Below are positions 1 through 64,000 of a stretch of 64,000 nt of DNA, piece by piece. The notes beneath the pieces are model-generated. The model saw nothing but the letters and a program-made list of their open reading frames with translations, was not told where the DNA came from and searched no databases. Source of the DNA: Taiwanofungus camphoratus (lineage: Eukaryota; Basidiomycota; Agaricomycetes; Polyporales; Taiwanofungaceae); the NCBI GenBank assembly GCA_003999685.1, contig CP021231.1, positions 1-64,000 of the forward strand. The letters run 5' to 3'. A program made the position numbers and the translations under genes. Within the stretch, counting starts at the first letter, position 1. The number at the start of each line of letters is the position of its first letter.

Positions 1-86
1 CTAACCTAACCTAACCTAACCTAACCTAACCTAACCTAACCTAACCTAACCTAACCTAACGCTAATCCTAACCTAACCTAACCTAA
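1..86. repeat. Terminal telomere tract, TTAGG pentamer
   Basis: The first 60 bases are twelve perfect copies of CTAAC, the C-rich strand of a TTAGG repeat. A short imperfect stretch (GCTAATCCTAACC...) follows and leads into the first retroelement unit. The C-rich strand at the 5' end of the + strand is the expected polarity for a left chromosome end. The usual fungal repeat is the hexamer TTAGGG, so a pentamer is unusual. Isolated hexamer units (CCCTAA) occur inside the array, for example near 4765 and 12372. Confidence 0.93.
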
Positions 87-945
87 CCGCCGGACTTACC
101 CAGTCCTGCGCTTAGGGTTGCCTTAAAATAGATAGGCGCCTTACGTGTCACGTGATATGTTCGGCACTTAGTACGGACCGGCCCTTCACTGCGGCCCGGT
201 GCGCGCCGTCCCCGCATGCTAGCGGAGCGCGCGTTAACTACTATGGTCCCCAGCGCCCCTCTGCTGTGTTAGTCCATGATCTGGTGATCTGTGGGTTGTA
301 ACATGCTAGAGCACGGTGCGGCAACTTGCTGGACGCGGTCCTATTGAGTATCCTTCCCCCGCCCCGCATGGCTCGGACAGGGTGCTCACGGGGATTCCCA
401 GGTTTGTGCCATGACATGATGCTTCCTCAGTGGTCCACGCTGCCCTTAGTAGACGCCCGGAAAAGCGGCCCGGTCACATGATCGGTGCGGTACCGGCTAA
501 TTTGTTCCTATCTATACCCGGCTCGGATTAACCTCCGGCCCGGGCTTCCTATCTGTTATCTCGGATCTTGAGCCTAGGCTTGCGATCCGGATTCTAATCT
601 TAATCAGATGACTCTGACATCTGATCAGTAATGGTGTCTAGGCGAATCTAGACAATGATGATTGCTCATCGCTGACTGATTAGGATAGGAGGGAGAGACG
701 TGATTCGCTCCCACCTACAACCCTTTGCCCTGGTTCGGTCAAATTGACTTAGTCACCGGCCCCCTGGCCATGACTCAACCATAAGCGTGACTTTGGTTGA
801 ACTTGGTTATAAGCGACGCTAGTGCTCTGATGAGACTTAGTCGAAATTAGCCGTCCGATAGCGATATCGGGCTAATTAGTACTAGCTTCCTCTAAGCCTC
901 CCCCCTGCCCTGCACTCGCAGCCCTTGTAGTGTTGATACATAGAC
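87..945 (+). repeat. PLE terminal unit 1 (left pLTR of copy 1)
   Basis: This roughly 860-bp unit starts with CCGCCGGACTT directly after TTAGG repeats and ends at CCTCCTAACC, where the repeats resume. It carries a hammerhead ribozyme about 60 bases before its end. Short inverted motifs are frequent. No conserved ORF is convincing, because the only frame found in some units has no good ATG and is broken in others. Confidence 0.85.
818..886 (+). ncRNA. Hammerhead ribozyme, unit 1
   Basis: Stem I is 9 bp (818-826 with 878-886). It is followed by the core CTGATGA (827-833), a 3-bp stem II (834-842), GAAA (843-846) and stem III, which ends at 876 and is capped by a GCGA tetraloop. T876 and T877 are the expected 16.1 and 17 positions, so cleavage is predicted between 877 and 878. 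Helix ends lie in stem I (type I topology). All core residues known to be required are present. Confidence 0.93.
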
Positions 946-1142
946 CTCCTAACCTAACCAGCCAACACCTCCAAACTGTCTCTCATACCGCATCTCGGTT
1001 TTCGACGGCGCTATCGTGTTCTGCCACCGACACCTCCGCCCGTCAACCCGATCCAGGAATACCGACTGCTCGCCCTCTGCTTCGCTCGGTGCCCAATCTC
1101 CTTTCATTTTCTCCCTCCTGACGCACCTTGCGCTTGCTTACA

Positions 1143-4100
1143 ATGGCCAATCGCCTACCTCGTCCTGGATCCACCCGTTCGACTTCCGCAGGACCAGGTG
1201 GAGCATCACTTCGCGCCGCTATTGCGCGGAACCTTGCTCCCCCCTCGTTGGCTTATGCCATGGGAGCGACGTCACTTGAGACTATTGCCGATGAGTTCCG
1301 CGCCGTCCTTTCAGCTGAAACATTTGACACCGTATTATCAGTCGTGCCTCTCGTATACCGGGAGGTACTCCGCCCGGTTCTGGCTAGCATTGCGGAAGCA
1401 AAGGAACGCTGCGTTTCTTTGTCGAAGCAAGTGGGTGAGCTCGAGGCTCATCTTGCCAGCGGTTCCCTTCCGCCCCAGTTACAAGGCATGGGGGAACCCG
1501 TTTTCCAGTCTGCGAAAGCATGGCTGGAAACACACCCGGCGGAACCAGGGGCTCTTGCGGAGAAATTTAAAACGTTTCGCCGCGAAGCACTCGCTTTAGC
1601 CATTGCGCAGAAGCGTGCTGAGCTCTCGTTCTTCGAGGGCGCGCTGGACCCTACTACCATGTTGGGGAAGGCGCGCGACGTGGTCGACACTCAGTGGGCT
1701 GCGATCTCACAAGGATCGCGGGTCCCTAAGTGGAGAACCTCTCTTGACGGGAACGTCGAGATTGAGGGTTGGCAGAACGACCCCGTCCTTGAGTCGGAAC
1801 ACAAGCGATTCGTCGCTGTGCTCCCCCGCTTTTGCTTTCGTGTCGTGAACATTCGCGAATCACAGTTAGCTCATGCGGCGACTCGAGCCAGTGCGAAGAG
1901 TGCCCTTAAAGCAGTGGCGGAGGTGGAGATGAGCGACACCACCGAGAACCCCGCTGCTTTAAAGAAACTGATTGACGATGCGGTTGATCGTCGGTTGAAA
2001 GGTGAGGGCACCTCGAAGAACGTAAAACAACAGGTCAGTTTTGTACACGGTTCAGTACCTAAAGACTTACCTGGCGCCACCCTCTCTCGTATTCTAGAAG
2101 GGCAAAGGCAAGGCGCCAAATCGTTCGGCGCGCATGAGCACAGGAGGACGCCCTCCCAAAGCTCCGCAGCGCGCGGCAAAGCAGAAGCAGGCCGCTTCGT
2201 CGAAGAAAGCTTCGACGAAGAAGAACAAAGGGAAAGGGAAAGGGAGACCGAATTGATACGGTGTGTCCTTCGGTCGCGACTCCGCTTCTCGCAACCTTCC
2301 ACTTACCCTGATTGCATACTTGATCTTCCTACACCAGTCGGGGCACGCACCCTCCTTTACTTTGCACCGGCGGCTTTAGTCGAGGCACAGAGGTTCCGGA
2401 CTTGGGTTCATGTTGGCGACGGTGTTAGTTTACCTGCGGATATCAGTATACATATTTCTTGCGGACTTAAGTACATGCTGTACGCTCGTCCTTCAGGCGA
2501 GTTAGTTCAAAACGCTTATGATGACTTTTGTGAACGTGTACGATGGAGAGTACACTTTGCCTGTAAACAAAAGATCCTTGAGCGGCAAGGGATTAGTCAA
2601 CCACCATATGATCCTGACTACGACTTGAGATTAAAGCGCGATAGCAACGCGCCTCAAGCCAGCCAATATATCGAACTTGGTCTTAAACGCGGGCAAACAT
2701 ACGTCACTGAATTCATACGCAATGTCGTACCCGGTTTGAAAGCCAGAAGTCGCCCTAATCGACTTGTGGACCTGGACAAAGTTCGCCTCTGGCTGGATGA
2801 GCATAACTACCTCATCCTCCAAACGGATAAGAACCTCGGTGCTGCTGTAGTCACAAGGGAATGGTTCATTAATGGTTGCAACTTACTTCTATCGAATACG
2901 GCTGACTATCAGGAAATTAATCCTGGTCAGCGACAGATGTACTTAGAAAAGGTTACTAAGCGGGTTAAGGAGTTAAGCGATTGGGTCGAAGGGGCTATGC
3001 CTCACGATCAGACACTCCAGTTAGCCAAATACCTTCGGTCTAAATGTCCCGAGAGCGAGTTGGATGAGCCTAAGGTTCCCATCTTCTATGGTATCCCAAA
3101 AATCCACAAGACACCGGTGAAGATGCGGCCGATTGTGCCCTGTCACTCATGCGCTCAAGGCCCCGCGGCTAAAGTAGTATCCAAGTTGTTGAAACCTATT
3201 ATAGAGGCTGAACCCTTTATTATACATGGCAGCAAAGACCTTGCTGGTAAGTTAGCAACGGTTAAAACACTAAAATACAAAAAGTATTGGCTTGTGGCCG
3301 GCGACGTTGTCGCTTTCTACCCCAATGTACCCCTCAGAGAATGCGTTGGCATTGTATCTAAATTGTACATTAGTCATCCACTGGGTAGTCAATCCACGGA
3401 CCACCCCGAATTTTACAACGCCTTGTTTATTCGGTGTATGCAATCGGCCAATTACGATCTAATAGTTGACTTCAACGGTCACACATTTCTTCAAAAGCGT
3501 GGATTAGCAATGGGTGTGGCGTGTTCGCCCGACCTTGCTAATCTATATGGATGCCATTTTGAAAATAAAGTCTGGCCTTCTGGGCAGGTTAGCCCACCCT
3601 TTCTTTATTATGGGCGGTACATCGATGATGTATTTGCTATCGTTGAAGCAGGTAGTGCAGCTGAGGCACTTGAACTCTGCACCAGTCGTATTTCTTACAC
3701 TGGCTGTACTATAACATGGGAAGTGTCGGAATGGGCAACGCCGTTCCTTGACATGCTTATTTATATTGACCCCGTAACCAACCGGGTGGAACATAAGCCG
3801 TATCGGAAGGCACTTAACCATCATGAAAGAATACCATGGATATCTCACCATCCAAAGGACGTTAAAAAAGGCACGTTCATTGGAGAGATGAGCCGTTTAG
3901 CCACGCTAAGTTCTAAGTTGGAACACTACTTAGATGCCCTTAAAGGGCTTGTCGATTTGTACATCGGCCGTGGTTATCCTCCTGCTCTGGTTATTGCATG
4001 GCTTGATTCACATAAAGCAGTACGCTGGGCGAAACGTTTGGAAACTAAACAAACTTCGACCAAAGCGGCGGATGCGAATGATGGCGTACTTGTAATTAAG

Positions 4101-4667
4101 TCGCAATTTAACCCTTCATGGGATTCTTTCGATATTCATGAATTAATGACACGAGTCACCGGATCTTGGGTGGAGTCTTTGAGTTTCTTCAAAAACTTCT
4201 TTTCGGCGAGTTGGGAAAACTCGGCCGCTCCGATTTTCGATTATTCGGCTGGGGGTTCGCGGGATGCGACCCTATCCGGCACAGTTCAGACCACGCTTGA
4301 GGAGTGGTGGGATCCCGCCCGAGTAGCCCAGCGCAAGCTGTCGCGCGAAACGGCGGCTGCTTCGGCAGCAGCAGATCGTGCCGCCGCTGAAGCCCGGCGG
4401 TCTGATCAAATCTCTAACCTGGCGGCGGTCGTCCATGATAACCGCGCAGAAGAGGGCTGGGTATGGACTGGGCGGTACCTAAGGAAACCCACCGGATTTA
4501 TTGAGGCGGAGAAGGTTGCAGACCTTTCCCAACTCGGATTCTTAGACAAGCGCTGGCTTGTGTCTCGAAAGCGGGAAACCAATTTCGCAGACTTAACAAG
4601 TAAATGGCGCAGAAGTGTTATTAATGCCCAAAGTGCGGATGACGTACTTCTGGAAATGGATATATAA
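1143..4667 (+). CDS. Penelope-like reverse transcriptase, copy 1
   Basis: This is an intronless ORF of 1174 aa. I start it at the ATG at 1143, because the frame is open only a few codons further upstream from a TTG. Motifs in order are PKIHK (652-656), the A-type motif GDVVAFYPN (720-728), GLAMG (787-791) and YIDD (826-829), followed by FLDM. Together they mark a Penelope-family reverse transcriptase. The long N-terminal part has a charged segment rich in Glu and Arg. The C-terminal part has an Ala/Arg-rich helical stretch near 1070-1090. I see no GIY-YIG endonuclease module, so new copies probably prime on an existing 3' end, here the telomere. It differs from the second copy at roughly three dozen residues by eye, with many silent changes between them, which suggests selection on the protein. 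Confidence 0.95.
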   Translation: MANRLPRPGSTRSTSAGPGGASLRAAIARNLAPPSLAYAMGATSLETIADEFRAVLSAETFDTVLSVVPLVYREVLRPVLASIAEAKERCVSLSKQVGELEAHLASGSLPPQLQGMGEPVFQSAKAWLETHPAEPGALAEKFKTFRREALALAIAQKRAELSFFEGALDPTTMLGKARDVVDTQWAAISQGSRVPKWRTSLDGNVEIEGWQNDPVLESEHKRFVAVLPRFCFRVVNIRESQLAHAATRASAKSALKAVAEVEMSDTTENPAALKKLIDDAVDRRLKGEGTSKNVKQQVSFVHGSVPKDLPGATLSRILEGQRQGAKSFGAHEHRRTPSQSSAARGKAEAGRFVEESFDEEEQRERERETELIRCVLRSRLRFSQPSTYPDCILDLPTPVGARTLLYFAPAALVEAQRFRTWVHVGDGVSLPADISIHISCGLKYMLYARPSGELVQNAYDDFCERVRWRVHFACKQKILERQGISQPPYDPDYDLRLKRDSNAPQASQYIELGLKRGQTYVTEFIRNVVPGLKARSRPNRLVDLDKVRLWLDEHNYLILQTDKNLGAAVVTREWFINGCNLLLSNTADYQEINPGQRQMYLEKVTKRVKELSDWVEGAMPHDQTLQLAKYLRSKCPESELDEPKVPIFYGIPKIHKTPVKMRPIVPCHSCAQGPAAKVVSKLLKPIIEAEPFIIHGSKDLAGKLATVKTLKYKKYWLVAGDVVAFYPNVPLRECVGIVSKLYISHPLGSQSTDHPEFYNALFIRCMQSANYDLIVDFNGHTFLQKRGLAMGVACSPDLANLYGCHFENKVWPSGQVSPPFLYYGRYIDDVFAIVEAGSAAEALELCTSRISYTGCTITWEVSEWATPFLDMLIYIDPVTNRVEHKPYRKALNHHERIPWISHHPKDVKKGTFIGEMSRLATLSSKLEHYLDALKGLVDLYIGRGYPPALVIAWLDSHKAVRWAKRLETKQTSTKAADANDGVLVIKSQFNPSWDSFDIHELMTRVTGSWVESLSFFKNFFSASWENSAAPIFDYSAGGSRDATLSGTVQTTLEEWWDPARVAQRKLSRETAAASAAADRAAAEARRSDQISNLAAVVHDNRAEEGWVWTGRYLRKPTGFIEAEKVADLSQLGFLDKRWLVSRKRETNFADLTSKWRRSVINAQSADDVLLEMDI

Positions 4668-4855
4668 ACTGTTAAGTCAGTTTGATTAGCATCGGTTACA
4701 TCAGGTGTAACGTTATCTTAGTGTGTTGGTGTATTAGGGTTGTCTGTTCAAACCAGACCTAACCTAACCCTAACCTAACCTAACCTAACCTAACCGAACC
4801 TAACCTAACCTAACCTAACCTAACCTAACGCTAATCCTAACCTAACCTAACCTAA
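4668..4855 (+). repeat. PLE 3' UTR and internal telomeric tract, copy 1
   Basis: A short 3' UTR after the stop contains a hairpin (GTTACA...TGTAAC near 4694-4710) and a TCTG...CAGA hairpin just before the repeats. From about 4758 there are some 15 CTAAC-type repeats with a CCCTAA variant and a CCGAACC variant. The same variants occur at the same places after the second copy's ORF (11352-11450), so the tract looks element-borne rather than freshly added by telomerase. Confidence 0.8.
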
Positions 4856-5715
4856 CCGCCGGACTTACCCAGTCCTGCGCTTAGGGTTGCCTTAAAATAG
4901 ATAGGCGCCTTACGTGTCACGTGATATGTTCGGCACTTAGTACGGACCGGCCCTTCACTGCGGCCCGGTGCGCGCCGTCCCCGCATGCTAGCGGAGCGCG
5001 CGTTAACTACTATGGTCCCCAGCGCCCCTCTGCTGTGTTAGTCCATGATCTGGTGATCTGTGGGTTGTAACATGCTAGAGCACGGTGCGGCAACTTGCTG
5101 GACGCGGTCCTATTGAGTATCCTTCCCCCGCCCCGCATGGCTCGGACAGGGTGCTCACGGGGATTCCCAGGTTTGTGCCATGACATGATGCTTCCTCAGT
5201 GGTCCACGCTGCCCTTAGTAGACGCCCGGAAAGCGGCCCGGTCACATGATCGGTGCGGTACCGGCTAATTTGTTCCTATCTATACCCGGCCCGGATTAAC
5301 CTCCGGCCCGGGCTTCCTATCTGTTATCTCGGATCTTGAGCCTAGGCTTGCGATCCGGATTCTAATCTTAATCAGATGACTCTGACATCTGATCAGTAAT
5401 GGTGTCTAGGCGAATCTAGACAATGATGATTGCTCATCGCTGACTGATTAGGATAGGAGGGAGAGACGTGATTCGCTCCCACCCGCAACCCTTTGCCCTG
5501 GTTCGGTCAAATTGACTTAGTCACCGGCCCCCTGGCCATGACTCAACCATAAGCGTGACTTTGGTTGAACTTGGTTATAAGCGACGCTAGTGCTCTGATG
5601 AGACTTAGTCGAAATTAGCCGTCCGATAGCGATATCGGGCTAATTAGTACTAGCTTCCTCTAAGCCTCCCCCCTGCCCTGCACTCGCAGCCCTTGTAGTG
5701 TTGATACATAGACCT
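4856..5715 (+). repeat. PLE terminal unit 2 (right pLTR of copy 1)
   Basis: This is nearly identical to unit 1 over its whole length, including the tail after the ribozyme (CCCCCCTGCCCTGCACTCGC). Only a few substitutions and a one-base length change were seen. Confidence 0.85.
5586..5654 (+). ncRNA. Hammerhead ribozyme, unit 2
   Basis: The 69-nt sequence is identical to the unit 1 ribozyme, with CTGATGA and GAAA cores intact. Predicted cleavage is between 5645 and 5646. Together with the unit 1 site this would release an RNA of about 4768 nt holding the whole ORF. Confidence 0.92.
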
Positions 5716-5779
5716 CCTAACCTAACCTAACCTAACCTAACCTAACCTAACGCTAAATCCTAACCTAACCTAACCTAAC

Positions 5780-6628
5780 TGAAGGCGCTATCGCGCCTTC
5801 TCCATTTGGTAGCTTTGGGAAATAAGATGCTCGTCACGTGACTTGCCCGAGAGGGCCGGCCATGTAACCAGCATCCAGGCACGGACCGGTTGAGCCGCAA
5901 GGCTGGACTGGCCTGGGCACTACCTAGTTATGGTCACCAGCGCCCCTCTGCTGTGTTAGTCCATGATCCGGTGATCTGTGAGGTGTAACATGCTATGGCA
6001 CGGTGCGGCAACTTGCCGGACGCGGTCCTAGTGAATATCCCGCCCCCGCCCCGCATGGCTCGGTGAGGGTGTTCCTAGGGATCCTCAGGTTTGTGCCGTG
6101 ACATGATGCTTCCTCAGTGGTCCACGCTGCCCTTATCTAGGCGCCCGGAAGTCGGACCGGTCATGTGACTCGGTCGGCACCGGCCCGGATTGTTCTATTC
6201 CCACCCTGTCATCCTAACCGATGATAAGGGATCTCTTATCTATGAGTCATGTCAAATGACTCCTTATCTTTACATCTGATTGTTATCTCTGATCAGGTGG
6301 CGGTATTGGTAAAGGCTAGGGCGTTCTAGCCTGCTTTTTGTCGGCCCGCTGATAAGAGATAAAGAGAAATAGCTCTAATGTGATTGGAGCTTATCACTAC
6401 CTTATGGTCTGGTTGGTCAAATTGAATCAGTCATCGGCCTCTGACCGATGACTCAGGGTCGATCAGCTGATGACCCTGAACCATCGGTTAAAAGTACGAC
6501 GAGAGTACTGATGAGCTCTTAGCGAAACAAGTTGGTATCTGGCGACAGATACTATTGTTTACTCTTGTCTTCTCTATTTTTCTCATCTCTTACTACGCTC
6601 GCCCGCCTATCGGCGGTCTCGCTCCACC
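5780..6628 (+). repeat. Divergent PLE terminal unit 3 (second subfamily, no ORF)
   Basis: The unit is flanked on both sides by TTAGG-strand repeats. Its first 200 bases differ from the other units apart from a perfect hairpin (GAAGGCGC-TATC-GCGCCTTC). The middle (about 5930-6190) is recognisably homologous to the others, and the 3' third has diverged again but keeps a ribozyme. No ORF-bearing partner of this subfamily lies in the window. Confidence 0.8.
6498..6569 (+). ncRNA. Hammerhead ribozyme, unit 3 (divergent)
   Basis: Stem I is 10 bp with one G-T pair (6498-6507 with 6560-6569). The core CTGATGA is at 6508-6514, stem II is GCT/AGC and GAAA is at 6524-6527. Stem III begins CAA/TTG, and a 7-bp inner helix is capped by GCGA. 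Stem sequences differ from the main type while the pairing is kept. Predicted cleavage is between 6559 and 6560. Confidence 0.92.
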
Positions 6629-6676
6629 TCCTAACCTAACCTAACCTAACGCTAATCCTAACCTAACCTAACCTAA

Positions 6677-7538
6677 CCGCCGGACTTTCCCAGTCCTGCG
6701 CTTAGGGTTGCCTTAAAATAGATAGGCGCCTTACGTGTCACATGATATGTTCGGCACTTAGTACGGACCGGCCCTTCATCGCGGCCCGGTACGCGCCGTT
6801 CCCGCATGCTAGCGGAGCGCGCGATAACTACTATGGTCCCCAGCGCCCCTCTGCTGTGTTAGTCCATGATCTGGTGATCTGTGGGTTGTAACATGCTAGA
6901 GCACGGTGCGGCAACTTGCTGGACGCGGTCCTGATGAGTATCCTTCCCCCGCCCCGCATGGCTCGGACAGGGTGCTCCCGGGGATTCCCAGGTTTGTGCC
7001 ATGACATGATGCTTCCTCAGTGGTCCACGCTGCCCTTAGTAGACGCCCGGAAAGCGGCCCGGTCACATGATCGGCGCGGCACCGGCTATGTTGTTCCTAT
7101 CTATATCCGGCCCGGATTAACCTCCGGCCCGGACTTCCTATCTCTTATCTCGGATCTTAAGCCTAGACTTGAGGTCCGGATTCTAATCTTAATCAGATGA
7201 CTCTGACATCTGATCAGTAATGGTGTCTAGGCGAATCTAGACAATGATGATTGCTTATCGCTGACTGATTAGGATAGGAGGGAGAGACGTGATTCGCTCC
7301 CACCCGCAACCCTTTGCCCTGGTAAGGTCAAATTGACTTAGTCACCGGCCCCCGGGCCATGACTCAACCATAAGCGTGACTTTGGTTGAACTTGGTTATA
7401 AGCGACGCTAGTGCTCTGATGAGACTTAGTCGAAATTAGCCGTCCGATAGCGATATCGGGCTAATTAGTACTAGCTTCTCCTAAGCCTCTTCCTTTCTTA
7501 GCGCACCAACAGCACCTGCGGCGCTGTTGTCTCCTCCT
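6677..7538 (+). repeat. PLE terminal unit 4 (left pLTR of copy 2)
   Basis: The unit starts with CCGCCGGACTTTCC after telomeric repeats and ends at CTCCTCCTCCTAACC. It differs from unit 1 at scattered positions and in its tail. It is followed after a few repeats by the 5' leader of the second ORF. Confidence 0.85.
7407..7475 (+). ncRNA. Hammerhead ribozyme, unit 4
   Basis: The 69-nt sequence is the same as in unit 1, with predicted cleavage between 7466 and 7467. Confidence 0.92.
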
Positions 7539-7734
7539 CCTAACCTAACTAGTCAGCGCCTTCCAAACTGTCTCTCATACCGCATCTCGGTTTTCGACGG
7601 CGCTATCGAGTCCTGCCACCGACACCTCCGCCTGTCAACCCGATCCAGGAATACCGACTGCTCGCCCTTTGCTTCGCTAGGTGCCCCATCTCCTTCCACT
7701 TTCTTCCTCCTGAGACACCTTGCGCTTGCTTGAC

Positions 7735-10700
7735 ATGGCCAATCGCCTACCTCGTTCTGGATCCACCCGTTCGTCTTCCGCAGGACCAGGTGGAGCATCA
7801 CTTCGCGCCGCTATTGCGCGGAACCTTGCTCCCCCCTCGTTGGCTTATGCCATGGGAGCGACGTCACTTGAGACTATTGCCGATGAGTTCCGCGCCGTCC
7901 TTTCAGCCGAAACATTTGACACAGTGTTATCAGTCGTGCCTCTCGTATACCGGGAGGTACTCCGCCCGGTTTTGGCTAGCATTGCGGAAGCGAAGGAACG
8001 CTGCGTTTCTTTGTCGAAGCAAGTGGGTGAGCTCGAGGCTCATCTTGCCAACGGTTCCCTTCCGCCCCAGTTACAAGGCATGGGGGAACCCGTTTTCCAG
8101 TCAGCGAAAGTTTGGCTGGAAACACACCCGGCGGAACCAGGGGCTCTTGCGGAGAAATTTAAAACGTTTCGCCGCGAAGCACTCGCTTTAGCCATTGCGC
8201 AAAAGCGTGCTGAGCTCACGTTCTTTGAGGGCGCGCTGGACCCTACTACCATGTTGGGGAAGGCACGCGACGTGGTCGATTCACAATGGGCTGCGATCTC
8301 GCAAGGATCGCGTGTCCCTAAGTGGAGAACTTCTCTCGACGGGAACGTCGAGATCGAAGGTTGGCAGAACGACCCCGTCCTCGAGTCGGAACACAAGCGA
8401 TTCGTCGCTGTGCTCCCGCGGTTTTGCTTCCGTGTCGTGAACATTCGCGAATCACAGTTAGCACATGCCGCGACTCGAGCCAATGCAAAGAGTGCCCTCA
8501 AGGCAGTGGCGGAGGTAGAAATGAGTGATACCACCGAGAACCCCGCTGCCTTGAAGAAGTTGATTGATGATGCTGTGGATCGTCGGTTGAAAGGTGAGGG
8601 CACCTCAAAGAACGTTAAACAACAGGTGAGTTTTGTACATGGTTCAGTACCAAAAAACTTACCCGGCGCCGCTCTCCTCCGTATTTTAGAAGGGCAAAGG
8701 CAAGGCGCCAAATCGTTCGGCGCGCATGAGCACAGGAGGACGCCCTCCCAAAGCTCCGCAGCGCGCGGCAAAGCAAAAGCAGGCCGCTTCATCGAAGAAA
8801 GCTTCGACGATGAAGAAGAACAAAGGGAAAGGGAAAGGGAGACCGAATTAATACGGTCAGTACTTCGGTCGCGACTCAGATTTTCGCAACCCTCAACTTA
8901 CCCTGATGAAATACTTGATCTACCCACTCCAGTCGGGGCACGCACCCTCCTTTACTTTGCACCGGCTGCTTTAGTCGAGGCTCAGAGGTTCCGGACTTGG
9001 GTTCATGTTGGCGACGGAGTTAGTTTACCTGCGGAGATCAGTATTCATATTTCTTGCGGACTTAAGTACATGCTGTACGCTCGCCCTTCTGGCGAGTTGG
9101 TTCAAAACGCTTATGATGATTTTTGTGAAAGAATTCGGTGGAGAGTTCATTTCGCCTGCAAACAAAAGATTCTTGAGCGGCAAGGAATAAGTCAACCACC
9201 ATATGACCCAGACTACGACTTGAGATTAAAGCGCGATAGCAACGCACCTCAAGCCAGCCAATATATCGAACTTGGTCTTAAACGCGGGCAAACATACGTC
9301 ACTGAATTCATACGCACTGTCGTACCCGGTTTGAAAGCTAGGAGTCGCCCTAATCGACTCGTAGACCTGGACAAAGTTCGCCTCTGGTTGGACGAACATA
9401 ACTACCTCGTCCTCCAAACGGATAAGAACCTCGGTGCTGCTGTAGTCACAAGGGAATGGTTCATTAATGGTTGCAACCTACTTCTGTCTAATACGGCTGA
9501 CTATCAGGAAATTAATCCTGGTCAGCGACAGATGTACTTAGAAAAGGTTACTAAGCGGGTTAAGGAGTTAAGCGATTGGGTCGAAGGGGCTTTGCCTCAT
9601 GATCAGACACTCCAGTTAGCCAAATTTCTTCGGTCAAAATGTCCCGAGAGCGAGTTGGATGAGCCTAAGGTTCCCATCTTCTACGGTATCCCAAAAATCC
9701 ATAAGACACCGGTGAAGATGCGGCCTATTGTGCCATGTCACTCTTGCGCTCAAGGACCCGCGGCTAAAGTAGTATCCAAGTTGTTGAAACCTATTATAGA
9801 GGCTGAACCCTTTATTATACATGGTAGTAAAGATCTTGCTGCCAAGTTAGCAACGGTTAAAACACTAAAATATAAAAAGTATTGGCTTGTGGCCGGCGAC
9901 GTTGTCGCCTTCTACCCTAATGTACCACTCAGAGAATGCGTTGGCATTGTCTCAAAACTGTATATTAGTCATCCATTGGGTAGTCGAACTACGGACCACC
10001 CCGAATTCTACAACGCCTTGTTTATTCGGTGTATGCAATCGGCCAATTATGATTTAATAGTTGACTTCAACGGTCACACATTTCTTCAAAAGCGTGGGTT
10101 AGCAATGGGAGTGGCATGTTCGCCCGACCTTGCTAATCTTTATGGATGCCATTTTGAAAATAAAGTCTGGCCTTCTGGGCAGGTTAGCCCACCCTTTCTT
10201 TATTATGGGCGTTACATCGATGATGTTTTCGCTATCGTTGAAGCAGGTAGTGCAGCAGAAGCACTTGAACTCTGTACCAGTCGTATTTCTTACACTGGTT
10301 GTACTATAACATGGGAAGTGTCGGAATGGGCAACGCCATTCCTTGACATGCTTATTTATATTGACCCCGTTACCAACCGGGTGGAACATAAGCCGTATCG
10401 GAAGGCACTTAACCATCATGAAAGAATACCATGGATATCTCACCATCCAAAGGACGTTAAAAAAGGCACGTTCATTGGGGAGATGAGCCGTTTAGCCACG
10501 CTAAGTTCTAAGTTGGAACATTACTTAGATGCCCTTAAAGGGCTTGTCGATTTGTACGTCGGCCGTGGCTATCCCCCTGCTCTGGTTGTTGCATGGCTTG
10601 ACGCACATAAAGCAGTACGCTGGGCGAAACGTTTGGACATTAAACAAACTTCGACCGAAGCGGCGGACGCGAATGATGGCGTACTTGTACTTAAGTCGCA

Positions 10701-11262
10701 ATTTAACCCTTCATGGGATTCTTTCGATATTCATGAATTAATGACACGAGTCACCGGATCTTGGGTGGAGTCTTTGAGTTTTTTCAAAAACTTCTTTTCG
10801 GCGAGTTGGGAAAACTCGGCCGCCCCGATTTTCGATTATTCGGCTGGGGGTTCGCGGGATGCGACCCTATCCGGCACAGTTCAGACCACGCTTGAGGAGT
10901 GGTGGGATCCCGCCCGAGTAGCCCAGCGCAAGCTGTCGCGCGAAACGGCGGCTGCTTCGGCAGCAGCAGATCGTGCCGCCGCTGAAGCCCGGCGGTCTGA
11001 TCAAATCTCTAACCTGGCGGCGGTCGTCCATGACAACCGCGCAGAAGAGGGCTGGGTATGGACTGGGCGGTACCTAAGGAAACCCACCGGATTTATCGAG
11101 GCGGAGAAGGTCGCAGACCTTTCCCAACTCGGATTCTTAGACAAGCGCTGGCTTGTGTCTCGGAAGCGGGAAACCAATTTCGCAGATTTAGCAAGTAAAT
11201 GGCGCAGAAGTGTTATTAATGCCCAAAGTGCAGATGATGTACTTTTGGAAATGGATATATAA
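7735..11262 (+). CDS. Penelope-like reverse transcriptase, copy 2
   Basis: This is an intronless ORF of 1175 aa, starting at the ATG at 7735. It is about 97% identical to copy 1 by eye, with one extra acidic residue in the charged segment near residue 350. All reverse transcriptase motifs (PKIHK, GDVVAFYPN, GLAMG, YIDD) are conserved one residue further along than in copy 1. No GIY-YIG endonuclease is visible. Both copies being open for more than 1170 codons in one subtelomere suggests recent activity. The enzyme is expected to copy the element RNA onto a telomeric 3' end. That mechanism is known for the family and inferred here from position and orientation. Confidence 0.95.
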   Translation: MANRLPRSGSTRSSSAGPGGASLRAAIARNLAPPSLAYAMGATSLETIADEFRAVLSAETFDTVLSVVPLVYREVLRPVLASIAEAKERCVSLSKQVGELEAHLANGSLPPQLQGMGEPVFQSAKVWLETHPAEPGALAEKFKTFRREALALAIAQKRAELTFFEGALDPTTMLGKARDVVDSQWAAISQGSRVPKWRTSLDGNVEIEGWQNDPVLESEHKRFVAVLPRFCFRVVNIRESQLAHAATRANAKSALKAVAEVEMSDTTENPAALKKLIDDAVDRRLKGEGTSKNVKQQVSFVHGSVPKNLPGAALLRILEGQRQGAKSFGAHEHRRTPSQSSAARGKAKAGRFIEESFDDEEEQRERERETELIRSVLRSRLRFSQPSTYPDEILDLPTPVGARTLLYFAPAALVEAQRFRTWVHVGDGVSLPAEISIHISCGLKYMLYARPSGELVQNAYDDFCERIRWRVHFACKQKILERQGISQPPYDPDYDLRLKRDSNAPQASQYIELGLKRGQTYVTEFIRTVVPGLKARSRPNRLVDLDKVRLWLDEHNYLVLQTDKNLGAAVVTREWFINGCNLLLSNTADYQEINPGQRQMYLEKVTKRVKELSDWVEGALPHDQTLQLAKFLRSKCPESELDEPKVPIFYGIPKIHKTPVKMRPIVPCHSCAQGPAAKVVSKLLKPIIEAEPFIIHGSKDLAAKLATVKTLKYKKYWLVAGDVVAFYPNVPLRECVGIVSKLYISHPLGSRTTDHPEFYNALFIRCMQSANYDLIVDFNGHTFLQKRGLAMGVACSPDLANLYGCHFENKVWPSGQVSPPFLYYGRYIDDVFAIVEAGSAAEALELCTSRISYTGCTITWEVSEWATPFLDMLIYIDPVTNRVEHKPYRKALNHHERIPWISHHPKDVKKGTFIGEMSRLATLSSKLEHYLDALKGLVDLYVGRGYPPALVVAWLDAHKAVRWAKRLDIKQTSTEAADANDGVLVLKSQFNPSWDSFDIHELMTRVTGSWVESLSFFKNFFSASWENSAAPIFDYSAGGSRDATLSGTVQTTLEEWWDPARVAQRKLSRETAAASAAADRAAAEARRSDQISNLAAVVHDNRAEEGWVWTGRYLRKPTGFIEAEKVADLSQLGFLDKRWLVSRKRETNFADLASKWRRSVINAQSADDVLLEMDI

Positions 11263-11450
11263 ACTGTTAAGTCAGTTTGATTAGCATCGGTTACATCAGG
11301 TGTAACGTTATCTTAGTGTGTTGGTGTATTAGGGTTGTCTGTTCAAACCAGACCTAACCTAACCCTAACCTAACCTAACCTAACCTAACCGAACCTAACC
11401 TAACCTAACCTAACCTAACCTAACGCTAATCCTAACCTAACCTAACCTAA
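11263..11450 (+). repeat. PLE 3' UTR and internal telomeric tract, copy 2
   Basis: This matches the 3' UTR and telomeric tract of copy 1 almost base for base, including the CCCTAA and CCGAACC variant repeats. Confidence 0.8.
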
Positions 11451-12312
11451 CCGCCGGACTTTCCCAGTCCTGCGCTTAGGGTTGCCTTAAAATAGATAGG
11501 CGCCTTACGTGTCACATGATATGTTCGGCACTTAGTACGGACCGGCCCTTCATCGCGGCCCGGTACGCGCCGTTCCCGCATGCTAGCGGAGCGCGCGATA
11601 ACTACTATGGTCCCCAGCGCCCCTCTGCTGTGTTAGTCCATGATCTGGTGATCTGTGGGTTGTAACATGCTAGAGCACGGTGCGGCAACTTGCTGGACGC
11701 GGTCCTGATGAGTATCCTTCCCCCGCCCCGCATGGCTCGGACAGGGTGCTCCCGGGGATTCCCAGGTTTGTGCCATGACATGATGCTTCCTCAGTGGTCC
11801 ACGCTGCCCTTAGTAGACGCCCGGAAAGCGGCCCGGTCACATGATCGGCGCGGCACCGGCTATGTTGTTCCTATCTATATCCGGCCCGGATTAACCTCCG
11901 GCCCGGACTTCCTATCTCTTATCTCGGATCTTAAGCCTAGACTTGAGGTCCGGATTCTAATCTTAATCAGATGACTCTGACATCTGATCAGTAATGGTGT
12001 CTAGGCGAATCTAGACAATGATGATTGCTTATCGCTGACTGATTAGGATAGGAGGGAGAGACGTGATTCGCTCCCACCCGCAACCCTTTGCCCTGGTAAG
12101 GTCAAATTGACTTAGTCACCGGCCCCCGGGCCATGACTCAACCATAAGCGTGACTTTGGTTGAACTTGGTTATAAGCGACGCTAGTGCTCTGATGAGACT
12201 TAGTCGAAATTAGCCGTCCGATAGCGATATCGGGCTAATTAGTACTAGCTTCTCCTAAGCCTCTTCCTTTCTTAGCGCACCAACAGCACCTGCGGCGCTG
12301 TTGTCTCCTCCT
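11451..12312 (+). repeat. PLE terminal unit 5 (right pLTR of copy 2)
   Basis: No differences from unit 4 were noticed by eye over the full length, including the tail. Confidence 0.85.
12181..12249 (+). ncRNA. Hammerhead ribozyme, unit 5
   Basis: The 69-nt sequence is the same as in unit 1, with predicted cleavage between 12240 and 12241. With unit 4 it would free an RNA of about 4774 nt carrying ORF 2. Confidence 0.92.
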
Positions 12313-12342
12313 CCTAACCTAACCTAACCTAACCTAACCTAA

Positions 12343-12372
12343 CTCCTTCGTCGTTGCTCGCTCCACCTCCTA
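12343..12372 (+). repeat. Extreme 5'-truncated PLE unit (tail only)
   Basis: Between two telomeric tracts lie about 30 bases (TCCTTCGTCGTTGCTCGCTC and onward) that match only the last bases of units 6 and 7, downstream of their ribozymes. It looks like a copy in which synthesis stopped almost at once before telomere repeats were re-added. Confidence 0.75.
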
Positions 12373-12406
12373 ACCCTAACGCTAATCCTAACCTAACCTA
12401 ACCTAA

Positions 12407-13259
12407 CCGCCGGACTTACCCAGTCCTGCGCTTAGGGTTGCCTTAAAATAGATAGGCGCCTTACGTGTCACGTGATATGTTCGGCACTTAGTACGGACCG
12501 GCCCTTCACTGCGGCCCGGTGCGCGCCGTCCCCGCATGCTAGCGGAGCGCGCGTTAACTACTATGGTCCCTAGCGCCCCTCTGCTGTGTTAGTCCATGAT
12601 CTGGTGATCTGTGGGTTGTAACATGCTAGAGCACGGTGCGGCAACTTGCTGGACGCGGTCCTATTGAGTATCCCTCCCCCGCCCCGCATGGCTCGGATGG
12701 GGTGCTCACGGGGATTCCCAGGTTTGTGCCATGACATGATGCTTCCTCAGTGGTCCACGCTACCCTTAGTAGACGCCCGGAAAAGCGGCCCGGTCACATG
12801 ATCGGTGCGGCACCGGCTATGTTGTTCCTATCTATGTCCGGCCCTGACTAACCTCCGGCCCGGACTTCCTATCTCTTATCTCGGATCTTGAGCCTAGGCT
12901 TACGGTCCGGATTCTAATCTTAATCAGATGACTCTGACATCTGATCAGTAATGGTGTCTAGGCGAATCTAGACAATGATGATTGCTTATCGCTGACTGAT
13001 TAGGATAGGAGGGAGAGACGTGATTCGCTCCCACCCGCAACCCTTTGCCCTGGTAAGGTCAAATTGACTTAGTCACCGGCCCCCGGGCCATGACTCAACC
13101 ATAAGCGTGACTTTGGTTGAACTTGGTTATAAGCGACGCTAGTGCTCTGATGAGACTTAGTCGAAATTAGCCGTCCGATAGCGATATCGGGCTAATTAGT
13201 ACTAGCTTCCATTAAGTCTTCTCAACGCTCGCAACTCCTTCGTCGTTGCTCGCTCCACC
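12407..13259 (+). repeat. PLE terminal unit 6 (pLTR only)
   Basis: This is a full-length terminal unit without an ORF, flanked by telomeric repeats on both sides. Its tail (CATTAAGTCTTCTCAACGCT) is shared with unit 7 but not with the two ORF-bearing elements. Confidence 0.83.
13138..13206 (+). ncRNA. Hammerhead ribozyme, unit 6
   Basis: The 69-nt sequence is the same as in unit 1, with predicted cleavage between 13197 and 13198. Confidence 0.92.
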
Positions 13260-13317
13260 TCCTAACCTAACCTAACCTAACCTAACCTAACGCTAATCCT
13301 AACCTAACCTAACCTAA

Positions 13318-14170
13318 CCGCCGGACTTACCCAGTCCTGCGCTTAGGGTTGCCTTAAAATAGATAGGCGCCTTACGTGTCACGTGATATGTTCGGCACTT
13401 AGTACGGACCGGCCCTTCACTGCGGCCCGGTGCGCGCCGTCCCCGCATGCTAGCGGAGCGCGCGTTAACTACTATGGTCCCTAGCGCCCCTCTGCTGTGT
13501 TAGTCCATGATCTGGTGATCTGTGGGTTGTAACATGCTAGAGCACGGTGCGGCAACTTGCTGGACGCGGTCCTATTGAATATCCTTCCCCCGCCCCGCAT
13601 GGCTCGGATAGGGTGTTCACGGGGATTCCCAGGTTTGTGCCATGACATGATGCTTCCTCAGTGGTCCACGCTACCCTTAGTAGACGCCCGGAATGCGGCC
13701 CGGTCACATGATCGGTGCGGCACCGGCTATGTTGTTCCTATCTATGTCCGGCCCGGACTAATCTCCGGCTCGGACTTCCTATCTCTTATCTCGGATCTTA
13801 AGCCCAGGCTTTCGGTCCGGATTCTAATCTTAATCAGATGACTCTGACATCTGATCAGTAACGGTGTCTAGGCGAATCTAGACAATGATGATTGCTTATC
13901 GCTGACTGATTAGGATAGGAGGGAGAGACGTGATTCGCTCCCACCCGCAACCCTTTGCCCTGGTAAGGTCAAATTGACTTAGTCACCGGCCCCCGGGCCA
14001 TGACTCAACCATAAGCGTGACTTTGGTTGAACTTGGTTATAAGCGACGCTAGTGCTCTGATGAGACTTAGTCGAAATTAGCCGTCCGATAGCGATATCGG
14101 GCTAATTAGTACTAGCTTCCATTAAGTCTTCTCAACGCTCGCAACTCCTTCGTCGTTGCTCGCTCCACCT
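13318..14170 (+). repeat. PLE terminal unit 7 (pLTR only)
   Basis: This is a full-length unit that shares its tail and most variants with unit 6. The pair may come from one source RNA or from a local duplication. Confidence 0.83.
14048..14116 (+). ncRNA. Hammerhead ribozyme, unit 7
   Basis: The 69-nt sequence is the same as in unit 1, with predicted cleavage between 14107 and 14108. Confidence 0.92.
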
Positions 14171-14205
14171 CCTAACCTAACCTAACCTAACCTAACCTAA
14201 CCTAA

Positions 14206-15069
14206 CCGCCGGACTTACCCAGTCCTGCGCTTAGGGTTGCCTTAAAATAGATAGGCGCCTTACGTGTCACGTGATATGTTCGGCACTTAGTACGGACCGG
14301 CCCTTCACTGCGGCCCGGTGCGCGCCGTCCCCGCATGCTAGCGGAGCGCGCGATAACTACTATGGTCCCCAGCGCCCCTCTGCTGTGTTAGTCCATGATC
14401 TGGTGATCTGTGGGTTGTAACATGCTAGAGCACGGTGCGGCAACTTGCTGGACGCGGTCCTATTGAATATCCTTCCCCCGCCCCGCATGGCTCGGATAGG
14501 GTGTTCACGGGGATTCCCAGGTTTGTGCCATGACATGATGCTTCCTCAGTGGTCCACGCTGCCCTTAGTAGACGCCCGGAAAGCGGCCCGGTCACATGAT
14601 TGGTGCGGCACCGGCTATGTTGTTCCTATCTATGCCCGGCCCGGATTAACCTCCGGCCCGGACTTCCTATCTCTTATCTAGTCACCTGAGGCCTAGGCCC
14701 CAGGTCTGGATTCTAATCTTAATCAGATGACTCTGACATCTGATCAGTAATGGTGTCTAGGCGAACCTAGACAATGTCTTTTGCTTGGCGCTGACTGATT
14801 AGGATAGGAGGGAGAGACGTGATTCGCTCCCACTTGCAACCCTTTGCCCTGGTACGGTCAAACTGATTTAGTCACCGGCCCCCGGGCCATGACTCAACCA
14901 TAAGCGTGACTTTGGTTGAACTTGGTTATAAGCGACGCTAGTGCTCTGATGAGACTTAGTCGAAATTAGCCGTCCGATAGCGATATCGGGCTAATTAGTA
15001 CTAGCTTCTCCTAAGCCTCTTCCTTTCTTAGCGCACCAACAGCACCTGCGGCGCTGTTGTCTCCTCCTC
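14206..15069 (+). repeat. PLE terminal unit 8 (pLTR only)
   Basis: This is a full-length unit with the tail type of element copy 2. Its central part (14680-14790) is more diverged than in the other units. Confidence 0.83.
14937..15005 (+). ncRNA. Hammerhead ribozyme, unit 8
   Basis: The 69-nt sequence is the same as in unit 1, with predicted cleavage between 14996 and 14997. Confidence 0.92.
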
Positions 15070-15084
15070 CTAACCTAACCTAAC

Positions 15085-15541
15085 CGGCTAAGCTGTTCCT
15101 ATCTATACCCGGCCCAGACTAACCTCCGGCCCGGGCTTCCTATCTCTTATCTCGGATCTTGAGCCTAGGCTTGAGGTCTGGATTCTAATCTTAATCAGAT
15201 GACTCTGAACATCTGATCAGTAATGGTGTCTAGGCGATTCTAGACAATGTTGATTGCTCAGCGCTGATTGATTAGGATAGGAGCGAGAGACGTGATTCGC
15301 TCCCACCTGCAACCCTTTGCCCTGGTACGGTCAAACTGATTTAGTCACCGGCCCCCGGGCCATGACTCAACCATAAGCGTGACTTTGGTTGAACTTGGTT
15401 ATAAGCGACGCTAGTGCTCTGATGAGACTTAGTCGAAATTAGCCGTCCGATAGCGATATCGGGCTAATTAGTACTAGCTTCTCCTAAGCCTCTTCCTTTC
15501 TTAGCGCACCAACAGCACCTGCGGCGCTGTTGTCTCCTCCT
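15085..15541 (+). repeat. PLE unit 9, 5'-truncated
   Basis: The unit begins abruptly at CCGGCTAAGCTGTTCC after telomeric repeats, which corresponds to the middle of a full unit. The 3' half with ribozyme and tail is complete. Loss of the 5' side only is the pattern expected from incomplete reverse transcription. Confidence 0.83.
15410..15478 (+). ncRNA. Hammerhead ribozyme, unit 9
   Basis: The 69-nt sequence is the same as in unit 1, with predicted cleavage between 15469 and 15470. Confidence 0.92.
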
Positions 15542-15557
15542 CCTAACCTAACCTAAC

Positions 15558-16021
15558 CGGCTAAGCTGTTCCTATCTATACCCGGCCCAGACTAACCTCC
15601 GGCCCGGGCTTCCTATCTCTTATCTCGGATCTTGAGCCTAGGCTTGAGGTCTGGATTCTAATCTTAATCAGATGACTCTGAACATCTGATCAGTAATGGT
15701 GTCTAGGCGATTCTAGACAATGTTGATTGCTCAGCGCTGATTGATTAGGATAGGAGCGAGAGACGTGATTCGCTCGCACTTGCAACCCTTTGCCCTGGTT
15801 TAGTCAAACTGACTTAGTCACCGGCCTCCGGGCCATGACTCAACCATAAGCATGACTTTGGTTGAACTCGGTTAAAATCGACAGCTAGTGCTCTGATGAG
15901 ACTTAGTCGAAATTAGCTGCCCGCCCCTCCATAGGCGAGCTAATTAGTACTAGCTTCCTCTAAGTCCTCCTTTCAAGCCCGTATCGCACTCGCAGCACCT
16001 GCGGCGCTGCTCGCTCCACCT
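15558..16021 (+). repeat. PLE unit 10, 5'-truncated, innermost
   Basis: The unit starts at exactly the same internal breakpoint as unit 9, with an offset of 473 bases. The first 230 bases or so are almost identical to unit 9, then the 3' half diverges, including stem III of the ribozyme and the tail. It is the last PLE-derived unit before the chromosome-internal sequence. Confidence 0.82.
15884..15954 (+). ncRNA. Hammerhead ribozyme, unit 10 (variant stem III)
   Basis: Stem I, CTGATGA, stem II and GAAA are as in the main type. Stem III keeps ATTAGCT/AGCTAAT, but its inner part is replaced by a CGCC/GGCG helix with a loop that is not GNRA. Predicted cleavage is between 15945 and 15946. Confidence 0.88.
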
Positions 16022-16819
16022 CCTAACCTAACCTAACCTAACCTAACCGGAGAACCTGGTTTTCCATAGGCCCCCTCATGGAAGAAACCCTATAAGTAGA
16101 TGATATGAGTCATCAGGCCATATTAGCAATATGTATGCGTAAGACGGAATGTATGAGCGAGGCCCAGTATGAGTCAAAGCTCATAAGTAAGCAGAGCCCA
16201 TCCGAAGCCCATACAGTAAGCAGCCCTGAGTCAATGGACTGCACGAAGAAGCTGGACCTACCTGAGGCCCATCTGATAAACGAAAGGTTACGGGACTGAT
16301 CTGAGGTCCAACTGATAAGATACAAGAGTAAAGAAATTATATCAGCATGATTTCAAAGTGTACTGAGAAAAAGGGACTCCTCAACCACCTTTTACTGTTG
16401 TTCAAGTTTGTTGTTCAAGTTTGCAAGATTATGAAAATATATGTACATAGAAAGAGTGAAAATTTTTGAGTGTAGTGAATGCAAGAATCATGAGGATGCC
16501 GATTTTGAGGGGGTGCCGAATACCTTATAGCAGCTCCAGTGCTTATGAGTTTCGCCAGGTATCGCCATAAGCAGGTGTGTTGCCAGCCTGGCGATCGCCG
16601 TCGCTGGTGATGGCGAGTCTCGCCGGCGACAGCCATCTCCTGTGCTAGCAGATGAATGCAGCGGCATAAAACCCTAACCCTAGACATTCGGTGTTGGCTC
16701 GGCCGGGAGATGTTCCGACTCAGGTCCCGCCACCTCAGTTCACTCTGACCAGTTTCCTCATCGGCGTATTGTACGACTTGCGTACAGCCCCTGAAGGCCT
16801 CTTTTTTCTCCATCAATAA
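16022..16819. other. Array-to-gene transition, no gene seen
   Basis: A last short run of CTAAC repeats (about 16023-16048) is followed by roughly 770 bases without a supportable gene. Small ORFs on both strands lack family features or ATG-supported context. Imperfect short repeats of the type GAGGCCCA..TGATAA occur near 16200-16320. The right end must hold the promoter of the dihydrolipoyl dehydrogenase gene. Confidence 0.5.
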
Positions 16820-18832
<2,013 letters not shown>

Positions 18833-19135
18833 ACCATGAGTATAGTTTACAGCTTGCAGTTACAGTAGTGGGACAGCAATCTATGCATAGCGTCTTCGCT
18901 ATCTGTTTACAATTTTATGTAGCCATATCAAGGCCATGGCTCTCTACCTCTACAAAGGTGATGGTCCGCGCAGTCTGACTGGAATGTACAACTGTGAGTT
19001 GTTCTACTTGGTCCCGAACGTCATCACTACCCAAGACCTGACTACTGGATTAATTACATTCATGTATGGTATGGGGAATTAAAGGGGGCTACATGGAATA
19101 AGTCAAATAGTTTGAAACGTACATACGTCTTTTAG

Positions 19136-21094
19136 TCAATCATTATACCCGCTCTCATTGTCTTCGTCATCATAATCCTCCCCCTCTTCCAATGCTGCCT
19201 CCGCTTCTGCTTGTGCCTGCGCTGCGGAGGCGGCCCGGGCGATAGCCTGCTCAAGCAGCTTTGTCTGTTCTTCTGATAGTGATAATGCCGTTGATAGTGA
19301 AGACGATGGAAGAGCCATTCCAGTAGATCGAGTCGAGGACTCATGAGAGCCTTGAACTGGCTGACCAGACGAAGGAGCCACGGGAATAGCTAAAGATAGA
19401 TTAGGTGCAGTAGCTCGGCACGGTGATTGCATCTGCTGTTGAGTTCGTGCGATGACGCTTGCTAACGTTGCGTGCCCAACGTCAAACGAATACGGGTGAA
19501 CCGGAGGAGCTGAATGTGAGCCTAGGCCTTTACTGACGTACGTCTGCAAGAGCCCATGCAGTCGCAAAACAGTAACCTGCCCTTCTTCAATGACACCAGC
19601 TTCAACTTCCCCTTCCTCCATATAAGCGTCTTCGCCATACGCCCCGGCTGGAGATGCATTCGTCAACCCAGAGACCGAAACTGTTGCAACAGCCATGTGA
19701 TTGGCAGCTATTTCATTCCATAGCTTGGCCCGCCTGCTGGCTTCCTCGTCTCCATGGGGTTTCTCGACCTCGACCTCCTCTACCTCTGCATATGCGCATA
19801 CGCTATCGCCCATGTCTGAGTCACCGTTTCTTCCCTTGCCACCGGTACGTCCTCTGCTGTCCTTATGTCTTTTGATTGCGTCGCGGCGGGAAAATACCTT
19901 TCCGCAGCCACTACACCTCCACGCTTTCTTGTCATGCAATCTCGCGTGTCGTTTCAAGTCATGATTGCGTACGAAGGACGCGGGACAAAGTGAACACCGG
20001 AAGGGGCGGTCAACAAGGCTATGCAGACGCTGGTGCGCACGCAGAGAGTAAAGCCTGTGAAAAATCTTCGAGCAAGTAGGAACAAGGCATGGGTATACTG
20101 CAGTACCGAGATCAGGAGGTGCGGATGGATACCCAAACGAGGGATTCCACGTTGAGAGATGGGCGGCGTGCGACTGAGAGGAAGGAGAGGGACTAGAGCT
20201 TATATGGATACCGCTGAGAACGCCGAGCATTTGGATCAATCCTCCAAGCTCCTGCAGAGCAGCGGCTCTTTCTCCCGCTCGCGGAGACGACGTGACAGCG
20301 AAAAGGAAAATCTGGTGCAACTGCACCTGAATGGACACAGTCAGCGACGGATCCAGTGGTTTATCGATTGACGTAGAGGAAGCAGATGTGAGTGCCTGGG
20401 TGACAATTCGAACTGCTTCGTTGATTTGGTATTTGAGATCTGGCTGGTCTATCGCCATCCGTTTGTGGAATCGAGGATCGGCAACATTCTCAAGTCCATT
20501 ATCTAGACTGTCTCTCTTCCGCTTGCCCTTGTTGAGTTGCCTGGCGGGTGCGGACGAGTTGCGAAGGGAGGCGAAGAGGACTTCGGATTTTGCCAATGAG
20601 ACAACAGTCTCACTAAGAGGCTTTGCTACTTTTTTCGATATGGTCCCCGATGACACACACTTGTTGAGAACGTCGAATATACTTGCATTGTTAGCGATAG
20701 GGACGAGCGAAGCAGACAGAGTAGAGTGAACAAGGGGATCTTTTGACGCAAGAGACAGAATAGCCTTCATGGTGCAAATGACGGCCACCTGCTTCTTTTT
20801 CCAGGAGGATTCAGTACCTTTCTGGTTTATATGGGTGGACGTAGCAGGTCCTTGAAGAATTGACGAAGGAAGAGCCGTACGAGAAGTAGCGGCTGCGACT
20901 TCAAGCTGGGCTCTTGCAATGTCTGCCCGAAGCTGCTCCTGCAGGCGATGAGCCATCTCTTCTGCCTTGGCGTCGAATTCGTCGTCATATTCATAATCGT
21001 CATCGTCACCTTCTTGAGCCTCCTCGTTGTATTCTTCATCCTCTTCTTTGTAGTCTTCGTTTTGTTGGGTCATGGTTGCATCTGAGCTCGCCAT
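19136..21094 (-). CDS. C2H2 zinc-finger protein
   Basis: This is an intronless ORF of 652 aa. The N-terminus is strongly acidic (Asp/Glu-rich to about residue 45), followed by helical and low-complexity segments with a basic GKRKR patch. Three consecutive C2H2-type fingers lie at about residues 333-412. The first two have complete Cys2-His2 spacing (C-x4-C and C-x2-C types). The third has both Cys and one His but reads RHKDSRG where the last His would be. An acidic stretch and a Ser/Ala-rich, Glu-rich C-terminus follow. It is probably a nuclear DNA-binding regulator, but no target can be inferred. Its 3' end faces the dehydrogenase gene about 300 bp away. Confidence 0.85.
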   Translation of the reverse strand: MASSDATMTQQNEDYKEEDEEYNEEAQEGDDDDYEYDDEFDAKAEEMAHRLQEQLRADIARAQLEVAAATSRTALPSSILQGPATSTHINQKGTESSWKKKQVAVICTMKAILSLASKDPLVHSTLSASLVPIANNASIFDVLNKCVSSGTISKKVAKPLSETVVSLAKSEVLFASLRNSSAPARQLNKGKRKRDSLDNGLENVADPRFHKRMAIDQPDLKYQINEAVRIVTQALTSASSTSIDKPLDPSLTVSIQVQLHQIFLFAVTSSPRAGERAAALQELGGLIQMLGVLSGIHISSSPSPSSQSHAAHLSTWNPSFGYPSAPPDLGTAVYPCLVPTCSKIFHRLYSLRAHQRLHSLVDRPFRCSLCPASFVRNHDLKRHARLHDKKAWRCSGCGKVFSRRDAIKRHKDSRGRTGGKGRNGDSDMGDSVCAYAEVEEVEVEKPHGDEEASRRAKLWNEIAANHMAVATVSVSGLTNASPAGAYGEDAYMEEGEVEAGVIEEGQVTVLRLHGLLQTYVSKGLGSHSAPPVHPYSFDVGHATLASVIARTQQQMQSPCRATAPNLSLAIPVAPSSGQPVQGSHESSTRSTGMALPSSSLSTALSLSEEQTKLLEQAIARAASAAQAQAEAEAALEEGEDYDDEDNESGYND

Positions 21095-21718
21095 TAGCAG
21101 AGTAAAGGCAGTTTATTTCTGTTATTTTTTCAACCGCCAGAAGAGAACGCTTGCATAGAAATCGGCGTTGCCGCAACGTCCACCGCTTTCAAAGGGTAGC
21201 AGCGGTATGGACTGATTTTGGACTGCAAGATAGGTCGATCATCACGTGATGGCCAACGTCGATCGCGTTCAGACCGCTCGAACTGAGTCTGCCAAGTCGT
21301 GCACTTCAAGTCGTTTACGGTACAGCACAGAAACAAGCATACCGTCAAGGATTAGATAGTGGCGTGAGACTACTTCTCACCGTCGTGTCGCACCAACTGA
21401 CCTCCGAGTCGTTTTGCCGCGGAACACCGCTCTTACATGTTCTTCAGAACTAGATATCTCACGCTCCTGAGAGTCGTGGCTGTTTGCTCGACTAGAGGTC
21501 TAACCCATCGGTCAACCTGCAATTAGATCCTTTCCACTTGAACAATAACAGCGGATTCTTAATTTACCATTCCCAGAACATGCAGGAAAATCCATTGTTT
21601 GGTTCCTGTCTTCTATCATACAAGCCCTGGATAATTTATACTGACCGCCATCTCTGCTTCCGGTTTCACCGCTACTGTTTCTCGACGCATCCAGAGGCCT
21701 GACCTGTCAGTGACTAGC

Positions 21719-22694
21719 ATGATGATCAAGCTGTACGGTTTCCCGTTCTCGCATGCCACTCGAAGGGCCGCGCTTGTCTTCAAAGAAATGAACGTGCCTT
21801 ATGAGCTCGTCATGGTAGACATGCTCAAGAACGAACATAAAGCTGCTTGGTTTATGGAACAGCAACCATTCGGTCAAGTTCCGGCTATCGACGATGATGG
21901 ATTTCAGCTCTTTGAAAGTCGGGCCATCGGACGCTATATTGCCACAAAGTATGCGAGTCAGGGTCCCAAACTCTTGCCTCATCCTTCCGATGTCGAAAAG
22001 TGGGCGCTCTTTGAGCAGGCAGCCAGTATTGAATTGTGTAATTTTGATCCATTCGCGAACGAATTGACGTGGGAGAATATCTTCAAAAAGTAAGTGGTTC
22101 GCCTTGGGCGTGCGTTCGTGTTCTGCAATCTTGAACGTACTACGTTTCTATATTTCAGGCATGCTGGTGGCGTGACGGATGAGAAGGTTGTCGCGGATCT
22201 CGTACAGACGCTTGATAGCAAATTGGATGCATATGAAGTTATTCTTTCGGATTCAAAATATCTTGCCGGTGATGTGAGTAAAACCTACTCTTGGATCCAA
22301 ACCTCTTCATATGAGCCTTGCTCCAATAGGAGGTGACACTTGCGGATTTATTCCATCTCCCGTTCGGTACCACTCTTGGCCTTATGGGGTATGACATGCT
22401 GGTGTCCGAAAGCAGGCCAAACGTCGTTAGGTGAGCACTCCGGTCCTATCCCAGTCTTCCTACTTGTACCTGTTGAACTCGTGAAGGAGGAGGTAACCAC
22501 TTTCAATTGGTGGTGATAGACTTCGTGATGATGTCGCGATGACCAGCCTATGTGATAGTTTTGTTTTTCCTGACGTCCTTGCTCATCACATTCTCTTCTC
22601 GTCCATCCTGTTAAACTCATCAATTCGTGATCGTAGGTGGTGGAAAGACATCAGTGCCCGTCCGTCCTGGCAAGCTATAAAGGATGGTGCTTAA
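21719..22694 (+). CDS. Glutathione S-transferase
   Basis: Four exons (21719-22089, 22159-22273, 22330-22430, 22637-22694) give 214 aa. The N-terminal thioredoxin-like half starts MMIKLYGFPFSHATRRAAL and contains GQVPAIDDDGFQLFESRAI, the cis-Pro and Glu-Ser glutathione-binding segment. The helical C-terminal half contains EVTLADLFHLPF. This resembles the phi-like cytosolic class common in fungi, which conjugates glutathione to electrophiles. The last intron (206 nt) is long for this locus. It runs divergently from the zinc-finger gene, with about 620 bp between the two starts. An upstream in-frame GTG was rejected in favour of the ATG at 21719. Confidence 0.92.
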
Positions 22695-23096
22695 GCAAGA
22701 GCTTCGCCTGTTGTTAACACTGCAGGAATGAAATTACATATATGGGATTTCCCAGAGGACGTAATAGGCCTAGTCGTTTGAATCCCATACCAAGCTCGAG
22801 AAGTGAAACCGATATAGGAACTCATCTGTGTCTATTTTTTTCATTCTCCCATAGATGAATTGCCTAGTCATTCTTTGCCTTATCACTGTGTCACTGTGCT
22901 CGACTCTCGTCGTGTGCGATGATGAACATTGAGTATCGTCACTCTAAGCCCTTTCCCGGTATTTTCAAGTTACTGCGATGTGTTTGAATGGACATTCAAA
23001 TGTCGACTATCATTCACAAACTTCTGAGTACAGTACAAGACTAGCCTCTACGCTTTGTTCAATATGTTGACCACTTGTCTGAGCCACACAAAACTC
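22695..23096. other. Intergenic, convergent 3' ends
   Basis: About 400 bases between the stop of the glutathione S-transferase gene and the stop of the large minus-strand gene. No gene or repeat is seen. Confidence 0.6.
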
Positions 23097-26000
23097 TCAA
23101 TCTTTATTCGTAGAATCAATCTCCTCCAATTCCTTCCGCCATGCTTCTCTGTTCTTAGCCGCAAACTTCTTGACCTGGATATAAGCCCGGTGTCATCAAC
23201 TATGTTCAATTAAAAGATGGCTAAGCTTACCATATCGTGAACCTTCAGTGCATGGTTACCTAAACAGTATATAGATCAGTGTTCATACAGGAAGATTGGA
23301 TGAGCCATACACACCACCATCATCATTGTATTCCATTGTAGCATGCAGCTCAAGCTGGACAGGAAGTAGGGGAAATTATCAGCACGGAGTCAAGGGTATG
23401 ATCATTATACTGACCGGGTTGTCGGTATCTGGGGTGAGCAAAATGCCGTACAGAATTTGTAGCACAACACTGAGAATGACAAGTCAGCGATGCATGGGGT
23501 TAACATATGCATACTGACTTTATAGTCATGTCCACAAGCCAGCTCCTATCAAGAGCGGCATGGCAAACCTTTCCATGTCGATTGATGTTGGGGTGCAAGA
23601 TTGGGGTAATGAAATGCCTGTTAACAGCAAGCCATGGCCATTGTTAGGGAGCTATCATGGATCGCAATGCCAGTTCTTACACTTCTGGTGCGGCTTGCGG
23701 ATAGTCACCGCCGAAATCTATGTAGGCCAGAAACGTGCCACCCTCATACGGCGACTGCATCGATGATAAGACATTAGATGCAGGGGCTAAGAGGACCACT
23801 TACCCCTTCAGGTGCTTCAATAACAATCTGACAGTTAAGGATCAATTCAAGCAGATTAATCCTAAAATCCAAAATATATGCACCTTCCAAAAAGCCAGGT
23901 CATCACCGACATATACGTCAATAGCAGCTTCAAGCAGCAATTAGCTTTCATTCCGTTTGGTCAATAGGTAAAATGGATATATCTACGATGCGGAGAGTTC
24001 ACAATATCTCGTACTTCCTGCATCAGCCTTCGTTGCCTATCAGTGCTAGAAGGCGGTGCACTTCTTGCTGCAGCCTTATGCGCTGATTGTAGCGGTTCAC
24101 ACAGGCGCTGGTGGGCAGCGTGATAAGTCAAGCTCTGCTTTGGACCTCTACTTATAACACTGAGCTGTGCTTACCTCGTGAAGTTTACGATCAGGGCACT
24201 TTTCAGCCGTAACGACATCCATCTACATATGAGTAAGGTAGATTAGAATGAGGCCGTCTGTCAAAACTCTACGACACAGGTCAGGAATTCATACCGGATA
24301 CGTCCACAGATCATTATATTTCGATAAGTGCCACTGATGTCGCACGATTGGTTTTGGAGGCTATAGCCGCATGGTAAGCATCGATTAAGCCCATGATGAA
24401 AGCAACTTACTCGTTCTACTCTATCCTTGGCACGGAGAACAGTTTCAAGTTCGACAATATTTAGAGCGTTCTCAAGCTGCTTGTATCTTAATACGTTTGA
24501 ACGTTGGTTCAGATACAATAAGCGACTGACCGTATCCACTTTGAAGGAATATCCTCCAGTCACAACAGAGATAGGATGCAGGACGTTGGTCAATCTGCCT
24601 GTTTGTACTACTATGGAATCGACAATGATTCCGGTCTGTTGAAGCCTTGCAGCCACCGCGTTAGCGGATACGTTTGATCCAATATCGAAACCTGAAGCAC
24701 AAATTGAGGTTCATTATGCTGGTATTATGCAAATATTCCCAAACGCACCATCTGTCAAACAGATTATTCTCAAAGCCGTAGAAGGGTGCTGAAACAGCGT
24801 TATTCCGGAGAAGAAAATAGGGGAAAAGTTTGATCTCACTTGATGCTTGAATCTCGTCAGCATTGAATGCGCAACTGCAAGACCATCAAATAAAGGAGTG
24901 TCACCATCAGCCTAAGAAGGTGTCAGATCACGATTTACAGAAGTGATATCACCAGAATCACCTTCACACTCTTTAGTGTATCGCGGAACTGCTCTTTAAG
25001 TAAGGTAACCTCCTGCGAACATCACAATCGATGAAAGAAAGAAAAAAATCCTCATTTTCAAATATACCTGTACTTCTGTAACTCGTCTTCCAAAAGTGAC
25101 AAGGCCTGGCCACAAAATGTAATATGATGATCATGACCTTGCACGCATACCGGTAGATATCCTTACCGACAGCGATGGGATGATCAAAGGCTTCCGATTT
25201 GTTGATGAATCTGAGGAACAGTTAAGACGTGACCTTCCGGTCTGGTAGCCGTTCACTCACGCTTCAAAGGCTTGTTTGACCACGTCCAACCTAGGAAAGG
25301 GTGATGCTTAATTACGCATGGCTGAATAGCTATAAAAAACAAACCTGCTCATCGAGCGTGAGTCTATACGAGTGCGTTCTGCCCCCGTTGCAATATAATG
25401 CCAAGCTTATTTCCAAGGTCAATCGAGGATATGGGAAAGAGCTATAAGCCACTAACCTCGGAGATCGAGATCCAGGGTATTAACAGATACCCTATCGTCA
25501 GATCCAATGGACTCGACATAGGCTGATAGATCGTGCAGAGACGTAATCGGCTCCAAAGCTCGACCGCGGAAACTCCCATCGCCATAATCACGCAGCCCTG
25601 ATCCAATCTACATGAGATCAGGTCGCTCGCCTAAGTAAATGACTTACCATGCCATAGGCGCGAAGTCGACGGTCTGCGCTCAGAGAATGACCATTCATCG
25701 AAGAGGATTGACAATACAGATACCGTCCCAGGAAGCGTGACAAATAGTCGTGCACGACCCCCACCAGTGCCAATCTGGATGAGGAACGGTCGCTGCCGTG
25801 CTCGAAAAAATGCGCGGGGCCTTCCTCGCAGAAACGCAAGAATTGGCTGAAGCAAGCTCCCAACAGATATCAATGGAGAGTCCGCGTCGATGTCGATGGT
25901 TGGATCCAGGGGAGAAGTTCCATAGACATTGCGCCAAGACTCAATACAGCGTCGTTCGTATACGAACCCTGATATGATGTGTTTGGATCAATTTTAATCA

Positions 26001-29000
26001 ACCATGACTGGTACAACTACTAACCATCAGTCGCTCTGACGGGATCGACGAAAATATCACCGCTCAGAGGGTCAATGAATCGCTGGTTTCACTGGATACG
26101 ATTGTAACGCAAAGGAGTTTGGAAACTTACCACAGGAACACCGTTCGATGCAACAGTATTGCTACCTTCTTTAACACGCGCCGCATGCTGTAGTAAATGG
26201 TCAACGAGCTGCGCCTTCAAGGAACGATCGGTGGCTACAGCCACAAAGTCTTCTAAGTCAGATAAACTAAATATGAAATGCATCAATGCAACTTTAGAAT
26301 AGTGGAGGCAAAAGAGCTTACCTTGTGTTTACTACAGATGCCTCCGATTGAGTGCCTTGCCAGTGCGTACGTGCATACAAAATTCTGAGTTCATCAATAG
26401 CTTTATCCGCTCTCTCTACCCTTCTGGCGACATTTCTGTTAATTTCGCGCCATGACCCTTGCGTAGGCTCTCCGCGATATATATAGCGACTGATGCTTGG
26501 AAGGCAATCTAGACCTGTAACAAACGATTTCGCTAGACGCAATGAGCTATATAAGCATCTATAACAAAATGAGGTTGGTCTAAGGCTAACCAGATTCAAT
26601 AGCGGAGCTGAGGCCATCCCGACGTCTGAAAAAGCAGTTCATGAGATTCTGTTCCGCCCTTTGGTCCGAATTCTCTTCGTCAACATTGCTGTCTGTTTGA
26701 TTGAAGTCTTTCTCCATAGACCGCGAGAGATACAACGCCACAAATGCAAACTTGGATGAGATTGGGTCTCCACATTTCTCATGTTCACCTACCAACAGCC
26801 TCCTCGATTTCTCTTGTGTCCACTCTGTCCGTTCTCGAAGAGCCGAAGGCATCAATGTCCCACTCGTCTGTTTTTTTACGTGCATCGATGAGGGGTTGTA
26901 ATTTCAAAGCAACCTGTGAGTACACAAAATCATCAGTCTTCTGGGCTGGAATGCACATGACAGCAAAACGGCCTCACAACATTGACGTCGACGGCTGCTT
27001 CTCCGCCATGACATGGTCGGAGTATAAGCATGTCCTCTCCTGGAGCGGCGCATGGCCCCCCTCGTGAAATGTATACCGCATTGTATCCAACCTCATAAGC
27101 GTCAGTGCAGGAGTAACAACCTGCTTCAGACTGAGGGGCGCGTGAATTGGCAGCTCGGCATTTGCTGTCAATTGCGGCACTGAATTGCCTCGGCCTGAGC
27201 ATACGAGAGATGATTGTAATTGGCTGGCTATTCTCGTCAAAGACGACCAACTGAGAAACCTTCTGCGCAGAACGATGGCACAAGAACACAAGGCCTTCAG
27301 GAGCCTCTCCCAGAGTACTTACCCCTCCGGAGGGATCGAAGAGAGGGCCCCCTTTCTGTCTGATAGTCGCTGTTCGACGACTACACCTCCGTACAAAACA
27401 GGATCTCGCAGAGACTCTCCAGATAATTCACTGTAAGTACGACAGCTTCAATGAGCGTGACGATGCAGAATGAATGAACGCTAACCATGCTAGTGGGACA
27501 TGTTTGAAAGGCTAGACTGCAGATGCTCGAAGGTCTTGTCCCGGTAACGTGAAAGGCCCTTTGGGGCGTTCGACCAACATACTAAACAATATACGCGTTC
27601 CTTCGAATACGCGGGTTGTATCCCCCTTTGTCACATGCGGATGTACAACATCGAGAGCGAGGTGATACATAGCCTCGCTGAGAGCCCTCATCTCTTCAGG
27701 ATGAAGGCTTCCGTTCATTGTCAAAACATATAATGATCTTACAGCTGAGAAAAGTTCCAGCACTCATCATACATTGTGAGAGAGAGCCTCACCAGGTGGG
27801 AAGCGAGTGAGAGCCAATAAATGATTCAACATTCGGGTCTGCATATTTTTCTCGTCTGTACTTTTTCCCGAGACCCTAGGATGTCGATCAGTTTCAATCA
27901 CCTACCCTGGAAGAGATACATACGATAGGTAATGAGTGAAAACAAGGAGAGCCGACAGAAAGGCAGCCATGCCACGGTCTGTTTGTCGAATAGCCGGATG
28001 CTAGATATAATAGAGCAATCTGGATTCAATAACAAAGGCGAGTAAATAATGTCTGTTTGTCGTACCCAATCAGCCCGTGTTGTGTACACTGCAGCCTTAC
28101 CAACTCTCTTCACCTCCACTAGCTCTACTCTGTGTTTTCGGATGACATAAAGGGCAATCTCTTCCCCGTCCTGGACGCCAGAGTCCAACCCAAGATCTTC
28201 AATAGTTAAAAATGGGGATTCGTTGAAGATCGGCGACGATACATGGTGCAGATCAACTACATGGGTAAGCTCGGGTGGGGAGGGAGGTGGTCCATTCAGC
28301 GAGAAGCGACGAATCCCATCGAACTCAACATGACGAGATGTGCAGCAGATCGATACAACAGTCGAATGCCGGAAGGAAACAAGCCTGAAACCGAAACCAT
28401 AAAGTTAACCCTTATCGTCGTGTCCAGAGCCCATGCAATCCATACCCTGTGTTTTTCCTGTCGTACTGTGCAAGAAATTCAGATCTTGTAGATTGAACTA
28501 GCAATACGGATGCTTACCATTCTGACCATAAGGCCAGGGCCAAGATGATGGTATTTGGAGGAGAGAATGTCGATAACTGAAGGACGTTCAGTGCAGTCTC
28601 ATGACAAAGACATATGGTCATAACTCGTACTTTCTTGGTCGCTTAGGTTGATCATTGCTTCATCCGCCACTATAAATCCATCTGGAAGCTGGACCTTCCC
28701 AACGACCGAACCAGAATGTACTACTACCAGATGAGGTGCTACAGATGAATGGCGACAACAATGAGTGTGACATCGTCTGCGAAAACGTATAATATGATGC
28801 GTACAACGTGTATCGAAAGGGATCGCCCCTGCGGAAACCAAAGACGTAGGGCAACCTGCAGGACAACCTTGCACTGAGGATGTTCGGGAAAAGTAACAAT
28901 GAGCATGGAATATGTGCTTGCATCTTTGGGAGATAAGGACAACATCAATGAGCAGCATAGTCCGATAAGGCTCAACAAAGAGCATACCCCGCATTCTGGG

Positions 29001-30178
29001 TCACTACCAGTCAACAAAGATATTCCAAATTCTCAAGCTCTCATGCAGCGCACCTGAACCCAAAGGGCAGTATTTAATGCTTTGGGCTCCTCCTCCCTTA
29101 CCATCCTCATGGACCTTCTGCAGGCATCTCTCGCAGGGAAACCCTATAGGGTGTTCAATAAATCTCTCCACGCAGGGTCGATCAATCCGAACGGACACAC
29201 CGAACAATTCAGTACATATCTTGCACTCCAATGCAGATGGCGAAGCACCGAGAAGGCCGTCCCCTAGGAGACAGACAGTGGAAGCTAAAGAGATGAGAAT
29301 GATGAAACCGTAAGCTATGGCGTACCGAGGGCAGCATGCGAATAGTGACAACTGGGCTCTCCGCAAACGGAACCGTCGACTTCTCTGGAGCAGTGAAGTT
29401 GTTCGAAACGTCCCTCTAGCCAATTATGAGGAAACATAGTAAGCTTCACTCGCCAGGATGGTGAAACACAGACTACTGACGAGTAGAGAGCTGATTAGCA
29501 ACAGTGCAAGCGCAAGTTCCCGAAACTCCTTTGTGGGCTAGTTTGTCTTGATCTTTAAGTTGAATGGAAGCCACACTGAGCCACCCCAGAGCTCGAGCGG
29601 CTTCTCGCCGGATTGTGTCCTGCAATGACAAGTCAGCTGCCAGTACAGAAAAGTGGACGGAACCCGAGCCATACCATTGAGAACTTGACGCTGACAGCGC
29701 GACCCTCGAATGCTAAAACCTTCGCAGGCTCCTCCTTTCCACTGTTTCTAGCCAGTTCCAGGGTGATCAAGGCAACCTTGACGTGTTTGTCCTTGACTGC
29801 AGGATCAGGTAATGCATGATAAGACTCGGGCAGCTCGTTTCCTTTGGGTTTTCCACGAGGTTCAAGAGGGGGATGTGAAGGTGTCGGGGCAGTGACACTC
29901 GACACCGCAGACGGAGATAATTCATTAATACGAGCGTACACTGGCTCATCGGGACGGATGACGTCCCCAACCTGATCATCGGGAAAAAGCAGTGATCCGT
30001 CAAGAAGAGCGAGTGAGAGCTGCGGGACAACGTCTGAGCTCAAGCCACGCCGACGCGATACTTCTGCCGCGAGCTGGGCCACTGTTTGCGTAGAAAAGAC
30101 GGGGACAACAAGACGCGAAAGTCCAGTTCCTGCACACGCGGAGACCTCCACTATAACCCGCAGTTTTGGGCCATCCAT
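23097..30178 (-). CDS. Multi-exon ubiquitin-system protein: Ubl, RING-like, U-box, vWA and E2 domains
   Basis: The first exon (30178 down) starts MDGPKLRVIVEVS and resembles a ubiquitin-like fold (QLSLALLDGSLLFPDD). A RING-H2-like half (CKHIFHAHCYFSR, then GCPAGCP) is read near 28850-28910. A U-box is split over two exons near 26090-25880 (RFIDPLSGDIFVDPVRATDG, then FVYERRCIESWRNVYGTSP). A vWA domain spans about 25440-24290 (GDTPLFDGL, LRIICLTDG, GIIVDSIVVQTG, VTGGYSF). An E2 domain at about 24060-23097 holds RDIVNSPHRR, AFWKVHIF, EGGTFLAYIDF, HPN and the catalytic Cys in KVCHAALDRSW, and ends in KKFAAKNREAWRKELEE. There are probably more than 20 exons with introns of about 50 nt. I did not resolve them all, and the span could hold two genes. 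It would act as a combined ubiquitin E2/E3. The cellular target is unknown. Confidence 0.75.
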
Positions 30179-30798
30179 CGTAAACGAGTTAGTTGGAATA
30201 TGCTACTACTTGCACTGATAAGAGGAAGGATTGGAATATGCGAAAAGTTGCGGACACAAGTGAAGGACGAGCAGCAGCTTAAGGTTCAAGACAGGCGCCG
30301 GTGTACTTGGATTGAGCTCGATATGGCAGTCCTTAGGCCTCGTACATACACTACACTGGGTACTCTATCGCCTGAGGTGTTAGCGTGACGCTCCAAACCA
30401 TACGACTCACAGACGCGTCCCGTCTCAAAATCGAACACTGATAATGGCAGAACCAAAAACATCGCAAGAAGCAAGGATTGTTTCCGAGGTACGAAACATT
30501 CTGAGCCGCGCAGGACTGTGTCACGTTACCGCGTCCTCCAAGAACGCGTCGCCTAATCACGCGTTTGTGTCACACTCGCAAGTGTACAGGTCAAAAAAGA
30601 AAACGTATAAAGCCGTGGACGGTAACAATAGGTATATGATATTCGAGGATATATACTAGACTATGTCGGTAGTAACTATGGATACAAAACGAGATCATAA
30701 GGATGCGTAAATTTGTGATCAACGATGGACAACGTCTGTGATGAGATGCGAATAGACATGGACACGACATCATGGAGAAATTAGGAAAGAGACTAGCT
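30179..30798. other. Intergenic, no gene seen
   Basis: About 620 bases between the start of the ubiquitin-system gene and the stop of the next minus-strand gene. Short ORFs here lack support. It probably contains the promoter of the ubiquitin-system gene. Confidence 0.5.
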
Positions 30799-31590
30799 CT
30801 ATAACCACGCGCAAATAAGTTCGGGCTGAAAGACATTGCCATACACTTGATGCAAGGCGACAAGACGAATATCAAACAGTTCAAGATGATCGGTCTCAAC
30901 CCGCCAGGGATGATATGCACTTACGGGTCGCTCCTGGTTAAGCCTCTAGAATAGTTTAAGTTAGTGAACCAGCTTCGAAGCATATCTAAGGGTCTTACAC
31001 GCAGTAAATAAAGGACATGGCCTGCAATCTCCTTAGCAAGCTGGGCACGCGTAATAGGTTGATTAGAAGAAACTGAGGTTCCAATCGTCCTGGTCATTGT
31101 CCCTCCTGCAGTATAGCCAGGCCACTGCAAAAGTGCACCATCTTGAGTAACAAACCAGTCAAGTGAGCAAGATCAGACTCACGCTGATATATAGCTGAAT
31201 GCGATCCAGTCGCAATGCATATAGGACAGCATCGTTTGGATTCTGGATAGAGGCACGCGTCACGCTCGACCCGTCTCCCCAGAGATCGCGACACGGAGCT
31301 CCAGCGCCTCTCTCCGCACCAACCAAGTCGAAAGTAATCGGCCGTAGCGTTGGCGGCGGAGGTCCGTTCCACGATACAGTAGGCTTGAACAGGGCTTGGG
31401 GCACTGTGTGCGGACCCTTCAGACGCGTAGGGTCGGACTGGTCACATTGATTGCGCCGGGCTGACCGCATGGGTTGCATGAGCGGCACAGGATAGAAATC
31501 GGTGGGTAATATCGCAACCGATGGATCCAGGGCGGAGTAAGAAGAGACTCTCTGGCCATTAATACTGGTTCGGGGCAAGAGGTCGGACAT
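30799..31590 (-). CDS. Uncharacterised protein, 226 aa
   Basis: Three exons (31590-31183, 31124-30999, 30945-30799) join in frame to 226 aa with clean GT-AG introns of 58 and 53 nt. The protein begins MSDLLPRTSINGQRVSS and has a Pro-rich middle. It then has a more ordered C-terminal half with ALRLDRIQLYIS, WPGYTAGG, ITRAQLAKEIAGHVLYLL and a Trp/Asp-rich end (HPWRVETDHLELFDIRLV). There are no membrane segments or catalytic motifs. It resembles lineage-restricted basidiomycete proteins with a C-terminal WPGY...ITR..LA pattern, but that is from memory and gives no function. Confidence 0.75.
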
Positions 31591-31602
31591 TATGATAATT
31601 TT

Positions 31603-32327
31603 TCAAAGCGGAAGTATATGCAAGAAAAGGTATTGAAGATCGAAAGCGACGAGGAAAACTGGTACAGACATACCTATCGTTCCGAGATTTATGTTGGCCA
31701 GAGACAAAGCGGTTGCCGCGGCCAACATCGTCAAAGTGCACAATGCATATAATGAGGAGCGTGGCCATGCAAGGGCAAAGCGACTTTCAAAAGAACCATG
31801 CACCAACAGTGGCTTGGACGTTTGTGACCCCGAGTGGCTGCACTGAGTACGATGAAAGGTGAAACGGACAGTGGCAATAAAGCCAAGGGAACATGTAAAA
31901 CATGCAACAAACCATGCCCCAATACCGTCATAATTCCAAACATTGTGTATCACTCAATCTTGGATCGACGACGAATGCTTGCAGATGAGTCAGCCAAACC
32001 CTAAGAGGCAGACTTGTTCCGGTCGTACAAGTCAAAAGAAACAGTAGTATCAGGACACATAAAAAACATTCCGAGAAAGTCGAACGGTTAATGCATTGAT
32101 AAAACCGGAGTGCACTGGGTCTAACAACGGGATGTTTGTATAAGACCTCGCTCGTCATCGTAAATCGTGCACATACCGATGAGAAACGTGCAAGACAGCG
32201 TAAAATCTGTCAGGGCGCGTCGTAGATTGTATTTCCGTTTCGGACCCTGTTGATTGTCACGGAGTACAACCGAAAGCGATTCAGATGGCCGAGCCGTACG
32301 TATAATTATCCAGGAGGCTACAGTCAT
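31603..32327 (-). CDS. Putative multi-pass membrane protein
   Basis: Two or three exons on the minus strand appear to encode about 200 aa. The first reads MTVASWIIIRTARPSESL up to FTLSCTFLIG. A middle segment has CFLCVLILLFLLTCTTG. A last exon holds GIGAWFVACFTCSLGFIATV, LYALCTLTMLAAATALS and SVPVFLVAFDLQYLFL. Four hydrophobic spans are apparent. Intron phases at both joins could not be settled, so the model is tentative. It sits immediately upstream of the 226-aa gene on the same strand, so the short gap must hold that gene's promoter. Confidence 0.4.
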
Positions 32328-32522
32328 CCTATGTGGATTTCCAGATCAACAAGTTCGGAAATAGCGAAGGTAAATTAGAGTCGCCCGTGCTTTAAAACTA
32401 GAATCGGTGTACTGCGACAGCAAGTGCAGGTAGATGAACTCCAAGGAGCCGCTCACATAACTCTTTGAGATCTCAAGATATTCTTTGCTGACTTTAATTC
32501 TCATCTCAATGCAAATGACACG

Positions 32523-32614
32523 GGCCGACTGGCGAAATGGCATCGCGTCTGACTACGACCTTTCTACCATCAACCGTTATCAGGAGATTGCAGGTTCGAC
32601 CCCTGCGTCGGTCA
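32523..32614 (+). tRNA. tRNA-Arg(ACG) with intron
   Basis: Acceptor stem GGCCGAC (32523-32529) pairs with GTCGGTC (32607-32613), with discriminator A at 32614. The D stem is GCG/CGC. The anticodon stem TCTGA pairs with TCAGG. The loop reads CT-ACG-A, which puts anticodon ACG at 32555-32557, then a 20-nt intron (32559-32578) in the canonical place after position 37. The T arm GCAGG-TTCGACC-CCTGC is perfect. Internal A- and B-box matches are visible, and a TTTT terminator follows at 32615. Confidence 0.9.
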
Positions 32615-33084
32615 TTTTGCCTGTCATTCTTGTTTTCAATCTCTTTGTGCCTGTGTCTACTCCATGGCAGAGGATCCGTTGATTTGTATCGCAGTTTCTC
32701 GCGATAGATCGTAGAGACAAGATTGGAAATAAATACATTACAGTGTAAGGACTCACGGTAGGTGGAATGCTCTATATAGAGAAATTTCTGAAACGAGTTG
32801 ATGGATGAGGTTGGCCACATAATTAAGTAGCTGATACTAGTAAATATGTACCTACAGGGTGAGATGTAACATAAAGTGACAGGGATATCACAGTGATAGC
32901 GGAATATGGCATGAAAATGACATGCAAGAAAAGGCTAATTGGTGATCGTAAAGTCTCGTAAGCCAATGCTAGAAACCGAACATATGTTGCTACATAACAG
33001 TCATGTGTCCCTTCACCCTACGATGCTGTCGCATCCCTCGATATACACTCATAACCATAAAAAGCTGGCCGCGGGCGGGCCACC

Positions 33085-34258
33085 TCATCGCCTAGCCACA
33101 CGCTTGCGCTCGCGACCGCCCTCCTCTTCAATGTCCATCGCTTCAGCGGTTTGATGGGTCTGGTTCTGATCTTGAATATGATGCTGAAGAGATCCCAGCG
33201 CTGCACCCCGCGCACTTCTCGTCCGCCTTCTGCCAGCAGTGGCGGAGTTACCGGAGCTGGCCGCACCGGCAGGTACGTCAGAGCCAACGGGCGGCACTGT
33301 AGAGTCAAGCATCATGACATTGTGCCGTCGCTTGGAGCCAACATTTGTCTCCGATATGTTCGCTGTAGGGCTAGGAAATAGCGACGGTACATCGATAGGG
33401 GTGCTTGCATGGGAAAGGATAGCAGTGCTAGGCGCGTCAAAGGTGAACGGTGCGCCAGAAGGTGCAGAGACGATAGAGGATTCCTTCCCATTCGAGAGAG
33501 CGAATAAGCGGGTCTTGGAAGTCTTCTGAAGTGAAAGAGACTGGGGGTGCTGAGTGGAAGAGAGACGAAGAGCAGACGAGGGGGACGGCGATGGTGATGA
33601 AAGGTGAGTTTGAGTGCTCGGGAAGAGTGAAGGGGTATGTGGCGTCGGAGGCGCTGCGCAGGGCTGTGACATCGAAGTTTCAATCTGAATAAGCCTCATT
33701 AACTGCTGCAATAGCCGCAACTTACGAGTTCTTTGCTCTTCACAGCGCCAGACGTATCCGTGGATAGGTTCGGGACCTTTGAAGCTGTCGCGCCTCCTGA
33801 GCCCTTGGTACTCGATGGACCGACATTGCCGTCCGACTTGGCGCGCTCTCTTTCCTTCTCCTTCTCCTCATCCTCGTCTTCTTCCTCTTCTCTCGATTTG
33901 ATCGCTTCGAGGCGAGCCTCGATATAATCCATGATTCTTCCTATTGTCATCCCGCGACCATCGGTGTCAGTGGACTCGCCAGTTGAGACGCCCTGCTGGA
34001 TCATGATAAGTAGATCCTGGCATGCTGTGGCATAGCCAGCGTTGTAAGCCCTCTTGGATGTACGTCGGGACGAGCGATAGAGAGTCGTAAGGCTGAGTGC
34101 GGCAGCTAGACATCGAGTCAGTCCTGATAGACGATCGTGATTATTGAGGATATAAAGCAAGATGCACCTTTGAAGTTGTTGGTGAGATCCTTCTCGGCAT
34201 TGGCCAGGTTCGAGGTTGGGAGAGAGTTGGCCAGCATATTGAGATTGAGGGACTCCAT
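33085..34258 (-). CDS. Uncharacterised fungal protein, 349 aa
   Basis: Three exons (34258-34168, 34105-33726, 33663-33085) join in frame to 349 aa, with two 62-nt introns. The N-terminal third is the ordered part: MESLNLNMLANSL, then AALSLTTLYRSSRRTSKRAY and AGYATACQDLLIMIQQGV. A long Glu/Asp/Lys/Arg-rich helix follows. The C-terminal half is Ser/Pro-rich and ends in a basic segment (RRRTRSARG, RERKRVARR), which suggests nuclear location. The helical N-terminal block is conserved in fungi as far as I remember, but no function is known to me. It is divergent from the ABC transporter gene across about 500 bp. Confidence 0.8.
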
Positions 34259-34760
34259 TGTTGCTGTGAACGTTCTCAGCGTCGAGTGATGGCGAGCGGA
34301 ACGAGTAAGTATCGGGCTTAGGTAATCGATCTTCTCCGCGTGCAAGCGTTCCCGAAAAGTCAAATTGTGGCGTGATACCAGAACGCGTGAAGACGCGTCC
34401 AACGCGTTCTCCAGGCTCTCATTCCGTTGTTTATTGTAGGAGACTTGCCCTTTTCTTTTTGCCATGTACATACAGAATAAATAGGATAACAAGGCATAGC
34501 AGTCCAGGCTCGCTTATCTAGGGGTGTACGTGTGCAATGACAGGGCATCAATTACTCGCCCTGAGTGGGAATAATTCGGATTGTCGCGATCGCGTGAGCG
34601 CTCGCCGCCTTGCCAGCGGTTGAGCTCCGCACACTGCGACTTGTTTCTCACTTCGACAACACACCTGCTCCCCACCGACGTACTGCTCTACGTCTGTGTC
34701 TTTCACAACTGGGATCTGAATCACTGGCATTTGGGTCCTTGAACGCTTTCCGCCGTGCAG

Positions 34761-37700
34761 ATGACCTCCGGTGTCTGCAAAGATGAAGAGCTATTTGCTC
34801 TTTCCAGCTCATGTGCTCGCAACTTCTGGGGTGCGGTCGTACCCGCAGTATTCACCGCTGGCGCCATCCTCACGACAATTCCTGTACCCGCCCCGGTGCA
34901 GAAGGTCATCAATGTTGTAAAGAGCCCCTTTCGAAATTTCCTCACTCTTCATGAGGCCCAGGCACTCGATGCAGGCGAGGAAAGTCGTGCTGGTGAGGAT
35001 TCCCAGGAGACCACCCCCGTGCCGCTTTGGCGCAGTCTGTTACTAGCTGGAATTGCTCTCGTCGAGGCTCTTGTGTGGCTAGGCGTCGGCTCATATACCG
35101 TAGTTGTCCATCCCGATGAGCCATGGAACTCAGTGCCCCCTTTCCTCATCGCCTTCTCCTGGCTGTACGCAATTACCCGACCAATTGTCTCCCCGACTGC
35201 GACGCCTCCCTACGACCTCTTTGCGCTGTACACTCTGCATTTGGTGTCCAGTATACTCACGTTCGGAGGGGTTCTCTTTGATCACAATGTTTCTGGTCTC
35301 CCTTCGCCGTCGCCTTTGGCTCTTACTGCGTACATTGCGAATTTGACTGCTGTTGCGATCCTGATGCTGGTCGTCTTGAACATGCCTGTGGATGTTCCCA
35401 ATGGGAGTGTCAAAAAGGAGGACATTGTGAATTTCACAGTCAAACCCTCTCACGGATGATACTGATGATGTGCTTAGGGCATGTCTGTATCGCCCGAAGA
35501 CTACACTTCCCTATGGGGCTGGATGTCCTTCCGTTGGATTTTACCTCTCATTGATCGGGTATGTTCTCTTCTCATACCCAACGCGGCTCCTGACGTTCTT
35601 TCGGGCAGGGCACACATACGACTCTTAGTGAAGGTGATGTATGGGCCTTGAGCCCAACCATGCAGTCCCGCCCGCTTTACATCAAATTTGGGAATACCAA
35701 GCGGGCTACGCTCATCCGTCGGCTCTGGGCTGCCAACTCCCTGGACCTCATACTCGACTTCATCCTGACATATGTCAGCGTCATTTTCAACTATGCCAGT
35801 CCCTTCTTCTTGAAGCGCATCCTTGATTCGCTGGACACCAGGGAGACCCCGTCTCCAGAGAGACGAGCGCTAGCATACATTTATGCCTTCCTCGCTTTTC
35901 TGTCGACACTGTGCAAAGTGTGTCCGGTCTTCAATTATGATCATAATGGACGTTATTGAATAGCTTTCGTAGGCGGAAGCTGACGTCCAGCACTTGTGGT
36001 ATGGCCGGCGTGCGTCTACCCGCATTCGGTCCGAGTTGATGGCAGCAATCTATGACAAGGCCCTCAAGAGAAAGGACTTCTCTGGCATTGTGAACAAGGA
36101 TGCTGGCGAAAGCGCCCAAGGTCCAAATGCAAACCGTAAGTTACCCTTGATACCGAATTGTCTGTATGTATGCTAAATTTTCTCTTCCCGCCAGCCAAGG
36201 CAGGGGGCAAGACGGATTCTAAGGCGGACGACCCCAAGGCTGGAGCTGATGTCGGTAAAATTGTCAATTTGATGGCAGGGGATGCAAACAAGGTTAGGAT
36301 TCTGTTTAGAATAAGGGTGCCGTATTCATGTCCTGGCAGATCTCTCAAGTTGTTTCTGGATCCTATTTTATTTACGGCGGTAAAGTTCCTTTCTCCTAGA
36401 CTTGCCCCGACGAGTCCTTACTCAAATTACCTTCAGCACCTTTTGAAATCATCATCGCCTCGACATTCTTGTATCAGTGAGTCGTATTCTGTTCCGTCCA
36501 CGCTTTGTGTCGTTAGGGGGAATACTGAAACGACATCCAGGCTCCTTGGTCTTTCTGCGTTTGCCGGGTTTGGCGTCCTGATCATAGGGTGGCCGCTCAA
36601 TAACTTTGTCGCTAAGCGAGCCGTGCGCATTCAGAAGGGTGTCTCTAACGCACGAGATAAGCGTATGGGTGTTTTGAATGAGCTCATCGGTGCAGTGAGT
36701 TCGATCTGACATACTCTCTGTGCTTAAGCGACCGTTGACATTCTTTGATAACAATTGCAGATAAAATTTATCAAGTTTTTTGCTTGGGAAAATCAGTGGA
36801 TCAAACGTACGATGGATGCACGCGAGGTTGAAATGCAGTGGATGGTCAAGAGTAAGTCTCGTTGCCAGCCTAATTCCGGCCTAAGGATTGATGTCTTTGT
36901 GCAAAGGTCGTCTCAACTCCGTACTGTTCAATTTGATTTGGATTTGTGCACCCATCCTGGTCTCTGTGACATCTTTCTTCGTCTACGTGATTCAAGGGAA
37001 TGAATTGACTGTTGGAACTGCTTTTACGGTTTGTCGAGCGGTTATTCTGTCGCTATTCGAGCCTTCTTATTTCTGTTCGGGCAGGCTATCGCACTCTTCG
37101 GCATGGTCAGGTAGGATAAGAATGCAGATAATTCGAACTATGGTTGACTGTGTGACGCAGAGCTCCCTTAAACGTCATCCCTGCCTGGATTGTTCAGATC
37201 CTCCAGGTATGATTCTCTCTTACTTAGCGCGTCTTCTCCTTGAGGGAAATCCATTTGCTATCTTAGGCAGGAGTAGCCATGGATCGTATCTCCACCTATC
37301 TTGGTGAAGAAGAGGTCGACGAGCAGGTATCCGCACTCAAGCGTGGACGAGTACAAACTACCGACGAAGAGGAAGGTCTAGGTATCATCAATGGGTCGTT
37401 CAAGTGGAACGAAGTTGAGGTACCACAAGACAAGGACAAGCAAAAAGCTGCAGCGAAGCCGGCAAGTCCGTCGGATGAGTCGGCTACGGTTGTAGATACC
37501 GCGAGCCAAGCGTCGGCAGCAATGAATGGGGATCACCGATTCGAACTGAGAGATGTGACGGTGATGTTCCCGGAAGGGGAGTTGACGGTTGTAACTGGTC
37601 CGACCGCTAGTGGCAAGACTGCCCTCCTCGTGCGTTTACTGATATACTAAATTTCTAAGTGGCAACTGATTGATGCTGATAATAATGTAATTGGCAGATG

Positions 37701-40700
37701 GCGCTACTGGGTGAGCTGACTAAACTTGACGGCCGTATTGTCATGTCAAAGAACCCGTCGAGAGTGGATGAGCATGGTTTGATGCACTGTATTTCATATG
37801 CTGCCCAATCCGCTTGGCTACAGCATCAGTCCATCAGGGGCAACATTCTCTTTGGGCACCCGTATGACGAGGAGAGGTACAACACTGTCGTCGAGTGTTG
37901 TGCATTAAAGCCTGATCTGGAGATCTTAGAAGATGGAGACGCTACCGAGATCGGCGCCCGGTTAGTTTTCTGTTACAGACATCCTGCACCTATTGACAGC
38001 TGCTAACATTCGTGTTTAGAGGTGTAAGTTTGTCCGGAGGTCAGAAGGCTAGGTTAGTCTTCTAGGTTTGGTAACAAAACATGTGCTCATTACTCTCCAG
38101 AGTTGCGCTTGCTCGTGCCATCTATGCCGTTAGTTTATAACAGCTCTGTCCAAAAATTTCCTGAGCCTTTGACTTGTGTGTTCTAGCCTACGAAATACGT
38201 CCTATTGGATGATCCTCTAAGCGCCGTGGTAAGTTACATAGGATTCTCTCCTTTGTGATTGATTTGAAACATGTTCTTGAACAGGACAGTCATACTGCTC
38301 GCTTTCTGTTTGATCGCCTATTCCAAGGTCCCTTGTTAGCTCATCGAACTGTGGTAAGTAAAATTACACTGCCCGTCAACATAAAGCTAGAAAAACGATT
38401 ACCTCAGGTCCTTGTAACACATCATGTTGAGCTAGTTCTTCCCGGAACGTATTACCTTGTCCGTATGCTCGATGGACGCATAGATACTCAAGGGACCGTC
38501 AAGGAGTTGCGTTCTAGGGGCGTTCTCGATGACATCACTCACGACGAAGTAGTTGAAGCTCACAAGGAAGAACAGGAGGCTGTAGCTATAGAAAAGAAGG
38601 ACAATGCTGACATTGATGCCGAAGCAGAGGCGAATAGTGATTCTAAACCTATCGAGAAGGCGAAGAAACCGAGGAAGCTCATCGAAGAGGAGAAGAGAGA
38701 GACCGGCAGCGTCAAGTGGCACATCTATAATACTTACTTGAGAGCATCGTAAGCCCCGTTCGACTTTTGTATGATGACATCCAAAACTGATCTACACTAG
38801 CTCGTACTGGACATGGGCTATTCTTCTTTTGTTGATTGTCTTGACTCAAGTGCGTGATCAAGCTTCTGATCCGACAAACACTCACTCACTTCACTATCAG
38901 GTTCTCGGTGTCGCAGAGAAGCTATGGATCAAGGTGTCTCAGTCCTCGTGAATTTTGTTTTCTTAATATTGAAGATCATAATTATCCTTATTAGGTTTGG
39001 GGTGAAGCATACGGCACTGCAGAGAATCCTACCTCTTCTATCTTCACTTTCCGATCATTTGCTACCCCTGAGCATGAGATCGTGATGGATGACACCTTCT
39101 CAAACCTTCATACGACGCACAGACTGCACGCCACATCGCCATCAATTACATTCTCAGCCGTCAGGTGGCCTCCAGCTCAAGAACGCCCATTTTTCTATAT
39201 TGGAATCTATGCTGCAATTTCACTCACTGCCGGAATAGTCAATGTGTCTGGAGTAGTGACGCAGTACACCGGCGCGCTGAGAGCCTCTCGTATTCTGTTT
39301 CGCCGTTTACTGGTGACAGTGGTCAGAGCTACCATGCGCTGGCATGACGTTACACCTCAAGGTCAATCTTACTGTGACTATCGTAGAGCTCATGGGCTGA
39401 GACTTTTCCATATTCAGGTCGTATGCTCAATCGTTTCAGCAAGGTAAGAGCGTTCTCCAGTAAGAATGTTTTCAGTCATGCACGAGCTATCAAATCAGGA
39501 TATCGAAACGGTCGATTCTTCTCTCGCGGGCACGTTGCAAGCTGTGAACAGCGCATTAGCAAACTTTGCGGCATCAGTCATCACTGTCGTGTACGTCGTT
39601 GGTGCTATACATTTTTCTCAAAGTCCCGCAGTTTCATACTTCTATTATCTTCCAGGGTGGTGTTTCCTTTATTCATTGTCCCTGCTTCAATCCTCGGTTT
39701 CTTCTATCGTAGTGCTGCAGTCGGTTATCTCAATACTGGCCGTGATATTCGTCGTATGGAGTCGACCTCTAGGAGCCCTATCTTTGCCAACTTCAATGAG
39801 CTTTTGGAGGGCATTGTTACTGTTCGTGCCTTCTCTGCCGAGCAGCGATTCCTCAACGACTTATACTCTAAGGTCGATCTCACGACCCAGGTAAGTTGTT
39901 CTTACATTCCGGCGAGTGCATTTGACCTAAAAGTGATCGCATGTAAGATGTGGTATACCTTCTGGATGACAAACAGATGGTTGCTCCTTTACTTCGATGC
40001 CCTCGGCGCTACAGGTGTCCTCGCCACGACCCTGTTCGCCCTGTCTGGATATGTCAGAGCAGGAACTGCAGGTGTCTGTATCACGTCCGCAATGTCTTTC
40101 ACAACTAGCGTCTACTGGGCTTGTCGCTTCTGGACTGCTTTGGAGCTTGATCTCAAGTGCGCATCTTATTCTTCATCCAGTCGCTTTACCTGCCCACTCA
40201 TGTTTTGAATCGGCCAGCTCCGTCGAACGAGTCGTTGAATATCTAGACCTTCCGCAGGAGCCTCCTGCAGTCATCGACTCGAATCGACCTCCGGCATACT
40301 GGCCTTCATCCTCCGGCCCTAACGAAGATTCCATGATTGTTGTTGAAGACCTTGTCGTCAAGTACTCCCCAGAGCTCCCTGCAGTTCTCCATGGGGTGTC
40401 ATTCAATCTTAAAGCCCGAGAGCGAGTGGGTCTTTTGGGACGGACGGGCAGTGGTAAATCAACACTGGCTATGAGCATACTGCGCTTCGTAGGTTTTCCT
40501 ACATGTTCAGCGAGTATGACGTTACTGACCGTGGAACAGGTGGACCCTACCCGCGGTCGCATCATGATAGATGGAATCGATATCTCTACTATCGGGCTCT
40601 ATGATTTACGGTCGAGACTGGTGAGACTTCTCGTGTTTGCTTGTAATGTTCCTTTATTTTTATTGACGGCTTGTGCCTTTAGACATTTATCCCTCAAGTA

Positions 40701-41484
40701 AGCGAATGTTTCACTTACCTCTACGCAAGAATTAACATAAATAACAGGATGCTACGCTCTTCTCGGGCACATTACGAGACAATCTAGATCCTTTTGGTAG
40801 GGCAGCCGTGACCTATGCCTCTATGACAGGAGTCAGCTCATAATCTTTTTGCAGGCGAGCACGAGGACAGCGAATGTCTCGACGTGTTATACCGCGTCCA
40901 CATGCTGACCGACAGCCAGTTCGCTTCCCAGCGGACATCACGAGAGCCATCACGGCCTGCATCTGTCCATGACGACAGAGATGGCACCGTAGCTTCTGTA
41001 TCTACGACTGCGACGGAGACGGAAATAAAAACGGCGATCTCGCTCGATACGCAAGTCTCGCCGGGCGGAACAAATTTCTCGCAGGGCCAGAGGCAGCTCA
41101 TCGCCATGGCACGAGCGCTGCTTCGCCGAAGCTCGATCATTGTCCTTGACGAGGCAACGAGTAGCATCGACTTCGCTACAGACGCAAAAATCCAGGCGAC
41201 TATACGCGAGGAGTTCAACGACTCGCTATTGTTAACTGGTACGTCCGGTGCTGTGTGGTTTAGGTACTGTGCTGACCCAATGTACAGTCGCGCATCGCCT
41301 CCGCACAGTTATCGATTACGATCGCCTGATCGTCCTGGACAAGGGCGAGCTGGCAGAATTCGACACGCCGCTCAACCTCATTCAAAAGGAAAACGGAATC
41401 TTCAGGAATATGTGTCTGAAGAGCGGTACCTTTGCGGAGCTCGAGGCAACAGCAAAGGCTAAGGCTGCGCGGGATATGCAATGA
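34761..41484 (+). CDS. ABC transporter, ABCC (MRP/YCF1) type, full length
   Basis: This multi-exon gene has introns of about 45-65 nt. An N-terminal membrane domain (34761-35440) precedes the linker [20 protein letters not shown]. The first transporter domain (35650-37270) is followed by nucleotide-binding domain 1 with Walker [12 protein letters not shown] (near 37597), signature [14 protein letters not shown] (near 38030-38125) and Walker [16 protein letters not shown] charged linker lies at 38560-38700, then the second membrane domain (38810-40160). Domain 2 has GRTGSGKST (near 40441), [15 protein letters not shown] (near 41075), [12 protein letters not shown] and [14 protein letters not shown]. 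The LSGGQ/FSQGQ pair and DDPLSAVD are typical of the ABCC family, which exports glutathione conjugates and drugs at vacuole or plasma membrane. I start it at the ATG at 34761; an earlier in-frame GTG is not used. Exon joins inside the membrane domains were not all resolved. Confidence 0.9.
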
Positions 41485-42090
41485 AGGGTGATGGGCAGAA
41501 ATTCTTGCAATCTGTATGGTTTCTCCCAGATGCGAATAATGCGGTATCGTTAGTTATTTATCACGGCCAGTACTGTTCGGCCTGCCATAATGATCTCCAT
41601 TCCTCCAAAATTTGGCGACAGCGTGGGTTACCATCCTGCTGACCTTTCTAAAGAGGTCACTATCACCTGTGGACATCGCACGTCGATCAGTGAATGATAG
41701 ATATTTGACAATGATGGGTGCCAGCCGGGGCAGCCCTTTACAACGGTTTCAGAGATGAACCTGAAAGGAACAGACTCGATGATGGTCGACGGGTACTGTG
41801 AGCATCTGTAGGAGGGTTCCCGCAGATATCTTCGGGTCGGAAGATTTCCATGCATGTTTGATTCGCTCTCTTGTATTTCCTACATTTTACTCAATAAACT
41901 TCCTCCTGGCTCGCTGGCACGTGCAGCAGCTAATCCTGCTCCCTAATCTTGTACACTACTGTTATAAGCCCCTGGACGGTCGTCTACAGCCTTGGCACCG
42001 GTGTTCCCGCTGGAGCCCTAGGGCTCACCATTCTTCGTCTCGCTCTCTGTCAGTCTGATACCCTAGTCTTCTCTGACTCGCTGGTCTACG
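41485..42090. other. Intergenic, no gene seen
   Basis: About 600 bases between the ABC transporter stop and the next start. Short ORFs on both strands show no family features. It should contain the terminator of one gene and the promoter of the next. Confidence 0.5.
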
Positions 42091-43281
42091 ATGTCGTCTA
42101 CTTCAGCATCCATCCCCTCTTCCACCACTACATCGGCTCCGCCATCATCGTCGAGCCAGCCGAGTCAATCTCAGAATGGGACTCCCACACTGACATCCTC
42201 CGCATCATTGTATCGTATGTCCGTTCAGATTATCCTGTAGAATTGTATACTGAGAGCAAGCTATGGTATACCAGTTTATACGTTTCTCGGTAAGTGCGCT
42301 AGCCTTGTGCCTTGGAAATAGCAGAGCGAAGGGCAAGATAATGAGACTTTCGTGGGACGGCGTGCTTATTTGGGCGGCCGAAAACATGCAGTCCTTCTGA
42401 GAGCCATCTTCTGACGTGTATGCGCCGTTCTTGTTTTCAGTAGCATGTTGGCAGCGCCACATTCGTCTTTAGTAACAGTGTGCTGAAAACAGCGAGGACA
42501 GCGCTTCTTTTGTGGTCCAAGGCCACTGACCTTTTCTTCCGCAGCTACGCTTGTCCTTCTCCTCTCTGTATCTGCCGCAATCGTAGTGCGATCATACCTC
42601 ATTCGCAGGCGGCAGCGTCGCCAGCTAGAGGAGGCGATTCGGGATGGGACGTACATCCCGCCGCCACAATTGTCAAGGCAGCGCAAGTTTGGCGAGAAGC
42701 CATCGTTACATGATGTATACCTGATGTCCGACCGGGAGAAGGGCAGGGATCATTTGAGGAGTGGCGAGGGAAGTAAGAATGAGTGGAACACTATCATGGT
42801 GAGTGTATCGTACGCGTTTTCCTCGTGGAGTTAGTAATCGGGGTTTCAGCCTGTCGCAGCCACAGTGATGAAGGCGACAGCTGCTTCGAGCGAAACGAAA
42901 CCGACGCCTCAGCCTACTCCACAGTCGACGACTCTGATGGCCTGGTTGCGCCCATTGCGGCGTCAGACGCAGCCCAGTGCTGAAACTGCTATACCGCTGT
43001 CTTCAATGGCACAACAACAATCGTCAACAGACTTTCTATCACCTCAGCCGTCTTCTTCGGTACCTCTAATGTCTTCACAGACAGAGTCACTCACGGGTGT
43101 TGCACTGTCCGAGGCAGAGCAGGTCCGATTGACGGTCCTGATCGCGATGCCTACACGGCATCGCGAACATCACAATGACGACGAGGTGCAGCTACCGCAC
43201 ATAGACTTCGGGATTGCGCAAGTGCCATTCCGAGCGGATGGTCGTGGAGGCGTGGCCGAAGGCGGTTCGCGGACAGTGTAG
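42091..43281 (+). CDS. Ser/Thr-rich single-pass membrane protein with micro-exon
   Basis: Four exons are 42091-42214, 42275-42289, 42545-42798 and 42850-43281, giving 274 aa. Exon 1 encodes a Ser/Thr/Pro-rich, probably extracellular and O-glycosylated N-terminus. Exon 2 has only 15 nt and, with the flanking codons, supplies LYTFLA, completing a membrane span SLYLYTFLATLVLLLSVSAA. A basic stop-transfer follows (RRRQRRQLEEAI), then RKFGEKPSLHDVYL and a long Ser/Gln-rich cytoplasmic tail with VALSEAEQVRLTVLIAMP near the end. The layout matches a basidiomycete family of unknown function that I recognise only by pattern. Intron 2 (255 nt) is unusually long here. Confidence 0.82.
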
Positions 43282-43997
43282 GTTGTGTAATCTCTTACTG
43301 TTGTAGAATTCTGGGACTCTTCCCTTGTGGCGACCTGCTGATGCCTGTATTTCGTCGACTGATGGCACGTCCGCTCAGCACTTGTTGTCTTAGTAGTATT
43401 ACGGAACACGGATTCATACCTTAATCACATTGTTCGATTTTGCATTCGAGGTAAGCGGCTCTCAGTCCGGGGCGCCAATGTATGATGCGTGCATATGATA
43501 CAACACAGTATAGGACACAAACCCTCAATATCCTGTATACAACACATTCCATTCCATGATATGCATGATTCTGAACCACTACTGTGAATGCGCACTCTGA
43601 ATGAGTACGCGGGGACCGTGAACTCTGAAGGATAAGCCAGAGCGAAGTAGTTCACAGTATTCGCTGTCGTGACCCGAGTGCAGCTCGACAAATGTCCAAT
43701 GCTGCTCTCTGCTGGGATAGTCCTTATCGCCATAGGACAGCTATCGTTAGCAGGCTATAATTTAGCATGCCAATAGAACAGATTTTTCTATTTGTCGTGC
43801 GGACAGTAGTAGGAAATGAGGTTGGAACTAAAACGTTGTGAATGCACCCTGAGTTGGCCGAAGTGTGCCGCGGCTGGCTGCCGAATATCTCAGACCTTCC
43901 TTTTTGGATTAGCGCCCTTTACCTCTTGCACATTTTGTATTCGCGTGCTTAAATTCTGTCGTCTCGTCGCTGGTCTCATCATTAACCTTAGCACCTA
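43282..43997. other. Intergenic, no gene seen
   Basis: About 715 bases with no supportable gene. It should contain the promoter of the mitochondrial ribosomal protein gene. Confidence 0.5.
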
Positions 43998-44456
43998 ATG
44001 GCATTGGCATCCGCCTTGTCGAGCACGTCTCGCTCAGTAACCAAGAGCTACTTCTCGTTCGCTCTCACATTTACGGTCTCATCCGTTCAGACAAGAAGTG
44101 TCTCATCTTCACCTTACGGGCGTACACATGTTTGGAAGCACCGACAACGCAAACTGCCCCCTCCCTTTGTGCCCCAGTTCCCGCAACGTGTCGTGCGGTC
44201 GGACGGCTCGACATTCACACATTACACCACGTCGCCGCGGTCTATGATTCGCCTTACACGCGACACTACAAACAACCCTATTTGGAACGCATCGAAATGG
44301 ATGGCGGAGAGCGAAGAGGAGGATTTAATTACCGGGCGCCTGGGCCGGTTCAACAGACGGTTCGACGGGCTCGGAGGACACGGGCAGGATATTGACTGGA
44401 CAAGCGAGGCCTCCGGGGAGGGATTGGAGGCGGGAGAAGGACAGACAAAAGCATAA
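43998..44456 (+). CDS. MRPL36: Mitochondrial large-subunit ribosomal protein bL31m
   Basis: This is a single-exon ORF of 152 aa. The N-terminal 40 residues are rich in Ser, Arg and hydrophobic residues, as expected of a matrix presequence. The conserved bL31 core follows: PPPFVPQFPQRVVRSDGSTF, then THYTTSPRSMIRLTRDTTNN and PIWN. The C-terminal extension is acidic. The role is a structural protein of the mitochondrial 54S subunit. Its 3' end converges on the MICOS gene with a gap of only 44 bp. Confidence 0.88.
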   Translation: MALASALSSTSRSVTKSYFSFALTFTVSSVQTRSVSSSPYGRTHVWKHRQRKLPPPFVPQFPQRVVRSDGSTFTHYTTSPRSMIRLTRDTTNNPIWNASKWMAESEEEDLITGRLGRFNRRFDGLGGHGQDIDWTSEASGEGLEAGEGQTKA

Positions 44457-44500
44457 CATTACATCGGTGCAGGTAGTGGGGAGGATGCCATGCTCTAATA

Positions 44501-45521
44501 TTATACTAGCCGCTTTGGTTGCTCCTCTACTTTTTTCTCCGCAGCATCTACCTTGTCCGTTACGACCTGCTCGGCGTCTTCCACCTTTTGCGCTACGACG
44601 GAGGTTGCAGCGTTTGCCTCCGATTCAACAGTCTTCGCCACTTGTTTTGCCTGAATGTCTGTAGCCTTTACAGCACCTTCACCCCACCCAAGCGTCTCCT
44701 TTATCTTGAGGCCCGTCACGTCCTCTAGGCGCGTAAGAACACCCTGGACTCCGCTCGTCAGCTTTTCCTGTCCACTCGACGTCGCATCCTTAATGCGCTC
44801 CCACGTCATTGCCGAATGTGCCTTTGCGATCTCGTGCTTCTCGGCAAAAGTAGGGAAGTGCGTCTCCTCGAGGAAGCCAAAATATGCGGAGACATTGTGT
44901 GCTGTCTTCGGTAGGAAGTGGTTGAAGGAGAGCACGAAGAGCGTCGGCGGGAGGAGCAGACGTGCAGCGAGCATACGATTACGTGCGAAGACGGAGCCAG
45001 TGAGCGTTGCAACGCCAACATAGAGTACTCCTGGTGTAAGTGGCTCGTCCGGAGCAACGAGCGACTTCAATCGCTCTGAGCGAAAGTAGATTACGGATGT
45101 GAGCAAGCAAATAAAGCAATCGACTTGAGAACTGGACGACGCACTCTCTACGGCCTGCTCTACACCGATCCAGCGTGAAACGACGCCTTGTACTTGAGCG
45201 CGTGCATCAAGGTAGCTTGCCGTTACCGCCCTCCGTGCAATCCCGATCTGCTTCTCGAGCTCTGAGGGTGTCTCGACGAGGACAATCATAGGGTCGGGGG
45301 CGGGGTAAATAGGGAGCTGGCAGGTTGAATATCATATTTGCACAGACAAAGAGGTCAGCAGAATGTAAACATGAGCGGGAGTGATCTTACTACCTTCTCC
45401 CGGGTCTCGTGGACCGCAACTGCAGCCGCGGCCGTGGCAATGAGCGCCCTACGGGACTAAAGGATGCTCGAACTAGTCAACAGGCAGGGATAAGACGACA
45501 TACCGCTAGCACCCGTAACAT
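44501..45521 (-). CDS. MIC27: MICOS complex subunit (MIC26/MIC27, apolipoprotein O family)
   Basis: Four exons (45521-45504, 45456-45394, 45316-45145, 45075-44501) join in frame to 275 aa. The N-terminus MLRVLASRRALIATAAAAVA looks like a membrane or presequence segment. The family signature LPIYPAPDPMIVLVETPSEL bridges exons 2-3. RLKSLVAPDEPLTPGVLYVG and VATLTGSVFARNR follow, then a second hydrophobic span (LLPPTLFVLSFNHFLP), an amphipathic segment and a long Ala/Glu/Lys-rich helix. The protein shapes crista junctions in the inner mitochondrial membrane. A naive single-exon reading would start at the internal ATG at 45289 and miss the N-terminus. Exon 1 is only 18 nt. Confidence 0.88.
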
Positions 45522-46904
45522 ATGGAGACCTCAGGATCAGAACGTTTTACAGCAGGGACATCAGTCTAGTGACAGAATAGGTAGGACACGGCAACCGCCG
45601 TGTCAAGTTTACTTACTTACCTGAAACCTTCGTATAGCCTAAATAATCTGGGAACATATAGGCTTTTGGACCTTTCGTATCAAATAAACCTTGCGCAAAT
45701 CAGACACGCTACTAGGAATTACCTATGATGAGTTTTGGGCCCGATGTTTTGCCAGAAATTGACTTTGGTCTTGCGATGCGCCTCGTCTGAGACTTGTTCA
45801 ACCTTTGCACACTGGCAACGAGCATTCTACTTTTCCTTGTAAATTTTCCGGCTCTTCAACTATTGAATAGTCTGGAGCGCAGCTGTACCGCCGTCATAAA
45901 ACAAGCATTTCTCGCTTTTGTTGTGGACAGCACAGGTTTTTTCGGTCTCAGGCCATCTGAGAAGGTATGTTGCAGATAACTGAGAATCTCAGCACCATGC
46001 AGCAAGCTGGCCATGAGAACCGTTCAATTAAACATCATCGTTGCTGGGTCCTGGATGTGCAACTTCTTTTTATATGCAGCGCCGTGCAGACCCTTTTGTG
46101 TTGTCAGTTCAGTCACGTCGCTCCCTTCACTGTTATCCTGTAAGACATTGATTATCGAGAACAGGGTCCTACAAGGATGATGAACTTACTCGCGCTATCG
46201 AGTACCCTCCTACGGGAGGGAATCTGGTCAACAAGTCACTCACTGACGAGTGTAGGCGAATCCATCACATCGTGCGTATCGATGGAGTTTTATCAGGCTG
46301 CTTCCCAAAATATGGGAAAACACTAATGTCGGAACGTCTATCTGACGGGGTGTCGACGCGCAGGCAAAGTGCCTTTTGACTTAGTTGCCATTGTGCGACG
46401 ACATGGCTTTCTTAATGGTCGGTGGAAACCTTGACATCATTAAATCATGCGTATTTTGTAAGTGGTCGAATGTTCTTCGGTCAAGCTTCATGTTGTCAAA
46501 TTAGTCCCTGCGGTATCAAGTACATAATATTTGATAGGCAGCGACGTTAGATGCGTTGACCTTCGTGCAGCTTCACTCCGCTACCGCCAGCACAATATTG
46601 CCCGTCTATATTGAAAGTATTACGCGCCGAACAATAACGCTATTTGCTGGTCTCCACAATATTCTGGAAAGTCACATTTGAAACTGCAAAAACGTGAAAA
46701 TAAATTAGGTGAGCAGGGACAATGCAGATAAATAGGGCAGGTATACGACGATTGGGTATACACGGTCAATACAATGAGTTCTGTCGAAACAACGCAAAAT
46801 GTAGTTAACACCGGTGGCATAGTAAGTGCCAGTACAGTAGAAATAAGTGATGCCAGATGCTCACCAGGAAATGGCTGATCTAGGTGTACGTCCCATTTGC
46901 AGTG
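45522..46904. other. Gene-poor stretch
   Basis: About 1.4 kb with no ORF or motif that I can support on either strand. Base composition is more AT-rich than in the flanking genes. No repeat structure was noticed. Confidence 0.5.
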
Positions 46905-47770
46905 TTAGAGCGTAGTTGGAGCGCCGAGACATTCCATGAAGGATTGATAGGTGACTAGCTTGTTCCTCTGAGCTTTCCTCTCTACAACCTCAGCATTGAG
47001 CTTTTTAACTTCCTGCAGATCATTTCTTCTTGTTGCTAGCTTGCGGTCATCACGGAGATCCATAATCTCGTCAAATTCTTTAGCATCGCGAAGGAACTGC
47101 TTTCGAAGAGGAAGGCCTCATGTTTCAGCCAGTGCTGCGTAGCCTGGATGTGCAGAAGAAAACATCTTGTCCCGCACCCTGTTCTGCGGAGGAATGCCTT
47201 TTTATTTCGACCAATTATAATCAAGTTGGTGCTTTCCCATTCTGCAAAGTGCTCGAACTTATGTTCTGCGGGGACAAACACAGCACAGATCCACATGAGA
47301 ACAAAGAAGGACTCCAAATCATAACGATAACGATGAAGAGGGGGACTTTCCTTTGACGAAGGATCCAGAGCCATGAAGGGACCTGTGCAGGTGCGATACC
47401 CCGGTCGCTGGTAGGACTGATCCTGCGTGGTGTTGTCTTGCCTTGGAGATGATGCGTCCTCTTGCGGATTTTCATGACCGTCATCCGTCTTCAATTCGGA
47501 TTTGGCAAGCTGTAGTGTTGTACCATCCTGCTCACAGCCTATCCCTGAGGATTCCGCAGCTAAGTCAGTCAAGTCTGATTCAATATCCAGGCCGCATTTA
47601 CAGTCATCTGCCCTATATGCCTCGTCGGAAGGTCTGAACATTGCGAGATCCCATTCGCAGAGGACACCCATCGCACAGCCCGCCTTGTCACAGTAGAACA
47701 TGATGTTATTGGCGCTGACATCGTGATGGAGTACTTCAGCACCTGGGAGCGCCTTGAAGTCAGCTGTCAT
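46905..47770 (-). pseudogene. FunK1-type protein kinase fragment, minus copy
   Basis: The fragment begins inside the kinase catalytic region: HHDVSANNI corresponds to the HRD-type catalytic loop, and CEWDLAMF to the DFG position in its FunK1 form. RYRYDLESFF and a C-terminal tail ending ITYQSFMECLG-like (VTYQSFMECLGAP) follow. The N-terminal lobe with the ATP-binding Gly loop and Lys is absent. The reading frame changes once near 47105, after which the C-terminal part continues to a stop at 46905. FunK1 kinases are a large, fast-evolving agaricomycete family. This copy looks dead. Confidence 0.75.
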
Positions 47771-47779
47771 CGAGTGCAG

Positions 47780-48639
47780 GGAGCCCGATTAAGCTCACCA
47801 CGGATGACGTCAACGAAAACCTTCTTGAACTCGTCGACACTGTTGACAAGTTGCAGCGGCTCGTATTTCTCCATGTTCTACCGTGACAAGGCAGGCTGTC
47901 CGATGGGTGTCCTTTGCGATTGGGATCTCGCAATGTTCAGACCCACTTCTGAACAGTACCAACAGGACGACCAGGGAGATGAAGAGGACAATGCCAATGA
48001 AACTCCAGCCAACAGTAGTGACAGGGACCAGACATCGCTGCAGGTTCAGGCTATAGACCCGTCGCCTCAGGGGAAGAAAGCTGAAACGGTTGCGAAAGCT
48101 GACGCGACACCTAAAATCCTTTTGAACGGCCAAAATATGGCACGGGGACAGGTCTATTCATGGCTATGGACCTGCTATCGGTCGGAAAGGTCCCTCTTCA
48201 CCGCCACCGTCACGATCTTGAATCCTTCTTTTCCGTTGTTCTAGCTTGGTTCTGTGCCGTATTTGATCCCGAGAGGCATAGCTTCCGACATCTTCCTGAA
48301 TGGGAAGTAGCAGATCTGAAGGTGATTGGGCGCAATAAAGCATCCTTTCTCCTCGAGCAAGGAATTTACGAGGCAACAATGCTTCATTCACACCCCGACT
48401 ACCAAGCATTGGCAAGTGAGTGGGTGGAGCCACTTTCGCTGTTGTTCAGCCAGATCCTCGTACAGTATCAGATCGTTCAGGGTTTGCGCAAGGAGCGCAG
48501 ACAAGCCAAGAGGAAAGGCAACCAGATGATGCAGGGAAGAATCAATGCGGAGATAGCCAAGGCAAAAGCCAGGAGGCACTATGAGATCACTTACGAAACA
48601 TTCATGGAGTGCCTTGACGTACCCGCTGAAGCATTTTGA
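47780..48639 (+). pseudogene. FunK1-type protein kinase fragment, plus copy
   Basis: The sequence is homologous to the minus copy but points the other way. YRDKAGCPMGVLCDWDLAMF corresponds to the activation segment, followed by an acidic insert, LHRHRHDLESFFSVVLAWFC, IGRNKASFLLEQG and YEITYETFMECLDVPAEAF before the stop at 48639. The catalytic loop HxDxSxxN and the whole N-lobe are missing, and a frame change separates the acidic insert from the HRHDLESFF segment. It is probably non-functional. The 5' ends of the two fragments almost touch near 47775. Confidence 0.75.
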
Positions 48640-49719
48640 TGCTATGGGTATTTTCATCCACCCAATAAGAGGACATTCTATCAAGCTGGAGAAGGTCCTG
48701 GTTATACTGTATGACTGACATGGAAGAACTTCGAAGCGGCTCTTTGGTGGTATGCCTTTGCGCGAACTCCTCCCGTACGGAATGAACACGCTGGCTGCTC
48801 AGCAAAGAATTGCGAAGACATGTCCTGGCATCCGCAAAGGTCGTTTTATTGATGAAACAGCCGCGTCATTCGTATAGAAGAAACCTATCTCTTGATTATT
48901 ATGTCCAAGTAGCACAGTATCCGTGGTGTTCTTGCTGCTATTTAGATCAAGTGTGTGTATGTACCCATCGTTGCGAGCTATTCAAAGTTGTGCCTGATGT
49001 CCGCGCCAAGAAAGAACCATAAGAGCCATACGGATATTAACATATGGATGATCCATATCCGTTAATGCTCACGCAACGGAGACGATATCAGAGTACGGTA
49101 GGATGCCAGGAATCAGCGAGCCAAAATTACTTAAATTCCTCATTTAAGAAGCCTCTCCCCAGCAAGACTGAGTACTTCAACGTTCAAGGTTCAGCCTTCG
49201 CGCCTCAAGATATTCGTATCCGACAGCCTTCAAGTAGCTTTAATGCCAAAAGACAGCCTCCGCCGGCTCAGTTGCCGGCCCCTCCTGGCTCGCTCAGTCA
49301 AAATCTCATTTGGTCTTATCTCGCTCACCAGATTACCAGAGGTGTTTCATGTGTGCAAACAGTGTGCGGGTTTCAAGTTGGTGCCCCATCTGAAATTGGA
49401 GTATTCCAACGATTCAAGCCGTGCGAAAGCCAACTTTGCTGACCAGACGGACATTTGTCATGCTAGCTCTGGTGGTTTCTCTGATTTGATGAATGTTCCA
49501 TTCAGCTGTGGCAGGCATTGACTACGGAACAACCCCGGTATAAGGTCTGATATCAAGATTCGCAATCGAATGGTTTGTTGATGCGCTATGGTGAAGTCGA
49601 CGTCCTAAGTACAAACGAACTTGTCTGCATTCTGTCACTCCTTAGCACAACACGTTCATTTGAAACGTTCGCTTGATTTCACCCCTTTACCATTAGCTTT
49701 CACAACGTAACGAATCGGC
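48640..49719. other. Gene-poor stretch
   Basis: About 1.1 kb with only short ORFs lacking homology signs (for example 49044-49442). No gene is claimed. Confidence 0.5.
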
Positions 49720-50100
49720 ATGTCCCTCTCAACCAGCTTCTGCGAGCCTTTCTACTCATTTGCAGATTTCGACAGGCTCTTTAATGAGGTGTTCTCTGCT
49801 CGGGCCTCTGGTTCGTCAAATAACGACCGACAGGTCTGGGCTACTAGCAGGATGATGGCACAAGATTTGTTCCCTCTCTGCATGCTTCTAACCAATAGCA
49901 CTACACGCATTCACGCCTATGAAGAATGGACCTCTATGAGAGCTCCCTGGCCAACATCACAACGTTCGAGTTGGCCTGAACAGGGAGATAGTTCAGATCG
50001 ACATTCATAATGGCGTTTTGAGTATTTCTGGAGAGTCGAGGATCTCGAACGACTACGACAAGAACGGTTATGGCAAGTTCCCATGTGCCATCCCGTGCTT
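49720..50100 (+). pseudogene. Small heat-shock protein (Hsp20) pseudogene
   Basis: The start is good: MSLSTSFCEPFYSFADFDRL, then FNEVFSARASGS. The alpha-crystallin domain then appears in another frame (MDLYESSLANITTFELA) and again in a third (NREIVQIDIHNGVLSISGES). At least two frame changes therefore interrupt it. The C-terminal half of the domain and the IxI tail motif are not found. The adjoining inverted-repeat element begins about 80 bases further on. Hsp20 proteins are ATP-independent chaperones. This copy cannot make one. Confidence 0.75.
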
Positions 50101-50177
50101 TAGGGCATCGAGGTTCGTTCCATTCTTCTTCCACCTTTTCCCCACCAGCTTCTCTATTGAGTGTATTTCTAACCATC

Positions 50178-50490
50178 ATACTATGCCTCACCGGGAAGTC
50201 GGCACCCCCTAGAAGTCGGCAGGTAACACAGGAGTAACAGCGCTGTCACACGTGCCGACTTGCACTGCAAAACAGCCTCGGATGCGTCCGAGGCGTGACT
50301 GACCGTGATCGAAGGTGTGACAATGGCCTGCAAATGTGCTCAGAAGAAGGGACTTGCCCATTTGCTTTCGTTCAAGCTCGAAATGAAAGCAGATATGGAA
50401 AAACCTATGTGAACATGAAATTTATGAAGGAAATGACAGTGCCTAAGTCAGATATCATGAGGGTGCCGACTCCCCGGTGAGGCATAGTAT
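50178..50490. mobile_element. MITE-like element with 30-bp terminal inverted repeats
   Basis: The ends (50178-50207 and 50461-50490) are inverted copies of ATACTATGCCTCACCGGG... with a single mismatch in 30 positions. The 313-bp body has no coding capacity. If the repeat proper starts at CTATGCC, a TA duplication flanks it, as in Tc1/mariner-type MITEs. The superfamily remains unproven. Confidence 0.75.
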
Positions 50491-52753
50491 AAATCATAGC
50501 TTAAGGAGATCAAGGTGCATTGACCACAATACCACAGATAGTGCCGAAGAAGATCACGTGAGAGGTGTAAGTATTGGAGTAACTGAGTTATTTGGTTCAT
50601 AGATTGTGTCTGGTGTAATGTTACAGCCTTACAGGTTCGAGCGTAATACGTTCTCGTTCTTCATGATTCGCAATGATTGGATAGAGAAAGTCCAGCATCA
50701 TGGTCAGATCCAGAGCGCATTCTCAGGAGGAATTTCTTATGGCCATTGTATTTTTATCGTGGGTCTTTTGTGGTAGCGAACTTGTATACAGCGGGGCACT
50801 TAGTCACCGCCACTTTTGTACAACAAAAATAGCACAAACGTTTGATAAAAATCGTTATCGCTCTGGTCAAAATGCTCCATTTATCACCGGAGCAATTTTT
50901 CTGAAACTCAAAATTGACGAAGTCTTTTCAGTTTAGTCGCCTGACATAACCATTGCTCACCTGGGTAACATATTGCCCATTTAGGTATTTCCATACTTTT
51001 CAATCAGAGCTCAGATATGTCTCATAGCTCTCCTTGTCTATTCAACCTTCAGTAAATTTGCTCAATACTTCGGAGTTCTCTTTTAGCATTGACTACACCT
51101 CTCCGCAGATGTGGTGCACTACTACTAAGACTAGATGTATATTTTTCGTTCAACCGCCAATTTGGCCGCTGTACAAAAGTGGTGGTGTCTAAGTATCGGG
51201 CCCACTCCATAGATACCTTCACGAGGCGCTAACGAGGTACTCTACAGTGTGAACAGTGATATCGATAGGCCCCGGGCCTGCGGTAAGCCGTTCTCACACA
51301 TCAGCCAGCTCACCTTCGTTGACCACTTGCCAGTGGATCTGTTGGCCCAGAATATCAAGACATGTGAGTAACATATCTTAGCTGGTACAAAGGTTAGGTG
51401 CTTCTGCAAACTAACGCATTAGCTTCCGTGTAATCTTCAATATGATGGCTGAGAAGGCTTCCATGTATCTCATCTTCCAAAAGCACTGTGAGTTCCCTCA
51501 CGTCTTCCTTAGCTTTCGCAGCATCCGAAAGGCAACTTGGACATCTCAAACGAGATCTCTCTACGGTCGCAAGCAAGTACCGTCATGAACTCTGCAATAA
51601 CTGATGGTAAGGGCTCTAGCGTAGACTCAGCTGGGCTGAGATCTTGCAGAACTAGAACGCATCCAAGGTGAGTCACCCCGAGCCTGTGGTCGTTCTGTAG
51701 CCCTGCTTGTTTCTCGTATACCAGTCTATTTGGACTTCAAATCTTGCCAGTGTAGTCTAATTTTTCCAGATCTCAATCCCTTCATTGGCCGATATAAAAA
51801 CGTCTCCTTGTCTTCTTATGGTGATCGCGAAAAGAATTACCGATGCTGCCGGAAGGAAGACTTGAAAGAAAGTTGAAGTTTCGGACTCGGCACCAGCCGG
51901 TGATATGCTTATATTCAATATTACGGGCCATGAAAAGTGAATCGGAGAACACGACGTCCTGCCTACAGAAATACATCAAATTACTGGTCCGTGATCGGAA
52001 TCCTACCTGACGTCTGTGGGGCGCATAGCGGAGACTAGTGTTGAGATTGCCCCTTTATGATCAGGGAATGTCCACCAATATATTGGGCACTATGACTCGT
52101 CCGCTACGGGTGTATCGGACTTGGGAAAACATCCCCAAAACCAAAGTGCAGCTACTGGACTTGCCTAATCGTCTCCTGTAGCTGCCGCCGCATCAGCATT
52201 TCGACGGCCAGCGTTCTGAGGATGCGCATATACAGTCGTTCCACCACAAACTTCCTCGGCGGAGGCAATACAAGCGCCTACATTCACGTGTGTTGCGACC
52301 ATGGCGCGCTTAAGCTTGCAAGTGCTTCAGGCACCAAACAATGCAACCTCCCGGAATGGTAATGGCTCGTCTTTACTCTCAGCATACAGTACATTTCATC
52401 AGAATCCTACCTCAACCTCTCACTTTCCCAGTAGACCTGCATCAAGTTCGAAATGAGTATGTGAGCGCTTACCGACTGGTCCGGTGTGACGTGGAATCCT
52501 AGCGTGACTTTGAACTCACTCCAAAGGTCCTGATGAGTTCTCGAGAGACCCTTGCTCCCTTATGCAATATATACAGCGACGGGGCGATGTTTCGCTCTCA
52601 CGCACTAGGAGATTCTCGAAGCTACCGACAGAAAGGGAAGGGCGCTTTCTACGTTTATTGAAATCAAAAGGTGGGGTTGGGCGTACCACTCAAATTACCG
52701 CCAATACCTTCATTCGAGAGTCTCACCTTTACGTCCTATGGGATCTTTGCAGC
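50491..52753. other. Gene-poor, relic-like stretch
   Basis: About 2.2 kb with no convincing gene. A minus-strand segment near 51576-51410 (LRCPSCLSDAAKAKEDVREL) looks like a stray exon, but nothing around it extends the frame. The right end should hold the promoter of the Myb gene. Confidence 0.45.
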
Positions 52754-54541
52754 ATGCATTCTCAGGAAGAGGGCTCGCAGCCTCGAGATCGTCGTTCGTG
52801 GACTGAAGAAGAAGATGAGATGCTTCGTGCAGCCATCGAGGAAGGTACGTAGACTTACTTTCCCTGCCTTCCTGCCAATGCGTACGATACCCTATGGATT
52901 CCAGAAGACCCAGATGTCAATCCTCCCACGCGATGGCATGCAATTGCGCAACATCTACCTAATCGAACAAACAAAGACTGCAGGAAACGATGGTGGGCAC
53001 AGATGGCTAGCATCGTGTCCAAGGGTGCCTGGACTAGTGATGAAGACGAGGTATCCTCGAACTTCCCGCGAAACATAGCAGTTGTTAACCGTGGCTGCGA
53101 TTGCTCTTCATTGGTACAGCGCCTCGCATCTGCTGTAGAGGAACTCGGTCCCAAGTCCGTCACCCAACTCCATTATTTTGTACTTCTCTCATTCCGGGGC
53201 TCCTGCAGGTGGGCATCAGTTGCAGGCAGAGTGAAAACCAGAAATAGTGGTCGTAAGTCACGTGCTCAATTCCTTATCGCTGGAGCCTTGATCGCTTTGG
53301 GATAGAATGTGCCAAGCGATGGAATGATACATTGAACCCCTCTATTGATCGGAGTAGATGGACCCGCGAAGAAGTGGGTGTATCCGCTATTTAATTCTAC
53401 ATACGAGGTGCTGATACCTTCAAAGGATGAGCTACTTATAAAAGCTGTTGAGGAACAAGGGCGCGTATGGGCGCACATTGCTCGTACCTATCTTCCCGGC
53501 CGAACGGGACTTGCTACGAAGAATAGGTCAGTCATGCATATTGCCAGTGAATGCGAATTTTCAGAAAAAAAAACTAATGGGTTTCTTAGATACAATCATT
53601 TCCTACGAGGATTCGACAAGCAGGCAAGAAAACTAAGCCGCCAGACTTCTAGAGTTTCGCCAGTCGTCCAGAGCTACATTCGAGGACACTCCGTGTCGTC
53701 GTCGTCCACATGCAGCACCGATTCTCAGCTTCCGTCGCAGACGACGATTGGGGGGTCTAGTCCTGACATCGCTGCAATGCCACGATGTGCGAGACCGGAC
53801 TTGATGATAGCGATGCCCGAAGCCCAACACGACATTGGTGCATACGAGGCGGAGCAAATCATCGATAGCAGTGCATTTCCAGACCAACCCGGCCGCTGTG
53901 ATCTGTCCCTACAACTCCCGCAATGTTCAGGCATCCATCAAATCTGTGGTCCACCCGAAGCGGACGGTTTCGACGAACTGCTCCCGCAAGATCCTTCGCC
54001 TACATCGCCGCTCCACACTTCATGGACGCCCCTGCCTTATCTGTCCGACACAGCCACCGAAGAAGTCGAGCAGTTCGAATCGTCTGCATCGTGGCCGTCA
54101 TACGCTCCGCGGTCAGTGGCGCGGAGCAATATCGCGCTGTTCGATCTTGCAGACTGTTCCGCTCAGTACGAGAACCCGGGCGTCGGCCAATGTGGCGCGT
54201 CCCCGCTCGAAGGCCCCGATCCACACGTCTTCCCAGGAGATCCCTTCGTAGCAGGATGTCATCTTGACATCCTGTGTCCACCTACATATCAGGATTGGGA
54301 ACCAGCATACCCAGGCTTTGACGTCACCCAAATGCAAATAGGATCCCTCGCTGGGCCCGCATGCACGTATTCGACGAACGTTGAATACGGGGGCACTCTA
54401 TGCTGCCCCGATTCGTCCCTTCGTCCGGTCACCGTACCATCGACCACTTGCGACTGCCAAGATGTTGCATGTGCAGCACAAATGAGATCATGGAGCCTGC
54501 CAGCGAGCGACAGCTGGGACCCATTTCGCGGGGTCCGGTGA
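52754..54541 (+). CDS. Myb-like transcription factor with three SANT repeats
   Basis: Seven exons (52754-52844, 52905-53050, 53120-53154, 53209-53252, 53306-53373, 53426-53526, 53590-54541) join in frame to 478 aa. Repeat 1 reads [12 protein letters not shown] to [20 protein letters not shown]. Repeat 2 runs [27 protein letters not shown] and [12 protein letters not shown]. Repeat 3 runs [39 protein letters not shown] and YNHFLRGFD. The spaced Trp residues and helix-turn-helix pattern are intact. The C-terminal 300 residues are Ser/Pro/Gln-rich without a known domain. It is probably a nuclear DNA-binding regulator. The acceptor at 53425 was preferred because it restores the WTREEDELL signature. 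Confidence 0.88.
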
Positions 54542-55617
54542 TTACAGCGGGGTCGATTAGCGGTTCGTCTAGAGATTGTTTGCGGGCCACGCGCGCTTCG
54601 GTATACGCCAACGTCCACTCCGCCTGCGGGTAAAGCTGTGTCGCTCTGCCCACCGAGCTCATGCAACGAAAATACGCGATTGGGAGTAACATATGCCTTT
54701 TCCGGCGTGCTTGGATTCGACAGCGGGCCTTGTCTCGCAGACCAGTATCTACCCGTGTACATGTAGCCCTAGATATCGAGCAATATGGATCCCGTCATAT
54801 CCAGAAGACACTGCCGTGATAAACGTGCATGCCCGACCGTGCGCTGAGATACGGATACCTTGGGGGACGAAGGTTGAAGCAAGTGGGTGGCGACCGTACC
54901 CAGGTTCAGCACGACGATAGACATTTCTATTGGAGTTTCCGCTTTGTATGAAGACAACCGACGCCAGTATGGTGCGGCCACTTTGACGCGTTCACTTTAA
55001 CCGCGCTCAAAGGACTTTGAACGAGATCCATTATGAACTAACATCACACAAGGATCTTTGTCTCCCGCTACTCTAGTTAGAATGCTTTATGACTTAGTAG
55101 TATATAAACGGCTCCTTCTGAGCCTCAGAATATTATCGTCTTTCCTCGGTGCGAATTTATCTACAACAACAATTTCATCAGGAAAAACCAGGGTAGCTAC
55201 CAATGCCACGGCAACTACAACCAAATCTGTAGCATTATATAGTGCTATAGATTGGGGATGTAGCAAATCCAGCTACATAGTTACCTGCATTTTTCCTGAT
55301 GTTATGTGCCCCGAGTAAACTACATCTCGATCGATCGGTTCCTGCTCACAAACCAATGTAAGGCGGAGTGCACTACGGTACACAAGGTATTGGTCGGATC
55401 CCAAATAAGTCTTGCAGGAGCAAGAGAAAAGAGATGTGCCAGTGCAAACGCTGTCCCGCGATAAATATACTGGAACAAGTTGCTGAACTCGGGGTGTCCC
55501 TTCGCGATCCCCACGTCCGCGAGAGCGCGCACAGCTGCTTGCTTGACCACCTTATAACAAGGATAAAATAGCCGACACAATTCATTTTAGCGGTAAGACG
55601 CATATCCTGCTCGCACC
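54542..55617. other. Intergenic with a fold-back element
   Basis: About 1.1 kb between the Myb stop and the isomerase stop. Apart from the fold-back element at 55176-55301, no gene or motif is supported. Confidence 0.5.
55176..55301. repeat. 126-bp fold-back (palindromic) element
   Basis: The ends share the inverted 12-mer CATCAGGAAAAA, and partial pairing continues inward (CAGGGTAGCTA against CAGGTAACTA). A smaller internal palindrome is centred near 55242. It may be a small MITE or a structured RNA-coding relic. No coding potential. Confidence 0.45.
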
Positions 55618-57132
55618 TCACACCAAACACGCCGCCCACCACACCTCGCCCTCGCCCTCCTCGCCCGCCTCCTGCAGCTCGACCTCGACCTCGTTTCCAG
55701 GCACGACGTACACGACGCCGCCCTCCGGCAGCACCACTTCCTCCCCGCGCCCGCGCACACGCACAGCCACCACACCCCGCGTGACGATGCCTACCGTCGG
55801 GCCTTTCACCGCGCCGAGCCGCTCGCGCGCGGCGTCCGCGGTGCGCAGCGCGGTACGGAGGACGACGAACTCCTCGAGCGGCGGCGCGTACTGCGTCGTG
55901 TGCGCGTGCGCGGCGCGGGGGCACGGCGAGGGGCGGAGCGCCCAGTGCGCGGGCGGGCGGGCGGTGCACGTGAGCGCGGCGACGAACGCGGGCACGTGCT
56001 GCGCGCGCTCGGCGGGCGGGGCGAACGCGGCGTTGAGGACGTTGTCCGAGACGGCCATGCACTCGATGATGTCTGCCGAGCCGTATGCGTCAGCGCTGCT
56101 GTTCAGTGTGGAGCGCGCGCGCGCACGCACCGCCCGCGAGATACGCGTGCACCTCGTCCGCGCCGATGTAGACCGCCTCGCCGCGCCGCAGCTTGACGAG
56201 GTTCATGAAGAACACGGTCGCGAGCGCGCCAACGTCGCCGGGGTACTGCTGCTCGACCTTGACGAGCAGCCGCGCCTGCTCCTCCTTGTCCACTGCCTGC
56301 CCTCCGCCGCCGAGCGCCGCGCCCATCGGGCTGCTCGCGCGTACGCGCTCCACCAGCGCGCGCACTGCGCCCTCCGCACGCTGTGCGTTCTGCAAGAGCG
56401 CACCAAACACGCGGCGGAGGCCGGCCTGGTCCGGGTCGCGCACGAGGGCGTCGACGGCGCCCGTGTCGCCGACCGCGTCGCGCAGCTCGGGGACGTCGTG
56501 GAGGTTCGCGCGGATCTCGTCGAGCGGGCGGAAGCCCACGAAGCCCGTGAAGGCGGTGTCGGCGTCACCTACCGCCAATGGGTCGTCCGCGCTCGTGCGC
56601 GCACTGCACAGCGGGCGGCCGATGGCGACGGCGATCTCGGGCTTGTGGTTGTCGTCCGGGGCGAGATCGGGGTGCGCACTGCGGAGGCGCTCTGCGGCGG
56701 CCTTGTCGGGGTGGACCTGGAGAGGGAGGGCCTTGGCGATGCTGAGGATCTTGAAGAGGAAGGGGACGTGGGTGTGGTCGGGCCAGCGGGCGACGGTCTC
56801 GTGGCCGAGCATGCGCGCGGGGTCGGCAGTGGTGAGAGCGTAGAGGGCTGTGGACGGGGAGGAGAAGAGGTGGGCGGGGCCATGGGGGTGGGTGCCCATC
56901 CATATCTGGGTGCAGGCAGAGGTCAGCAGTCGGCAGTCGGGGCGCGCGGCAGAGGACTGTTCACCTCGGCGTAGGACGCGTGCTCGTCGAGGTGAAAGTC
57001 GGGGCCGACGGCGTGGGGGGCGAGGCGGGCGACGAGGGAGGCGGGGCCGGTGTTGCCCCAGTCATACTGCTGGACGGCGGCCTTTAGGCGGAGGAGCGCG
57101 CCGGACGCGGTGTCGGGGATGGTCCTTGTCAT
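55618..57132 (-). CDS. PMI40: Mannose-6-phosphate isomerase, type I
   Basis: Three exons (57132-56965, 56905-56131, 56072-55618) join in frame to 465 aa. The enzyme interconverts fructose-6-phosphate and mannose-6-phosphate, supplying GDP-mannose for cell-wall glycans and protein glycosylation. The family start is seen in RLKAAVQQYDWGNTGPASL. IWMGTHPHGPAHL, FKILSIAKALPLQVHPDK (zinc ligands Gln and His), DDNHKPEIAVAI (Glu ligand), YIGADEVHAYLAGD (His ligand) and IIECMAVSDNVLNAAF follow. The C-terminal beta domain ends VWWAACLV. The whole gene is far more GC-rich than its neighbours, with long open antisense frames as a by-product. Introns of 59 and 58 nt are typical of the locus. Confidence 0.92.
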
Positions 57133-60015
57133 CGCGGGGTGTCGAGTGGTGGGCCAAACGAGGAGTGAGAGACGGCGGGCATGGCGGAAGGAAGCTTTAT
57201 AGGCCAGGCGAGTGGGCGGGCAACCACTTGGAGGCGGGCCATGACGTCAATATAATAACAATATAAGGATGATAAGAATACTAATAATGATGATATTCGC
57301 TCGCCGTCACGTGCGCTGTTTAGCAGAAACGCGAAGTGCAGTAGCCGTCCGAGCTGATCTCTCGTTTCTCCCGCCAGTCGACGACCACCTCGTCACACAC
57401 GAGGGAACCCTGTACTCCATGCTTGGACAAATTGGCTTCTCACGAAGTACCATAAGCACGGCCCCGCGCCAGTCTTGCAGCGCTATTCACTCGAAAACGC
57501 GTACTAGACTGGGTGCAGCATCTCTCAAGCTGTCAATGAGAGATGCTGTCTAGAGCCCCTCCTGCAGATGTATGCGTCGAGACGCTTTGGTGTGAACTCC
57601 ACTGCATGTATCTCTGTGCATTTGGATAAATTGAGACAACAACGCCAGGTCAGCCTCCAGAGACGGAAGCCCGATGCCAGAAACAGCTCAAGCTCCTTGA
57701 CCACTTTGCAAACTTACGTAGTCACCATTCTTTGAAAATTCTTCTAAGATGCATGTCGATTCCCTATGCAAGAACCTCGCGTTGACTTCCTCTCACGTCT
57801 GCCCCGGGATCAAGGCTAAACTCATCTCTCAAACATCATTCCATGTAGCCTCTCTCTCAATTTGCATGACGGGCGTCTTCTGGCGATATTGCAAATGGCT
57901 CCAGATGGCCGATGAACTCGAAAACGCTGCTGCACCCACACGCTACGCTCGGGCTTCTCTCCCGAGTTAGAGTGAATCACACTGTCGTTTCTGTGTTCCC
58001 AGTCCATCGCAATACACTCCAAGGCCAAACACACGTGGCCCCCCTTGACCATTCCACTCATCACCGCGCGCGATTTCACAAACGAACAAAATGATTTCCA
58101 AGATTTCTGTCCACTCGACGGCGCGTGTCGAGGCCGCCTTACCTCCAGCGCAGTTCTCGACAGCGACAATGACCGCTGAGCAGGTCACTTGATTCGTAAT
58201 TCACTGTCGAACGTGTCGCTCCGGAGTGTACGCATTTCGCGACGGGGCCATGGATGCGCGCTTCTGCACTCTGCTCCTCTACTAGCCCTCGCTGCAGCAT
58301 CTTAGTCAATCAGCTCGACATGTGTGCTACCATGAGAGGGACCGCCGCGCTCCGAGCGTGCACTTCTATATACCCCTGTATTTCGGCGGCATACTTCCAG
58401 CTGCACGTCTGATCGTCTCCAATGCGCGTCTGGTCATAAGGACAGGCTGACAGAGAGACCTCGCCCCCCACTGCACGCACCTGGCAGGCGGACGTTGACA
58501 TCGCGTGTGATCAGATACATCAAGAAGGACGTCGGCCGGCGCGATGATCGCTGGACCATCTGGATTCTGGAAGAAAGATATGCACCAACCCTCCTTTCAA
58601 CCCTCACGGCTGGTCCGTCTTTCCGCTCCACTTTGATTGGACACGATCGACGAATTCCCATTTGTGCATTCGGATGGGAGGGGAAGTTGATTATCTTCAG
58701 CTCGCATTTCCAAGCCTCCAGGCTGGACGAGACACTGACAATTTTTTTCTCCGATTTTCTGTCTACTGAGGGCCGCGCCCTATGCGAGAAAATAAATGCG
58801 TGAGGACCTTCAACCACGAGGTGACTGCCTCTGCTGCCAAGACATGTGGTGGAGTTGTACTGAGAGCGTGTTTTCTGGTTGTCTTGGGGTTGGGGGAAGT
58901 GTCGGCTTTTTAGCCGTCGTGGGGAAGTGACGAGGATGGTCGTAGGTCTTTTGTGACGATTTGCTTCCTCACGCACTATCGCAACTTCATAAACTGGCAG
59001 CTCGTTCCTTCTCTTCCCTGACTTTCGGCGCTACCCACTGACAGGTGCACCAGGCAAGTCGGCGCCCCACACCTCAAACACCATGGTAGTGGAGATCTGT
59101 CGACACGGTATCTTGTAGTCCGCCGAAATATGTGTTGAGACGCTTACCGGAGTGCAGGTATAGAATGCACTGACAATGCCTCAGGACCGCGACGACAATG
59201 TTAGGCAAGGCAACAGCAATGTTAAGTAAGGCAGCAGGCCCCTCCATGTCCTTCAGACGCTCACACTCTAAGATATGAAGCATATTCTATTCGAATTTCC
59301 CCCAGGTCCAATCTATATTCACGCTGGGCTACGTAAATGGGGACTATCTGCTACAGTACGGAATCATGAGGGGACGAACTTTATTTGCGCAAGCCGACTT
59401 GCCAGTCTCTCCATGGCGAGATCCGCTTTTTGTCCCCTGCTCTTCAAACGGAAGGCGACTCAGCAAAACACGGCCCAGCGGCTCAATGCACTGTTTCTGC
59501 CACCACATGTTGTGATCGCGATGAGTAAGCTGGTTCGGATGATTTAGATGCTTGTGCCTCATTCGTCTTTCAGTAGCACTTCTCTTGAGAAGAATCACGA
59601 TTCGGTATATCTGTCAAGAGTTTTCGCATACGGTATGATTGTTGTGCACACATGAATTTGCTCTTGGGTGAGCGACCTGAGCGCCAGGCGCTCCGCGCTC
59701 ATCCTTCCCAATTATACCGGACTGGGAGATCATCGCCGAGTCAGGAGATTACATACACCGTTGGTGTAGGCCTACAACTTGGCGACCAAACCCTGAACGG
59801 ATCCCCAAATAGACCCTAGGACAGCTTCACTGATTCGAGCATCGGTTATTCGAGAACGTTCCGTAGGACACCTTTCCCATCCCAACGTCAACCTTCACCG
59901 CAACCTGCTATATATATGCTGTGCGCACACTGATCCCCAGATGTGTTGCATTTAGTCTGCGGACACGGACTTTGACCCCTTCATACTCGCTGTCCTTTAT
60001 TTGGCCTCTTACACC
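57133..60015. other. Gene-poor stretch
   Basis: About 2.9 kb. The first 150 bases are the GC-rich upstream region of the isomerase gene. Open frames near 58434-58976 (minus) and 58495-58803 (plus) overlap. The plus one (VIRYIKKDVGRRDDRWTIW) reads more like protein but has no ATG and no recognised family, so no gene is claimed. Nothing else is supported. Confidence 0.45.
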
Positions 60016-63000
60016 ATGGGCTTGAATAGACTTACTCATGTGTTTGTGGAACAAGGTCCTTTCAGGTCACCGACGTCTCCGTCAAGTCCGCAGTTGTCTC
60101 CGTCAAGTGCATCCACGCCTTTGTCGAGTGCCTCTCCGGCGCGTCATGTTCGTGCAAGGTCTGCATCCCCTTCCAGAAGGCACTTTCCTCTGCCGTCCAG
60201 ACCACTATCATTAGACCGCACCTCCCACCTTCATGAGTCGTCTCCCTTGGATAAGGGCTTTTTATCTGATACCTTGGTGGATACGTCACATCGACCGTCC
60301 AAGGCGACCCGTGCAACCTCTAGGTTGTCTGACACTAAAAGGGTGAGTGCGTGGCTATTACCATCATTCTACCGTCTGACGTCTTCCAGAGGGCCAGAGA
60401 TTCTGTGGAAAGGGTATTAAGCATCGCAGGATTGATGGCACACGATGCCTTTGGCATGGGTGGACCTCTCCTGTCATTGGCGCCCATACCAGCTCTTGAT
60501 GTTGCCGCAAAAACCTTGCAAAATATCTGGGATGCAGTGCTCAAAGTTCAGGTACAGACAACTTCTAATAAATCATATACATTTACGACAGCATACCTGC
60601 CTAGATCAATCAAGCCGCTTGCTACCGACTCGTAGAGCGATGCGCGACAATGTGGATCTCTATTCGAGATAACATCGATGCTGGTAATGTGGACATAATG
60701 CAACTGCTTGACCCTATCAGTAGATTCGAGCAGTAAGTTTTGTGACTGTTGTATCAAACCGCACTTGTTTTCTGATACATTCTTTGGTGACAGCTCATTA
60801 ACTTGGATTTGTGGATGTATGCAGAAACAACTGCAGATGCCTTTCTGGGAGCGTTACCTCAGACGACAGCAGCTGCGGGAAGAACTCAAATACTACCATG
60901 CGAACCTTAGTGATGTATTTAACATGTTCAATGTAAGTCCTGTTACCTCAAGTTTACTATTCAATTGTAATGGCCTTTTCTTCCAGAATAGTATTGTACT
61001 ACAAGTGTTCAACATGCTAAAACAACTGGATGACAGTGGTATACAACGAGGCAGACCTTTACTCGACTCCTTGCAGCCTCCTTCCGTAGCCTCAACTATA
61101 GATCCAGCGACTGGAAAGTTAAATCGTGATAGACTGCAGCATGCCTTCAAATCCCAGAACACACAGGACGCGCGCCAAGATGAGAGATACTTGGAAACTA
61201 TGATGGACAGGTTGCGACAGAGACATGGCAAGTGGTGTATCTGGCTTACAGTGACCAAATGTCCATATATATTCAGACAAGGACCTGAAAAGCATGATCG
61301 CCCGCCTATGCTCGGTCGACCAAAAAGACGAGCTGTCTCGGAAGGAGGCAGAATCCCAACAATACGGGATGTACAAATGGTCGGAATCAGATCCAAGTAT
61401 AAGTAGATGGCTTGATGAAACAGTCGCATTCTCGCAACCTTCATACCTGTGGATAGTTGCTTCACCACGGACAGGAAGGAGCATCCTGGCGGCATACCTT
61501 ATCTCGCGACTGGTTGCGAGTCGATCACCCGACGAGATCGTGCTATATTACTTCTGTGTTACCAGAGATCAGCCAAACTCTTCTCTGATACTCCGGAGCC
61601 TTATCGTACAAGCACTTGAAACACAGCATGATCTCATCTATCTTAAACACATGGACTACCTCAAACATGTTGTCTTGGGAACAGAGCATAATGAGTCATT
61701 CTCTGTTGATGACCTCTGGGATATTTTTTCGAGACTCCTAGATTGTTTTGCAAGGTTCAGGTGAGTTTGTTTCTGTCGTGTTATTAACTTATTCTCAGGT
61801 CATACTTCCAGTGTTATCATTGATGGCTTAGACCACTGCAATGAGGAGGTCGTGCTCCCTGGTGGCGTCATCAGCCGACTTTCTGCGCTTGGCAAATGTC
61901 AGATCAGAGTACTCTTACTAAGCCGGAAGAACAAGATGCAGTCAATACTGGGCAGTTGGCCTCAAGTTGATATTAGTGGAGCGGGTACAAGCCCTAGTGA
62001 TCTGTATGACCTTGTAGCAGCAAGGACGGAGAAACTGAAGAAGGAAATCCAATGCCTGCGGACAGAGGTTGACTTGGAGGGAAGGATCTTGACGTCAGCA
62101 TCCGGCATGTTTCCGCATGTTCGCACTGTCTATATCCGACTTCTCATCGATCACATCTTCCGCATGAAGGATGCTTCATATCATGTTCTCGACGAGCTGC
62201 TCAGCCGCCCCCCTCCTGACCTGGACGCAATGTATGAGGCGTATCTTATTGGCTTGTTTCGCAGGAATAAGCTCCAGCACAGACTGAATGAAGCCGCTGT
62301 TCGCGCCCTCCAATGGATCTTGCATTCCAGCTTCAAATCCCTGCCACTGATGCCCTCTTTTCTGAATCGCATGCTCGCTATTGACCCTCGTAACGTCGAT
62401 TTTGATCCTAGAAATCCTCTTGACGGTATCCAATCCAGGGTACATCAGGCGTTAGGAGTGCTAGTTGATATTAGGCTTGACGTCAAACTGCGATCCGTCC
62501 GAGTCGAGTTGGCAGACCAGTCCTTTGAGGCCTTTTTGAGTGGAGACCGTTTTCGATCATCGCATGACCTCCGACCCCTTTTCATTTTGTTGCAACGCGA
62601 AAGTGTTTTCTTCTCTCTCTTGACAACATGCAGTATCATGTTGACCGTGCCTGAAGTCGAGGACCATCAGCAACGGACCAAAGACGACATTGATCGAATC
62701 GAAAAGCAATTGATATCCAAATCAAATTCAACGCGGAAAAGAGAGCGCTGTTGGCCGAATCTTTTGATCATAGGTATGCGAAGGACATCTATGGCCCTTC
62801 CTCTCAATCCTGGTTGGAGTGGTCGTGCAGAGGACAATCTTTGGCCTGCAGTATACAGATTGGTGTCTGCGACAGCCGACAAGGATATCCGAAGGCTCAC
62901 CTCGTATTCTCTGCTGTATCTCGAGTCTTTTCTCTCCACGAATCATGATCCCAGGCATGCGATAGGAACTGAGCGGTCAGCACTTCTGACTGCCTTGTTT

Positions 63001-64000
63001 TCCTCCATGAATCAGTGTTCTGTGTATTCCGTCAGGATAGCTATTGACATCGTTTCGTCAGAATCTCCACGGGTATTGATGCCAACAGTGAATGTCGATA
63101 ACTATCGAGATTTAGCCGCTGCCTTACGAAGTCTGGCCAACGTACTGGTTAACATTCTCCATATCCTCGATTCAAGTCCGTCAACTTTGAGGCCTGATGG
63201 TCGTCTCCCTCGATATCATCCTGTCCGAACTCGTCCATCCATGTGGGACATTCGCGGCGGATCGCTATTTGACCTTAGGACGAACATAATGAATCTATAT
63301 GACTGTGTTATGTCGTGGCTTCGTCCCAGAGCTCATAGTCAATCAAGGACTGTTCGGTATGACGCTGCAGTTCAAATCGTGATGGAGGATCTCATGGATG
63401 TTGACTCGGCTTTGAAAAGGTTCGATGAACACGAGGAGCTCGTTATTGGCCTGTTCAATCTCAAGGATGGCATCCGCCGCACCTTTCAAATTTTCACATA
63501 CCTAAATGATATATCCCTTCACCAGAATCGCCCCACTCACACAGAAAGCCGGCATACAGCTCATAGGCATGAACCAGGGTCAGCTTTGACAAAGATGCAC
63601 ACCGGCGAGTTTCACCTACTGGACATTGACGTCAAGCTCTGCTTCACGTATTTCTATATTTCCATTCCATCTTGTGCCGTTTTAATGTCCTGCAGTGTTC
63701 TGGGTCTCATCCAATATCCAGCATGGACCGTTATACTGCTACGGATACTGGTGTCCGATGAAGCTGAGCATCAATACAGTTTCCGACGTTGCCATTTCTC
63801 TCTGATCCGCAAAATGGCCCGCACGGTCTCGTCGCTCCTACTCGTCATGTGGCTTTGCTCGATGTGTGCTCACCTTCGTACTTTCAGCATACTGGGGTGG
63901 ACACTTAATCTTGCCGCCATTTTTCACGCGACGGGGCACATCGCGTTGCTCTTCAGGATGCCAAAATTGGATGGACATGGTGGCTCTCCGAGTCACAGCC
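60016..64000 (+). CDS. NACHT-like STAND NTPase with C-terminal membrane segments (partial)
   Basis: The gene starts at ATG 60016 and runs off the window. Early exons are 60016-60342, 60390-60551 and 60604 onward. One intron (61228-61276) has a GC donor. The N-terminus is Ser/Pro-rich, then a helical bundle follows (SIAGLMAHDAF, ALDVAAKTLQNIWDAVLKVQ, ACYRLVERCATMWISIRDNI). This resembles the HeLo/MLKL-type four-helix domains found before NACHT modules in fungi. The P-loop reads VASPRTGRSILAAYL (61457-61480), so the usual Gly and Lys are Ala and Arg. Walker B (VIIDGLDHC, near 61815) is intact. A helical region follows, and near 63640-63950 there are at least three hydrophobic spans. It may be an NLR-like sensor of non-self or damage. 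ATP binding is doubtful. Confidence 0.7.

Follow-up and report, generated by a model that had tools for sequence, protein, structure and literature searches.

The window analysed, which comprises the first 64,000 nucleotides of contig CP021231.1 (GCA_003999685.1) of Taiwanofungus camphoratus, contained an array of ten units in one orientation, each ending in CCTAA repeats. The start of the window is probably a real chromosome end. Each terminal repeat (U) ended with a type I hammerhead, followed by a tail of 54-66 nt and the CCTAA repeats, and all ten copies were continuous across the cleavage site into the telomeric repeats. The full element was composed of U, CCTAACC, a reverse transcriptase (RT) body, a telomeric tract and a second U, in this order. 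The RT body with one U measured about 4.8 kb, and the element with both U 5.6 kb. Two of the ten units were 5'-truncated, and one further fragment consisted of a tail only. The features were found as follows:

1 to 88, + strand: CCTAA telomeric tract that opens the window; the irregular unit GCTAATCC lies close to its end
89 to 947, + strand: U1, terminal repeat (pLTR-like) preceding RT body 1; identity to U2 99.7% over aligned positions
775 to 800, + strand: hairpin P2, upstream of hammerhead 1, with pair changes relative to unit 3
818 to 886, + strand: hammerhead 1, cleavage predicted before 878
887 to 947, + strand: hypervariable tail between hammerhead 1 and the telomeric repeats
948 to 959, + strand: CCTAACCTAACC, between U1 and RT body 1, where the telomere G-overhang is proposed to anneal (putative role)
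960 to 4757, + strand: RT body 1 (5' leader, ORF, 3' UTR)
1143 to 4667, + strand: RT ORF 1, 1,174 aa from ATG, weak PF00078
4757 to 4857, + strand: internal telomeric tract, 101/101 identical to 11352-11452
4858 to 5715, + strand: U2, terminal repeat following RT body 1
5586 to 5654, + strand: hammerhead 2, cleavage predicted before 5646
5780 to 6629, + strand: U3, divergent unit sharing 62% of aligned positions with U1
6498 to 6569, + strand: hammerhead 3, covarying version, cleavage predicted before 6560
6679 to 7538, + strand: U4, terminal repeat preceding RT body 2; identity to U5 100%
7407 to 7475, + strand: hammerhead 4, cleavage predicted before 7467
7539 to 7549, + strand: CCTAACCTAAC, between U4 and RT body 2
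7550 to 11352, + strand: RT body 2, 94.8% identical to body 1
7735 to 11262, + strand: RT ORF 2, 1,175 aa from ATG
11352 to 11452, + strand: internal telomeric tract of element 2
11453 to 12312, + strand: U5, terminal repeat following RT body 2
12181 to 12249, + strand: hammerhead 5, cleavage predicted before 12241
12344 to 12368, + strand: 25-nt tail-only fragment amid telomeric repeats, equal to the tail ends 13236-13260 and 14146-14170
12409 to 13260, + strand: U6, no RT body, hammerhead 13138-13206
13320 to 14170, + strand: U7, no RT body, hammerhead 14048-14116
14208 to 15068, + strand: U8, no RT body, hammerhead 14937-15005
15086 to 15541, + strand: U9, 5'-truncated, hammerhead 15410-15478
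15559 to 16021, + strand: U10, 5'-truncated, innermost unit
15883 to 15955, + strand: hammerhead 10, third version (distal stem III differs), cleavage predicted before 15946

The type I core CUGANGA...GAAA and a U-H cleavage site were present in 10/10 copies, together with the pairs of the three helices, with stem I open. Stem II contained 3 bp and a 3-nt loop. The residue preceding the predicted cut was U, which is a slower choice for a hammerhead. The cores started at 827, 5595, 6508, 7416, 12190, 13147, 14057, 14946, 15419 and 15893 on the + strand, and the predicted first bases after cleavage were 878, 5646, 6560, 7467, 12241, 13198, 14108, 14997, 15470 and 15946, respectively. All ten motifs, all on the + strand, passed a strict descriptor (CTGANGA, GAAA, stem I of at least 5, stem II of at least 3, stem III of at least 3, U-H site, type I only), which was based on general hammerhead rules and composed with the motifs already in view. 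Over the window, the descriptor matched only these ten on the + strand and nothing on the - strand, and in 200 dinucleotide shuffles of the window (both strands) the mean was 0.005 matches and the maximum 1. The initial annotation had placed ten type I hammerheads at these positions and named the cleavage bases 878, 5646, 6560 and 7467; the descriptor recovered both and added six further sites. The loose pattern CTGATGAN{3,30}GAAA was found 12 times in the window against 1.53 expected, and the two matches outside the array both failed the strict descriptor.

The ten motifs were found to be of three versions, namely eight copies identical over the 69-nt hammerhead, as had been claimed, the motif of unit 3, and the tenth copy. 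The hammerhead evidence rests on these three sequence versions, not on ten independent ones. Between unit 3 and unit 1, 9 of the 16 compared pairs were changed on both sides, none was broken and the catalytic core was unchanged, which agrees with the earlier statements that unit 3 keeps its pairing despite changed stems and that CTGATGA, GAAA and the cleavage dinucleotide are invariant between it and the main version. Twenty positions were inspected and 16 counted, the four left out lying beyond the stem ends (in stem I the tenth position, which is unpaired in unit 1; in stem III the fifth to seventh, which are unpaired in unit 3). Stem I contained five pairs changed on both sides, one changed on one side and three unchanged, followed by stem II with two double changes and one unchanged pair, and stem III (including A15.1-U16.1) with two of each. 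In the hairpin P2 (775-800), compared with 6453-6479 of unit 3, 4/7 pairs were double-changed and three were the same. The tenth copy (15883-15955) had the inner stems of the other copies, but its distal stem III differed and lacked the GCGA cap; the cap reported earlier on stem III is thus found in the main version and unit 3, and not in this third version. Among the seven full-length U copies, the hammerhead contained zero variable columns, as did 79 of 790 stretches of equal length; when the tenth copy was added it contained 12, the median of such stretches.

Selection on the hammerhead structure is well supported by the compensating changes around the unchanged core. That the motifs reflect chance or composition, and are not hammerheads under selection, is hardly credible with 0.005 expected per window and nine double changes with 0/16 counted pairs broken, even if eight of the ten copies are one sequence and no Rfam match reached threshold.

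The Rfam search of the window, hammerhead families included, gave 0 matches at the gathering threshold; a covariance-model match above threshold had been proposed earlier as a check, its absence counting as refutation, and none appeared. The sub-threshold family with the most bits was RF03152 (RAGATH-1-hammerhead), which shares the CUGAUGAGACUU...GAAA block with the array motifs, but they reached at most 24.9 bits against its cutoff of 56.3. Among matches of E<=10 on 1-16500, RF03152 was found at 5/10 sites and RF00008 at 1/10, and the former was highest in bits, though not lowest in E-value. The imposed hammerhead folds contained a helix III of 11-13 pairs, and in all three versions the minimum-energy fold was a competing one, favoured over the hammerhead by 3.1, 1.0 and 1.7 kcal/mol. 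Five stretches of the region folded stably (z -3.3 to -5.4), a property of the minimum-energy fold rather than of the hammerhead.

Self-cleavage of the array RNA by the hammerhead is stated here as a prediction. The earlier claim of selection on an active ribozyme holds for the structure, through covariation; as to activity, cleavage is predicted and the competing fold is more stable. As the ten copies are seamless through the cleavage site, the RNA that was copied was uncut or re-ligated. It is somewhat unlikely, in our judgement, that the fold acts as a structural signal marking the 3' end for the RT, or exposes the C-rich repeat, with catalysis incidental or lost. The copied RNA not being in the cut state and the slight preference for the competing fold in 3/3 versions speak for such a signal; so do excerpts of PMC6431247, in which the fold is said to expose the C-rich repeats next to it, and of PMC11167929, in which hammerhead mutants of one lizard Penelope-like element (PLE) left in vitro insertion unchanged. 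For this lizard element no RNA-seq reads ended at the cleavage site either, according to PMC11167929, and both results count against the cleavage cycle proposed below. However, unit 3 keeps CTGATGA, GAAA and the U-U site though its surroundings are only about 50% identical, and a purely structural signal need not preserve a catalytic core.

The array contained two intact RT ORFs, one long ORF per element, with 1143/1175 aligned columns identical. With a dN/dS of 0.067 at a dS of 0.20 for the pair, the sequence shows these ORFs to be under selection. The initial annotation had named PLEs and retrozymes for comparison; here the array itself carries two RT ORFs, which makes the hammerheads part of the terminal repeats of a telomeric retrotransposon that is autonomous. 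The RT matched RVT_1 (PF00078) with an E of 2.2e-5 and 24.7 bits, below the Pfam curated cutoff of 29.6, and a Pfam search of both whole ORFs at E<=1 found no endonuclease domain, GIY-YIG included. Its YIDD active site and IPKIHK...RPIV stretch presumably resemble those of PLE reverse transcriptases. Of the PDB searches for the RT, one had no match and the other a single chance-level match; an AlphaFold2 model from two input sequences was discarded (mean pLDDT 32). No relatives of the RT were confirmed in viral contigs, nor of the RT core in prokaryote genomes.

A telomeric non-LTR retrotransposon of another clade, of the MoTeR or SART/TRAS type, is a very unlikely identity for the element. 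The RVT_1 match is weak and generic, and a fungal telomeric element, MoTeR1, is named in an excerpt of PMC10088271, but neither whole protein contained an endonuclease domain at E<=1, and flanking repeats with hammerheads and C-rich telomeric repeats are reported for PLEs and Terminons. We also count against it the assumed likeness of YIDD and IPKIHK...RPIV to PLE reverse transcriptases.

The identity was 99.7% between U1 and U2 and 100% between U4 and U5, compared with 93.8% between U1 and U4 and 94.8% between the RT bodies. Compared along their full length, the two U copies flanking an RT body were in both elements each other's closest relatives, which argues against tandem duplication or gene conversion within the array, rather than a transposition mechanism, as the source of this near-identity. 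Such duplication or conversion is nevertheless quite possible, if on balance doubtful: U6 and U7, adjacent with no RT body between them, were 98.6% identical, four-gamete tests gave, according to which copies were included, a minimum of 6 or 7 recombination intervals within U, U4, U5, U6 and U7 were identical in 701-886, and the tail of U4 and U5 equals that of U8. Recombination focused on the cleavage site was rejected, since one interval, 736-890 (716-890 with fewer copies), covered the hammerhead and five or six others lay elsewhere. The identity of the 3' UTR and the internal telomeric tract was likewise rejected as a sign of selection; the last part of the ORF was also little diverged, and gene conversion is therefore as likely.

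Taken together, the array is probably a stack of telomere-attached, endonuclease-lacking Penelope-type retrotransposons with a cycle of priming and cleavage. In the proposed cycle, transcription of the + strand (C-rich sense) would run inward from the chromosome tip. By cutting this transcript the upstream hammerhead would define the 5' end of the RT message, and its downstream counterpart would cut the 3' end of the RNA or shape it. The C-rich repeat that follows the tail would pair with the G-rich chromosome overhang, which would prime reverse transcription back through the tail, the hammerhead and U into the RT body, and the new chromosome end would be capped by telomerase. It is unlikely, though conceivable, that the hammerheads cut at both U, the monomer is ligated to a circle, and the overhang primes on the CCTAACCTAACC of the circle, with the RT going round more than once. 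A single template would then give rise to U-RT-U with its two repeats matching, and it would be clear why all copies are seamless across the cleavage site. If true, it would be an autonomous retrotransposon making 'LTRs' by rolling round a ribozyme-made circle at the telomere.

The combination of hammerheads and a telomeric retrotransposon array is real, and its kind is already known from other telomere elements. Coprina is a fungal group of endonuclease-deficient PLEs, which the array resembles in an RT with no endonuclease found, a probable chromosome-end location and a fungal host. Coprina is named in an excerpt of PMC6515669, and in excerpts of PMC3846280 endonuclease-deficient PLEs are known from fungi, prime from chromosome ends and acquire telomeric repeats where their 5' ends are truncated. 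Here, the 5'-truncated copies likewise adjoin telomeric repeats, and U1/U2 and U4/U5 round the RT bodies correspond to pseudo-LTRs. The Terminons/Athena of bdelloid rotifers, which are characterised by an Athena-type RT, share, as far as described in excerpts of PMC6431247, the head-to-tail arrays and an RNA 3' end at which a terminal hammerhead precedes C-rich telomeric repeats. In these elements the repeats lie immediately downstream, whereas a tail of 54-66 nt lies between in 10/10 units here; Terminons are giant, with several accessory ORFs, whereas the present element has 5.6 kb, one long ORF and CCTAA repeats. The minimal hammerheads of PLE pseudo-LTRs are also of type I, present in both terminal repeats and short in stem II, and a loop-loop contact was not seen by eye in the array motifs. 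Most of them are without helix III or tertiary contacts according to excerpts of PMC6155905 and PMC7761336, in contrast to the 11-13 helix III pairs here; PMC6155905 also states that every available PLE sequence bears hammerhead motifs. Retrozymes, which are non-autonomous and spread through circular RNA, also contain a hammerhead in each terminal repeat, and the U-only units here are about 0.9 kb, but in our case the RT lies in the same array. Key papers in this field are Gladyshev and Arkhipova 2007, Cervera and De la Pena 2014, Lunse 2017, Arkhipova 2017 and Craig 2021.

Excerpts of two further papers report Rfam-called hammerheads from a mushroom genome (PMC5040776) and the filtering out of hammerheads with Rfam in mushroom-forming fungi (PMC8893723). 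Among the literature matches listed, we noticed none that dealt with hammerheads in telomeric PLEs of fungi, and an earlier description is possible. The array makes the role of the ribozyme in such elements testable: it offers two intact elements, ten sites, strongly different ribozyme versions and clear predictions of RNA ends, and joins the ribozyme, the proposed telomeric priming site and the terminal repeats in one short unit. The host fungus may be culturable, so the role could be tested there.

Some other scans were also carried out. A bacterial-type promoter scan was uninformative for a eukaryote. A conserved block of roughly 210 nt shared by U1 and U3 was rejected as a structured RNA, with no Rfam match at E<=5, a fold z-score of -0.28 and 2/77 RNAalifold pairs double-changed. 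In viral contigs the exact hammerhead core pattern had 0 matches; a looser pattern was found in eight contigs, one of which (L006) passed the hammerhead descriptor.

The left 16 kb of the window was found to contain ten terminal-repeat blocks (U1-U10, each ending in a hammerhead, a tail and CCTAA repeats) and two reverse transcriptase (RT) bodies (R1, 960-4757; R2, 7550-11352), with CCTAA tracts between them. The blocks were arranged as U1-R1-U2-U3-U4-R2-U5-(tail fragment)-U6-U7-U8-U9-U10, followed by other sequence, and no array sequence was found past 16.1 kb in the window (blastn, E<=1e-3). U9 and U10 lacked approximately the first 500 nt of the full U, and the tail fragment was a lone 25-nt piece between telomeric repeats. 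Upstream of each RT body lay a tail and CCTAACCTAAC(C), and downstream of it a telomeric tract identical between both elements (101/101). Judged by its architecture, the element was filed as a putative Penelope-like element (PLE).

All ten hammerhead motifs of the initial annotation were found, in the same orientation. A strict descriptor, built from general hammerhead rules but after the motifs had been seen, matched 10 sites on the + strand and none on the - strand, where the chance expectation was a mean of 0.005 sites per window (200 dinucleotide shuffles). Since eight copies were identical, the independent evidence consists of three versions: the main version (e.g., 818-886), unit 3 (U3, 6498-6569) and the tenth (U10, 15883-15955). 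Unit 3 had been said to keep every pair despite its changed stems, and the count agreed: of 16 pairs compared with the main version, nine were changed on both sides, one on one side, six were unchanged and none was broken, with four positions past the stem ends omitted (stem I position 10, which has no pair in unit 1, and stem III positions 5-7, which have none in unit 3). When the 3' letters of unit 3 were redealt at random, all pairs were restored in 0/200,000 trials. The tenth version kept the inner stems, was changed on both sides at the seventh position of stem III and gained a tenth stem I pair. The GCGA cap assigned to stem III did not extend to this version, whose distal stem III differs and is devoid of GCGA. 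In all three versions, the 5' strand of stem III carried a bulge of 2-3 nt in the imposed hammerhead folds. A hairpin slightly upstream (775-800; 6453-6479 in unit 3) showed double changes in four of seven pairs and no change in three, leaving out an eighth position unpaired in unit 1.

The Rfam search proposed with the motifs gave no support at gathering score, where no family was found anywhere in the window. At E<=10, positions 1-16500 gave 20 matches; RF03152 (RAGATH-1-hammerhead) had the most bits and was present at five of the ten sites (E 2.1 to 6.2), RF00008 was present at one, and E-values lower than those of RF03152 were given by unrelated families (mir-345, 0.95). Four sites with the identical 69 nt were absent from these matches, presumably because the speed filters discarded them. 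In searches of short stretches, RF03152 ranked first in every list by both bits and E-value (E: main 0.015, unit 3 0.65, tenth 0.068). In energies computed without tertiary contacts, a competing minimum-energy fold was better than the hammerhead by 3.1 (main), 1.0 (unit 3) and 1.7 (tenth) kcal/mol.

The invariance of the hammerhead was by itself poor evidence. Among the seven full-length units U1, U2 and U4-U8 it had no variable column, as did 79 of 790 windows of equal length; when U9 was added, 56 of 409 such windows were without a variable column, and with U9 and U10 the hammerhead had 12 variable columns, equal to the median. The edge of conservation after it was striking: in the seven units, 0/120 columns were variable at 769-888, followed by 25 of the next 40. 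The tail beyond (887-947 and homologues) was of five types and far more variable than the hammerhead.

The partial texts consulted already describe PLE repeats that contain hammerheads, fungal PLEs located at telomeres and, in rotifer Terminons, hammerheads adjoining telomeric repeats. They also describe endonuclease-deficient PLEs as telomeric, with fungal members; likewise, no endonuclease domain was found in the ORFs here. The fungal combination, the length of helix III and the existence of a second, covarying version had no earlier description in the literature searched, a scope outside which the key primary papers lie. Among eight IMG/VR contigs picked with a loose core pattern, one (L006, position 3512) passed the hammerhead descriptor (stems 5, 3, 7) and the other seven failed.

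The five-letter telomere repeat TTAGG was present at 1-60. In the excerpts available, (TTAGG)n telomeres are given for Rhizoctonia (TTAGGG in the methods there) and Boletus edulis, and TTAGGG for most of 21 basidiomycetes. The host is probably a basidiomycete. An irregular unit, GCTAATCC (GCTAAATCC ahead of U3), was found approximately 20 nt upstream of U in seven of the eight full-length units:

61-88, 4830-4857, 5752-5779, 6651-6678, 11425-11452, 12381-12408, 13292-13319 (forward-strand positions): irregular telomeric unit, seven sites

Because this unit recurs before U, part of the telomeric tract seems to be a copy made together with the element and not a product of telomerase.

The orientation of the element and its C-rich 3' repeat would suit priming at that repeat by the chromosome's G-rich overhang; the accessible portions of two papers describe such priming for endonuclease-deficient PLEs (PMC3846280) and Terminons (PMC6431247). 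Reverse transcription would begin at the CCTAA beyond the tail, so hammerhead-cut RNA could give only tail. All ten U copies were continuous across the cleavage site up to the telomeric repeat, and under this model the templates would therefore be uncut or re-ligated. One possibility is that the 5' hammerhead trims the message and the 3' one has a structural role or cuts slowly; the other is that the element goes through circles. Copying of a complete linear U-R-U transcript in every round should make the upstream U copies alike, and likewise the downstream ones. Instead, the copies matched within an element (identity over aligned positions: U1/U2 99.7%, U4/U5 100%, U1/U4 93.8%), which would be explained by two rounds on a template with a single U (through a circle or a template jump) or by gene conversion. 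Mosaic structure was common in U (6 or 7 minimum recombination intervals, by copies used); the U8 tail equalled that of U4/U5, and U8 was elsewhere unlike them. The main units and unit 3 shared a block of approximately 210 nt (247-455; 5935-6147) at ~88% identity, with flanks at ~50%. Its RNA stability was ordinary (fold z -0.28), it had no Rfam match, and it may be a promoter, a binding site or the trace of an old recombination.

The RT bodies were 94.8% identical over aligned positions, and both ORFs were intact, with 1143 of 1175 aligned columns identical. The pair had a dS of 0.20, a dN of 0.013 and a ratio of 0.067, which indicates that the protein has been selected for. Although the ORF dS was 0.20, the 3' UTR (90/90) and the internal telomeric tract with its irregular repeats (4668-4857, 11263-11452) were identical in both elements. 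RVT_1 was the sole Pfam match with E < 0.001, yet under its curated cutoff; the others (DUF463, DUF5829 and two more from a search in pieces, which omitted 2262-2741) were weaker than 0.003 and under theirs. NCBIfam gave weak RT matches for the first ORF, the only one searched, and of two PDB searches with the RT, one gave no match and the other a single chance-level match. The genes nearby included those for dihydrolipoyl dehydrogenase, ApoO and phosphomannose isomerase, the first apparently split by short introns.
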